This document shows positions 1 to 46,526 of a stretch of DNA of 46,526 nucleotides, one piece after another; the first letter of the stretch is position 1, and the number at the start of each line of letters is the position of its first letter. The notes beneath the pieces are model-generated. The model saw nothing but the letters and a program-made list of their open reading frames with translations. It was not told the origin of the DNA and did not search any database. A program made the translations under genes and the position numbers. This DNA comes from an uncultured Pirellulaceae bacterium (lineage in GTDB: Bacteria > Planctomycetota > Planctomycetia > Pirellulales > Pirellulaceae). Where the stretch lies: the NCBI GenBank assembly GCA_937941455.1, contig CALDHM010000039.1, positions 1 through 46,526 of the forward strand, written 5' to 3'.

Positions 1-1
1 C

Positions 2-253
2 CGTACCTGGATCGGTGCACAGGCACAGGCCACCCTCATGTCCATCATTCAAACCGCCAAACAACGCGCCATCGAACCATTCAACTGGATTCGAAAAGCC
101 CCGATACTCAGCCAAACCTCGCCGCGCGGTAATCAATTACCGTTTAAGATAGTTAGCAAATCTCATGCCACAATACCCAGAACATTCCCCCGCCGTAGAC
201 AGGTGAAGCTCCTGACCGCGCGAAAGAATTCCAAAATAGGACTCCGGTCTTAA
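2..253 (+). pseudogene. 3' end of an IS66-like transposase, cut by the window edge
   Basis: The reading frame is open from base 2 to a stop at 253 and has no start inside the window. Its first ~35 residues, including RTWIGAQAQATLMSIIQTAK and EPFNWIRK, resemble the extreme C-terminus of IS66-family transposases, where a segment with 'AA.L.SLI..AK....DP..YL' closes the protein. After that the frame runs on for about 50 basic residues that do not look like the family, so the original end may have been lost and the frame may now read into flanking DNA. I see no terminal inverted repeat downstream. It is either the tail of an intact element lying to the left or a relic. The assignment rests on a short stretch. 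Confidence 0.4.
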
Positions 254-524
254 GAAATCTCGACTTTTCGTCGCAACTCCGCATCTCAACATGAGAAGAT
301 TGTCTGCTTTTGAGATTTATCGGCGCAAGGCGGCTGGTGCCCGTTTCGGAGCCTTACGAGATCGGCCGCGACGGGTACCCTCAAGGCTTTTCGGCTATTC
401 CGTAATCGTGCAACCGCTGACTCGTGATTTGCCGCGTGCTTGATCAAATAAATCCGCGCGGCGTCGCGAGCCCTATCGGCGAACAGATCCAGGATTTTTG
501 GCCCAGGGTCTTGAAGTGCAGGCC
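254..524. other. intergenic region, nothing recognised
   Basis: This lies between the transposase tail and the promoter of the DUF1559 gene. I see no convincing reading frame, RNA gene or repeat in it. Confidence 0.5.
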
Positions 525-566
525 GTCATTTTGTAGCCTAGGCTACATATAATAGCCTAGGCTACA
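525..566 (+). promoter_or_regulatory. promoter with -10 TATAAT flanked by two copies of a palindromic operator
   Basis: A perfect TATAAT lies at 548-553. On its left is a perfect 16-base palindrome, TGTAGCCTAGGCTACA (532-547); overlapping its last base on the right is a second copy of the core, TAGCCTAGGCTA (553-564). The cores start 19 bases apart (534 and 553), close to two helical turns, which suits side-by-side binding of a dimeric repressor over the promoter. The -35 at 17-base spacing (525-530, GTCATT) is poor. Transcription would start near 560, about 35 bases before the TTG start at 594. The repressor is not encoded in view; the palindrome is not the TACA..TGTA box of CopY/BlaI regulators, so I name no family. 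Confidence 0.6.
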
Positions 567-593
567 TTCGGGTCCCCAACGGAGATTCTGGAC

Positions 594-1568
594 TTGCGTG
601 ATACATCGTCAAAGTCGCCAGCGGGATTTACTCTGATCGAATTACTTGTTGTGATTGCCATCATTGGCATTTTGACGGGGCTGCTCCTGCCAGCGGTCTA
701 GCAAGTTCGCTCGGCCGCTCGCAGGATCTCGAGTGTTAATAACTTGCGTCAAATCGGGATGGCAATGACCCATTACGAGTCCGCGATGCGGCGCTATCCG
801 GCGGGCTATCGTTGTCAAATCCCACATCCCGACCTGCACGCTGCGACTTGGGACAGCCCGCCCGGGTGGGCTTGGGGAACCTATTTATTGCCCTACCTTG
901 AGGGCAATAACATCGCCGATCGCATGAATATGAACTTGCCGTGTTGGCATCCGGATAACCAAGTGGCCGTTCAAACGACCGTGCCCGTTTTCTTGTGCCC
1001 GGGTGCTCCGGGGCCAGACGGACCGATCAATATTGTTGACGACTCGGGAGCTGTTGTCGCCGTTTTCGGTCGCTCACACTATGTCGCGAACGTCGGTCAA
1101 GATGAACCTTGGGCACACCCGCAAGGGCCAATCCAAGGGGACTGGCGATTCTTAGCAACCGGCCCCTTTTACCGGAACTCGCGGGTCCGCATTCGCGATA
1201 TTGTTGATGGATTGTCCACGACGGTATTCGTTGGGGAACATACAACCATCAGTGACAAAACATGGGTTGGAATCGTTCCCGGAGCGGTCTGCGCCCCACT
1301 CGATCCACACAGATTTCCGCTGACCAACGCCGACTCCGCCGCCACGCTGGTTTTATTTCATAGCGGCCCTTCCGCGGCCGAGCCTGGCGTCATCCATCCA
1401 CCGAGTTTTCCCACTTGCCATGTCTGCCAGTTGTACTCGCCATGGCCCGGAGGGAATGTGTTGTTCGGGGACGGCAGTGTGCAGTTCATTCCGACGACCA
1501 TCGATGTCAATATTTGGGCCGCGATGGCCACCATCGCTGGAAACGAAGTGATTCAGTATGAGTTTTGA
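594..1568 (+). pseudogene. DUF1559 pilin-like secreted protein, interrupted by an amber codon
   Basis: From a TTG start at 594, preceded by GGAG, the frame gives a short leader and then GFTLIELLVVIAIIGILTG, the prepilin-type cleavage/methylation segment (SBP_bac_10-like) typical of planctomycete DUF1559 proteins. At residue 36 the codon is TAG (699-701), exactly where the family has CAG (Gln) in 'LLPAVQQVR.AAR'. After the stop the same frame continues without interruption for 289 codons with a normal DUF1559 body and the C-terminal 'NVLFGDGSVQFI' motif. A single C-to-T transition explains the break. Either the gene is a recent pseudogene, or amber is read through, or the base is a sequencing error. 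An internal ATG at 744 could restart translation but would lack the export signal. Confidence 0.8.
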
Positions 1569-1595
1569 TCACAAGGCCGATCCCAGTACTCGAGT

Positions 1596-1970
1596 TTGTC
1601 GAAGGTTGTCATGTTGAATCGTCGCCGTTGGCCCAGTCTCGTCTGCCTTCTAATTTTGTCGGCAGTGGCAATCTACATCTGGTCACCGCCTTGGCGATCC
1701 TACCCAGCCATCACGCACCCGGAGGCCGACCAACTCCTGCGGCAACTTTATACCGCTGGCAGTTCGCGAGACTTGGAACGGTTATCGGTGACGCGGCAAC
1801 GCTTCAACAAACTGTTGACTGACAACGCGATCACCGCGGCTGAACAGGCAGCTTTTGAAAAAATCTTCCAGCGTGCCGAAAGTCATTCCTGGGACTCGGC
1901 GGCGCGCGAATGCCTACGCTTCGCCGAGAATCAAATTGGTCGAGTGCTACCCTTGAAAAATCGACGTTGA
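1596..1970 (+). CDS. small membrane-anchored protein of unknown function
   Basis: It starts 27 bases after the DUF1559 stop and probably shares its transcript. A TTG at 1596 or the ATG at 1611 could be the start; the ATG gives 119 residues. The product has a basic N-terminus (NRRRW), one hydrophobic helix (LVCLLILSAVAIYIW) and a soluble, mostly helical tail of about 90 residues rich in Arg, Glu and Ala. Many DUF1559 genes are followed by a small exported protein, so this may be its partner, but I recognise no domain. The hydrophobic segment and charge distribution support a real gene rather than a chance frame. Confidence 0.6.
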   Translation: MSKVVMLNRRRWPSLVCLLILSAVAIYIWSPPWRSYPAITHPEADQLLRQLYTAGSSRDLERLSVTRQRFNKLLTDNAITAAEQAAFEKIFQRAESHSWDSAARECLRFAENQIGRVLPLKNRR

Positions 1971-2110
1971 GTCGCGGCATGGGACTGCCGCAACGTAGAG
2001 AAGGCGCCGGGCAATAAAGACCAGGTTGTGAGCGGACCGTCAACCACGATCTGTGCGAGCTCGCCACGAGGTAGGTACCATTGTGGGCGCCGGGCCGATG
2101 AAGCCGCGGT

Positions 2111-3262
2111 TCAAAAGCCAAGCAACCACGAGATCCCCAAAAAAAATCCGGGGACAACAAAGAAAATCCCGATGACGTACACGAAAGCCAGCGACTTTTG
2201 GTGGCTCACCGCGTCGCCGAGCGATTCTGCTAAAGTTACCGGTAGGGGCCGCAAAAACGGGACCCCATAGATGATCGCCACGCCGAGACAATTGAAAAAG
2301 AGATGCACCAGGGCGATCGCGAGCGCTTGACGACTCGACTCCCCTGTCACTGCTGCCGCAGCGATGAGCGCCGTAATACATGTGCCGATATTCGCACCCA
2401 ACGTGAATGGATAGATTTGCTTCAACGTCAAGATTCCCCCTCCGGCCAGTGGCACCATCAAACTGGTAGTGGTCGACGATGATTGAACCAATACGGTCGC
2501 AATCGTGCCCGAGAGAATTCCTGACAGCGGCCCTTGCCCGATCATCCGTTGCAGGACATCCCGCGCGGTTCCCACCATCAATCGCTTCAGCAAGATGCTC
2601 ATGCGTGTGATTGACCCAATGATCAGCGTGATCCCCACTAAGACCTCGCAAATGCCCGCCCAGGGGCTAGGAATTTGTCGCGTGACATATTGTACTACGT
2701 CAGCAGCCGGATTGACCGCGGCCGCCAGTAGATTGAATTGGTGAACGTCGAGGGACACGTCGCTGAACATCACGCTGGCCGCGAGCTGGCTGATCCGCTC
2801 GAGCAAATGAACCATCAACTCGATCGGCAACAAAATCGCCACGGCCAGCAAATTGAACATATCGAGGATCGTGGCTGCGGAAAATGCCAGCCGGAATTGC
2901 CCTTCATCGCGCACATGACCGAGACTGACGAGCGTATTGGTAACCGAGGTACCGATATTCGCACCCATCACCATCGGCACGGCGATGGACACCGGCAAGC
3001 CCCCGGCGACGAGACCGACAATGATCGACGTCACTGTGCTCGAAGACTGAATCAAGGCTGTGAAAACGATGCCGACCATCAGCCCAAGCAGTGGATTTTT
3101 CGCAAACTTAAAGAGTTGTTCCGCCTGGCTACCTGCCGCAAATTTAAACCCCTCGCCGATGACGACGACCGCTACGAGCAAGAGGTAAACCAACACCAAT
3201 ACTCTCAGCCAGGCGACGATCGAGGGAAACAGATGCAGTTCTTGAGCAGACTGGCTGGACAC
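2111..3262 (-). CDS. Na/Pi-cotransporter family membrane protein
   Basis: This is a 383-residue polytopic membrane protein with the two inverted Na_Pi_cotrans repeats. Each has the diagnostic QSSS motif: QSSSTVTSI near residue 70 and QSSSTTTSL near residue 265. Each is followed by GANIGTS/C (VMGANIGTSVTN and TLGANIGTCITA). The family moves phosphate inward with sodium in the cytoplasmic membrane. The protein is shorter than forms that carry a C-terminal PhoU-like domain; it ends right after the last membrane helix, so PhoU control would have to act in trans. The start is a GTG at 3262, the first in-frame choice before the first helix. No phosphate-starvation box was recognised upstream. Confidence 0.85.
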   Translation of the reverse strand: MSSQSAQELHLFPSIVAWLRVLVLVYLLLVAVVVIGEGFKFAAGSQAEQLFKFAKNPLLGLMVGIVFTALIQSSSTVTSIIVGLVAGGLPVSIAVPMVMGANIGTSVTNTLVSLGHVRDEGQFRLAFSAATILDMFNLLAVAILLPIELMVHLLERISQLAASVMFSDVSLDVHQFNLLAAAVNPAADVVQYVTRQIPSPWAGICEVLVGITLIIGSITRMSILLKRLMVGTARDVLQRMIGQGPLSGILSGTIATVLVQSSSTTTSLMVPLAGGGILTLKQIYPFTLGANIGTCITALIAAAAVTGESSRQALAIALVHLFFNCLGVAIIYGVPFLRPLPVTLAESLGDAVSHQKSLAFVYVIGIFFVVPGFFLGISWLLGF

Positions 3263-3616
3263 AAGGGAATTCCGAGCGACTGGAACTTCACGAAATCGGC
3301 CACATCGGAGTTAAATGGTAATCCATGCGCCGCTGTTGGATATCGACGCGGACGGTTATGGATGAAAAATTTAACCGATTCTTAATACAAATTCAGACCG
3401 ACCTCCGCGCGTCGGCAACGCGGAAAATACGTTGACTGGCGGCAACTGTTGAACGATTAATAATTTTCGAATTGCGCGTGGAGGCGGGTCTTCGATGCGA
3501 CCACAATTTTGATTGGCCATCGATCGCAGGCCGTGTCGCGACTAACGAGAAAAAACTCCGCTAATCAGAACCTAGCTCGCTCACCTCCTACCGCGGCATC
3601 GGCGTCGAGTTCCGAC
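3263..3616. other. intergenic region, nothing recognised
   Basis: About 350 bases between two minus-strand genes. It would contain the promoter of the Na/Pi-family gene. I see no reading frame, RNA gene or repeat. Confidence 0.45.
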
Positions 3617-4468
3617 CTAACGACGACATTTTTTGAACGCGGCGGGCAGGTGTTCGATGATGTCGGTGGCGATGACTGACAGTACTCCGAACGTCTCGCC
3701 GGCCAATTCACCGGCGAGGCCATGCAAAAAGGCCCCCGACACAGCAGCTTGCCACGGCTCAAGTCCCTGCGCCGCTAAACCAGCCACGATGCCGGCGAGC
3801 ACATCGCCGCTCCCGGCGGTTGCCAAGGCCGCGTTCCCCGTTGGATTGTCGTGGCTCCGTTGGCCGTCACTAATCCGACTGTGCGGACCCTTGAGGAGGG
3901 TTACCACTTTATGCTCATCAGCAAATTTGGCGACATGCTGGCGCGCCGCGTGGATATCCAAATTCGCATTGCCGATCAAGCGCCGAAATTCCCCCAGATG
4001 TGGCGTCAAAATTCTGGGTCCCGCATGACGGGCCAGGATGCAGCGCGCGTCGGCTAACAAGTTGAGGCCGTCGGCATCGATGACGAGACAGCCCGAAAAA
4101 GTTTCATAAAGTTCAACGGCGAGGGGCTGCAACCGCGGATCGCGCCCCAATCCAGGTCCGAAGGCGAGTACCTGTTTATTTTTGGTACTCGCATTGATTT
4201 TTTCGCGCGCGGCGTCCAAGTCCGCCGGCGACTCCGACAATCGATCGACCATCAAGCAGGGGCTGAACGACGCCACGATCGGCTGCGCCTCAGGGGCTGT
4301 CAAAACGGATACGACTCCGGCGCCGGCACGGAGCGCTGCCAGTCCCACCAATGCCGCCGCGCCGGGCATAGTCGCCGAGCCAGCGATGACGAGCAAACTG
4401 CCACAGGAGTACTTATGCGCGTCGGCAGCTCGCTGGGGGAGCACCACCTTTGTCATATCGTCGTTCAT
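3617..4468 (-). CDS. nnrD: ADP/ATP-dependent NAD(P)H-hydrate dehydratase
   Basis: The enzyme repairs hydrated NADH and NADPH by dehydrating the S-epimer with ADP or ATP as cofactor. The 283-residue product is a ribokinase-like carbohydrate kinase fold. Visible motifs are the N-terminal KYSCGSLLVIAGS, AFGPGLGR, VIDADGLNLLA, LTPHLGEFRRL, LLKGPHSRIS and the C-terminal NAALATAGSGDVLAGIVAGL, where GSGD holds the catalytic Asp. Bacteria often fuse this domain to the epimerase NnrE; here it stands alone, so an epimerase would be elsewhere. The ATG at 4468 is preferred over a GTG at 4477 because AAAGGG sits 8 bases before it. It diverges from argG. Confidence 0.9.
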   Translation of the reverse strand: MNDDMTKVVLPQRAADAHKYSCGSLLVIAGSATMPGAAALVGLAALRAGAGVVSVLTAPEAQPIVASFSPCLMVDRLSESPADLDAAREKINASTKNKQVLAFGPGLGRDPRLQPLAVELYETFSGCLVIDADGLNLLADARCILARHAGPRILTPHLGEFRRLIGNANLDIHAARQHVAKFADEHKVVTLLKGPHSRISDGQRSHDNPTGNAALATAGSGDVLAGIVAGLAAQGLEPWQAAVSGAFLHGLAGELAGETFGVLSVIATDIIEHLPAAFKKCRR

Positions 4469-4571
4469 CGAAAACACCCTTTATTGAGAGCCACCAAGCC
4501 CGATGTTAACGGGGCACCATTTTTACTACAATGCTCGGTTTTAATGGAAACGAGTCAAAGGTCGAATCACG

Positions 4572-5789
4572 ATGAAACAGAGCTGCGTCTTGGCTTATTC
4601 TGGCGGGCTGGATACCAGCGTCATTTTGGGCTGGCTCCAAGATCAAGGTTACGAGGTGCATGCCGTTTATGTCGATCTTGGCCAACCGTGCGAGGACCAG
4701 CAAGCGATTTTGGAGAAGGCCAAGAAAATCGGTGCGGCGTCGGCCGTAATCATCGATGCTCGCGAGGAGCTGTGCCGTGACTTCGCCTTCCCGGTCATGC
4801 AATTCCAGGCCAAGTACGAAGGCGTCTATCTGCTGGGAACCTCGATCGCCCGGCCACTGATTTCGAAATGTTGCTTGCAATACGCCCGCCAGGTCGGAGC
4901 CCGCATCTACGCTCACGGAGCCACCGGAAAAGGAAACGACCAGTGCCGGTTTCAACTGGCTGCAGAGGCACTCGAGGCCAATATCAAAATCATCGCCCCC
5001 TGGCGAATGCCCGAATTCCGTGCGGCTTTTCCGGGTCGGCAAGAAATGATCAACTATTGCCAGCAGCATCAGATTCCCATCAAAGCGTCCATTCAAAAAC
5101 CGTACAGCAGCGACGAAAACGTCTTGCATATCAGCTACGAGGCTGGCGAACTCGAGCGGCTCGACGCGAGCGGCGTGAAGGTTGTCGATTTCGGTATGAC
5201 AGTTTCGCCGGAGTCGGCCCCCGAAGCGGGAGAATCGGTCACAATTGACTTCGAGCAGGGCATTCCCGTCGCCGTGAACGGTCGGCGGTTATCGGCCTTG
5301 GAGATTGTCCAAACACTGAACAAAATCGGCGGCCGACATGGCATTGGCCGAATCGACATGGTTGAGAATCGTTTCGTAGGGATGAAAAGTCGCGGGGTCT
5401 ACGAGGCACCGGGCATGACGCTCCTCTACGAAGCCCACCGCTACGTCGAGCAGCTCACCATGGACCGCGATCTGATGCACCTCCGCGACCGGCTGGCGCC
5501 AGAAGTCGCCGAGATGGTGTATTACGGTTTTTGGTACCACCGCAAATTCGATGCGTTGCTGGCATTCAATCGAGAAGCCCAAAAGGATGTCCACGGTTCC
5601 GTGACGCTGAACCTCTACAAGGGGAACATCATGATCGCCTCGCGATCCAGCCCCAACAGCCTGTACGACGAAGCGATCGCCACCATGGAGGGGGGCGGAT
5701 CGTACAATCAGACAGATGCCGAAGGGTTTTTGAGAATTCAAAGCCTGCCCGGCCGGGTCCAAGCTCGCGTGGCTCCGCGGCAGTATTGA
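4572..5789 (+). CDS. argG: argininosuccinate synthase
   Basis: It joins citrulline and aspartate with ATP to give argininosuccinate, the penultimate step of arginine synthesis, in the cytoplasm. At 405 residues it has the usual length. The N-terminal P-loop-like LAYSGGLDTSVILGWL is the ATP pyrophosphatase signature; later come GTSIARPLISK, HGATGKGNDQCRFQ (citrulline/aspartate site) and GRRHGIGRIDMVENRFVG-like residues near 255-270. The ATG at 4572 follows AAAGG at good spacing. A CorA-type gene begins 85 bases downstream on the same strand. No ARG box was identified upstream. Confidence 0.97.
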   Translation: MKQSCVLAYSGGLDTSVILGWLQDQGYEVHAVYVDLGQPCEDQQAILEKAKKIGAASAVIIDAREELCRDFAFPVMQFQAKYEGVYLLGTSIARPLISKCCLQYARQVGARIYAHGATGKGNDQCRFQLAAEALEANIKIIAPWRMPEFRAAFPGRQEMINYCQQHQIPIKASIQKPYSSDENVLHISYEAGELERLDASGVKVVDFGMTVSPESAPEAGESVTIDFEQGIPVAVNGRRLSALEIVQTLNKIGGRHGIGRIDMVENRFVGMKSRGVYEAPGMTLLYEAHRYVEQLTMDRDLMHLRDRLAPEVAEMVYYGFWYHRKFDALLAFNREAQKDVHGSVTLNLYKGNIMIASRSSPNSLYDEAIATMEGGGSYNQTDAEGFLRIQSLPGRVQARVAPRQY

Positions 5790-5874
5790 TCGGACAGCGG
5801 CCGCAAACCCTCGCTTGATTCGCGCCGCGGCGGTGCGTGCACAGGCGAGTCGGCGGTCAGGGAGGTTCGTGCCC

Positions 5875-7002
5875 ATGGTTCGGAAATCGCGCAAACGAAA
5901 ACACGCGTACGCTGTCAACGTACGCAATCGCTTCAAGCCTCCCGGCGATATCTCGCAAGCGCCTGAGGCGCGATCCAGTCAATGGCAAGTCATCGGGTTC
6001 GGTGCCGGTGAGGTTTACCGTGAATCGCAACCTTCGCTGCAGCGAATCCGTGAAATTCGCGAACGCTATCCGAAACTGTGGCTCAACGTTGACGGCCTGG
6101 GTGACACGAGCTTTCTCACGGGACTTGGCGAGATTTTTCAACTCCATCCGCTCGCCCTCGAGGATACCGTCAATCAACATCAACTGGCGAAATGTGAGGA
6201 TTATGGCGATTCGATTTTTTTCGTTTCGCGGATGCTCAACGCCGAACCGCGGTTGGAGTCCGAACAATTGGCGATGTTTTTAGGCAAGGATTTCGTGATC
6301 ACCATACAGGAAATCCCGGGCGATTGCTTCCAACCGATTCGCGACCGATTGTTAAAAAATTCTGGAAGGCTGGTAGCTGGCTCGACCGATTTCCTCGCAT
6401 ATTCCTTGCTGGATTCCATTGTCGATTCCTACTTTCCGATCGTTGATCAATTGGCTGATCGTTTGGATGAAATCGAAGACGTGATCGGCCAGCGTCCCTC
6501 CCAATCCCTCCTGCGGCAACTGCACGCCATACGAAATGATTTGTTGATGATCCGCCGGGCCATTCGTCCGCTGCGTGATGCGGTCAACCAACTGATTCGC
6601 GAGTCGACGGATTTGATTCACCATGAAACCCGTCTGTATTTGCGCGACTGTTTCGATCATTGCCAGCAATTGATGGATTTGGTGGAGACCTATCGCGACC
6701 TTTGCTCCGATATGCGCGACTACCATCTCTCGATGATCAGTTTTCGCATGAATGAGATCATGAAAGTGTTGACGATCATCGCCACGATTTTTATTCCGTT
6801 GAGTTTTGTCGCGAGCGTTTATGGGATGAATTTTGATACCGAACATCCCTGGAACATGCCCGAATTGGGTTGGCCTTATGGCTATTTTTTCGCCCTGGGG
6901 ATGATGGTGGCCGTCGCCCTCGGGTTCATCCTGTTCTTCTGGCGCAAAGGTTGGATTTTTGCGGCCGATATGGATCATGACGATCGTAGCGGCAAGGGCT
7001 AA
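5875..7002 (+). CDS. corA: CorA-family magnesium/cobalt transporter
   Basis: This is a 375-residue pentameric channel subunit of the cytoplasmic membrane. The N-terminal ~250 residues form the cytoplasmic funnel with the long helix (FHLPLALEDTVN-type segment near residue 80, here HPLALEDTVNQHQ, and RDAVNQLIRES later). Two C-terminal membrane helices follow; the first ends in YGMNF, the selectivity motif, and the periplasmic loop continues NMPELGWPYGY. The ATG at 5875 is chosen because GGGAGG lies about 10 bases upstream; an upstream TTG at 5815 has no such site. The product ends soon after the second helix with a short charged tail, as usual. The gene lies in an argG-corA-glycosyltransferase series. 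Confidence 0.92.
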   Translation: MVRKSRKRKHAYAVNVRNRFKPPGDISQAPEARSSQWQVIGFGAGEVYRESQPSLQRIREIRERYPKLWLNVDGLGDTSFLTGLGEIFQLHPLALEDTVNQHQLAKCEDYGDSIFFVSRMLNAEPRLESEQLAMFLGKDFVITIQEIPGDCFQPIRDRLLKNSGRLVAGSTDFLAYSLLDSIVDSYFPIVDQLADRLDEIEDVIGQRPSQSLLRQLHAIRNDLLMIRRAIRPLRDAVNQLIRESTDLIHHETRLYLRDCFDHCQQLMDLVETYRDLCSDMRDYHLSMISFRMNEIMKVLTIIATIFIPLSFVASVYGMNFDTEHPWNMPELGWPYGYFFALGMMVAVALGFILFFWRKGWIFAADMDHDDRSGKG

Positions 7003-7068
7003 AAAATCCTCTTCTCTAATCGGCTGTTTGTCAGCGAAATCACTCGCCTTGGCCAACATTGGACTGTG

Positions 7069-8322
7069 ATGCTCGCGTTTCTTAACTTTTTGTTTTCCGG
7101 CTTGCTGGTGGCCTTAATTCTTGGCCAAGCGGTTTACGTTGCGCTCTATTTGCGCATGCGCCGCCGGGCGGTGTATGCGTCGAGCGACTGGACTCCACCG
7201 GCAAGCATTATCCTGTGTGTCCGCGGCCGAGATCCAACCCTCACGCATTGCCTGCGGGGGATCGCACGCCAAGACTATCCCGATTTCGAATTGGTCGCGG
7301 TGTTCGATTCCCGGGAAGATCCCGGGTTCCGAGTTGTCGAAGAGTTCCGCGCCCAGGCGTCGATTCCCGTTCGCATCGTGGTCATTCCCGCGTTTTCAGG
7401 CAAGTGCGGGATGAAGTGCGAGGCATTGATTGCGGCCATGGAATCGCTTGATCCGCGGAGGACGGTCGTGGCCATGATCGATGCTGATTCCGTGGCCGCT
7501 CCGAATTGGCTTCGCGAAATGATCGCATCGCTGGCGGACCAATCCGTTGGCGCCGTTACCGGAGACCGCTGGTTCGAACCGAATGGCAGTTTGGCCAGCA
7601 CGGTCCGCGCCGTCTGGAATGCGGCCGCAATCGTGCAAATGAATTTATATCGAATTGCCTGGGGCGGTTCGCTCGCCATGCGTCGCGAAACGATCGAGCG
7701 ACTTCGGATCCTCGACATCTGGCGAACAACCTTTTGCGAAGACACAGTTCTGATCGATTTATTTCGTGAGGAAGGGTTACAAGTTGCTCGCCCACGAACA
7801 GCCGTAGTGTTTAATCGAGAGTCAATCGCCTGGCGCAACTTGCATTTCTGGATCGCGCGACAATTGCTAACGGTGCGTTTGCACAATCGCAAATGGCCGT
7901 TGGTGTTCGCCCATGGAATTCTGGTCGGGCTAACCCTGCTGAGTTGCTTTGGATTCCTTGTTCTGGACATGGCCCTCGGACAAAGTCAACTGGCGGCATT
8001 GACGGCAACGTCGCTGCTGCTGGCGATCCTGATCAATTTTGTCCTGGTAGGCTTGATCGCTCGCGAGAATACGGAAGTCCTACGCGGCCAAGGTCAAATC
8101 TCTGGTCCACCATCGATGGCGAAACACTGGTTCGGCTGGCTTGTTGCAATTCCACTGACCCAGATCGTCCATTTCTGTGCAACGCTCCGTGCGTTTCGGA
8201 TGAAGTACGTGATTTGGCGCGGCATCGAATACCGCGTGGACAAACACGGTGTCGAAATCGTTCGCTATCGTCCCTTCGTCGATCGGAATGCCCCGGCAGT
8301 AGAGGATATTTCATTGCACTAA
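7069..8322 (+). CDS. family 2 membrane glycosyltransferase
   Basis: This 417-residue protein has an N-terminal membrane helix, a GT-A domain and a hydrophobic C-terminal third. The GT2 signatures are PPASIILCVRGRDP near residue 45, ARQDYPDFELVAVFDS, the metal-binding DAD motif in VAMIDADSVAAPNW near 140, and the acidic catalytic FCEDTVLIDLF near 225. RQLLTVR near 265 sits where processive enzymes have QxxRW but lacks its Trp. The arrangement matches the ceramide-glucosyltransferase-like/HpnI group, which transfers sugar or aminosugar to a lipid carrier. Acceptor and sugar cannot be told from sequence. ATG at 7069 and GTG at 7066 are adjacent; no strong ribosome-binding site separates them. 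Confidence 0.8.
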   Translation: MLAFLNFLFSGLLVALILGQAVYVALYLRMRRRAVYASSDWTPPASIILCVRGRDPTLTHCLRGIARQDYPDFELVAVFDSREDPGFRVVEEFRAQASIPVRIVVIPAFSGKCGMKCEALIAAMESLDPRRTVVAMIDADSVAAPNWLREMIASLADQSVGAVTGDRWFEPNGSLASTVRAVWNAAAIVQMNLYRIAWGGSLAMRRETIERLRILDIWRTTFCEDTVLIDLFREEGLQVARPRTAVVFNRESIAWRNLHFWIARQLLTVRLHNRKWPLVFAHGILVGLTLLSCFGFLVLDMALGQSQLAALTATSLLLAILINFVLVGLIARENTEVLRGQGQISGPPSMAKHWFGWLVAIPLTQIVHFCATLRAFRMKYVIWRGIEYRVDKHGVEIVRYRPFVDRNAPAVEDISLH

Positions 8323-8901
8323 TTGACGGAGTGTGGCAACAGCACGACGCCTCGATTTTTTTTAACGCAAAGGTTCGCCAGTGTCCGGTCCCCCGGGCAC
8401 TCGTCGCCTCGCATCGGCGAGCGAATGTCATGAATTATCCGAGTTGTTGACTAGTCCCATTCATAGTTTTTTTGAAGTTGCTCGTCGCTCCCTCTGGGAC
8501 GGTCGGCCCACGGGGCAGGTAATCCCTGGCAAACTCCGAAAACGGTCTGGGAAGCAACTTCCGAGTCGCCTCTGCAGACGACTCTTTTCCCCGCCACGCG
8601 GCTGTGACACTATTATTTTTCGCGCCATTCACGTCACGGGGAGAAAAACAACCTCCATACTCTCCTGGCGGCAGTTGGCACGCGACCCTTCCGCGCGGCA
8701 GGCAGGGAGGCGGTTGTGGTTTCGCGTATGGACGAGAAAATTCTTAGGCAGGCTCGACAAATCGACGAATCAGCCACTCGCCGCACAAGTCAGCGCACGC
8801 CAGGCGGGCGACAAAAGTCCTTTGATACTGCTACAGCCTTATGGATTGAGGTACAATCTAGCAAGGAGTGGGGCTACATAAACGTTTGCAGGAACATTGT
8901 C
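8323..8901. other. intergenic region with a small hairpin, no gene supported
   Basis: About 580 bases between the glycosyltransferase and the DUF1553 gene. A hairpin at 8380-8401 (AGTGTCCGG / CCGGGCACT) looks like a cut-down copy of the dispersed repeat described elsewhere in this window. An open frame spans 8381-8881, but its composition (many Arg and Ser, no domain) suggests chance. TACAAT at 8852-8857 could be a -10 for the downstream gene, without a well-spaced -35. Confidence 0.4.
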
Positions 8902-11900
8902 ATGTATCGATCCTACCGACAGGTTGCCGCGATTCGCGGCATTCTTCTCGGCCATGCCGTATGTATCCTTGCCGCGCAAAGCAGCTGGGGCCAAGAAAGG
9001 CTGAGCTACAATCGGGACATCAAACCCATTCTGGCCGACAAATGCTTTGCCTGTCACGGTTTTGACGAAACGACCCGCCAGGCTGGACTGAGACTTGATA
9101 CGTTCCAGGGCGCAACCAGCGACGAAGGGGGTGACCCTGCGATTGTTCCGGGGAATTCGGCTGACAGTTCCCTCTGGCTCCGCATTACGTCCGATGATCC
9201 CGACGAAATTATGCCTCCGCCAAGCTCTCACAAGGTGCTGTCGGCCGATGAAATCGACAGGCTTAAACGTTGGATCGATGAGGGAGCCATTTACGAAATG
9301 CACTGGGCATTCACGCCGATCGTGCGCCCCCCTATACCGGGCGATTCTGCGTCAGACCAAAATCCTATCGACCGATTTATTGAGGCAAGGCTTTCGACCG
9401 TGGGCCGCCGCCTCGCCCCGGCCGCCGATCGCCGCACGCTGATTCGCCGCGTGGCGTTCACCCTGACTGGTTTGCCGCCAACAGTCGCGGAAGTCCGTCA
9501 GTTCCTCGCCGACGAGTCCCCGCATGCCTACCAAGCCATGGTGGATCGCTATCTTGCCTCACCGCACTACGGCGAGGAAATGGCACGCCACTGGCTCGAT
9601 TTGGCCCGTTATGGGGACACGCATGGTTTGCATCTCGATAATGAGCGGCAAATGTGGGCGTATCGCGATTGGGTCGTGAACAGTTTCAACCGGAATCAAC
9701 CGTTTCATGAATTTACTATCGAGCAGCTGGCCGGAGATTTGCTACCAGCCCCGACGATCGATCAACTGGTGGCCACCGGCTTCAATCGTTGCAATGTCAC
9801 AACCAGCGAAGGGGGGGCGATCGATGACGAATTTCGTTATCGATATGCCGTCGATCGCACCGTCACCATGGCTGAAACCTGGCTGGGACTTACGGCGGGA
9901 TGCGCAGTGTGCCACGATCACAAATTCGATCCCATCTCGACAGAAGAGTTTTATTCGCTGTACGCGTTCTTCAATTCGGCCGCTGATCCCCCGATGGATG
10001 GCAATGCACTGCTGACCAACCCCGTGCTGCGGCTTAGCACGCCAGAAGACGAACAACAGCTCGCCCAACTCGATTCATCGATTCGCGATCTCGAAGAGCA
10101 AATCCGGCTTGCAGCGGCTGCGATCCCGTACCTCGATCCGGCCGACGCGGACCAACCTGTGGAGGTAGTGCCCGCCGAAAACATCTGGTTTGATGACGAT
10201 TTTCCAGCGGGGGGGCAACTGTTATTCAATGGTCATCCGACGCAATTGGTGTCCGCCGACCAGGGCCCGGTTTACCGCGGGCTGAAATCGTTGAAACGCA
10301 CCTCGGAAGGACTTGCCCAAGACGTATGGTATCAGGCCAAAATCCCCCTACGTTTGCCGCGTGAGGGGCGTCTGTTTGCATGGGTCTTCATCGACGCTGC
10401 GAAACCTCCGCAAGCGGTCATGCTCCAATTCCACCGCGAAAACTGGGACCATCGAGCGGTCTGGGGCGATATCAATGCTATCCTTTGGGGCGAAGCTCAC
10501 ACCGCCTCTCGCGTTTATATGGGGCCGTTGCCTGAGTCGGGGAAGTGGACAAAACTCGAAGTGCCGCTCGAGAACGTCGGCTTGAATCCGGGAGATGAAC
10601 TCTCCGGCTTCGCGTTAACGCAATTCGGAGGGACAGTTTCTTGGGACCTCGTCGGCGTGACTGGCATCATCGATCCGGCGAACGATCCGTCGCGTTCGTT
10701 CCGCCGCTGGTGGGAGTCGGTCCGCGGTGTCAACGTTCCAGATTTGCCCGCCGAACTTAAAGATCTGGCGCAAGGGGGTCCACGTGAGGACGCGCCGCCG
10801 GAATTGGTCGAACGGCTGCGCCACCATTACCTGACATATGTCTCCGCCGAAACAAAAGTCGCGTTAGAACCTCTCGTCAACAAATGGAAGCAACGCCGAT
10901 TGGAACGCGACGAGTACGACCGGAAAATTCCGCGGACCTTCGTTTTTCGCGACGGTGAAAAGCGCCAGAGCTTCGTCATGAAACGAGGGCAGTACGATCA
11001 GCCCGGCAAGGCCGTCGAGCCGAACGTCCCGGCGGTACTCCCCAAGTTGCGCAAGTCGGACGACGGCCGACCAGCAAATCGTTTGGACCTGGCTCGGTGG
11101 ATCATGGCCGAGGAAAATCCGCTGACCGCGCGGGTCATCGTCAATCGCTTATGGCAGAAAGTATTCGGCACGGGGTTGGTAAAAAGCAGCGGAGACTTCG
11201 GAACCCAAGGCGACCTCCCTTCGCATCCGGAACTCCTGGACTTTTTAGCCACAGAGTTTCGCGAGTCGGGCTGGAATGTGAAACAGTTCCTCCGCTTGCT
11301 GATGACCTCCGAGACGTTTCGCCAGTCCTCGCGGATGACGCCCGACCTTCTCGAGCTCGATCCGGAGAATCGCTTGCTCGCACGCGGCCCACGATTCCGC
11401 TTGGATGCCGAGCAAATTCGCGACAATGCGTTGGCCGTAAGTGGCCTGCTCGACAAAACTTTCGGCGGAAAAGGGGTGAAGCCCTATCAGCCACCCAACA
11501 TTTGGGAACCGGTCGGCTACATCGATTCCAACACGCGGAATTACAAACAAGATTCTGGATCGGCGTTGTATCGTCGTAGTCTCTACACGTTCCTCAAACG
11601 GACCGCGCCTCCTCCGTTCATGGTGAATTTCGACGCGCCGAATCGCGAACAATCGTGCAGTCGCCGCCAACGCAGCAATACACCGCTCCAGGCGCTGCAG
11701 CTACTCAATGACGTACAACAAGTCGAGGCAGCGCGAAAACTCGCCGAGCGAGTCATGACGGAAGGACCAGCAAGTCCCCTGGGATCTCGTATCTCGGCGA
11801 TGTATGAAATCGTACTGGCCCGGGAACCGCGACCTGCAGAACTTGAGATTCTACAGCAGCAATACGAGTTGCATCGGCATCGATACGAACTAGATCAATC

Positions 11901-12030
11901 CGCGGCCGAGGCCCTCTTGGCTCTGGGCGAATCGCCACGCGATAGGACGTTGCCTTCGGCCGAGCTGGCGGCTCTGACCTTGCTGGCGAGCACTTTGTTG
12001 AACTTGGATGAGACACTGAACCTCAACTGA
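8902..12030 (+). CDS. PSCyt1-DUF1549-DUF1553 secreted cytochrome-like protein
   Basis: A 1042-residue exported protein of the architecture widespread in planctomycetes. After a signal peptide ([17 protein letters not shown], cut near residue 30) comes a PSCyt1 domain with the haem motif CFACH (residues 48-52). Then the DUF1549/PSCyt2 domain, with [15 protein letters not shown] and a second haem-type motif [11 protein letters not shown] (C334-H338). An insert of about 250 residues follows, possibly a sugar-binding-like beta domain, and then DUF1553/PSD1 with [13 protein letters not shown] and [20 protein letters not shown]. Such proteins are thought to act in the periplasm in polysaccharide breakdown or electron transfer. 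ATG 8902 is preferred to an upstream ATG because it starts the signal peptide and follows AGGA. The DUF1501 gene starts 4 bases after its stop. Confidence 0.9.
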
Positions 12031-12034
12031 CCGA

Positions 12035-13540
12035 ATGGCCAACAACATGAATGCTTTATCTGCTTGGCAATTGCGGCTGAACCGCCGAAATTTCTTTGGG
12101 CACCTCGGGTTGCGCTTGGGGGGGCTCTCGTTGGGCTTATTGGCGGGTAGTGCCTGTCGATCGGCAGCCGCAGCTGTCAACGATCAAGTCCAAGATGGGG
12201 TCGCCAAGGTCCATCCTCCGTTGCCGGGACTGCCACATTTTCCCCCCAAAGCCACATCGGTCATTTACTTGCACATGAACGGCGGGCCATCGCAAATCGA
12301 CACATGGGATCACAAGCCGGAGTTACATCGTTTCTTCGATCAAGATTTGCCGCCGAGTGTGCAGGGGGGGCAGCGTCTCTCGACGATGACCAGCGGCCAG
12401 TCTCGTTTTCCAGTAGCTCCTTCTAAATATCGCTTTGAACAGAAAGGCCAGTCGGGCGTGTGGGTCAACATGGATTTGTTTCCCCACACGGCCGAAATCG
12501 TCGATGAAATCGCCCTTGTTCGAACGGTGCACACCCATGCGATTAATCATGATCCGGCCTGCACCTTCGTGATGACGGGATCAGAAATTCCCGGCAAGGC
12601 GAGTTTAGGATCTTGGCTCGCTTATGGACTGGGCAGCGAGAACGACGACCTGCCGGCCTTCGTCGTGTTCACGCCCAAATATCCGCTCGACAGCAACGGC
12701 CAAGCTCTGTTCAGCCGCATGTGGAGCAGCGGCTTCCTGCCCACGCGCTACAACGGCGTGGCGCTTCGCGGGAGCGGTGATCCGGTCCTGTACCTCCCCA
12801 ATCCAGACGGCGTCGCACCCGCCGATCGCCGCGTCATGCTCGACGCTTTGAAAACACTCAATCAGCAAAACTATGAAGTCTTCGGCGATCCCGAAACCCT
12901 CACGAGAATTGCGCAGTACGAAATGGCGTTCCGCATGCAAGCCAGCGTGCCCGAATTGACGGATATCAGCCAGGAAACGGAATCGACGTTGGCTATGTAC
13001 GGCCCGGACGTTACGACTCCTGGATCGTTTGCCCATAGTGCGTTGCTGGCCCGTCGCCTTGTGGAACGTGGCGTGCGCGTCGTGCAGTTGTTGCACCGCG
13101 GTTGGGACCAGCATACCGATCTGCCTTATCAAATCGGCAATCAATGCCGGCAAACCGACCAACCCACGGCGGCTCTCATCAAAGATCTCAAACAGCGAGG
13201 CCTGCTCGACAGGACGCTCGTCGTTTGGGGGGGAGAATTCGGGCGCACGGTCTATTCGCAAGGAAAACTGACCAAGGACAACTATGGTCGGGATCACCAT
13301 CCGCGCAATTTTTGCATGTGGCTAGCAGGTGGTGGAATCCGCCCGGGGGTAATCCACGGCACCACCGACGACTTCAGCTACAACATCGTGGAGAATCCGG
13401 TTCACGTCAATGACATCAACGCCACGATCCTCCACTGCCTCGGCATCGACCACGAGCGATTCACGTTCAAATTCCAGGGGCTTGATCAGCGACTAACCGG
13501 AGTCGAGCCCCAACGAGTCGTCTCGGAAATTTTGGCTTGA
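12035..13540 (+). CDS. DUF1501 protein with Tat-type signal
   Basis: This 501-residue protein is the usual partner of the DUF1553 protein immediately upstream and is surely co-transcribed with it. The N-terminus has a twin-arginine signal ([23 protein letters not shown]), suggesting it is exported folded, perhaps with a metal. The body is an alkaline-phosphatase/sulfatase-like fold: [20 protein letters not shown] near residue 75, [11 protein letters not shown] near 170, and the C-terminal [11 protein letters not shown] and [17 protein letters not shown], which keep the Asp/His ligands of that superfamily. The substrate is unknown. Alternative starts at 12035 and 12047 cannot be separated by ribosome-binding sites. 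Confidence 0.92.
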
Positions 13541-13744
13541 TTTCCAGTTTGGCACCGAGGGCTTGTCGAGTCTTGATTTTGTTAGCTGTCACATCGGAGC
13601 TCCGAGCGTCAACGTTGGGTAGGGAGATCGCAACGGCAATCAGCAAATTAAAAACAGCGGCCATACCCCTAGGGCAGCATCAGTTTTTCCCAGCGTGAGA
13701 TCAGCATGCTGAACGATTGTCCTATGACAAACTTGGCGACGTCA

Positions 13745-15190
13745 TCAAGCTTTTGCGAAGAGCGTTTTTTCTGAAATGCCCCCCCCTTTTTGAGCTTCCA
13801 GAATTTGCTTGACGGAACAATCGCAGATTTTGTGGGCGTCTAGCGCAAAACCCGTTTGAATTTGCAAGTTGCCATGATCGTCCCGTCGAGCGGTCCATTG
13901 CCCGCCCCCCGGGCCACGGCAGCTAATGCCGACCGGCTCCCGATCGAGTTCTCCGCCGCAACCTGCCGACCGCAGTAGCCAGCGTGTTAATTCTTGGTCA
14001 GAAAGCCGAACGTAGTTCGGCCGCTGAACTCGGCGTTTACCCCAACGATCTTTTCGTCCGAACTCGATGAATCGCCGAACCATCGCTTCATCGATTTTTG
14101 GTGAGGCCAGGTTCGGTAGGAACTTGCGAAAATTCGCGGCATCGAATCGGATCGCACCGCGATTGTAGCGATGGTATACGCGGCTTTGCTCAAAAAACAT
14201 CTCGGCGAAGGGACTGTTTGGCGTGGGAGCCGCGCCGGCGCCGCGATAGACCACACCGCTGCTATTGTAAAATCGGCAGCACCAGTCGATCACATCGCGA
14301 AAGATCGTAGGTTCTTCGGCACACAAATGATAGGTGCGGCCCTGAGCGCGCGGGTTGCAGAATAACGCGGCGATTCCCCGCGCGACAAAATCGACCGTGA
14401 CCACATCGTGGGGCTCATCGCCATTTACCGGCAGTTCGATCGGCGTCACGTGTTGCCCCGCCTCATTCTTCGGTTGCTGAGGTACCAACAGATCGAGCAA
14501 CCGCAGGTAGAGCATCAACCCATGATACGAACTGGTAAACCCAGTTACCGCGTCGCCCGCAATCACACTCGGGCGATAAATCGTCCGACGGCGTGGATCG
14601 GTTTGTTGGCGGACCAGCAACTCCGCTTGGAATTTGCTGTGTTCGTAAGCATTCCTGAATCCTTGACCGCAGTCCAACTCATCCTCTCGGACCAGGCCCT
14701 CGCGATCGCCGCAAACAAACGCCGTCGAGACATAGTGGATTTCGCGGATATCTGCCTCAGCCGCAAACCGCAAAATATTTTGCGTCCCCTGTAAATTGGT
14801 GGTCCACGGCTCTTGAGTCCGCTCGGTTTCCTCGAAACTGACCACGGCGGCATTGTGCAAAATGGCATCGCAATGCGAATCGGCCCAGGCCCGCTCCGTC
14901 GGACTCAAACCTAGTGACGTGCGGGTGACTTCGCCACAAAGCACCACCGGTCGGGGCAATAACGTTTTAAGTTCATTCTCCCAACGCTGCAAAATCGCTT
15001 CGACTCGTGCTTGTGGATCCAAATACTTACTGGACCTCACCAAGACGGCAACCCTGACTCCCGCCAACAGTAGTTCCTTCAACAAGTACTGCCCAAGCAA
15101 TCCCGTTGCTCCGGTCAGCAGCACATATTTGCGCGTGTCGCGAGCGTTTGGAATCGGAACGTTTCGGCTGGTTAAAAACGGCAAGTTCAT
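13745..15190 (-). CDS. thioester-reductase-like NAD(P)-dependent dehydrogenase
   Basis: A 481-residue protein whose first ~360 residues are an extended short-chain dehydrogenase of the NAD_binding_4 (fatty acyl reductase/thioester reductase) group: nucleotide-binding VLLTGATGLLGQYLLKELL near residue 20, LHNAAVVSF near 125, HYVSTAFVCG near 165 and the catalytic YEHSKFQAE (YxxxK) near 195. The remaining ~100 residues have a Cys-containing segment (CGG, CRGPGG, CDCS) of unknown role. Thioester reductases usually release chains from carrier proteins as aldehyde or alcohol; here no carrier or adenylation domain is attached or nearby. ATG 15190 has GGAA upstream and is preferred to a TTG at 15211. 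A dispersed repeat lies just upstream, where the promoter should be. Confidence 0.75.
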   Translation of the reverse strand: MNLPFLTSRNVPIPNARDTRKYVLLTGATGLLGQYLLKELLLAGVRVAVLVRSSKYLDPQARVEAILQRWENELKTLLPRPVVLCGEVTRTSLGLSPTERAWADSHCDAILHNAAVVSFEETERTQEPWTTNLQGTQNILRFAAEADIREIHYVSTAFVCGDREGLVREDELDCGQGFRNAYEHSKFQAELLVRQQTDPRRRTIYRPSVIAGDAVTGFTSSYHGLMLYLRLLDLLVPQQPKNEAGQHVTPIELPVNGDEPHDVVTVDFVARGIAALFCNPRAQGRTYHLCAEEPTIFRDVIDWCCRFYNSSGVVYRGAGAAPTPNSPFAEMFFEQSRVYHRYNRGAIRFDAANFRKFLPNLASPKIDEAMVRRFIEFGRKDRWGKRRVQRPNYVRLSDQELTRWLLRSAGCGGELDREPVGISCRGPGGGQWTARRDDHGNLQIQTGFALDAHKICDCSVKQILEAQKGGGISEKTLFAKA

Positions 15191-15247
15191 CGAAGTCAGA
15201 TTCCAGAACAAGGTTGTCGATTCGGGACTGGCTTTTGCCCTGAATTG

Positions 15248-15346
15248 GGCTTTGTGCCAAAATTTGTCAGCCGCAGGGCGCTAGTCCGCGGTTCTCGCGA
15301 AAACCGGACACAGGCGCGTTCCGGCTAATCGTTTCGGCACAAAGCC
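15248..15346. repeat. dispersed repeat family 1, most intact copy
   Basis: This 99-base element is bounded by perfect 11-base inverted repeats, GGCTTTGTGCC (15248-15258) and GGCACAAAGCC (15336-15346). The middle holds a second hairpin around CGCGGTTCTCGCGAAAACCG. Related copies are at 22323-22421, 29404-29501, 38381-38460, 39251-39331, 39845-39953 and 40875-40949. All lie between genes and occur in both orientations. It carries no coding frame, so it resembles a miniature inverted-repeat element or a REP-like palindrome. This copy is 57 bases upstream of the ATG of the dehydrogenase gene. Confidence 0.8.
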
Positions 15347-15432
15347 AAGAAAGTTTCACGACCGTTCGCGACCAAGCGGGGCATTCACCGCAAGTATGGG
15401 AATATCGAGTACGATCACTATCGGCCACTTAT

Positions 15433-15438
15433 TATAAT
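15433..15438 (+). promoter_or_regulatory. candidate -10 box before the DUF1080 gene
   Basis: A perfect TATAAT lies about 60 bases before the ATG at 15499, inside an AT-rich patch in an otherwise GC-rich region. No -35 hexamer with good match and spacing is seen, so it is only a candidate. Confidence 0.35.
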
Positions 15439-15498
15439 TCGCTCATCGTTTCGACGAGGAACCACTCGGCGTCAGATCAACAACTTTGCCAAAATAAA

Positions 15499-16704
15499 AT
15501 GTCGCACAAAATCATTAACTCCGCCTCACCGTTATCGTTGGGCCTGGCCGCCTTGATGTGCGCCTTCGCTAGCGGACAAAACGCTCGACAAAATCTGCGA
15601 TGCCCGCTGTCGCAAGACGAAATCGCAAAGGGCTGGATTTGTCTGTTCAATGGTCAAGACCTGTTCGGCTGGCGTGCAGAATCCGCGGTCGATTGGGCAG
15701 TACGGGATCAGACCGTAGGGGCGCTGCGGGGCGAACGCGGGCTGCTGCGCACGACCAGCCAGTTCGACTGCTTTGAATTGAGGCTTGAATTCACTGCCGG
15801 GCCTGAAACGAACAGCGGTGTCTTTATTCACACCAGCCCGCAACCCACCGATCCTACAATCGACTGCTACGAGATCAATATCGTTGCGCCCGATCGCCAT
15901 GAGTTCACAACGGGCTCTATCGTCGGACGAGCCAAGGCCCAGCGGGCAGTACCGCTGGAAGTTGACGTCTGGCATTCGATGCGTATTGTCGCGAGCGATG
16001 GCACCATCGCGGTAGAAATCGATGGTGAAACGATTTGCGAGTATCGAGATGCCAAGCCGCTGGGTCGCGGCTTTATCGGTCTGCAATACAACGGCGGGCC
16101 AGTCGCGTTCCGCAACATCAGATTAAGACCACTTGGTCAAGACACCCTCTTTCCCGTCGATCCACTCGAGTCGGCCTGGGATCTAACGCGACTGCTGGAT
16201 GCGAGGGCCCGCGTGAATGATCATGGTTGGCTGGAATTAACCGGTGGCCGGGGCCAGGTCGAATCGCGGCAAACCTTTGATGACTTCGTGATGACCGTCA
16301 CTGCCAGAACGCCAGAAAACGTCAACTCGGGCATCTTCTTTCGTTGCATTCCCGGCGAGGTCATGAATGGTTACGAGTGCCAAATCGATCACCGTGCTGA
16401 CGAACAAGGGCGTCCCACCGATTGCGGAACGGGGGGAATCTTTCGTCGGCAAGACGCGCGACAAGCGCTAACCAAACCAAATGAGTGGTTCGTATTGACG
16501 ATCGCTGCACATGGACCTCAATTGGCGACTTGGGTCAACGGCATGCAAGTGACTGAATGGCGTGATGAGCGCGAGGCCGATCCCAATCCGCGTCGCGGTC
16601 GACGGTTAGAAAGTGGTACAATCGCCTTGCAGGGGCACGATCCGACGACGTTCGTTGAATTCGCCACGATCAAGGTGCGATCGCTCGCTCCACGCAACCG
16701 CTAA
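15499..16704 (+). CDS. secreted protein with two DUF1080 domains
   Basis: This 401-residue protein has a signal peptide (SLGLAALMCAFASG) and two DUF1080 (concanavalin-like beta-sandwich) domains. The first covers roughly residues 45-210, with GWICLFNGQDLFGWRAE, FELRLEFTAGPETNSGVFI and GFIGLQYNGGPVAFRNIRL. The second, residues 225-395, repeats the pattern: FVMTVTARTPENVNSGIFF, YECQIDHR, GTIALQGHDPTTFVEFATI. Some DUF1080 members cleave 3-keto-glucosides or 3-ketodisaccharides. The downstream isomerase/epimerase gene, 54 bases away, fits sugar use. The tandem arrangement could mean one catalytic and one binding domain; which is which cannot be told. Confidence 0.88.
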   Translation: MSHKIINSASPLSLGLAALMCAFASGQNARQNLRCPLSQDEIAKGWICLFNGQDLFGWRAESAVDWAVRDQTVGALRGERGLLRTTSQFDCFELRLEFTAGPETNSGVFIHTSPQPTDPTIDCYEINIVAPDRHEFTTGSIVGRAKAQRAVPLEVDVWHSMRIVASDGTIAVEIDGETICEYRDAKPLGRGFIGLQYNGGPVAFRNIRLRPLGQDTLFPVDPLESAWDLTRLLDARARVNDHGWLELTGGRGQVESRQTFDDFVMTVTARTPENVNSGIFFRCIPGEVMNGYECQIDHRADEQGRPTDCGTGGIFRRQDARQALTKPNEWFVLTIAAHGPQLATWVNGMQVTEWRDEREADPNPRRGRRLESGTIALQGHDPTTFVEFATIKVRSLAPRNR

Positions 16705-16758
16705 TTGTCAACTGACTGGGAAACCGACACACAATCGTGGCTTGATAAGGACCTGAAA

Positions 16759-17604
16759 ATGAAATTCGGAATGAATCTGCTGCTCTGGACCGCGGAATTG
16801 AACGACGGAATCCTCCCGGTTTTGGAAAACATCAAAGCATGGGGTTATGACGGCGTGGAAGTCCCGCTTTTCAATTACGACTTGAATTATGCCGCGTGGG
16901 GTCGACGGTTTGACGACTTAGGTTTGGCTAGAACTGCGGTGACCGTCCGCACCGCGGCGGACAATCCGATCAGCCCCGATCAGACAGTTCGCCGGCGCGG
17001 CGTCGACGCCAATCGCCACGCCATCGATTGCTGCCAAGCCTTAGGCGCGACCCATTTGGTCGGCCCTTACCACTCGGCCCTGGGTGAATTCACGGGGCGC
17101 GGGCCCACCGACGCGGAATGGCGATGGGGCGTCGAGTCAATGCGTCAAAGTGCGGAACACGCAGGGCAGGGGGGAATCGTCTTGGCCATTGAATACCTGA
17201 ATCGTTTCGAAACCTACCTGCTAAATTCGGCGACCGATACCGCTCGCTTCGTTCGTGAAGTGAATCATCCGTCCTTCAAAATGATGTACGACACGTTCCA
17301 TGCAAATATCGAAGAAAAGGACTCGGGAGCGGCGATTCGCCAGGCGGGTGAACTGATTGTTCACGTCCACATTTCCGAGAACGATCGCAGCACGCCGGGG
17401 CAAGGACAAGTCGCTTGGGACGCTAATTTCGATGCCTTGCGAGAAATCCACTACGACGGTTGGATGGTGGTGGAGGCTTTCGGGCTGGCACTTCCGGAAC
17501 TCGCTGCGGCAACCAAGATTTGGCGACGCATGTATCACGACGAAGCCCAACTTTGCCGAGATGCTATCAACTTCATGAAACGCGAGGTGGCACGCCGCTG
17601 GTAA
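16759..17604 (+). CDS. sugar isomerase/epimerase, tagatose/psicose 3-epimerase-like
   Basis: A 281-residue AP-endonuclease-2/xylose-isomerase-like TIM barrel. Features of the ketose 3-epimerase branch are GYDGVEVPLFN near residue 30, the catalytic Glu in LAIEYLNRFETYLLN (about residue 140), MMYDTFHANIEE with metal-ligand Asp and His near 175, HVHISENDRSTPGQG near 205 and the second catalytic Glu in WMVVEAFG near 240. Family members interconvert ketoses at C3 with a divalent metal, in the cytoplasm. The ATG at 16759 follows AAGGA at about 6 bases; an upstream TTG would add 18 unlikely residues. It lies directly downstream of the DUF1080 gene, so both probably serve one sugar pathway. Confidence 0.85.
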   Translation: MKFGMNLLLWTAELNDGILPVLENIKAWGYDGVEVPLFNYDLNYAAWGRRFDDLGLARTAVTVRTAADNPISPDQTVRRRGVDANRHAIDCCQALGATHLVGPYHSALGEFTGRGPTDAEWRWGVESMRQSAEHAGQGGIVLAIEYLNRFETYLLNSATDTARFVREVNHPSFKMMYDTFHANIEEKDSGAAIRQAGELIVHVHISENDRSTPGQGQVAWDANFDALREIHYDGWMVVEAFGLALPELAAATKIWRRMYHDEAQLCRDAINFMKREVARRW

Positions 17605-17807
17605 CTTGGAGTCTGCAACCCTAAGTGGTGGTTTTCAGCTGCAAGTTGCCTACGAGGCGACTGAATCAACAACTTCACAATCGAAATAAGTTGATGGCGA
17701 AATCGCCGAACCGAACAAAGCGACGACTGACAGTACGTTTCGTAAAATGATTCTATCTGCCCGCTGTTGACGCATTTGCAAGAGGTTAATCAGTCGCAAC
17801 ATGTGGG

Positions 17808-18050
17808 CTAAAGGCGGTCCTTGGGTTTTCCGCGTTCGTCGTACCTTAACAGCCCAAAATAGGCGAACGAGAACACTGCAATCGGATAGGTGACCCAAAA
17901 CACTGGGCTTACGAAAACAGCCAATAAGGTCCCCACGGTGAGCAGGCCAAACCACAACCACCACGTGTCTCGTAACAAACCTTGAAAGCGCTCCATCTTT
18001 TCTGCTCTCTCAACGCCGCCAAATCCTTCGTCGAGGACGCGGATCAGCAT
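17808..18050 (-). CDS. small two-helix membrane protein, unknown function
   Basis: An 80-residue product with an amphipathic N-terminus (ERAEKMERFQGLLRDTWW) followed by two hydrophobic segments, LWFGLLTVGTLLAVFVS and FWVTYPIAVFSFAYFGLL, and a charged end (RYDERGKPKDRL). The start could be ATG 18050 or ATG 17996; the latter removes a poorly structured leader. It lies 38 bases downstream of the large secreted protease gene on the same strand and may share its transcript. I do not recognise the family; the clear two-helix hairpin and aromatic borders argue that it is real. Confidence 0.65.
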   Translation of the reverse strand: MLIRVLDEGFGGVERAEKMERFQGLLRDTWWLWFGLLTVGTLLAVFVSPVFWVTYPIAVFSFAYFGLLRYDERGKPKDRL

Positions 18051-18088
18051 TTACTAATTGGCCCTCGAGGTAGATCGGGTCAAACTCG

Positions 18089-20593
18089 CTAGTCCTTGAA
18101 TAAATTAGCCAACTCCTGCCAAGAGTTGGGAGAGGTTGGTGCTTCGGTCTGGGGTTCTGCCGGTAAATCTCCGCGATCGCTGGATTCCAGCAGTTCGATG
18201 GCTCCAGCCAGTCGCCGCGATGGTGCTGTCGATGCGGGTGTATTTGAGTCGATGCCATCAACCCTTCCGGTTGATTGCGTTTGCAAGGCGTCGCCTTCTT
18301 GCCGTCCGAACACGGCCGCAGCCAACTGGCTGAAATTCCAACCATCGTCAGCCAGCATTTGACCGCAGCAACTGGGGCAAATGCAACATCCGTCGTTCTC
18401 GCAAGAGCACGACATGGTGACATGTGTCTTGTCGAGTTCTTGCAATTGGGCAAGTGCTTGCCGCAGCATTCCATGGTCGTCGGTATTCCGATAGGTCGCC
18501 ATCATGAATGCGGGTGGCATGGCGGATTCATCCTGATACAAGACTCGTCCGTTTTGCATGGCCAAATAGGCCACCGCTTCGGCTTGATGTTGGATCTCGC
18601 CGTCTTTGGAGCGTTCTTCCTCAATAAAAAATCGGGTGCGGAAGCGATTATTGTTCAAGACGCGTACGGTGGCGGTATCCGCCTCGTTGTAGGTTTGCAT
18701 CGCTAGGAACAATGCCGGACGCCCGGTGAAATCGCTGCTGAAATCGACGATGAACGGCCGATTTGTCACTGAAACTCCCGTCAAGGCTGCTTCGACGCGG
18801 CGCCCGTTATGTGATCCTACGCCAGGTGTAATCGCAATGTAGTTGATCGATTCCGATTGATGGATCTGATCGGCATTCTCTTCTTCTTGGACTTGAATCT
18901 GGAAACCTGAACGCGTGACGTTCTGAATTCGGTGCGTCACCGCCGACCATTCGCGCGTGGTAGAAATTTGAGCGAAGACGATCGGATTCGACAAGAAGCC
19001 AGGATCTCCGGGCCCGCGCGAGAAGGAGACACTTTTCCAATTGTGATTAGCCGTCGTTCGCCCCACCTCGAGGCGCATCCCGTCATCGAGATGGTAAACC
19101 CCGGGCTGGAACACCATGTATGACACCGCTTCGGGACCATGAACTTTGTCAAGGTAATCCCACTCCTCAATGCGGGCCTCGAAGGTCGTGCGTGTGACGT
19201 TGCGCACTCGCACGGTCGAGGGATCCGAACCGTTGCGAGATAATCCTCCGAACACGACCACCGGCGGTTCAGCGTAGTTGTTGTTGAAGCGGAACGTTCG
19301 CCAGTTAGAATCCAGCTCGACGGTCCAGACCTCTCCAACGGCTTTCGGGCCACGCACTGGTTCGAGGATGTCCCCCTCGAAGATATAAAAGCCCATGCTG
19401 CCGTAATCAATGTTGTTGTTATTAACGTGTCCCACACCGTCGATTTTGAGATAGTAGACCCCTTGAGGTACCTCGATCGAAATCGATGTTTCGAATTGAT
19501 TGGCAGGATTGTGCGAGGCGAGTAGTTGTCCGGCTTCGTTGTACAACTCGATGGCTGGTTTTAGGTTGGGATGTTCCGCAAACGGAGAGATACGTAGCGA
19601 AATCCGACCGGCTCCCGTTTCAAACTTGAAAAAGTCGACATCGCTGGGACTGGAAATGAAACCCCAATCGAAAATCCGAGTCGCGCTGGACATTTTCGCA
19701 GTCGAGGCGGTTGCTCTGGTGTTGCCATGATCATCCGCACGGAATTGCAAACCGCGATTTCTCATTACTACATAGTCGTCTTCCGTGTTCGTCGCATCGG
19801 CGTACTCGCCCCGACTCCACTGAGTGTTGTTAGCGCTGAAGGGGGCGCCCATGATCGGCCCCCAACTCATCGTGCCGGATCCGGTACCAGGATGGTAGGC
19901 TTGGCTCCCCAAGCCGTCGTGGCGCAAGCCTAACGTGTGACCTACCTCGTGGGATGCCGTCAGCCCGCCGACGCGGAACCCTTTGTTGACGGTAAAGCAG
20001 GGAGTATCGTCCGATCGCCCGAAGGAATTCAAAACGGCAATCCCCCCCCACGGACCGTTGAAGTCCGGCGTCTGCTGGGTCATCAAACTGCGGACGCCGT
20101 AGAATTCGTCGTCAGGCGTGTTACGCAAGATTCGGTCGAGCCCAAGATCACGCGTCGTGACGTTGACATCGAAGGCAGCGAAATCCTCAGCGGTCTGTTG
20201 CCAAGTTTTCTGGATTTCAATCAACTCAGCGGTGCTGAACGAGTCAGGATTTCCATCGAGGTCGAAGGCCGGAAAAATGACATCATGATTCCACGCGTTG
20301 TTGCGCGAATGATGGCCATTGAAGTCCAAGTAGATCGTTTTGGTCGAAAACGGGTTCGATTCGAGCAAGAAGGTATCTTCGAGGCGGTACGGCACCGGAG
20401 CAGTCGGGTCGCCTAAGGTTAAGACTCCGTTGATGTAGGCCGGGAAAAGTGCTGCAAGCAATTGGCGATATTCGAGGTGCTCGAACTGCAATTCAGGAAT
20501 GGCCACCCGCATCCTGGACTTGGGTCGATTCTGCGTTCGGTTTTGGGAATTCGTCGCGTTGACCTGTCGCCCTGAAACCAATTTCTTTTTCAT
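18089..20593 (-). CDS. giant secreted metzincin-type protease with PPC and lectin-like repeats
   Basis: An 834-residue protein. Residues 36-48 (FEHLEYRQLLAAL) match the LExRxLLA-type motif found at the N-terminus of large exported planctomycete proteins. The catalytic domain has HEVGHTLGLRHD (215-226), the zinc-binding HExxHxxGxxH/D of metzincins, and MSWGPIMG downstream as a Met-turn-like segment. About residues 300-415 form a bacterial pre-peptidase C-terminal (PPC) domain (PSDVDFFKFETGAG, GVYYLKIDG). Residues ~416-690 are three repeats of about 85 residues with NVTRTTFEARIEEWDYLD-type cores, shared with the subtilase at the other end of the window. A Cys cluster (7 Cys in 15 residues) follows near 730. 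ATG 20593 has AAGGAG upstream. Confidence 0.85.
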   Translation of the reverse strand: MKKKLVSGRQVNATNSQNRTQNRPKSRMRVAIPELQFEHLEYRQLLAALFPAYINGVLTLGDPTAPVPYRLEDTFLLESNPFSTKTIYLDFNGHHSRNNAWNHDVIFPAFDLDGNPDSFSTAELIEIQKTWQQTAEDFAAFDVNVTTRDLGLDRILRNTPDDEFYGVRSLMTQQTPDFNGPWGGIAVLNSFGRSDDTPCFTVNKGFRVGGLTASHEVGHTLGLRHDGLGSQAYHPGTGSGTMSWGPIMGAPFSANNTQWSRGEYADATNTEDDYVVMRNRGLQFRADDHGNTRATASTAKMSSATRIFDWGFISSPSDVDFFKFETGAGRISLRISPFAEHPNLKPAIELYNEAGQLLASHNPANQFETSISIEVPQGVYYLKIDGVGHVNNNNIDYGSMGFYIFEGDILEPVRGPKAVGEVWTVELDSNWRTFRFNNNYAEPPVVVFGGLSRNGSDPSTVRVRNVTRTTFEARIEEWDYLDKVHGPEAVSYMVFQPGVYHLDDGMRLEVGRTTANHNWKSVSFSRGPGDPGFLSNPIVFAQISTTREWSAVTHRIQNVTRSGFQIQVQEEENADQIHQSESINYIAITPGVGSHNGRRVEAALTGVSVTNRPFIVDFSSDFTGRPALFLAMQTYNEADTATVRVLNNNRFRTRFFIEEERSKDGEIQHQAEAVAYLAMQNGRVLYQDESAMPPAFMMATYRNTDDHGMLRQALAQLQELDKTHVTMSCSCENDGCCICPSCCGQMLADDGWNFSQLAAAVFGRQEGDALQTQSTGRVDGIDSNTPASTAPSRRLAGAIELLESSDRGDLPAEPQTEAPTSPNSWQELANLFKD

Positions 20594-21126
20594 CACTCTC
20601 GATTTCTCCTTAAAAGAAGGAATTCGTTTCGCCCCACAAAACCCGATTTGATCCAGCTTGAGTCCATGGCATTCATGTCGCTTTGCCGATTGACTTCCCG
20701 GCAACGTGGTTGCCGATTGACTTGATCTTCCTACTTGTTTTCCCCGGTCGCCCCAACGAACCGATCACCGCGCCGGCGACAGAGCCTGGCCTTGCCACCA
20801 AAGCATATCCCAAACGTGCAACGAATGCGCCACTAGATCGCTGCCGACCACGTGTCTACGCTCGTCGGTCGCACTGGCAAATTCGGTTGAGACTGGTTGC
20901 GAGGGTTGCGGGATCGACAAGCAGTTCAAACGAACAAAATTGGCCCTCGCGATTCTAGCGACAGCCAACGGACGCCGGTCCTCTTTTTGCCTCAAGTGGA
21001 GCAGTCCCATTTCGCAGCAGGACAGTACCGCGAAGTGTTGACGTTCCGCTACTGAATTTTATTTCGCAAAACTCCCGGTGGACGACCTTTTTTCGGCAAA
21101 TGCCGGGATTAAGGCAATCGTCGGGA
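20594..21126. other. intergenic region with a hairpin inside a 14-base direct repeat
   Basis: About 530 bases upstream of the metzincin gene and downstream of the squalene-synthase-like gene. TTGCCGATTGACTT occurs at 20683-20696 and 20710-20723, and a perfect hairpin CGGCAAC-gtg-GTTGCCG (20699-20715) lies between and overlaps the second copy. No gene is supported in the rest. Confidence 0.5.
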
Positions 21127-22083
21127 TTAGTGAGCGTGACTGGCAAACGGCAGTCGATCGGTAAGGCCGAGGACGAATCGCGTCTTTTCGGCGAATAGAT
21201 CCTTTTTCGACAACGGGCCCTCGGGCGACATCAGCAGTCGCGGCTCCCGCTGCAATCGCAGCAGGGCACGCCAAATCAACCCGACATAGCCGCGAACCGT
21301 GCGGTTAGCGTCGTAATCGAGATAATCGAACAGGCCCGCGGCATGATGAAACGCCTTTTCCAGTCGATTCGTGTAGGTGCGGACCAAGTAATCCGCGGGT
21401 TTAGAATAGTAGATTGAAGCCAGCGTGTCGCGATCGCAGCCCGACCTCGCCATGTCATCGCTGGCCAGGAAATAGTGCCCGGCAGCGGCGTGGGCATGAG
21501 CCGACAGAAGCCATTCGGCGATCAGCAACGAACGACCGCACTGGTAGGCCAAGGGTTCGAACCCAGGACGGGTAACACCCATGATTTGTACGGCGGCAGC
21601 AAAAGGCGCCCCCCCCAAACGAGTCGCCAGATTTTCGACATCGGCGTAACTTTGCGGCTGGCGGAATCGCAAGGCGTGATCGAGCCCCTCAAACAGATCG
21701 AACAAAAACTGCTTCGGGACCTGCCAGCGCGTAATCATGTCATGCGCGGCCAACCATTCATTCGCGACATATTTTCCGCTGCAGGCATCATTCAAATCAT
21801 CGCGAGCTTCGTTGATCTCGTCGAACGATATTTGTCCGGTCGGTCGGGATCGTCGCCAAGCTTCGATACCGTGGCTCGCCACAAACAAGACCGCGTCCAC
21901 TCCGCGCCGGACATCGCCGGGCAAATTCATCAGCAGCCACGTCCTGTGGCCGAAGTGCTTCTTGGCGTGCTGGCGGCACGAACGGTACGCTTTATCGACA
22001 TCCTGTTCGGCGGGTGGCAGGTAGGTACGAACCTTTGGGCGTTGTTCGAGGGACTGATTCACGGTATTGCTTATGGAATCCAT
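21127..22083 (-). CDS. squalene/phytoene-synthase homologue lacking both Asp-rich motifs
   Basis: The 318-residue product aligns with HpnC/HpnD-type squalene synthases along its whole length: AYRSCRQHAKKHFG at residue 32, the helix where enzymes have 'YALARRIDDIGDE' (here VLFVASHGIEAWRRS, 66-80), LFEGLDHALRFRQPQSYADVENLATRLGG (130-158), and the region of 'LRDVREDAERGRVYLPAEDLARFGC' (here LSAHAHAAAGHYFLASDDMARSGC, 193-216). Thus both DxxxD motifs that bind Mg-diphosphate are replaced (SHGIE; AHAHA) while the surrounding fold is kept. Condensation of prenyl diphosphates is therefore unlikely. It may be a regulatory or structural pseudoenzyme of hopanoid/squalene synthesis, or have a new activity. 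The ATG at 22083 starts just before the conserved region. Confidence 0.75.
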   Translation of the reverse strand: MDSISNTVNQSLEQRPKVRTYLPPAEQDVDKAYRSCRQHAKKHFGHRTWLLMNLPGDVRRGVDAVLFVASHGIEAWRRSRPTGQISFDEINEARDDLNDACSGKYVANEWLAAHDMITRWQVPKQFLFDLFEGLDHALRFRQPQSYADVENLATRLGGAPFAAAVQIMGVTRPGFEPLAYQCGRSLLIAEWLLSAHAHAAAGHYFLASDDMARSGCDRDTLASIYYSKPADYLVRTYTNRLEKAFHHAAGLFDYLDYDANRTVRGYVGLIWRALLRLQREPRLLMSPEGPLSKKDLFAEKTRFVLGLTDRLPFASHAH

Positions 22084-22322
22084 AGGAATAGGAAATAGCC
22101 TCTGGTGACGATTGCCGGTTGTGATCGAACGCGAGCCCAAGCACACCCTTGGCCGGATTGATTGCCTGGCAGCCTCCGAAAATCGCCGAAATTTTGTTTT
22201 TTTTTCTTCGATGAAGCAAGGAGCGCTGTGCCGACGACACTACCGGGACAAGCTGGTCAATTTGGGATTCTTCCCGCAAATTGTCGATGGCGAAACACTA
22301 ACGCCGCCGCCGAATTTTCCCA

Positions 22323-22421
22323 GGCTCTGTGCCAAAATCTGTCATCCGCAGGATGTTGACCCGCGGTTTTCGCGAAAACCGAATGCAAACGCGTGCCGGA
22401 TACTCGTTTTCGGACAAAGCC
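22323..22421. repeat. dispersed repeat family 1, copy 2
   Basis: About 99 bases with diverged ends GGCTCTGTGCC and GGACAAAGCC and the internal hairpin CGCGGTTTTCGCGAAAACCG. It lies between the divergent squalene-synthase-like gene and ispH, about 95 bases before the ispH ATG, in the same orientation as the copy at 15248. Confidence 0.75.
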
Positions 22422-22515
22422 TAGGCTAACTCATATCGATGTATCGGGCGCAGGGCCGTCCTCGTCGGAAAAACCAATGCCTATTATGATGGTTTCTATC
22501 CAGAAAGGTAGGTCC

Positions 22516-23454
22516 ATGCAAGTTCTTTTGGCGAACCCGCGCGGCTTTTGTGCCGGCGTCAATATGGCAGTTGATAGTCTCGAACTGACACTCGAGAAAT
22601 TCGGGCCTCCGGTCTATGTTTTTCACGAAATTGTTCACAACAAATATGTGGTGGAAACTTTCAGGAATAAAGGAGCGATTTTCGTCGACTCGCTCGACGA
22701 TGTCCCGCCAGGGTCGACGCTGATGTTTTCCGCGCACGGCGTGTCGCCGGAAATCCGCAAGGCGGCACAGGCTCGTCGGCTTACCGCCATCGATGCGACG
22801 TGTCCACTGGTCACGAAGGTCCATCTCGAGGCGATCAAGTACGCTCGCGAGGGCTACACGATTTTCTTGATCGGTCACGAAGGGCACGATGAAGTGATCG
22901 GAACGATGGGCGAAGCTCCCCAGGCGATGATCCTGGTGGAAACAGCCGACGACGTCGATCGGCTGGATTTGCCTCCCGATGGCAAATATGCCTATCTAAC
23001 CCAAACCACGCTCTCGGTCGACGATGCCAATCGGATTATCGCAAGGCTGCGGGCCAAATTTCCCAACTTGGTCAATCCACCGAAGGAAGACATTTGCTAC
23101 GCGACTCAAAATCGCCAAGAGGCTGTGCGAATTCTCGCGCGGGAGGCTGATGTTTGCCTTGTGCTCGGCAGCCAAAACAGCTCCAACAGCCAGCGGCTGT
23201 GCGAATTGGCAATGGAGCATGGCGTTCGAGCATACCTGATCGACGGACCGGCCGATATCGACGCCAACTGGTTTTCGCCGACCGACCGAGTTTTAGTAAC
23301 CGCCGGTGCCAGTGCGCCGGAAACGGTCGTCGAACAAGTCCTCGATTGGTTGAAAGACAATTTTCAAGCGACAATCGAGGTGCGTACCACTCGCGAAGAA
23401 AACGTTCATTTTCCGCTTCCCAAAATCCTCCGCAGTCTTGCGTCTCAATCCTAA
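22516..23454 (+). CDS. ispH: 4-hydroxy-3-methylbut-2-enyl diphosphate reductase
   Basis: The last enzyme of the MEP isoprenoid pathway, reducing HMBPP to IPP and DMAPP with an iron-sulphur cluster. The 312-residue length is typical. The three cluster cysteines are C12 (PRGFCAGV), C96 (IDATCPLVTKVH) and C194 (EDICYATQNRQ); substrate residues include FHEIVHN, FSAHGVSP and HEGHDEVIGTMGE. The ATG at 22516 follows AAAGGTAGG; an earlier in-frame start lies within the dispersed repeat and is rejected. It heads a plus-strand series with the cyclase gene only 23 bases away and ends with mqnB, a menaquinone gene. Confidence 0.97.
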   Translation: MQVLLANPRGFCAGVNMAVDSLELTLEKFGPPVYVFHEIVHNKYVVETFRNKGAIFVDSLDDVPPGSTLMFSAHGVSPEIRKAAQARRLTAIDATCPLVTKVHLEAIKYAREGYTIFLIGHEGHDEVIGTMGEAPQAMILVETADDVDRLDLPPDGKYAYLTQTTLSVDDANRIIARLRAKFPNLVNPPKEDICYATQNRQEAVRILAREADVCLVLGSQNSSNSQRLCELAMEHGVRAYLIDGPADIDANWFSPTDRVLVTAGASAPETVVEQVLDWLKDNFQATIEVRTTREENVHFPLPKILRSLASQS

Positions 23455-23477
23455 GGGCTCCAGGGAATCGTCCGTCC

Positions 23478-25241
23478 ATGTTCGATTTGGTCGCGGAAGG
23501 GAGACAAGCCGGACAACGCTGGCGAAAGAAAATTCGCGAGGACGGGTGGCACCAACTCGGTCGCCAGCCCGGGCCTTATTCCGTCCCCTGGGACGCGCAG
23601 ATTTCCCGCCAACACGTGCGATTCCGTTTGGTGCCGCAGGGTCTCGAGGTCGAACGTTTGCCGCAAGCGACGAACCCGGTTTTTTTCGATGGATCGCAAG
23701 TCGAACGGTTTTCAGTCAAAACCAATCAAAATTTCGTGATCGGGCAGACCCGTTTCACGCTGGTCGATGCTCAGGCCTACGTCACGCAACAGGTGCCGCC
23801 GCCAATCCACCAGCTGACGTTTTCCGACGAGTTCCTCCAGCAACTTGACTATCGGGACGCGCATCAAAAAATCGACGTGCTGAGCCAACTCCCGGAATTG
23901 ATTGCCAATGCAACCAATGAAGATCAACTGTTGGGCCGCATCACCAGTGTCTTGCTCCAAGGGATTCCCTTGGCTGAAGCCGTGGGGATGGTGCAGGTGA
24001 CCAAATCGCCCCCTCATGTTCGAGTTCGCTTCTGGGATAGCCGCCGCGAATACTCGGAACCGTTCCAGCCCAGCGAGACGCTGATCCGCGAAGCCGTTCA
24101 GAACAATGCCACCGTGCTCCACGTATGGAGCGATCAGGCAGGCCAACGACCAACCTATACCGTTCAACAACATGCCGACTGGGCTTTCGTCTGCCCGCTC
24201 CGTGGCAACGCTGGGCGGGGCCAGGCGATCTACGTTTCGGGCCGCGTGGGCCATCTGGGAAAACGTTTGACGACCGAACTGTTGCACGACGACCTGAAGT
24301 TCGCTCAATTGGTCAGCGCGACCTACGGAAACGTGTTGGAACTGGAATCGCTGCAGCGCCGGCAGGCCGCGCTGCGGTCGTTCTTCTCACCGGTGGTCAT
24401 CGAGGCGATTTCTGCGGGAGCGGATCCTGACGAAGTTCTCGAGCCGCGGACGGGCCGCCTGTCGGTATTGTTCGGTGATCTGCGCGGCTTTTCGGCTAGC
24501 AGCGAGCGAATGTCGGAAGATTTACTCGAGTTGCTTAATCGTGTCAGTCGATCGCTGGGGATCATGACCAGCTGCATTCTGGCGGGGCGCGGCGTCGTCG
24601 GTGACTTTCACGGCGATGCGGTGATGGGATTCTGGGGTTGGCCGCTGGTTCAGCCCGATGCGGCCCGACGCGCCCTGCAAACGGCCCTCGAAATCACTCG
24701 GCAGTTCGCCGACAATCGCGGCGATCCAGCGGAGGGTTCGGAAGGCTTGTTGATGGGGCTGGGGATCGCCTCGGGTGTTGCGATTGCGGGCAAAATCGGC
24801 ACGAGCGATCAAGTCAAGGTCACGGCTTTTGGGCCCGTGGTCAATCTCGCCTCGCGGCTGGAAGGAATGACACGCTATTTCAAAGTCCCGATCCTGTGCG
24901 ATGAGGCTACCATCAAGGAAATCGAAGCCAGTGGCAATTTGCCGAGTTTCTCGGCGCGTCGGCTGGCGGCGGTCGTGCCCTACGGATTGCACCGACGAAC
25001 CAACATTTATCAAATTTTTACAGCGGACATCGATGGTGATCGGCGGTCGGCGGAACTGCTCGAAGATTATGCGGACGCTTTGCAACAATTCGAAAAAGGC
25101 GCTTGGGCCCACGCCTTGCCCACCTTCGATCGACTCGCGACGGTCGATCCGCCCGCCAAATTCATTGCTCAATACATGCGGCAACAATCCGCAGAGCCAC
25201 CTGTTGATTGGAACGGCGCGATCAACATGCCAGGCAAATAG
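23478..25241 (+). CDS. FHA-GAF-class III adenylate/guanylate cyclase
   Basis: A 587-residue cytoplasmic signalling protein. An N-terminal FHA domain is shown by LGRQPGPYSVPWDAQISRQH near residues 27-48 (phosphothreonine-binding Gly-Arg and Ser-Arg-x-His). A GAF-like domain spans about 130-300. A class III cyclase catalytic domain spans about 315-540: the metal Asp in LFGDLRGFSASSERM, the second metal Asp in GDFHGDAVMGFWGWP, and the transition-state Asn and Arg in GPVVNLASRLEGM are all present, so it should be active. Product (cAMP or cGMP) is uncertain. FHA suggests control by a Ser/Thr kinase. It follows ispH by 23 bases, with no strong ribosome-binding site before ATG 23478, perhaps translated by coupling. 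Confidence 0.9.
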   Translation: MFDLVAEGRQAGQRWRKKIREDGWHQLGRQPGPYSVPWDAQISRQHVRFRLVPQGLEVERLPQATNPVFFDGSQVERFSVKTNQNFVIGQTRFTLVDAQAYVTQQVPPPIHQLTFSDEFLQQLDYRDAHQKIDVLSQLPELIANATNEDQLLGRITSVLLQGIPLAEAVGMVQVTKSPPHVRVRFWDSRREYSEPFQPSETLIREAVQNNATVLHVWSDQAGQRPTYTVQQHADWAFVCPLRGNAGRGQAIYVSGRVGHLGKRLTTELLHDDLKFAQLVSATYGNVLELESLQRRQAALRSFFSPVVIEAISAGADPDEVLEPRTGRLSVLFGDLRGFSASSERMSEDLLELLNRVSRSLGIMTSCILAGRGVVGDFHGDAVMGFWGWPLVQPDAARRALQTALEITRQFADNRGDPAEGSEGLLMGLGIASGVAIAGKIGTSDQVKVTAFGPVVNLASRLEGMTRYFKVPILCDEATIKEIEASGNLPSFSARRLAAVVPYGLHRRTNIYQIFTADIDGDRRSAELLEDYADALQQFEKGAWAHALPTFDRLATVDPPAKFIAQYMRQQSAEPPVDWNGAINMPGK

Positions 25242-25418
25242 TTGCGATCTCCGCTTTCAGAATCGACGCCGAGCAACCCGCAGAAACCTCGCGGCAACAG
25301 CCGACGGCTCGAGATGGCGCCGTTGCCGCGGCTTCCGCGTCAGCGATTTTTCCTCTAAAATTGCGGGCCGAAGGCAAGTTGTCATCGAATCTCGAGCCCC
25401 GCAACTGAATTGTCCTGC

Positions 25419-26285
25419 ATGCCCGCCGCGAAATCCACGATCCACGTTGAACTCTTTCGGCCCCGCAACGTCGCACAAATTGTCTTCAAGTCGGCAGGCA
25501 AGGAGCCGCTCGACAAGCTAAGCGAATTGCAACGCACGCTGCTCTGCTGCGAACTGGCTTTTTGCCATCACTTGGTAGAGGGGCAATTCGAGCAAGGGGC
25601 AAGCAAGCTCGGCTTCCACACCATTCAGTCGTTTCGGCACGAAAACTTTCGCGCCTTCATCGTTCGCAAGGCCTCTGACACGCTCGTGGTCGTCGGTGGA
25701 CCCGTTCTGACAGGCTGGCAAGAATTCCAGGAAATGCTCGACCAGCCAGGAATTCCGGCGGAGTCTGTCGGCAAGGTCCACCCCGTGTTCAAAGCCGTCG
25801 CCGATCACTTGTGGCCGGAAATCGAGGGAGCGCTCGAGACGAATGAGCTGCCGCTGTGGTTCACCGGATATTCCCTGGGGGCAGCCGTTGCTCATGTGAT
25901 GGCCAACCGTTGCTTGACGTCCTACATCAAATCAGAGCCCTCGGGACTATACACCTTCGGCAGCCCACGGATCGGCTGCCGGAAGTACGTGAATTACGCG
26001 ACCATCAACCATCAGCGCTGGGTTTATCATCACGATGGAGTTCCGTCGCGTCCTCCCTTGCGACTCGGCTACCAGCATGGCGGCCAGCTCATGCACATCG
26101 ACGTGTACCACCGAATCAATGCTCACACGCCGTGGCAAGCGGCTACTGAGCGACTCCAACAAACCTGCCGGTCGCTTCTGCACGTCCCCGACTCGATTAA
26201 CGACCACGCCATCGTGCGATATGTCGACGCGATTTTCGAAGCGGTCTTGCACGAGGAACACTCGACCAACCGCCGAACGCATTGA
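25419..26285 (+). CDS. class 3 lipase-family alpha/beta hydrolase
   Basis: A 288-residue protein of the Lipase_3 family. The nucleophile elbow is WFTGYSLGAAVAHVMANR with Ser152, followed by GLYTFGSPRIGCRKYV and the acid Asp206 in VYHHDGVPSRPPL; a His in INDHAIVRYV near 270 completes the likely triad. The oxyanion region reads VVVGGPVLTGWQEFQ, where many family members have FRGT, so Arg-Thr are replaced by Gly-Pro. There is no signal peptide, so it should act in the cytoplasm on a lipid or ester. It lies within the ispH-cyclase-mqnB series, 177 bases after the cyclase and 19 before the next gene. Confidence 0.82.
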   Translation: MPAAKSTIHVELFRPRNVAQIVFKSAGKEPLDKLSELQRTLLCCELAFCHHLVEGQFEQGASKLGFHTIQSFRHENFRAFIVRKASDTLVVVGGPVLTGWQEFQEMLDQPGIPAESVGKVHPVFKAVADHLWPEIEGALETNELPLWFTGYSLGAAVAHVMANRCLTSYIKSEPSGLYTFGSPRIGCRKYVNYATINHQRWVYHHDGVPSRPPLRLGYQHGGQLMHIDVYHRINAHTPWQAATERLQQTCRSLLHVPDSINDHAIVRYVDAIFEAVLHEEHSTNRRTH

Positions 26286-26304
26286 ACTGCGAGAATTATC
26301 GGCA

Positions 26305-27126
26305 ATGCCTGTTTCCATCGAATGCCCCAACGGATGCCGCTTCTCTGCCCCCACCGCAGAGATCGCCCAAGTGCTGCGGTGCCCAAGTTGCCGCCGCGGA
26401 CTGGTGATTACCGAACAGCTCGATCGCTCGGTTTACGCCGCCCAATTTCAAGACGCTCACTCGAGTGACAGGCCCGATGACGGATTGATCCGAATCGAGA
26501 CTGGCGAGCTAAAAGTTCATGTCGAGGATTTCCCTCCTCTCGAATTGCAAAACGCGGCCCCGCCAGAAACAACCGCAACCGCTCGGCGCGACCTGTGGAC
26601 TCAACGGGTCAAGAAACGGCTGCGCGGGCGTCAGGAGGCAACCCGACTCTTTGCGTGGGGCTTGTTCGTCTTAAGCGTGATCACGGCGTTCCCGCCCAGC
26701 GTCTGGATTTGGGATTGGAGCCGATCCATCGACGTCCAACAAACGCTGCCACGGTGGGTCTATCTGTCGATACTTATGCTGAGCTTGCAACTCTTCAATG
26801 CCTGTCTGGTGCGATTGATTCCTGACTGGAGTTCGTTGCGAGGTACAGGGTATTTTCTGCTCGGGGGCGCTTGCCTGTTAGCCGGAATCGCGGCGGCCTT
26901 GGTGATCCAAGTGCCCTATAATCCGGTAGCCGCTGGGTTGCAAACGCCCCGCTCGTTGCAATCCCGCGCTGCTTTGTGGTGCCTGGCGTTGGTTTGCCTC
27001 CACATCTTGTTGGGGTTTTGGGCGTTTCGCGAATCGTTCAACTGGCGTCGAACCGAACAATTGTTCCGAGAATTATTTCCCGGAACTAACGACTCTGTGG
27101 TAGAAATGCCGTCACAAACTGCTTGA
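26305..27126 (+). CDS. zinc-ribbon membrane protein, unknown function
   Basis: A 273-residue protein beginning with a zinc-ribbon-like segment: IECPNGCRFSAP and VLRCPSCRRGLVI give four cysteines in CxxxC/CxxC spacing within the first 30 residues. A charged stretch leads to four hydrophobic helices between about 115 and 250 (FAWGLFVLSVITAFPP, LSILMLSLQLFNACLV, YFLLGGACLLAGIAAALV, LWCLALVCLHILLGFW). The ribbon would face the cytoplasm. It starts 19 bases after the lipase and ends 15 before mqnB, so it is probably part of the operon. The arrangement is common in planctomycetes but has no known function. Confidence 0.75.
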   Translation: MPVSIECPNGCRFSAPTAEIAQVLRCPSCRRGLVITEQLDRSVYAAQFQDAHSSDRPDDGLIRIETGELKVHVEDFPPLELQNAAPPETTATARRDLWTQRVKKRLRGRQEATRLFAWGLFVLSVITAFPPSVWIWDWSRSIDVQQTLPRWVYLSILMLSLQLFNACLVRLIPDWSSLRGTGYFLLGGACLLAGIAAALVIQVPYNPVAAGLQTPRSLQSRAALWCLALVCLHILLGFWAFRESFNWRRTEQLFRELFPGTNDSVVEMPSQTA

Positions 27127-27141
27127 TCGACGAGCCGATAA

Positions 27142-27816
27142 ATGCCATCACGAATTCTGGTTTTAACGCCGACCCGTTGCGAACAAACTCGACTGCAGGA
27201 ACTCTATCGCAATGCCGTCTCGCTGGACAACGGTATCCCAACCGACCACCGTTCCGCCCGCGCCGTAATCTGGCGGGTCTGCGGATTCGGATTGATCAAC
27301 GCGGCGATCGGTACCACGCAGGCCATCCTCGAGGATCGCCCCGATCAAGTCTTCCTCGTGGGCATCGCCGGCACCTACAACGAGCAGCGCGTCGAGATTG
27401 GACAAGCCTATCAGTTTAACGAAGTTGGCTGTTGCGAGATCGGGATCGGTCGGGGCAAACATTTTCGCTCGCTCGACCCGGAGCAGCGCACCGCATTCGG
27501 TGCTGAATCCGATACCTATCGGCTGGCAAAGATCGAGAATGTCTTGGTCGAAGAAGCTAACGGTTTGTTGCTAAGCGTCGCGTCAGCGTCCGCGTCCGCT
27601 GACGACATACGAGAACCCCTTCGGCGGATGCCGCAGGCTGTGGCGGAGGATATGGAGGGATATGCCGTGGCGGCCGCCTGCCACCGCTTAGATCGGCCGC
27701 TAACCATCATCCGCGGGATCTCAAATCGGGCAGGGGAACGCGACAAGTCGCATTGGCAATTCGACGTCGCCTTCGCCGCCGCCGCGCGCCTTTTGGCAGC
27801 GGCTATCGGCTGTTGA
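27142..27816 (+). CDS. mqnB: futalosine hydrolase
   Basis: The 224-residue product belongs to the purine nucleoside phosphorylase/MTAN fold. It has ILVLTPTRCEQTRL at the N-terminus, the nucleoside-site VFLVGIAGTYNE, and the C-terminal AEDMEGYAVAAAC and IIRGISNRAGERDKSHW, the last being typical of MqnB rather than MTAN or PNP. MqnB splits futalosine to dehypoxanthine futalosine and hypoxanthine in the futalosine route to menaquinone. The other mqn genes are not in view. The ATG at 27142 lies 15 bases after the preceding stop. Confidence 0.85.
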   Translation: MPSRILVLTPTRCEQTRLQELYRNAVSLDNGIPTDHRSARAVIWRVCGFGLINAAIGTTQAILEDRPDQVFLVGIAGTYNEQRVEIGQAYQFNEVGCCEIGIGRGKHFRSLDPEQRTAFGAESDTYRLAKIENVLVEEANGLLLSVASASASADDIREPLRRMPQAVAEDMEGYAVAAACHRLDRPLTIIRGISNRAGERDKSHWQFDVAFAAAARLLAAAIGC

Positions 27817-28011
27817 CACACCGATTCCGAGGGATATCCAGCCGGTGCACCACGATTTCCCGCGGCACAAAGGCGAACGACAGAGACATCGCTACCTCCT
27901 CAGGATGGTAGGTTATCGAGCAAAACTACCGTCTGGCGACGATAGCTACGGTATGTTTTCAATTGCCGCTCGTCGCAGACCCTGTGGCGGTAAAGCCTTT
28001 GCCGGCGCATG

Positions 28012-28043
28012 AAAAAACCTTGCCAAAATTTCCTTTGACAAGG
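28012..28043 (-). terminator. intrinsic terminator of tRNA-Val
   Basis: On the minus strand, CCTTGTCAAA pairs with TTTGGCAAGG (10 base pairs with one G-U) around a short loop and is followed directly by six T. It starts 11 bases after the end of the tRNA-Val gene. Confidence 0.8.
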
Positions 28044-28053
28044 CTGATCCTGA

Positions 28054-28127
28054 TGGGCAGTGAGGGACTCGAACCCCCGACCCTCTCGGTGTAAACGAGA
28101 TGCTCTAGCCAACTGAGCTAACCGCCC
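28054..28127 (-). tRNA. tRNA-Val (anticodon TAC)
   Basis: A 74-base cloverleaf read on the minus strand. The acceptor arms GGGCGGT / ACTGCCC pair with one G-U; the D arm is GCTCAGTTGGCTAGAGC; the anticodon stem TCTCG/CGAGA holds loop TTTACAC, giving anticodon TAC; the T arm is GGGGGTTCGAGTCCCTC-like. The discriminator is A and CCA is not encoded. A terminator follows. Confidence 0.95.
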
Positions 28128-28144
28128 TACGACGACTTGTTTTA

Positions 28145-28198
28145 CGAAAAAAGCCGAACCTTGTCAATGACCAGTCGAAACAGACGAAGGTTCGGCTT
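28145..28198 (-). terminator. intrinsic terminator after the monoheme protein gene
   Basis: AAGCCGAACCTT (28151-28162) and AAGGTTCGGCTT (28187-28198) are perfect 12-base inverted repeats separated by 24 bases. On the minus strand the second arm is followed by a run of T (28145-28152). It lies 72 bases downstream of the stop at 28271 and isolates that gene from tRNA-Val. Confidence 0.75.
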
Positions 28199-28270
28199 GT
28201 TCCTTGCCAACCTTTAGCTGCACAGCGCAGCCATCGGGTGTTTCATCATCATTCCCGGATGGGAGCACCA

Positions 28271-28771
28271 TTATTCTTCGTCGCTGCTACGAAGCGCCGT
28301 GGGGCTCCCCTTGTCCTTGCCCTGGCCGTCGTCATCGTCGTCGTCTTCATCTTCGTCGTCTTTCGACTTGGCTCCCGGCTTTTTGACCTTGGTCCCAGCC
28401 AGTTTTGCGTTTTTCAAGAGTTCGTCATAGGTCGGCCCGTCCTTCGACTCCAATTCCTTGACTTCATCCAGCGCTTTGACAAATAGCGGCAGCATGACCT
28501 CTTTTTCGAACTTCGTCTTCGCCTCGCGATCCTCACCAAAGGCCTCCCACTGGCTCGAAAGATTGTGTTCCTTGAGGCGCTCGTAGAACAATTCCCCGAA
28601 CTTATTTCGCTCGGTACGCGGCTCCCCTTTGGGATGGCAGGCTTCGCAAGCTACTTTCGTTTTGGGGTATTTTTTCTGCATTTCTTTTCGAAAGACCGTG
28701 TGACCCGACGCTTGCCCGGCAACGCCGATGCAACCACAGACCAACAAGGCAACAATCAATGCACGATTCAT
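28271..28771 (-). CDS. secreted monoheme c-type protein with acidic tail
   Basis: A 166-residue protein with a signal peptide (MNRALIVALLVCGCIGVAGQASG) and a single haem c motif, CEACH, near residue 43, in TKVACEACHPKGEPRTERNKFG. The middle is helical and charged. The last 40 residues are Lys-rich and then a run of Asp/Glu (KSKDDEDEDDDDDDGQGK). ATG 28771 follows TGGAG at 7 bases. It could be a periplasmic electron carrier, or a cytochrome-like domain adapted to binding. The acidic tail might interact with calcium or a basic partner. It has its own terminator and seems to be a single-gene unit. Confidence 0.75.
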   Translation of the reverse strand: MNRALIVALLVCGCIGVAGQASGHTVFRKEMQKKYPKTKVACEACHPKGEPRTERNKFGELFYERLKEHNLSSQWEAFGEDREAKTKFEKEVMLPLFVKALDEVKELESKDGPTYDELLKNAKLAGTKVKKPGAKSKDDEDEDDDDDDGQGKDKGSPTALRSSDEE

Positions 28772-29123
28772 TCGTATTCTCCAGAAAAATTCGTCTCGGA
28801 CAGTTTTTTTATTTCCAGGCGACAGTAATGAACGGTTCCGTCTGAGTCGATTTGACTTGACGCCGTCGTTTGTCGGGCTTCGCCGCCCTCGCTCAAAATC
28901 GGTTTCACGGTCATGACCCAATTGTACGCGAAGCTAACACAAACGGTTCTTGTGCAACGAGACTTTGCCACAAAACCGACGAACCGCCTTGGCCATAGTC
29001 CGCGGTTTTGGGTAGCCCCTAGGCATACGTGGATCAAATCGTAGCTCAGGGCGAAGTCTCTGGCCTGATGCCCGTCCACTGACTTTCAAGATAGGCCAAA
29101 ACGGTGGATCGAGCAACGGGCGA
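28772..29123. other. intergenic region with a possible degenerate repeat
   Basis: About 350 bases between the monoheme protein and the small zinc-ribbon gene. Bases 28970-29030 contain ACTTTGCCACAAAACCG and AGTCCGCGGTTTTGG, reminiscent of dispersed repeat family 1 but too diverged to count as a copy. Confidence 0.35.
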
Positions 29124-29360
29124 CTATTTGGGGCGATTCACCGCGGTCGCCTCCAAGTCCGGTGAAAACCGGAGCGCCTCGCTAAATTCCAAGTCGTATC
29201 GAATGGAATCTTGAACAGGACGAGACTCGACATCGGCTGCCGCAAAAGTCGCTCCACAGCTACGACACCGAATCGGCAATCCCAAATAGCGAACATGAAC
29301 CAATCGCCCAGCGCGACACCGACAACACATAACCTGAAAAAAACATTCTTGAGTTCCCAT
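29124..29360 (-). CDS. small zinc-ribbon protein
   Basis: A 78-residue product with MCCRCRAGRLVHVRYLGLPI and CRSCGATFAAADV: two CxxC pairs separated by 17-20 residues, the pattern of zinc-ribbon 'CPxCG..l.vp....g....C..C' proteins common in planctomycetes. The C-terminal half has no recognised feature. ATG 29360 is the only reasonable start. The role is unknown; regulatory or protein-binding is typical for such modules. Confidence 0.6.
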   Translation of the reverse strand: MGTQECFFQVMCCRCRAGRLVHVRYLGLPIRCRSCGATFAAADVESRPVQDSIRYDLEFSEALRFSPDLEATAVNRPK

Positions 29361-29403
29361 GACCTAATCCTTGATCCTCGGGAATTAGTCGACATTACCG
29401 ACA

Positions 29404-29501
29404 GCTTTGTCCCTAAACGATAAGCCGGAACGCGTTAGTGCCCGGTTTCTGCGAGAACCGCGAGCTAGTGCTCAGCGGCTGACGGGTTTTGGCACAACGC
29501 C
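29404..29501. repeat. dispersed repeat family 1, copy 3 (inverted)
   Basis: Starts GCTTTGTCCC, contains GCCGGAACGCGTTAGTGCCCGG and GCGAGAACCGCGAGCTAGTG, and ends GGTTTTGGCACAACGCC. It is inverted relative to the copy at 15248. It lies between the small zinc-ribbon gene and the MraY/WecA-like gene. Confidence 0.75.
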
Positions 29502-29615
29502 AACTCAGTATATCCCGTCGCGAGACGAGCGCCCAAGTCCATCCTAGAAAGGCTGGCCACTGTTTGCTATCACCTCGATGTCGATGGTCGCTACCGGACG
29601 AGGCATAGCGGCTCG

Positions 29616-31160
29616 TTATTCGGAGTCTGATGGTGATTCCGTGACACTGGCAAATTCCGCACTCCGTTCAGGAAATTTTACGAGTTCAAGCTTTGCAGCG
29701 ATGTCGCGCAGGCTGCGGTTCTGCGAGATTTCTTCTTCGCAGATGCCGATCATTTCCAGAAGGTCTCTGACAATCTTGTGATGCGAGGCTTTCGTCGCCC
29801 GCGGGGCATAAATTTCAACGCGTCCCCAGATACGCTGCTCGACGACGATCGGCAACTCGACGCACCAGTTCTGGTTGGCACTGCGATTGAAGGTCGATTG
29901 CCGCCAATAGGCATGAAATGATTCATGCCGCCAAGGAGCATTGACATCGAGAACGATCATGCTTAGATCGTGAGTTTCGGCGAAATTGCGAAAATATTGC
30001 CAAACCTCTGCCCAGTCTTCGTCCCCTTGTAGGGACAACGTTGATTCTTGAGCGCGATTGCCCTCCTTGCGTTGCGGCAAACGGACGAACGATAAAAAGA
30101 AGCTCGAAAATTTCTTGCTCAGCAATTTGAACTCGGCCACGCCGAAAATCCCAAAGGCCACCATAAAAAACAGAGCCATCACGATGGAGGCGAGAGCATA
30201 GATCGCTTGGCCCCATGTCAAAGCAATGGCGGCTCCCACAGCCGTCATGGTGGTGAAGAACGCCAGATACAACAAACTGGTCCGCGGGCTAAACCCTTTC
30301 TTGGCCAGCACATGATGTAAATGACCCCGGTCCTCCGTGTAGATACTTTTGCCCGTCAAGCGACGGCGAATCACGGCGGCTGACGTATCAATGAAGGGAA
30401 CGGCCAACATCGTGATCGGGGCGAACACCGCATAAGCCAATTGCTGCTTGAACGCACACCGAATTGAAACCGCTGCGATGAACAGACCGATCAGCATGCT
30501 GCCGGCGTCCCCTAAATACACCTTGGCAGGCGGAAAATTAAAAACTAAAAACGCCAGTAGGGCACCGGCGAAGGCCAGCGTCGTCACTCCATCGATGGGT
30601 TGCCCCAACAAGAATGCCATGTAGCTGATACTCAGACAGATGATGGCACCGACGGTGGCGGCAAAGCCGTCGGCTCCATCTAGCAAGTTGACCGAATTGA
30701 TCGCCAAAAGGCACCAAAAGTAGACAACCACGATCGAAAACACGCCAAACGTCAGCGGAATTCCCATCACCTCGATGACCTCGAAGCGATAGCCAAACAG
30801 ATACAAGACCGAAACAGCGATAATTTGGCCTACCAATTTTTGCCGCCCGCGTAGGTTGAATCGGTCATCCACAACACCAACGAGCAAGATGGTTAGGCAC
30901 GCTAGAAACAGGCCTAGCAATTCAACCTTCTCGACCACCGTCAACTGCAGATTCGTCAGCCAAAGCGTGCCAACCACGGCGACCGTGGATGATATGAAAA
31001 TGGCGACCCCGCCAATCAGGGGAATCGCGTGCGCGTGCAGTTTTCGCGTGTTGTCGGGTTTATCCACCAAGCCGATCTGGCGGGCTACCCCCATCAACAG
31101 CGGAATCAGCGCCGCGGCGAGAGCGGCCGAAATGATCAGCGATAAAATTGCTGCAGTCAT
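29616..31160 (-). CDS. MraY/WecA-family glycosyl-1-phosphate transferase with C-terminal extension
   Basis: A 514-residue protein. About 350 residues form the polytopic transferase that moves a sugar-1-phosphate from a UDP-sugar to undecaprenyl phosphate. Motifs are VGVVDDRFNLRGRQKL (DD), NLLDGADGFAATVGA, AKVYLGDAGSMLIG and the cytoplasmic HLHHVLAKKG. The lack of MraY-specific residues and the surrounding polysaccharide genes suggest a WecA/TagO-type start of a surface glycan rather than peptidoglycan. The last ~155 residues are soluble, ending in EEEISQNRSLRDI, and are not part of the usual family length; they may be a regulatory domain. ATG 31160 is the start. The ligase gene lies 79 bases upstream on the same strand. 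Confidence 0.88.
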   Translation of the reverse strand: MTAAILSLIISAALAAALIPLLMGVARQIGLVDKPDNTRKLHAHAIPLIGGVAIFISSTVAVVGTLWLTNLQLTVVEKVELLGLFLACLTILLVGVVDDRFNLRGRQKLVGQIIAVSVLYLFGYRFEVIEVMGIPLTFGVFSIVVVYFWCLLAINSVNLLDGADGFAATVGAIICLSISYMAFLLGQPIDGVTTLAFAGALLAFLVFNFPPAKVYLGDAGSMLIGLFIAAVSIRCAFKQQLAYAVFAPITMLAVPFIDTSAAVIRRRLTGKSIYTEDRGHLHHVLAKKGFSPRTSLLYLAFFTTMTAVGAAIALTWGQAIYALASIVMALFFMVAFGIFGVAEFKLLSKKFSSFFLSFVRLPQRKEGNRAQESTLSLQGDEDWAEVWQYFRNFAETHDLSMIVLDVNAPWRHESFHAYWRQSTFNRSANQNWCVELPIVVEQRIWGRVEIYAPRATKASHHKIVRDLLEMIGICEEEISQNRSLRDIAAKLELVKFPERSAEFASVTESPSDSE

Positions 31161-31239
31161 TCGCGAGGACTCGAACCGAACTTGATACTTCGTGTCATAT
31201 TACACCCCAAGCGTGAGGGTGGATGACGGTTTGTCGAGC

Positions 31240-33957
31240 TCATTTATTTTGATTTAATAAACGCCGCTCGTTGAGTTTTTGCAAATCTTCATAGAGTTTC
31301 TTGTGCTTGGGACTGTCCTCCTCACTAAGCAATCGGCGAGCCTGCCGCATGGCCTCGTCATACCGCTCCAAGCGCAGCAGCAAGGTCGCGTAACGATAGC
31401 GTACGCCACGTTCGGTGGGTCGCGTATCTACCGCAATTTTCAGCATTTCCGCCGCTTGTTCCCAATCCTCCAACTCCATCAGCATGTTGATCTTGAGCAG
31501 CAAGACGTTGTACTCAACGTAGGCATGATCGCCGATCAGTTCCACTCCCCGTCGCAACAGATCACTCCGTAGCGGCGAATCCTTGGGCAGGTACCGTTTC
31601 ACGAAGTCGAACAACACGCGGGGGTTATTGGGCAAGACCTGTTCAGCCAAAATCGCATTCGAGAGCGGTTGGCTTAGCCGCCCGGTCAGCCCCTGGACGA
31701 AACTGATCAAACCGACAAATTGCCGCGGATCGAGTTCCAGCACCTTGCGTAAATAGGGTACGCTCTCGTCCCGTTTGCCAACGAACAGCAGCAAACAACT
31801 CGCCGCCGTATTGAACGCAACATCGTTCGGTTCGAGATCAACCGCTCGCCTGGCGAATTCCGTCGCGCTTTCTGTCTCCCCGAAAATTCCCAGTAAGACC
31901 GCCAGCTTCATCAACACGTCTGCTTGAAACGGATGCTTCAGCAAACTTTCCCGGTAAAAACCGACCGCCGTGGGGAGGCACTCGGTCACAAAGGGTTGCC
32001 GCATGAATTCATTGGCCAACCCCTGGCCACGATCATTGCGCAAACTCACCACATGCTCGAGCAATCGCATCGGCTCCGTTTGGTCCCAGAACGTGCGGCG
32101 GTTGATTGTCGGCATTTGCTGATAAATCAACAGTCGCGCGCGGTGGACCCATAAGTCGCCCAGATATTCACACTGGGCAGCGTTCAGATTGCCTCCCCCG
32201 ACGGCCGCGATCGCTTTGATTTTCTCCTCGGTTGCAGCCAAATCCAGCTTCGCCGAATCCTTCGCTGGCAACCGCACGTCTATGTATCTCTCGACTTGCA
32301 TGAAACGATACAGCGACAGGGACAGAACCACACAGACGCTAAAGCTGACCAACACCAAGACATGCGTCGCATAGTTCGGGACTTGAAACCGCAACCACGA
32401 CTTCTTTTTAAGCCGCGCGGCGAACGCATGAATGTATTGGCTGCAGACCCCCACCAGGACCGCCAACAAGATGGTATTGGCCGGCACATACCAACCGAAG
32501 TCAAAGAAGCTGGCAACCACTTGCGAAGAAGCCAAGTTTACCCCAAGTGTTCCTACCGCCACGGAACTGGCGGACACACCCCGATTCAGAAGAAACAAAC
32601 TGCTCGAACTGAACAACCCCACGGCGAGCACAAGTATCAGCAAGGCAATGACTCCTCCGTCCACCATCGCCTGCACGAATTGGTTCTCGGCATACTCAAA
32701 CACGCCCGGGTCCGACTGGGAACTATACAGTCGCTGGACAATTGGGAATGTACCCAACCCCGCGCCCAAGGCCCCCATCGCACGCACGGATTGGCTCGAC
32801 TCGCTCCACGTGCGAATCCGCACATCGGTCTCGGTGAATTCGTCGGTTTTCACGATTTCTCCGAACCGCTCCACCAGCACATCATTGAAACCAATCCACG
32901 AGGTCAGCACGGCGATCCCGACGAGGATCGGAAAAATCAACAGTGCGCCGATCCGAGGCTTACGTGCCATTCCGAAAAATATGGTCGTGATGACGAATCC
33001 CGCGAGCAGAGCGGTCACCCCGCCCCGCGATAGTGTCACAAAAATCGCGGCGGCAATGAACATCGCCGCAAGCAACACAGCCAGTTTCGCTGTCGTTAAT
33101 TCAGCCAATTGAATACGAACATGCTCTCCGATTTGGCGCCAGATCGGAATTTCCTTGCTGACGATGAGATCGGGGCCACTTTCTTGCCGTTGCAACCAAA
33201 GGTAGACCAGCAGGCCAATGGCCCCGGCCAAACACAGCAGCAAATAGCCCGCGGCATTGTTGCGATTCACGAATGGTCCGAACGGCTGTCCTCCTTGAGA
33301 CAACTCGAACATCCAATACAGCTTCCCATTGGTCGTAAAGCGATGGATGATGCCGAAAAAAGCGAGGACGACGCCGTTGATTGTGATCGCTGACAGCAGC
33401 ACCACCAGGTCCTTCGGCCGACGAAAAAATTGACAGCCGGTGATCAGTCCCATGGCCCCCAAAAACATCAGCCGCAATTGATTCCAAGTCGCTTCGACAT
33501 TGAGCGAGGCTCGGGGCCGAATTGCGGACGCATCACCGAGCAGGGGGCCCAGATAGGCCGGGTACAATTCGTTTTGCCTTCCTAATACCCGACTGGCCAA
33601 ACCATTCGGCAAGCCGAAGGTCTGTGTCCATCCCAGCAGCAGCCCCATCAAAACGAAAGCCCCGACATAAGGAACCACCGTCTGTGTTTTGCCCCGCCGA
33701 ATCGTGAGTTCGATCCACCAACAGCCCAAAGCGACCAACATGGCAAGCGAAATCAGCCACTGGGCCTGCGCCGTCACGCCACCGAACATCCAGGGTGGCA
33801 GCAGGACCGCCACAAGAATCGCCGCGCGCCCAAGCCAAGCAATCCAGGATTCGATACCAACGGCTGATTCCTGGCCAGCGTCGCGAGAGACGTCGGCTGA
33901 TTGGCTCGCCGGGACCAAAGAATCCCGCAAAGTCCGAGGGCGCGGCGTTTCACTCAT
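31240..33957 (-). CDS. O-antigen ligase-like polymerase with C-terminal TPR repeats
   Basis: A 905-residue membrane protein. About ten helices cover residues 35-540, with the ligase/Wzy_C loop FGPFVNRNNAAGYLLLCLAG (Arg-Asn-Asn) and GLGTFPIVQRLYSS, where GxGxxxxxxP and following residues are typical. The C-terminal 350 residues are tetratricopeptide-like repeats (KLAVLLGIFGETESATEFARRAVDLEPNDVAF; FVGKRDESVPYLRKVLELDP; RYRYATLLLRLERYDEAMRQARRLL). Such proteins ligate or polymerise glycan chains made on a lipid carrier on the outer face of the membrane. ATG 33957 (MSETPRPR) is preferred to an upstream start. It pairs functionally with the WecA-like gene downstream. Confidence 0.85.
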   Translation of the reverse strand: MSETPRPRTLRDSLVPASQSADVSRDAGQESAVGIESWIAWLGRAAILVAVLLPPWMFGGVTAQAQWLISLAMLVALGCWWIELTIRRGKTQTVVPYVGAFVLMGLLLGWTQTFGLPNGLASRVLGRQNELYPAYLGPLLGDASAIRPRASLNVEATWNQLRLMFLGAMGLITGCQFFRRPKDLVVLLSAITINGVVLAFFGIIHRFTTNGKLYWMFELSQGGQPFGPFVNRNNAAGYLLLCLAGAIGLLVYLWLQRQESGPDLIVSKEIPIWRQIGEHVRIQLAELTTAKLAVLLAAMFIAAAIFVTLSRGGVTALLAGFVITTIFFGMARKPRIGALLIFPILVGIAVLTSWIGFNDVLVERFGEIVKTDEFTETDVRIRTWSESSQSVRAMGALGAGLGTFPIVQRLYSSQSDPGVFEYAENQFVQAMVDGGVIALLILVLAVGLFSSSSLFLLNRGVSASSVAVGTLGVNLASSQVVASFFDFGWYVPANTILLAVLVGVCSQYIHAFAARLKKKSWLRFQVPNYATHVLVLVSFSVCVVLSLSLYRFMQVERYIDVRLPAKDSAKLDLAATEEKIKAIAAVGGGNLNAAQCEYLGDLWVHRARLLIYQQMPTINRRTFWDQTEPMRLLEHVVSLRNDRGQGLANEFMRQPFVTECLPTAVGFYRESLLKHPFQADVLMKLAVLLGIFGETESATEFARRAVDLEPNDVAFNTAASCLLLFVGKRDESVPYLRKVLELDPRQFVGLISFVQGLTGRLSQPLSNAILAEQVLPNNPRVLFDFVKRYLPKDSPLRSDLLRRGVELIGDHAYVEYNVLLLKINMLMELEDWEQAAEMLKIAVDTRPTERGVRYRYATLLLRLERYDEAMRQARRLLSEEDSPKHKKLYEDLQKLNERRLLNQNK

Positions 33958-34076
33958 CTTCTTCGATTTACCTGGGGGTAAGGGCGGTCGCACCGCCTGG
34001 TCAGCTACTCAATCCAAGTCTTCAATTCTCGCAGCGCAGGACCAATTTGTGAACACCTTACCAGGCCGCTTCCCTG

Positions 34077-34373
34077 CTATTTGGGTGGAGCTGACTTCTG
34101 CTGAAATGAAGAGGTGTACATGATCGTCACCGCGCCTGCGGCAAGAAAGCACCAGGGCATCCAATCCTTCGTGACGATGGTCCGCGCTGACGACTTGGTG
34201 GCAGCACCCGTCGCATAGGAAAGCGACGGCGCCCCCGCAGTTCCAAGATTATTGCCTGCGAAAAGTCGGGGAATTCCCTTGGAGTCGGCCACCACGAATT
34301 TCTCCACCACCAACGTTTCCGCACCAATCAACAGCAGGAAAATTCCAACCGCCCAAAAAAACGAGGTCCACAT
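34077..34373 (-). CDS. small two-helix membrane protein in the polysaccharide block
   Basis: A 98-residue protein with an N-terminal helix (FFWAVGIFLLLIGAETLVV), a polar middle (LFAGNNLGTAGAPSLSYATG) and a second helix near the end (WCFLAAGAVTIMYTSSF). It begins at ATG 34373, with AGGCAGG 10 bases before, and ends 120 bases before the ligase gene on the same strand. I do not recognise a family. Its position suggests a small accessory of the same pathway. Confidence 0.65.
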   Translation of the reverse strand: MWTSFFWAVGIFLLLIGAETLVVEKFVVADSKGIPRLFAGNNLGTAGAPSLSYATGAATKSSARTIVTKDWMPWCFLAAGAVTIMYTSSFQQKSAPPK

Positions 34374-34628
34374 CGCTCGTACCTGCCTCTACCTATGTAC
34401 TCGAAAACGGGAGTTCACCTATAGAAATCGACCTCCAAGACGCCCGATCATCGAGAAAAAATCGTCGGCGGCATTCGTTTGTAGACCCGACAATGAATCG
34501 CGCGGATGGTGCCGGATTTTCATCCCCATGGCGCTCGATTGCTATGGCCAAAATTCAGAAGTCTTGTATCATCGTAGTACCCTCCAAGGATCGCGTTTAC
34601 CCCCGAATCCCTGTTTCGTTGGCCCGCC

Positions 34629-35030
34629 ATGGACTCAAACGCTGCACCAATTCCAAAAGATCAACAACGCCCTAGAGTTCTGATTGTTGACGATCATCGC
34701 AGTCAGGTCGAAGGAATAGAATTCGCGCTGCGCAGACTCAATCTGGATGTTCTTTTTACCGATGATGGCAACAAAGGCCTCGCCATCATCAAGACCACCC
34801 CTCTTGACATTCTCATCCTCGATTTGGGCATGCCCGGACGCAGCGGTTTTATTATCCTTGAGCAAATCCGCTGCGAAGACATCTACAATGGTCCCGTCAT
34901 CGTGGTGACGGGAATCGACGGATATCGGCATCAAAATTACGCCATGACCCTCGGTGCCGATGCTTTTTTCCGCAAACCCTATGTCATCGAAGAAGTCGTC
35001 GCGAAAGTGGCGGAATTACTGAAAATCTAG
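34629..35030 (+). CDS. CheY-like single-domain response regulator
   Basis: A 133-residue receiver domain and nothing else. The acidic pair is in VLIVDDHRSQ, the phosphoacceptor Asp in ILILDLGMPGRSG, the conserved Thr in VIVVTGIDG and the Lys in FFRKPYVIEEV, so it should be phosphorylatable. It has no output domain and works by protein contact. No histidine kinase is adjacent. It is transcribed away from the polysaccharide genes and lies 250 bases from csrA (opposite strand); flagellar control is one possibility but not shown. Confidence 0.9.
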   Translation: MDSNAAPIPKDQQRPRVLIVDDHRSQVEGIEFALRRLNLDVLFTDDGNKGLAIIKTTPLDILILDLGMPGRSGFIILEQIRCEDIYNGPVIVVTGIDGYRHQNYAMTLGADAFFRKPYVIEEVVAKVAELLKI

Positions 35031-35275
35031 TGCGTCGACGCTCCAGAAAACATGACGCTCGACCTTTGTCAAATCGAACCTTCGCGGCACCCGACAGAAA
35101 ACATGCCCCGCGGTCATCGGCGAGAACCATAGCAGCTTGATTCGCGGTCTCAGAAATCGCTACCAAGAATTATGGTTGGAATTGCCGCATGATCTCAATC
35201 GCCGGACCATGCGGCGACATGATGCTTGAGCAAGGAGAATTTTCGCTCAAGCGGTAGGGATTTTTTCGTCGTCGC

Positions 35276-35497
35276 TTAAGGCTTGCGTCCCAAGTCGGAC
35301 GTGTCACCTGGTCCTAATCGACTAGACTTTTCGTTCTCTCGCTTGATCGCCTCGTAGACTTCCAGGCGATGCACCGGAATGGCTGCGGGCGCGTCGATGC
35401 CTAAGCGAACCTTGTCACCGCGAATATCGACGATCGTGATCATCACATCATCACCAATCATAATGCTTTCATCGCGATGTCGTGATAATACTAACAT
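35276..35497 (-). CDS. csrA: carbon storage regulator, RNA-binding CsrA
   Basis: The 73-residue product is a full CsrA: MLVLSRHRDESIMIGD, VMITIVDIRGDKVRLGIDAP (with the RNA-binding Arg) and IPVHRLEVYEAIKRE. It is slightly longer at the C-terminus than E. coli CsrA, as is usual in bacteria that control it through FliW. It binds GGA motifs at ribosome-binding sites. Its own leader has ATGGAAACGAGGATC just before ATG 35497, with two GGA motifs, compatible with autorepression. fliW lies upstream on the same strand, 438 bases away. Confidence 0.95.
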   Translation of the reverse strand: MLVLSRHRDESIMIGDDVMITIVDIRGDKVRLGIDAPAAIPVHRLEVYEAIKRENEKSSRLGPGDTSDLGRKP

Positions 35498-35935
35498 GCT
35501 CGATCCTCGTTTCCATTCGCCGTGGGTGGCGGGCCGCAGCGGTGCAACAAGTTGAAAGGGGAATGCTCGGCAGACCAGGGCAAGTGTCGCTCACTACTGC
35601 AATTTCCGCCAAGACCTAAATTGACACTGTTCGGGGTATCGGATAGCTGCTATTGCCGAATCACGCACTTCTAAGAAATTTCCAGTTAGCGCGGCTATTC
35701 GGATTTCCATTGTTGCCAAGGGCCATCAGCGTCGAAATGGCTATCACGATCGGCAGATTCGCTGCAAGACAACCGGGCCGACTAAAGCGTATCATCAGCC
35801 AATAGAGTTCTACCCAGCCACGACCGCCATCTCACAAGCGATTGCTGATAACAGATGAAACCGATCCGCGCGAGACGATGGGAAACTGAACGGCAAGGCT
35901 CAACGCGCTGGCCGAGAACGCGACCTTTGCAGCAG
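35498..35935. other. intergenic region between fliW and csrA, nothing recognised
   Basis: About 440 bases, unusually long for a fliW-csrA pair. No supported reading frame or RNA gene was seen; it may hold a separate csrA promoter. Confidence 0.4.
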
Positions 35936-36376
35936 TTATGCCGATTTCCGCTGGCGCACGGTCTTTTTCTGCAACGCGTATTGCAGGGGCTGGTTATCGG
36001 TCGTCACAACCTGGGCACCGATCCGGCGATCGAGATTAACGATGATTGGAGCCCTTAAATTCAAGGTCAGAGTATCTCCATCGCGTCCGACGACGGCCAG
36101 TACATAAGCATGCTCGTTGCTATCGAGCATCAACGCTTCGATGTCAGCTTGAGCCATCCGCACGCGATAATCCTTCACGAATCGCCGCGGCGAAACGACC
36201 GGCAAGGCCGTTTCTGGTTTTTGAATACTTTGTAACCAAGCCACGGAGGAGTTTTCCGCGTCTGCCAGCAGAACCCAATGGCGACACTGCTCAAACCCGA
36301 ATATCCCCTGCCGGAAGAATAGGATATCTTCCGGTTCAATATCGATGGCATCAAATCGAGTGGTTTGAATTTTCAT
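35936..36376 (-). CDS. fliW: flagellar assembly factor FliW
   Basis: A 146-residue protein with KIQTTRFDAIDIEPEDILFF, GIFGFEQCRHWVLLAD (the conserved 'G..GFE....y.l'), FLQSIQ-like WLQSIQKPETALPVV and the C-terminal NLRAPIIVNLDRRIGAQVV. FliW binds and inhibits CsrA and is released when it binds flagellin, coupling flagellin level to translation. The ATG at 36376 (MKIQTT) is preferred to an upstream start because the family begins here. The nearby csrA gene fits. Confidence 0.92.
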   Translation of the reverse strand: MKIQTTRFDAIDIEPEDILFFRQGIFGFEQCRHWVLLADAENSSVAWLQSIQKPETALPVVSPRRFVKDYRVRMAQADIEALMLDSNEHAYVLAVVGRDGDTLTLNLRAPIIVNLDRRIGAQVVTTDNQPLQYALQKKTVRQRKSA

Positions 36377-36692
36377 GGATGTTCCGCCAACATATTTTGG
36401 AAGGCAGCCGTCTGGCAGCAACGTGGATCAATTGGATTATCGGAATTTGACGAGCCTGCGGATTAGGTAAATTTTGTGAATCGACTCGCCAGCGTGGCCA
36501 GCTTGCAGCGAAATCGCCACCAGCGGGAAATTTGCAGAAATTTCCCTGAAAAATGAGAACTCATGTCCTGGCGTCGACAAAGTTCGTCTCGACTCGACAA
36601 CGGCAAAACGGATAAGATAAACCGAAGAATGATTCCATCGCGATAACGCGGTTCCACCAACCTAATTTCCCAAGCCAGACCAACACGACACC
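36377..36692. other. divergent intergenic region, nothing recognised
   Basis: About 315 bases between fliW (minus) and the PDZ protein (plus). It must hold promoters for both directions, but none stands out. Confidence 0.4.
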
Positions 36693-38291
36693 ATGCATTG
36701 CCAGCCAATTCGCCATCTTGATTGTTGGGCCAGTTTGGTCTGGTTGCCAATCCTAGTCGGCCTGACCTGCGGTTGGCATGACGGGGTAGCGGTTTTGGCC
36801 TGCCAAACAGGAGAGGAAGACGTCGCGGCGCTGGTGGTTCGGCTCGACGATCGCCGCTTTGCCGTGCGAAAAATGGCCATGGACGAACTGGCTCGCCGCG
36901 GTCCAGAAACTCTCGAAACTCTGCTGATGCAATTTGATGAAATGAGCCCCGAGGCCAGTTGGCGAATGCTCAAGATCGTCGAGACCATCGGTCTGGCTGG
37001 GGACGAAGCGGCTTTCATCAAATCGGCCGCCATTCTGCGAACGCTGTCCCACGATCCTCGCATTGACGAGAAACTGCAAGACTACGAAGCCAAATGGAAG
37101 ATCAGCCAAACAACCCTTGCCGCACAGCACTTGCAACAATTGGGCGCGCGGCTCGTGCTCAGCGATGACCAGATGGATGGTTTCGGCCAAATCATGATGA
37201 TCGAGCCACAATTCGGCGTGATTGCCGAACAAAATGCTGTCCCCGATCCCAAGGCGGTCACCCCATCCGCCAAAAGGTTGTCGAGCGACGAAAAACGGAA
37301 ACAACTCGAACAAATCTTCCGCGGTGATGTGTCCAGCAACTTTCGCTTGGCGTTTCCTAACAAACTTGCCACGGCCGATCGAACTCATGACCGCCGCAAC
37401 TTCGTCTTGATCAATCAACAATTAGCGCAACGGCGGATTTTACTGGCCAACGGCCTGATGGTGGGCAATCAAGATGGCGAATCGATCACACTCGACCGAA
37501 ATTGGCGCGGAGCGGCAGAGGATTTCCACAAGGTCACGTCGATTCACGGATTGACGACAGTCGTCTTCGGCGACATCGCGCTGACCGGCGATTACATCAC
37601 GCCTCTCCAGCGCATGAGCAACCTGACTCGCCTTCGTCTGGAAGGCACGACGGTCGGTGACGATGTCCTGCCGGAACTTGAAAAATTACCCTCCCTGACG
37701 GCGATCGAAGTTTTGAAAACTGAGGTGCCTCCTGGTTTCTTTCCCGTGCTGGCCGCGATTCGCGACCTCTCGGAAATCGTGCTCGAGTTGCCGCAGAATT
37801 TACAGTCGACTTGGTGGCAACATTGCTCGAATCTCAAGTCTCTGACCAGTCTTGTGCTGCGGAGAATGAAACTGGAAGACGAGCACTTTGAACTGCTGGC
37901 CAACATGCGTTCCCTGGGGACAGTCTTTCTCGAAGGCTGCTCCTTCAACATCCGCACCTACAAAGAGTTCAAGCGCACGCACCCCGAACTGAATATCGAA
38001 TTCGTACCCAAAGCCTATTTGGGTGTCCGTTCCGATTTCGGCGCAAATCAAAATATGCGGCCTTGCATCATCGGCGAGGTGGTTGCCGGAACCGGTGCCG
38101 CGGAGGCGGGGATGCAAACCGGCGACATCGTTTTGCAAATCGCCGGACAGGATATCGAGGTTTTCGAGGATCTTCGGTTAATCGTGGCACAGTACGATGC
38201 CAACCAAGAAGTCGATGTCGTCGTGCAGCGAGGAAACGAACGAATTAACCTACGCATCCGCTTGGGAGACCGCTCGGCAATCAACCAGTAG
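36693..38291 (+). CDS. secreted HEAT/leucine-rich/PDZ protein
   Basis: A 532-residue exported protein. The N-terminus is a signal peptide-like segment (LVWLPILVGLTCGW) with a Cys that could be lipidated or not. Residues ~42-130 form HEAT-like helical repeats (LVVRLDDRRFAVRKMAMDEL). Residues ~280-430 have leucine-rich repeats (LTTVVFGDIALTGDYI; LTRLRLEGTTVGDDVLPELEKLPSL; LTSLVLRRMKLEDEHFELL). Residues ~440-525 are a PDZ domain (IIGEVVAGTGAAEAGMQTGD). No protease domain is attached. The three interaction modules suggest a scaffold in the periplasm. The ATG at 36693 lacks a ribosome-binding site. Confidence 0.8.
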   Translation: MHCQPIRHLDCWASLVWLPILVGLTCGWHDGVAVLACQTGEEDVAALVVRLDDRRFAVRKMAMDELARRGPETLETLLMQFDEMSPEASWRMLKIVETIGLAGDEAAFIKSAAILRTLSHDPRIDEKLQDYEAKWKISQTTLAAQHLQQLGARLVLSDDQMDGFGQIMMIEPQFGVIAEQNAVPDPKAVTPSAKRLSSDEKRKQLEQIFRGDVSSNFRLAFPNKLATADRTHDRRNFVLINQQLAQRRILLANGLMVGNQDGESITLDRNWRGAAEDFHKVTSIHGLTTVVFGDIALTGDYITPLQRMSNLTRLRLEGTTVGDDVLPELEKLPSLTAIEVLKTEVPPGFFPVLAAIRDLSEIVLELPQNLQSTWWQHCSNLKSLTSLVLRRMKLEDEHFELLANMRSLGTVFLEGCSFNIRTYKEFKRTHPELNIEFVPKAYLGVRSDFGANQNMRPCIIGEVVAGTGAAEAGMQTGDIVLQIAGQDIEVFEDLRLIVAQYDANQEVDVVVQRGNERINLRIRLGDRSAINQ

Positions 38292-38380
38292 ACCGGGGGT
38301 TCATCGATTCGACCGAAATGCGCCAGGCTGTCGCGTGAACTTGACATGAAGTTGATAGCCCGGCGTTGCCCGATACTATT

Positions 38381-38460
38381 GGCAGGAACGCGTTAGCGTC
38401 CGGTTTTCGGAGAAACAGCGGGCTGGTGCCCTGCGGCTTGAAGGTTTTCGGCACATTGCC
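38381..38460. repeat. dispersed repeat family 1, copy 4 (inverted, short)
   Basis: AGGAACGCGTTAGCGTCCGG, then TTTTCGGAGAAACAGCGGGC and GGTTTTCGGCACATTGCC. It is about 80 bases long because one outer arm is missing. It lies between the convergent PDZ-protein and DUF420 genes and might serve as a shared terminator. Confidence 0.7.
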
Positions 38461-38502
38461 AAGTCGCTGGGCCTCCAGCGTCGCCTCCGTTGCAAATCCA
38501 AA

Positions 38503-38976
38503 TCACGCGACAAAGCTCACCCAATAAAAAATCCAACCCGTCACGGCTGTCATCAGCATGAACCATGTGCCGACCCAACCTAGGCGATGGTGAAAGCGGC
38601 GATGCGTAAGATTTTCAAAATTCGCGCCCATGCTTCGCAGGGCCATCACAACTAGCGCGGCCCATAGAAATAAAGTGGGCACAGCAAAGGACAAATGGAT
38701 CCACAACCAGCGATCCACCCAGCCGCTGGCATAGTAGATCGACTTCGACGCTTGCGCTCGCCAGTCGGAAATAAACCGCATGTCGATCTCGAATAAGACG
38801 ATCACGATCAACAACGCGACAGCCAAAACCAATTGAACAGTGCGATGGCCGCGATAGGCTTGTTTGAAACGGGCCAAATAAACACTGAACAGCAACACCA
38901 ACGTCACCGCGATCATCGCCAAGGCGACTACATCCAACATCCACGTGGCGCGCGTCGGCAAAATTCCCGAATTCAT
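38503..38976 (-). CDS. DUF420 membrane protein
   Basis: A 157-residue protein with four membrane helices and the conserved residues of DUF420 (YozB-like): KQAYRGHRTVQL near residue 40, FISDWR, YYASGWVDRWLWIHLSFAVPTL with a conserved His, and the C-terminal HRRFHHRLGWVGTW with several His. These histidines could bind haem or copper, and family genes are often beside cytochrome oxidase assembly genes, but none is in view here. ATG 38976 follows ACGGGG. Confidence 0.85.
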   Translation of the reverse strand: MNSGILPTRATWMLDVVALAMIAVTLVLLFSVYLARFKQAYRGHRTVQLVLAVALLIVIVLFEIDMRFISDWRAQASKSIYYASGWVDRWLWIHLSFAVPTLFLWAALVVMALRSMGANFENLTHRRFHHRLGWVGTWFMLMTAVTGWIFYWVSFVA

Positions 38977-39250
38977 AGTCCCCGTCTGTCTAATTGCGAA
39001 CTGGTCTTCGAAGTTTCAAGAATATAGATATTCGCTCCCCTTTGGCAACATCGCAAGTGAGAAAATCAGGGTGAAGCATCCCAACAAATACGAAGATCGC
39101 ACCCCAGAGCGATGATTGCCCTCGACCACTCTCGACCAGGCGTTGTGCTAAACTCAGCCGGAAGGCACCAGGGTTCGGTTTTCGTGACAACTGCGGGAAA
39201 GTGCCCGTCTTCGTGCGGGCTCTCTTCACTGGCGGGTTCTCCTAACAACC
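38977..39250. other. intergenic region, nothing recognised
   Basis: Between the DUF420 gene start and the repeat at 39251. No supported gene. Confidence 0.35.
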
Positions 39251-39331
39251 AGTAGCCGGAACGCGTTAGCGTCTGGTTTTCTCGACAGCCATGTGATCGT
39301 ACCTGGCGCCGACAGGTTTTGGCTCAAGGCC
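39251..39331. repeat. dispersed repeat family 1, copy 5 (inverted)
   Basis: TAGCCGGAACGCGTTAGCGT followed by CTGGTTTTCTCGACAGCC and GACAGGTTTTGGCTCAAGGCC. The central hairpin is more diverged than in the other copies. It lies about 120 bases upstream of tRNA-Leu. Confidence 0.65.
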
Positions 39332-39453
39332 CCGTTTTTTTGGAACAAAAATCTGACCAGCGACGGGAAAACGCGAGCCAAATTCGTTTTTTGGCCTCTC
39401 CTTACACGCACGGTACCAGAATATCGACGAATCGCTAGAATATGTCGATTCGC

Positions 39454-39537
39454 GGCCGGGTGGCGGAATGGCAGACGCTCAGGACTTAAAATCCTGTGCC
39501 CGTTAAGGGCGTGCGGGTTCGAGTCCCGCTCCGGCTA
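39454..39537 (+). tRNA. tRNA-Leu (anticodon TAA)
   Basis: An 84-base class II tRNA. Acceptor arms GGCCGGG / TCCGGCT pair with G-U at both ends; the D arm is GCGGAATGGCAGACGC; stem CAGGA/TCCTG holds loop CTTAAAA with anticodon TAA; a long variable arm (TGCCCGTTAAGGGCG) precedes the T arm GCGGGTTCGAGTCCCGC. Discriminator A, CCA not encoded. Confidence 0.93.
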
Positions 39538-39763
39538 CTGGCAATGTCTTAGCGCGGACTTGCCCTCATATCATTGACCAGTACGTCGACCTGCGGTTGC
39601 CGCGATCGTCGAACATTGACGCAAACCAGCTTGCCGGTCAGTCGCTCCTCATTGACCGGCCGATCCAATTCGGCGATAATTTTACCTTGAGAAGTCGATG
39701 CTTATTTGCTGGATTTGCCTTGCGAGTTGTCGATTCACCGGCAAACCGCAGCTTTCAATTGAT

Positions 39764-39838
39764 CGGGGCGTAGCTCAGCCTGGCTAGAGCGCTACGTTCG
39801 GGACGTAGAGGCCGGAGGTTCAAATCCTCTCGCCCCGA
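39764..39838 (+). tRNA. tRNA-Pro (anticodon CGG)
   Basis: A 75-base cloverleaf. Acceptor arms CGGGGCG / CGCCCCG are perfect; D arm GCTCAGCCTGGCTAGAGC; anticodon stem CTACG/CGTAG with loop TTCGGGA, anticodon CGG; T arm GGAGGTTCAAATCCTC. Discriminator A, CCA not encoded. A family 1 repeat begins 6 bases after its end. Confidence 0.95.
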
Positions 39839-39844
39839 CTGTTA

Positions 39845-39953
39845 GACTAGGCTTTGTGCCAAAACACAGCAGCCGCAGGGCGCTAGCCCGCGGTTCTCCC
39901 AAAAACCGGAAGCTAGGGCGTTCCGGCTAATCGTTTGGGGACAAATCCTAGTC
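39845..39953. repeat. dispersed repeat family 1, copy 6
   Basis: The longest copy, 109 bases, with outer arms GACTAGGCTTTGTGCC and GGGACAAATCCTAGTC that pair at 14 of 16 positions. It lies directly downstream of tRNA-Pro and 36 bases before the DUF3088 start, so it separates, and may terminate, the tRNA transcript. Confidence 0.8.
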
Positions 39954-39988
39954 GAAGGATTGAATCTGAATTCGGGGTACGCGGGAAA

Positions 39989-40336
39989 ATGGCCCGAGAT
40001 ATTTTGTATCTGCTCAAGGAAGATTTCCCGGACGGGCCGGGATTGCCCTACTATTGCCCTGACTGTGCCCAAATCACGGGAGTGTTAGCTTACTTTCCCC
40101 GCCTGCGGCATCAACTGGACATCCGTTATGTCGATTACCCGCGGCCGCGAACGGAAATCGTCGAACTGATCGGCGAAAAAAATCAGAATTGCCCCGTCCT
40201 GATCCTCGCCGCTGCTCCCTGGCCCCAAGCGAGCGAGTGGGTAACTGGCGAGTTTAACGGACGAAAATTCCTTTCGGGGGCCAAGGCCATCGGTCACTAT
40301 TGGTCGATCGTCCACGGAATCTCGCGACCGCATTGA
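39989..40336 (+). CDS. DUF3088 thioredoxin-fold-like protein
   Basis: A 115-residue protein matching the DUF3088 pattern: RDILYLLKEDFPD, the Cys pair in YYCPDCAQITGVLAYFP, VDYPRPRTEIVELIGEKNQN, CPVLIL. The fold is likely thioredoxin/glutathione S-transferase-like, with CPDC in the position of a redox motif. Substrate unknown. ATG 39989 (MARDILY) follows GCGGGAA; an earlier frame start would lie in the repeat. Confidence 0.8.
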   Translation: MARDILYLLKEDFPDGPGLPYYCPDCAQITGVLAYFPRLRHQLDIRYVDYPRPRTEIVELIGEKNQNCPVLILAAAPWPQASEWVTGEFNGRKFLSGAKAIGHYWSIVHGISRPH

Positions 40337-40803
40337 GCGACCATTTCTACAACTATTCACCCCATTTTGAACGCCACCAGTCGCGCCTTGCTACGTTTCC
40401 CGCCGCGAATTTGGCCGATTGATGAAGGATTCAACGTAGCATGCGCAGCGCCGAATTCGCTAAGGTTCGCGGTTGAATGTCGAGAATTTGCGATTGTGAA
40501 CGGTCACCTTTGAACCGCCCCCTTTCCGTCCCTTCCGTCCCGCTGGGTTCTCTCCTCGCGCTAAGCGAGCGACATCGCACAATGGCAAAAGCGAGTTGCG
40601 GCAACGTCGCCCGTTAGCAATAGCTGGACGGAGACCATTGCTGGATGAGTTATCAACCCCCGAAGCGTTGCCGAGGGAACCCCAGTCCTGAAACTTTTTC
40701 GGAATTTCCCCTTGTCACCGACCAAGTGATCCTGCAATGTCTGATGTTGAAAGAGGCAGAGCCCAATGAGCTTGGCCAGGCTTTTTGCCTTAAACTTCGA
40801 GCT
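40337..40803. other. intergenic region, nothing recognised
   Basis: Start of an 835-base gene-free stretch before the convergent subtilase gene. A run of C/T-rich sequence (40505-40550) is visible; no gene is supported. Confidence 0.35.
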
Positions 40804-40862
40804 TATCCCAAAACCAGCCCTCGCTTACGCTTCGGGCTACGGACGCCTTCGGTTTTGGGATA
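40804..40862. repeat. repeat family 2, copy 1, a nested hairpin
   Basis: TATCCCAAAACC (40804-40815) and GGTTTTGGGATA (40851-40862) are perfect inverted repeats. Inside, AGCCC and GGGCT form a second stem around TCGCTTACGCTTC. A related, diverged sequence occurs at 44995-45060. Confidence 0.65.
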
Positions 40863-40874
40863 GGTTCTTTTTTG

Positions 40875-40949
40875 CTGGAACTCACCAGTGTCCGGTTTTC
40901 GCGAGAACCGGCCAGCTAGTGCCCGGAGCGGCTGACGGGGTTTTGGCAG
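40875..40949. repeat. dispersed repeat family 1, copy 7 (inverted, short)
   Basis: AGTGTCCGGTTTTCGCGAGA and ACCGGCCAGCTAGTGCCCGG followed by GGGGTTTTGGCA. One outer arm is missing. It follows the family 2 repeat by 12 bases. Confidence 0.65.
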
Positions 40950-40973
40950 ACAGCTTGGTCGGTCAGCGCCCGT

Positions 40974-41084
40974 TTCAATCGAATCGTCAAAATTTTATCG
41001 CTTAAAAGCGCATGCCGTCCATCGCGGCTGTCTCGGTCGACCGAGATTCAATCGAATCGGCAAAATTTGTTGCTTGAAAGCAAC
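40974..41084. repeat. pair of direct repeats, each ending in a hairpin, around a 16-base palindrome
   Basis: TTCAATCGAATCGTCAAAAT (40974-40993) recurs as TTCAATCGAATCGGCAAAAT (41047-41066). Each is followed by TTT and a small hairpin with the same loop shape but compensating stems: CGCTTAAAAGCG in the first and GTTGCTTGAAAGCAAC in the second. Between them lies the perfect palindrome TCTCGGTCGACCGAGA (41031-41046). They are downstream of the subtilase gene (minus) and have no coding frame. Confidence 0.65.
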
Positions 41085-41171
41085 TGAACGTAGCGATCGT
41101 CGCCCTATGATGGACTCCCTAAATAATCCCAATTCTGGCGAGCGTGGCAACGTAAAAGTTCCGCCGTGCGC

Positions 41172-44066
41172 TTAGATTCGGCTAAAGGCCTCATCGAGTT
41201 CTGCGGTCGATACAGCTTTAATTTTGGAAGCGGCTTGATCGCCAAACATTTCAGCGAAAGCGACCGAACGATTACTGAGACCACTGGATCGGTTCGTTGC
41301 AGCGTTGGCGGTCGCTTGGGGTCGCGACCGGTTGACGGTGCCGCCAGTCACGTTGTGAGCAGCCTTGGTGCCGGTCCCTGCACGCGTCGCGCCGGGTTGG
41401 AGGCCAAAAGCGTGCCCGATCAATCCCAAGTTATTTTCCGCGGGTGGAGCCGTCATCGCAAACCGATCGTTTCCATGATTGCTCGGTGGGGCGGACATCG
41501 TTGAAAACCTCGGCATGCCCAACGGATTATCGATTACGACACCCGCAGGAAATGCCACGAAGCCGACGGTCTCCGGGGCGGTACGTTCGATTTCACGATC
41601 CCGCGACCGTTCTTCTTCAAGGTGGATCAACGCCGAGCGGTAACTCAGTTGCCGTTGCCGCACGATGGCCGGGTCGGCATCATTGAAGGTTTGCGTTTGT
41701 GCGAAAAACGCTGGGCGTGTCCCCGCGAAGGCAGGGTCGAAGTTGATGCGATGATCAAGGTGGGTCACTGCATTCGGGGTACGCCCTGCTAACAGGTCGC
41801 CTCCATTGGCTGTGAATCGGCCCGGTTCAAAGGCTACCCACGAAACTGTCTCAAAGGCATGGAATCCGTCTGCCCCCTCTTCCTCTTGCAAGCGCATCGA
41901 AAAACCGGTTTTTGTTACATTTCGTACGCGGACGATGACCGGAGAGCGCTCGTTCGCTGTGGTGACTTGGGCCAGCACGATGGGGACTTGATCGAAGTTC
42001 ACCGAACTGCCAAAGGAAACATCGCGGAAGGTGTGGTTGACCTGTGAGCGGCCAGCCATCAGTGTCGCCCCATTGTCGAGCGTATGTCGACCACGCTCGA
42101 ATACCATGTAGGGAACGTGTTCCATGCCGTGGATGCCGTCGAGATAGCTCCACTCTTCGACGCGGGCCTCGAAACTACCGCGAAAGGCTCCACTGCCCGA
42201 TCTGACATTTTGCACGCGGACAGTCATCGGATCATTTCGGTATCGCGAGGGAGTTCCCAAAATAACGACCGGATCCGAGTACCGGCGGCTGAAGGTAATG
42301 GTCCGCCAGTTGCTATTGAGCGGCAGGATTCTCGACTCACCCACGACACGTGGATCATCATTGATGATGGTTCCCGTGCCAATAGGATTGGCCAATCTGC
42401 CGTTTCGCGGTTGTGAAAGGACCACTCGGAATGTTTCATTTGGCTCATAAAAGTTATCGCCGATGATTTGTACGGTGATCGTTTTTGAGGTCTCGCCCGG
42501 TTGGAAAGTCAAGACACCACTGGTGGCCACAAAGTCTTCGCCGGCATTCGCCGTCCCATTTTGCGTTGCGTAATTTACACTCACAATGTCGGGCCAAGCT
42601 TCTGCCAGCGTGACAGTGAACGTCATGGGCTTAGTTCCCGAATTTCCCTCAACGACCGAAGCGTTGCCGATGAAAATGTCCGGGCCAACAGCGACGACGA
42701 GATTTTCCAAATTCAATCGTCCGCCCGTCGAGACTTTGCCGTCCAACGACGTCGTCGGCTCGGCGGAATCGATCAGAGCCTGGCGGATTTGAGCGGCCGT
42801 GGCATCGGGGTTGACCGCCGCGTATAGGGCAACCGCGCCGACTACGTGCGGTGCCGCCATGGACGTTCCATCGAAGGAAGCGTATTGGTTGTTCGGCTGT
42901 GTCGACCAAATGGCGGCACCGGGTGCCGCGATATGAACGGTGGTGGCTCCGTAATTGGAAAAACTCGCCAGGTTTCCTGAAGAAGCCAGTGCCGCGACCG
43001 TGACAATCGCATTGTATCCCGCCGACGCGGTCGTGTCGTAGTTCGCTGGGTATACGGGTGACGCATCATTGTCACTGGAGCTATTCCCGGCAGCGACGAT
43101 CGTTAAAATATCGGCCTGAGCCGCCCGTGTGATGGCATCGAATAAGGCCTGAGAATTTCCGACCGACCAGGACGCGTTGGCGGCCACAATGTTGATGCCA
43201 TGGCGAGTTTTCAAATCGGTGATGTAGTCGAACGATGAGATTGCGGCCGATGCGATCGGGAAGGCGGTGCCGATCCGCATGGCGATAATGTTGACATCCC
43301 AGTTCAGTCCGGCGATGCCGATCCCGTTGCCCCCTTTGGCGCCGATCGTGCCCGCGATGTGAGTTCCGTGGCCTTGCTGGTCCATCGGATCGCTGTTGTT
43401 ATTTTCAAAATTCCATCCGCGCACGTCGTCGATGAATCCGTTGCCGTCGTTATCAACTCCATCTTGCGGATCGAATGGGTTATTAAAAGCGTTCGGGTTC
43501 AAGTCGGGGTGGTTGTAATCAACACCGGTATCAATCACGGCGACATAAACATCCGTTGATCCGGTTGTGACGTTTTGCCAAATCTTTTCCGCTTGGGTAC
43601 CAAACTGATTTGTGGTCCCGTCCGGGCCGATCGGATTCGGGAGATCGTTGCTGTACGTCCCCCACAGGCGACCGTCCTCATACATCGGATCGTTGGCTAC
43701 CGCGTAAAATGAGCCGATGTAGTTTGGTTCAGCGAAGCGAACTCCAGGAATCATCTGCGCTTGCAGAATCCCTTCTTCGACCGTTTTTCCAACCAAGCGA
43801 ACTCGTTCGATGGCTCCCAGTCCGCGATCTTGCATGGGACGGGTGTGGATCGTCTCGATCGAGGTTGCGCCAAGGCTTGCGATCACGGCCTGGCGGAGCG
43901 ACGCACTTTGCGGTTGAAACTGGATCAGCAATTCGCCCGGCATGTACGCAGCCAGCACGCGGCGCGCCTCCAATTCCTCGTAGTGGATTGGCGTTTTCAG
44001 TTGCTCTCGTTGGCGAGCGGCAGTATTGACGCGATGATTGTGACGGCGAGAACGACGGCTTGGCAT
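41172..44066 (-). CDS. giant secreted subtilisin-like protease with Calx-beta and lectin-like repeats
   Basis: A 964-residue S8 protease. Residues 30-40 (EELEARRVLAA) carry the LExRxLLA-type N-terminal motif of large planctomycete exported proteins. A propeptide-like segment spans ~42-118. The triad is D179 (YVAVIDTGVDYNHPDL), H235 (GHGTHIAGTI) and S402 (FDGTSMAAPHVVGA), with the oxyanion Asn in VAAGNSSS. VDNDGNGFIDD near 205 looks calcium-binding. A Calx-beta domain follows at ~455-565 (DFVATSGVLTFQPGETSKTI), then three repeats (~574-842) shared with the metzincin near 19000. The tail is low-complexity Ala/Asn/Gly/Thr. ATG 44066 follows TTGGAG at 8 bases. Confidence 0.9.
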   Translation of the reverse strand: MPSRRSRRHNHRVNTAARQREQLKTPIHYEELEARRVLAAYMPGELLIQFQPQSASLRQAVIASLGATSIETIHTRPMQDRGLGAIERVRLVGKTVEEGILQAQMIPGVRFAEPNYIGSFYAVANDPMYEDGRLWGTYSNDLPNPIGPDGTTNQFGTQAEKIWQNVTTGSTDVYVAVIDTGVDYNHPDLNPNAFNNPFDPQDGVDNDGNGFIDDVRGWNFENNNSDPMDQQGHGTHIAGTIGAKGGNGIGIAGLNWDVNIIAMRIGTAFPIASAAISSFDYITDLKTRHGINIVAANASWSVGNSQALFDAITRAAQADILTIVAAGNSSSDNDASPVYPANYDTTASAGYNAIVTVAALASSGNLASFSNYGATTVHIAAPGAAIWSTQPNNQYASFDGTSMAAPHVVGAVALYAAVNPDATAAQIRQALIDSAEPTTSLDGKVSTGGRLNLENLVVAVGPDIFIGNASVVEGNSGTKPMTFTVTLAEAWPDIVSVNYATQNGTANAGEDFVATSGVLTFQPGETSKTITVQIIGDNFYEPNETFRVVLSQPRNGRLANPIGTGTIINDDPRVVGESRILPLNSNWRTITFSRRYSDPVVILGTPSRYRNDPMTVRVQNVRSGSGAFRGSFEARVEEWSYLDGIHGMEHVPYMVFERGRHTLDNGATLMAGRSQVNHTFRDVSFGSSVNFDQVPIVLAQVTTANERSPVIVRVRNVTKTGFSMRLQEEEGADGFHAFETVSWVAFEPGRFTANGGDLLAGRTPNAVTHLDHRINFDPAFAGTRPAFFAQTQTFNDADPAIVRQRQLSYRSALIHLEEERSRDREIERTAPETVGFVAFPAGVVIDNPLGMPRFSTMSAPPSNHGNDRFAMTAPPAENNLGLIGHAFGLQPGATRAGTGTKAAHNVTGGTVNRSRPQATANAATNRSSGLSNRSVAFAEMFGDQAASKIKAVSTAELDEAFSRI

Positions 44067-44172
44067 CGAAAGACTCCAACAAATAAACGCGATAAGACTC
44101 GAGAGGTCGGATCGAACTATTCGGCAAACTCCACAGATCAAGACGCGGCTGTTTGTCCAAATATTTGTCTTT

Positions 44173-44201
44173 AGTATAACCAATTTCTCAAGAAAACCCA
44201 A
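44173..44201 (-). promoter_or_regulatory. candidate promoter of the subtilase gene
   Basis: On the minus strand TTGGGT (44196-44201) and TATACT (44173-44178) are 17 bases apart. The start codon is about 100 bases downstream. The -35 matches only at TTG, so this is tentative. Confidence 0.35.
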
Positions 44202-44291
44202 CTTTGATTCGCGACCATTCGCGGTTTTTTTTAAGGCAATGAGGTACGATCAAGGCAGGTGATGGTCAAACCTTTCTAGCCCCGGCGAGCG

Positions 44292-44922
44292 ATGCCATCA
44301 AACCAAAGAAACCGCTCTACCTCCTCGAGATCCAGAAAAAACCTGTCACCGGACCGGGTCGGCGAAGCCAATCGCCAAGTGTACGCTGCCGGCCTCCCGG
44401 TGCCCCTGATTCGGTATTTATTTCATTTTCGGGACAACACCGAACATTTGATGGCTTTCACCCAAGCAGTGATGCGGGGCCCCAGCCCATGTTCCCAGGG
44501 GTTTTCGCGAATTGCTTACAGCGGTCACGTCCCGCAGAAACGATTGTTTATTCTTAACGGGTTCGCACGCCGCAGTTGCGGCCGAACTGCTCGGGGATCG
44601 CGAATTGCTGGACGCTGTCTTCAAAGATTTCGAGTCGGCGCCGTTCGACGCCCGTTGCCGGTCATCGTTTCAATTCTTGGCAAAAATTTGCCGTCAATCG
44701 TTCGCCGTGACTCAGGAAAATATCGATCGAGCCAAAGCGGCGGGTTGGAGCGATGAGGCTCTCCACGCTGACGTGACGGTTTGCGCCCTGATCCAAATTT
44801 ACAACACATGGATCGACGAGACGGGAGTCCAGGACACGTCGGCCAGTGCGTACAAAATGATGGGAAAGAGACTGGCCGAGCGCGGTTACGCCTTCCGAAA
44901 TCTCTCGACGACAACAAAATAA
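44292..44922 (+). pseudogene. AhpD-like carboxymuconolactone decarboxylase family gene with a frameshift
   Basis: The N-terminal half is in one frame (VGEANRQVYAAGLPVPLIRY, MAFTQAVMRGPSPCSQG) and the C-terminal half in the next (FRELLTAVTSRRNDC, SHAAVAAELLGDRELLDAVF, AKAAGWSDEALHADV). Removing one base from GGGGTTTT (44498-44505) joins them as MRGPSPCSQGFRELLTAVTS, the usual family sequence, giving 209 residues. The redox motif CxxCxxxH reads NDCLFLTGSH, so the second Cys is Leu. With the frameshift no active peroxidase would be made; even joined, the thiol pair is missing. The cause could be a mutation or a base-call error in the homopolymer. Confidence 0.75.
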
Positions 44923-44994
44923 TACGCTCGTCCTAAAACTCAACGATTTTCCCTTGCGAGGCTGCTTCAGTCGGCTCGCTCGCTGGCCGAGAGC

Positions 44995-45060
44995 CGATCC
45001 CGAAACGTGCCCTCGCTCACGCTTCGGGTTACGCCGCCTAACAAGTTTGGGGCAGGTCCT
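44995..45060. repeat. repeat family 2, diverged copy 2
   Basis: GCCCTCGCTCACGCTTCGGG is nearly the same as GCCCTCGCTTACGCTTCGGG in the copy at 40804, with flanks ATCCCGAAAC and GTTTGGGGCAG that correspond to the outer arms but pair poorly. It lies between the AhpD-like gene and the convergent STN-like gene. Confidence 0.55.
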
Positions 45061-45105
45061 TACCCAACTGACGCCCGGAAACGGATTCATCGAGCATTAA
45101 CGCCG

Positions 45106-46526
45106 TTATTGTTTGTTGCGAAGACGAGTCAGAATCGCTTCGACTTGTCGCTGGATGGGCTGCGGGCCGTAGACGATCACCGCTTGCGGCTTGGCGTAGT
45201 ACGAACAAGTGATCGGTCGATCGGAGGTATTGAAAACATTTTTGCCGACCGCTTGATGCAGCAGGGTCAGCACCGTCTCGGGCTTGACGCCCGCGCGGAT
45301 CAAATCCTTGATGGGATAAATCTCGATCGAACGTCGTCCCCAGGCGCTGGACCGCGTCGTCATGAGAACGCAGCGATCATCAAGGAATTCAAATGTCACT
45401 TGCATCGAGCAACGCAGTTCGGTGAGCGCTTCGTCGATGGTACGCGGCCGAAAATACAGAGGAACGGTGACCTGATGGCTCCAGCGTTCTCTCGCTAATT
45501 CCGGCCAATCGAACAGGAACTCCACCCCTGTCGACTGCTGGATGGCGGCTGCGAACTCGTCCAATGTCATGGCGTCGACGGCCCGCAATTCGATCGCTTG
45601 GTTCAAACGCTGACTGAAGCGATATGCAGGACTTTGCAGCGGCAAGGGGAGGGCCTGGAAATCAACCTGCTCAAGACTCAAACAAGCGGTCACTTGATCC
45701 ACCAACCTCGCGATCTGCCGCAACACGCGTTGCTGATGGGTCACGGTCAGGCGATCCCCTTGCAAGACGATCTGGTGCCCAGATTCTTCGCTCCATGAAT
45801 TCGGCTCGATCATCGCCTTGATGCCGGCGACCAGATCTTCGTGGTCGGCCGCCGAGTGGTCGGGAAACTGCGGCAGTCGAAACTCTCGGCTTTCCGTTTT
45901 GCGAGACGCAGGATGATAGAACACGATCCCCCAATCGGTAACTTCGACGTCGAACTCGAACGTCTTGGCGAAATTCGCGAAGGCGTCGAGCATCGTTGCG
46001 TTTTGTAAATCGATGTTGACTGGTCGCCCCAAGTCCACTTCGTAAGCGACAAAATCCTCTGGCACGAACGTCATCGACAAATTGGCCAAGGTCGACAATT
46101 CCGCTAGCACTCGGCTGGCAGGGACGTCGCGATAGCTCATGCGTACCAGTTTGCTACTGGCGATTTCCGCTGGTGTGCGTCGCGTGCCGGGCTCGACTCG
46201 TTCGATGTAAACGCACGCGGTGGATGCGAACTCACTGTCTTGCAAGCGATTGGCGACATCGCTAATTTCCTCGGAGCTCGCACCCGCTAGTTGAAACAAA
46301 TTTTTCAGATCAGAATTTTCGAGCGACTCAAAAGGGGATTTCGTTTCGGTAATCGCCTGCGGTGCTACGCTGGGCTCATCGAACAAGCGATCGACCAGAT
46401 TTTGCCGAGGCATCAGTGGCGGTCGAGCAGGAGGTGTATTCGTCGGGACCGCCGAAGGATTTTCAACCGTCGGCGGTTCATCTCCCGGTGGCAAGATCGC
46501 TGGTGGCAACTCTGGTGGGTTCGAAT
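45106..46526 (-). CDS. STN/secretin-N-like exported protein, N-terminus outside the window
   Basis: The frame is open to the right edge; at least 470 residues are present and the true start is not. A proline-rich linker (LPPAILPPGDEPPTVENP; NTPPARPPL) leads to three similar alpha/beta units with the pattern of secretin/TonB short N-terminal domains: MSYRDVPASRVLAELSTLAN, VNIDLQNATMLDAFANFAK, then LDEFAAAIQQSTGVEFLFDW and LYFRPRTIDEALTELRCSMQ. The C-terminal IYPIKDLIRAGV and VYGPQPIQRQVEAIL resemble the N1 domain of type II/III secretins. No secretin barrel follows, so this is a soluble relative, common in planctomycetes, perhaps acting in the periplasm with pilus-like machinery. Confidence 0.65.
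   Translation of the reverse strand, partial: SNPPELPPAILPPGDEPPTVENPSAVPTNTPPARPPLMPRQNLVDRLFDEPSVAPQAITETKSPFESLENSDLKNLFQLAGASSEEISDVANRLQDSEFASTACVYIERVEPGTRRTPAEIASSKLVRMSYRDVPASRVLAELSTLANLSMTFVPEDFVAYEVDLGRPVNIDLQNATMLDAFANFAKTFEFDVEVTDWGIVFYHPASRKTESREFRLPQFPDHSAADHEDLVAGIKAMIEPNSWSEESGHQIVLQGDRLTVTHQQRVLRQIARLVDQVTACLSLEQVDFQALPLPLQSPAYRFSQRLNQAIELRAVDAMTLDEFAAAIQQSTGVEFLFDWPELARERWSHQVTVPLYFRPRTIDEALTELRCSMQVTFEFLDDRCVLMTTRSSAWGRRSIEIYPIKDLIRAGVKPETVLTLLHQAVGKNVFNTSDRPITCSYYAKPQAVIVYGPQPIQRQVEAILTRLRNKQ

Follow-up and report, generated by a model that had tools for sequence, protein, structure and literature searches.

A three-repeat H-type lectin-like module shared by a metzincin and a subtilase of a Pirellulaceae bacterium and carried by diverse prokaryotic proteins

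The closest described counterparts of the module analyzed here are the Helix pomatia and Helix aspersa agglutinins, to which it is likened by the predicted fold of its repeats, a Pfam match for one of its two hosts and conserved loops on the sugar-binding side. Helix agglutinins are built from copies of one chain, whereas the present module consists of three non-equivalent repeats in a single chain. The H-type domains of discoidins I and II and the octocoral lectin SLL-2 belong to the same fold group but differ in being eukaryotic, without a protease partner. Discoidin and SLL-2 have one H-type domain per chain. The predicted fold is also that of the R-type pyocin foot, AP22 gp53 and the C-terminal domains of the LKA1 and phi297 tailspikes, relatives of Pfam Gp53-like_C. 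Excerpts of two papers describe the pyocin and phage fiber domains as trimeric and propose that they bind surface polysaccharides, for pyocins via the distal loops (PMC6363177, PMC6116203). These are trimers of separate chains on phage-like fibers, in contrast to the single chain considered here. The same jelly-roll has been noted in phage spikes, Helix agglutinin, FlhE and also subtilisin Tk-SP of Thermococcus kodakaraensis (PMC5701251); Tk-SP is a subtilase with a related-fold domain, likened to the present module by description.

We analyzed a 46,526-nucleotide stretch of DNA (the window) from an uncultured Pirellulaceae bacterium, in which the module occurs on two exported-looking proteases (Table 1). 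One was tentatively classed as a metzincin on the basis of an HExxHxxGxxH motif and an IMG sequence as Met-turn candidate, with every metzincin profile (Reprolysin_3, Reprolysin_5 and the DUF4953 Met-zincin family) below its Pfam cut-off. The other is a member of Peptidase_S8, supported by the S8 profile (5.2e-49) together with D/H/S motifs, and also matched Calx-beta (1.6e-22) and Fervidolysin_NPro (6.5e-9). Both proteins have an LExRxxLAA motif near the N-terminus resembling a planctomycete export motif. A Pfam scan of the ten other ORFs in the window found no shared theme; they are mostly housekeeping or common planctomycete families, and one had no Pfam hit. Within the genome (4.04 Mb, 77 contigs, 96% complete), the module was found at these two places only.

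Table 1. Features of the two module-bearing proteases, in positions of the window
Feature	Position	Strand	Basis
Exported metzincin ORF, 871 aa	18089..20704	-	ORF listing; longest start, real start may be downstream
LEYRQLLAA, planctomycete export-like motif, metzincin	20450..20476	-	Pfam Planc_extracel E 0.12, sub-threshold
HEVGHTLGLRH, zinc-binding motif, metzincin	19919..19951	-	HExxHxxGxxH pattern
Metzincin module, residues 454-725	18530-19345	-	Alignment with subtilase module
Metzincin module R1, predicted H-type lectin fold	19079..19345	-	Repeat borders from predicted model
Metzincin module R2	18806..19078	-	Pfam H_lectin best stretch 582-625; borders from predicted model
Metzincin module R3	18530..18805	-	hhalign to R1 99.3%, to R2 99.6%; borders from predicted model
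Exported subtilase ORF, 1009 aa: prodomain, S8, Calx-beta, module	41172..44201	-	Pfam
LEARRVLAA, planctomycete export-like motif, subtilase	43947..43973	-	Planc_extracel E 0.21, sub-threshold
DTGV, subtilase	43521-43532	-	Pattern
GHGTH, subtilase	43359-43373	-	Pattern
GTSMAAP, catalytic Ser motif, subtilase	42849..42869	-	Pattern
Subtilase module, residues 618-895	41517-42350	-	Alignment with metzincin module
Subtilase module R1	42069..42350	-	Alignment with metzincin module
Subtilase module R2	41805..42068	-	Alignment; Pfam H_lectin 734-791, E 0.0026, below cut-off
Subtilase module R3; usual His is Arg	41517..41804	-	Alignment; column H in 64/65 rows, R in 1/65

Comparison of the two proteases by BLASTP gave one strong match of 278 columns with 43% identity (203 bits, E 4e-58). 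Smith-Waterman alignment of the two modules scored 514, compared with at most 67 for 1000 shuffles, and chance sharing of motifs was rejected on this ground. The regions preceding the module scored 47, under the maximum of 61 in 200 shuffles; the similarity is therefore confined to the module, and homology over the whole proteins was rejected. The repeats within the module are homologous to each other (hhalign probability 99.3-99.8%; 99.8% for R1/R2, with the R3 pairs in Table 1). The initial annotation had proposed a common lectin-like module of three units with a set of quoted motifs. These motifs are present, the alignment bears out both the sharing and the three homologous units, and the similarity spans the module rather than dropping to background outside a few motifs. 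Its DNA positions were nearly the same as ours, but its residue ranges (~416-690 and ~574-842) fit downstream start codons and were corrected to those in Table 1, and the description of the proteases as giant does not agree with the ORF lengths given there. Its suggestion that the repeats resemble H-type lectins was right and leads to an existing Pfam family, H_lectin (PF09458).

The curated cut-off of PF09458 is 24 bits. The whole metzincin scored 35.4 bits over two stretches. The subtilase module alone reached 18.3 bits (E 0.0026), below the cut-off, and its link to the family is drawn through its 43% identity to the metzincin module. A six-frame search of the genome with H_lectin gave no single match above the cut-off in either protein (20.0-21.0 bits). 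An AlphaFold2 model of the whole module, using 65 aligned modules, was predicted with pLDDT 95.8, pTM 0.92 and seven strands per repeat, and this pTM suggests that the three sandwiches are rigidly placed and not loose beads. R1 modeled alone (pLDDT 89.9, pTM 0.78) matched LKA1 gp49 tailspike (Z 8.8), AP22 gp53 (Z 8.4), Helix agglutinins (Z 8.0-8.3, 2.4-2.5 Å, 76-78 aa), discoidin II (Z 8.2), R2 pyocin (Z 7.6) and SLL-2 (Z 7.5). Ranks 16-20 of this structural ranking were phage receptor-binding proteins, and the first clearly unrelated fold was ZapD at rank 21 (Z 5.3). The predicted R1 model is thereby placed in the H-type β-sandwich fold by its Z scores to the Helix agglutinins.

For the whole-module model, the top 16 rows of the structure comparison comprised pyocin feet, AP22 gp53, the LKA1, phi297 and Pam1 tailspikes, Helix agglutinins, discoidins and SLL-2 (Z 4.1-5.6), and R2 and R3 within this model matched the H-type-fold group in the same range (Z 4.1-5.6). 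Foldseek searches against the PDB with the whole-module and R1 models returned nothing at E ≤ 0.001. Helix agglutinins took ranks 1-4 for the R1 model with weak values (E 0.010-0.020); the top rows by E-value for the whole module were unrelated chains, and its single repeats matched SLL-2 and Helix agglutinins (2ce6, 2cgy, 4q56) with a probability of 0.96-0.99. A sequence profile search of the PDB also placed Helix agglutinins first, with weak E-values of 0.38-0.53 and Erlin-1 interleaved at 0.52. As this sequence match is weak, the predicted fold carries the case, and on the models the assignment of the module as three H-type lectin-fold repeats is well supported.

Whole-length matches to the module model were weak (Z 2.2-3.8, ~5-6 Å) and included the single-chain adiponectin trimer 4dou (Z 3.5, 201 aa), the PCSK9 C-terminal domain and EBV dUTPase, with the unrelated chain 7byf_C scoring Z 3.7 beside them. 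EBV dUTPase is a single-chain mimic of a trimer, and PCSK9 is a subtilase with a C-terminal trio of β-sandwiches. PCSK9 and single-chain adiponectin resemble the module in having three β-sandwiches in one chain (weak Z, at best 3.5) but belong to other sequence families, so the likeness is an analogy only. Since the trio is fixed in one predicted unit and known H-type-fold relatives are described in part of one source as trimeric (PMC6116203), a fused trimer is suggested, with which these weak whole-length matches are consistent. The module is probably a single-chain counterpart of these trimers, in which the repeats would pack around a threefold axis.

In order to identify other carriers, GTDB genomes were scanned with a pattern from R1, which gave 219 stretches, 210 of them encoding relatives, and the best 80 of the 210 loci were kept. 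Among the phyla in these 80 are Planctomycetota, Gemmatimonadota, Cyanobacteriota, Chloroflexota, Pseudomonadota, Thermodesulfobacteriota, Bacteroidota, Verrucomicrobiota, Lentisphaerota, Spirochaetota and Nitrospirota, together with CPR lineages and Halobacteriales. Host ORFs in this best-80 set carried three repeats in 56 cases, six in 22 and nine in one, always in the order R1-R2-R3; the one remaining ORF, L081, has six repeats plus a 16-bit partial R1. No ORF with one, two, four or five repeats was found among the best 80 of 210. The search favored the first module of each ORF, and the 25 further modules, which were not needed for detection of a locus, were all complete R1-R2-R3 units (25/25). 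Some end repeats are cut off at contig ends, and a frame shift seems to divide the R1 of L122/L200, where a 123-aa frame with a 16-bit R1 segment looks like the start of the R1 in the next frame and was not counted separately.

A second set, found by profile in Planctomycetota, comprised 20 ORFs from 19 hand-chosen stretches, with L200 and L203 also present among the 80, three ORFs of the multi-copy planctomycete genome G057 taken in, and G040, G036:C167 and G036:C321 left out. Exact R1-R2-R3 units were found in 15 of these 20 ORFs. Two had three repeats with a different best label (the second ORF of L197, and L207), and three were split or partly unscored (L198 with a split R2, L199 without a scorable R2 in both modules, and L208 with one scorable repeat).

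Tandem lectin domains are common, and the best PDB matches of the module are to single repeats, so one may ask whether the repeats are independent domains for which the number three has no structural meaning. We regard this as very unlikely considering that 3, 6 or 9 repeats occur in 79 of the best 80 ORFs and none has 1, 2, 4 or 5, that the planctomycete set shows the same pattern in 15 of 20 exact units and two further ORFs with three repeats (three being split or partly unscored), that repeats group by position in the tree, and that the predicted pTM is 0.92. For sequence comparison, 68 loci were tried, of which 5 were dropped for length, and 12 of the 80 were not taken in, giving a 65-row alignment. 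Thirty modules drawn from the 65 rows (90 repeats) gave a tree, unrooted and built on few columns, in which each of R1, R2 and R3 is separated from the other repeats by a branch (SH-aLRT 97, 94 and 95), a result reached in 0 of 500 shuffles. These separate groups point to one old triplication, after which the trio would have moved as a unit; a single triplication preceding the spread, with the trio traveling whole, is the simplest reading of the sequences.

In Planctomycetota the distribution is patchy, with the module in 16 of 392 genomes (11 of the 217 of good quality) by the 65-row profile and in 11 of 294 by a two-row profile. Besides the window's own genome, it was found in 4/4 genomes of the same genus, 1/20 of the same family and 0/15 of the same order, the wider 65-row profile adding one weak same-family genome (G205); its presence in all four same-genus genomes fits a planctomycete origin. 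A recent duplication between the neighboring genes was rejected because each gene has a separate counterpart in another same-genus genome, at 70% and 82% module identity and ~739 kb apart on one contig. Among the genomes of the genus, G297 has four carriers, namely a subtilase, a lysyl oxidase and a pair of metzincins. The module tree places the subtilase module close to metzincin modules (86, left open) and pairs the metzincin module with that of L049 (90), which is carried by a subtilase (L161). With modest support, this cross-pairing suggests that protease partners have been exchanged within the genus.

Plasmid records with a match numbered 20, of which 15 belong to Haladaptatus, Halocatena or Thioclava, and 3 of the 20 plasmid relatives bear the RefSeq name 'H-type lectin domain-containing protein'. 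None of the 79 pattern stretches found in a scan of viral contigs encoded a relative. The single match among phage records, present in two entries for the same halovirus, was weak (E 0.008), and the BFVD model UPI001E6AE1CA_1 matched the whole module with TM 0.84. Viral carriage of the module is therefore possible.

Partner domains were examined by a Pfam scan of 47 hosts, consisting of 41 of the 80 loci and six same-genus proteins. Zincin proteases were found in 10 of the 47 (one, L159, sub-threshold) and S8 in 7. The other partners are GH25 (lysozyme), GH9, pectate-lyase-like, sugar dehydrogenase, DUF1800 and lysyl oxidase domains, and further domains include CBM, LamG, cadherin, PKD, fn3 and TSP3. 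The cultured, named archaeon Haladaptatus caseinilyticus also encodes a subtilase with the module. H_lectin itself was above cut-off in 29 of the 47 hosts and below it in 13, with no hit at E 0.01 in the other 5; considering that only 29 are recognized and that the triplet is unmarked by Pfam, carriers can go unlabeled. The module seems to have been transferred whole between subtilases, metzincins, lysozyme, GH9, lysyl oxidase and adhesin-like chains. This survey, with the triplet counts, repeat tree and homology, sustains the earlier proposal of a unit that has moved between proteases of two clans and extends it to many other kinds of exported-looking protein.

This variety of partners bears on whether the module could be a stabilizer, a rigid, ligand-free β-sandwich block that protects or folds the exported protein to which it is attached. 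The domain of similar structure in subtilisin Tk-SP has a proposed role in increased stability (PMC5701251), and the R, E, H, E set of the repeats could be structural. Nevertheless, a stabilizing role appears quite improbable, since the partners are many and unrelated and include PKD, fn3, cadherin and TSP3 chains in which the Pfam scan showed no catalytic domain, the module also precedes the enzyme domain (L097, L054, L071, L082, L093), and the sugar-side loops are better conserved than the opposite ones.

In the fold relatives, three distal loops (L1, L3 and L5) carry the sugar sites, as described in excerpts of two papers (PMC6363177, PMC6116203), L5 of Helix agglutinin being T82-S90 (PMC6363177), and the R2 pyocin foot has a divalent metal ion in these loops. 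Conservation of the distal loops in the module was 2.20 bits compared to 1.46 bits for the opposite, proximal loops, and 2.04 versus 1.46 bits (p 0.001) without the scan motif. As loop L5 of R1 is the scan pattern itself, its invariance is circular, and the second count excludes it. Distal loops were not significantly more conserved than the strands (p 0.26). The sugar-side loops, foremost L5, are the most conserved loops of the module, a ranking that is partly circular, while the loops of pyocins are variable. Loop L5 of Helix agglutinin is replaced in the module by a D..H..E motif. Position Trp83 of the agglutinin, which we take to be a sugar-contact residue, is matched by Trp in R1 alone of the three repeats in the profile alignment to the PDB, by which the residues presumed to contact sugar in the agglutinin do not seem to be generally kept.

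Each repeat bears an R..E..H..E..Y/W set, with Arg in 64, 64 and 61, His in 63, 61 and 64, and Glu in 64, 64 and 65 of the 65 rows for R1, R2 and R3, respectively. A structural salt-bridge network would explain this set equally well. Another possibility is that an R/E/D/H/E set forms a metal site; Asp at D159 of R2 is found in only 32 of 65 rows. The His of R3 is lost in the subtilase of the window, and the modules of G057, read by eye, have lost the R1 loop motif and kept those of R2 and R3, which suggests that the sites can specialize.

The acidic, His-containing distal loops could instead dock on a non-glycan partner such as a surface protein, an S-layer or a metal-rich matrix. R, H and E are nearly invariant in each repeat, and in the R2 pyocin foot a negatively charged cavity of the trimer interface accommodates a divalent cation (PMC6363177). 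We consider such a partner unlikely by argument, as a single protein partner would have to be conserved in planctomycetes, Bacteroidota, sulfate reducers, cyanobacteria, CPR and haloarchaea, which is hard to imagine; a common sugar is easier.

We favor, with a probability of roughly 0.6, a fused single-chain H-type lectin trimer by which exported proteins are docked on a glycan, perhaps aided by a metal. Three H-type lectin β-sandwiches would be fused in the fixed order R1-R2-R3 into one unit of ~270 residues, which would form a natural single-chain counterpart of the trimers of snail agglutinins, discoidins, and pyocin and phage fiber tips. Through its distal loops the unit would attach to a cell-surface or matrix glycan, perhaps with the help of a metal ion, and would thereby keep the exported enzyme or adhesin near its target. 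The threefold packing, the glycan ligand, the docking function and any metal are inferences in this proposal. A broader proposal, held tentatively and at slightly less than even odds, is that the module is a general-purpose prokaryotic docking domain, a single-chain trimer with three specialized sites on Arg-Glu-Asp-His-Glu sets, possibly metal-assisted, which would have originated in one old triplication and later passed between bacteria and haloarchaea, serving as a plug-in on exported proteases, glycan hydrolases, lysyl oxidases and adhesins.

The H-type lectin domain family is already known, and the single domain is named as PF09458. The idea that this assembly may be undescribed is not contradicted for the triplet, as searches of the open-licence PMC literature listed no title or abstract opening about a three-repeat H-type lectin unit on exported proteins of prokaryotes. 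A fold known from snail and slime-mold lectins and phage fiber tips, where it forms trimers (a hexamer in snail agglutinin), thus seems to occur as a fused, asymmetric trio on many secreted prokaryotic proteins. As a cultured archaeon, H. caseinilyticus, has a module-bearing subtilase, the module is testable. Should a single conserved glycan be bound by the three sites, the module would tell what the exoenzymes hold on to and would offer a ready single-chain, three-site lectin scaffold.

Comparison of the whole three-repeat module with viral protein models in BFVD matched a 784-residue protein (UPI001E6AE1CA_1) with an E-value of 8.6e-17 and a TM-score of 0.84. One planctomycete genome, G057, contained 13 matches to the third repeat among the candidates scored there, located on open reading frames of 1244 to 2753 amino acids, and the modules read from this genome lacked the EWDYLDGxH loop motif of the first repeat. 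On the basis of repeat counts, five verrucomicrobial loci (L082, L085, L093, L105 and L107) each harbored two modules near the N terminus. The two of these that were scanned for domains, L082 and L093, showed the modules followed by CHRD and DUF1800 domains. At L122/L200 (G145:C251), two reading frames seem to share the first repeat of one module, and this split appears to reflect a frame shift either in the gene or in the assembly.

In the window, the metzincin carries a cysteine-rich stretch, CSCENDGCCICPSCCGQ, C-terminal to the module. The window also encodes a PSCyt1/PSCyt2/PSD1 protein and, next after it, a DUF1501 protein; this pair is common in planctomycetes.

A plasmid of the cultured haloarchaeon Haladaptatus caseinilyticus (NZ_CP111040.1) encodes an S8 peptidase with the module at its end, and eight places on this plasmid matched the module. 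In a genome of the same genus as the window, the lectin trio is joined to a crosslinking enzyme, a bacterial lysyl oxidase whose other domains include PPC and P-proprotein.

Coordinates of the features described
Feature	Location	Strand
PSCyt1/PSCyt2/PSD1 protein, then DUF1501 protein	window:8716-13540	+
Metzincin with cysteine-rich stretch	window:18089-20704	-
Lysyl oxidase with module (genome G297)	L158:2722-5901	
S8 peptidase with module (H. caseinilyticus plasmid)	L163:10696-12750
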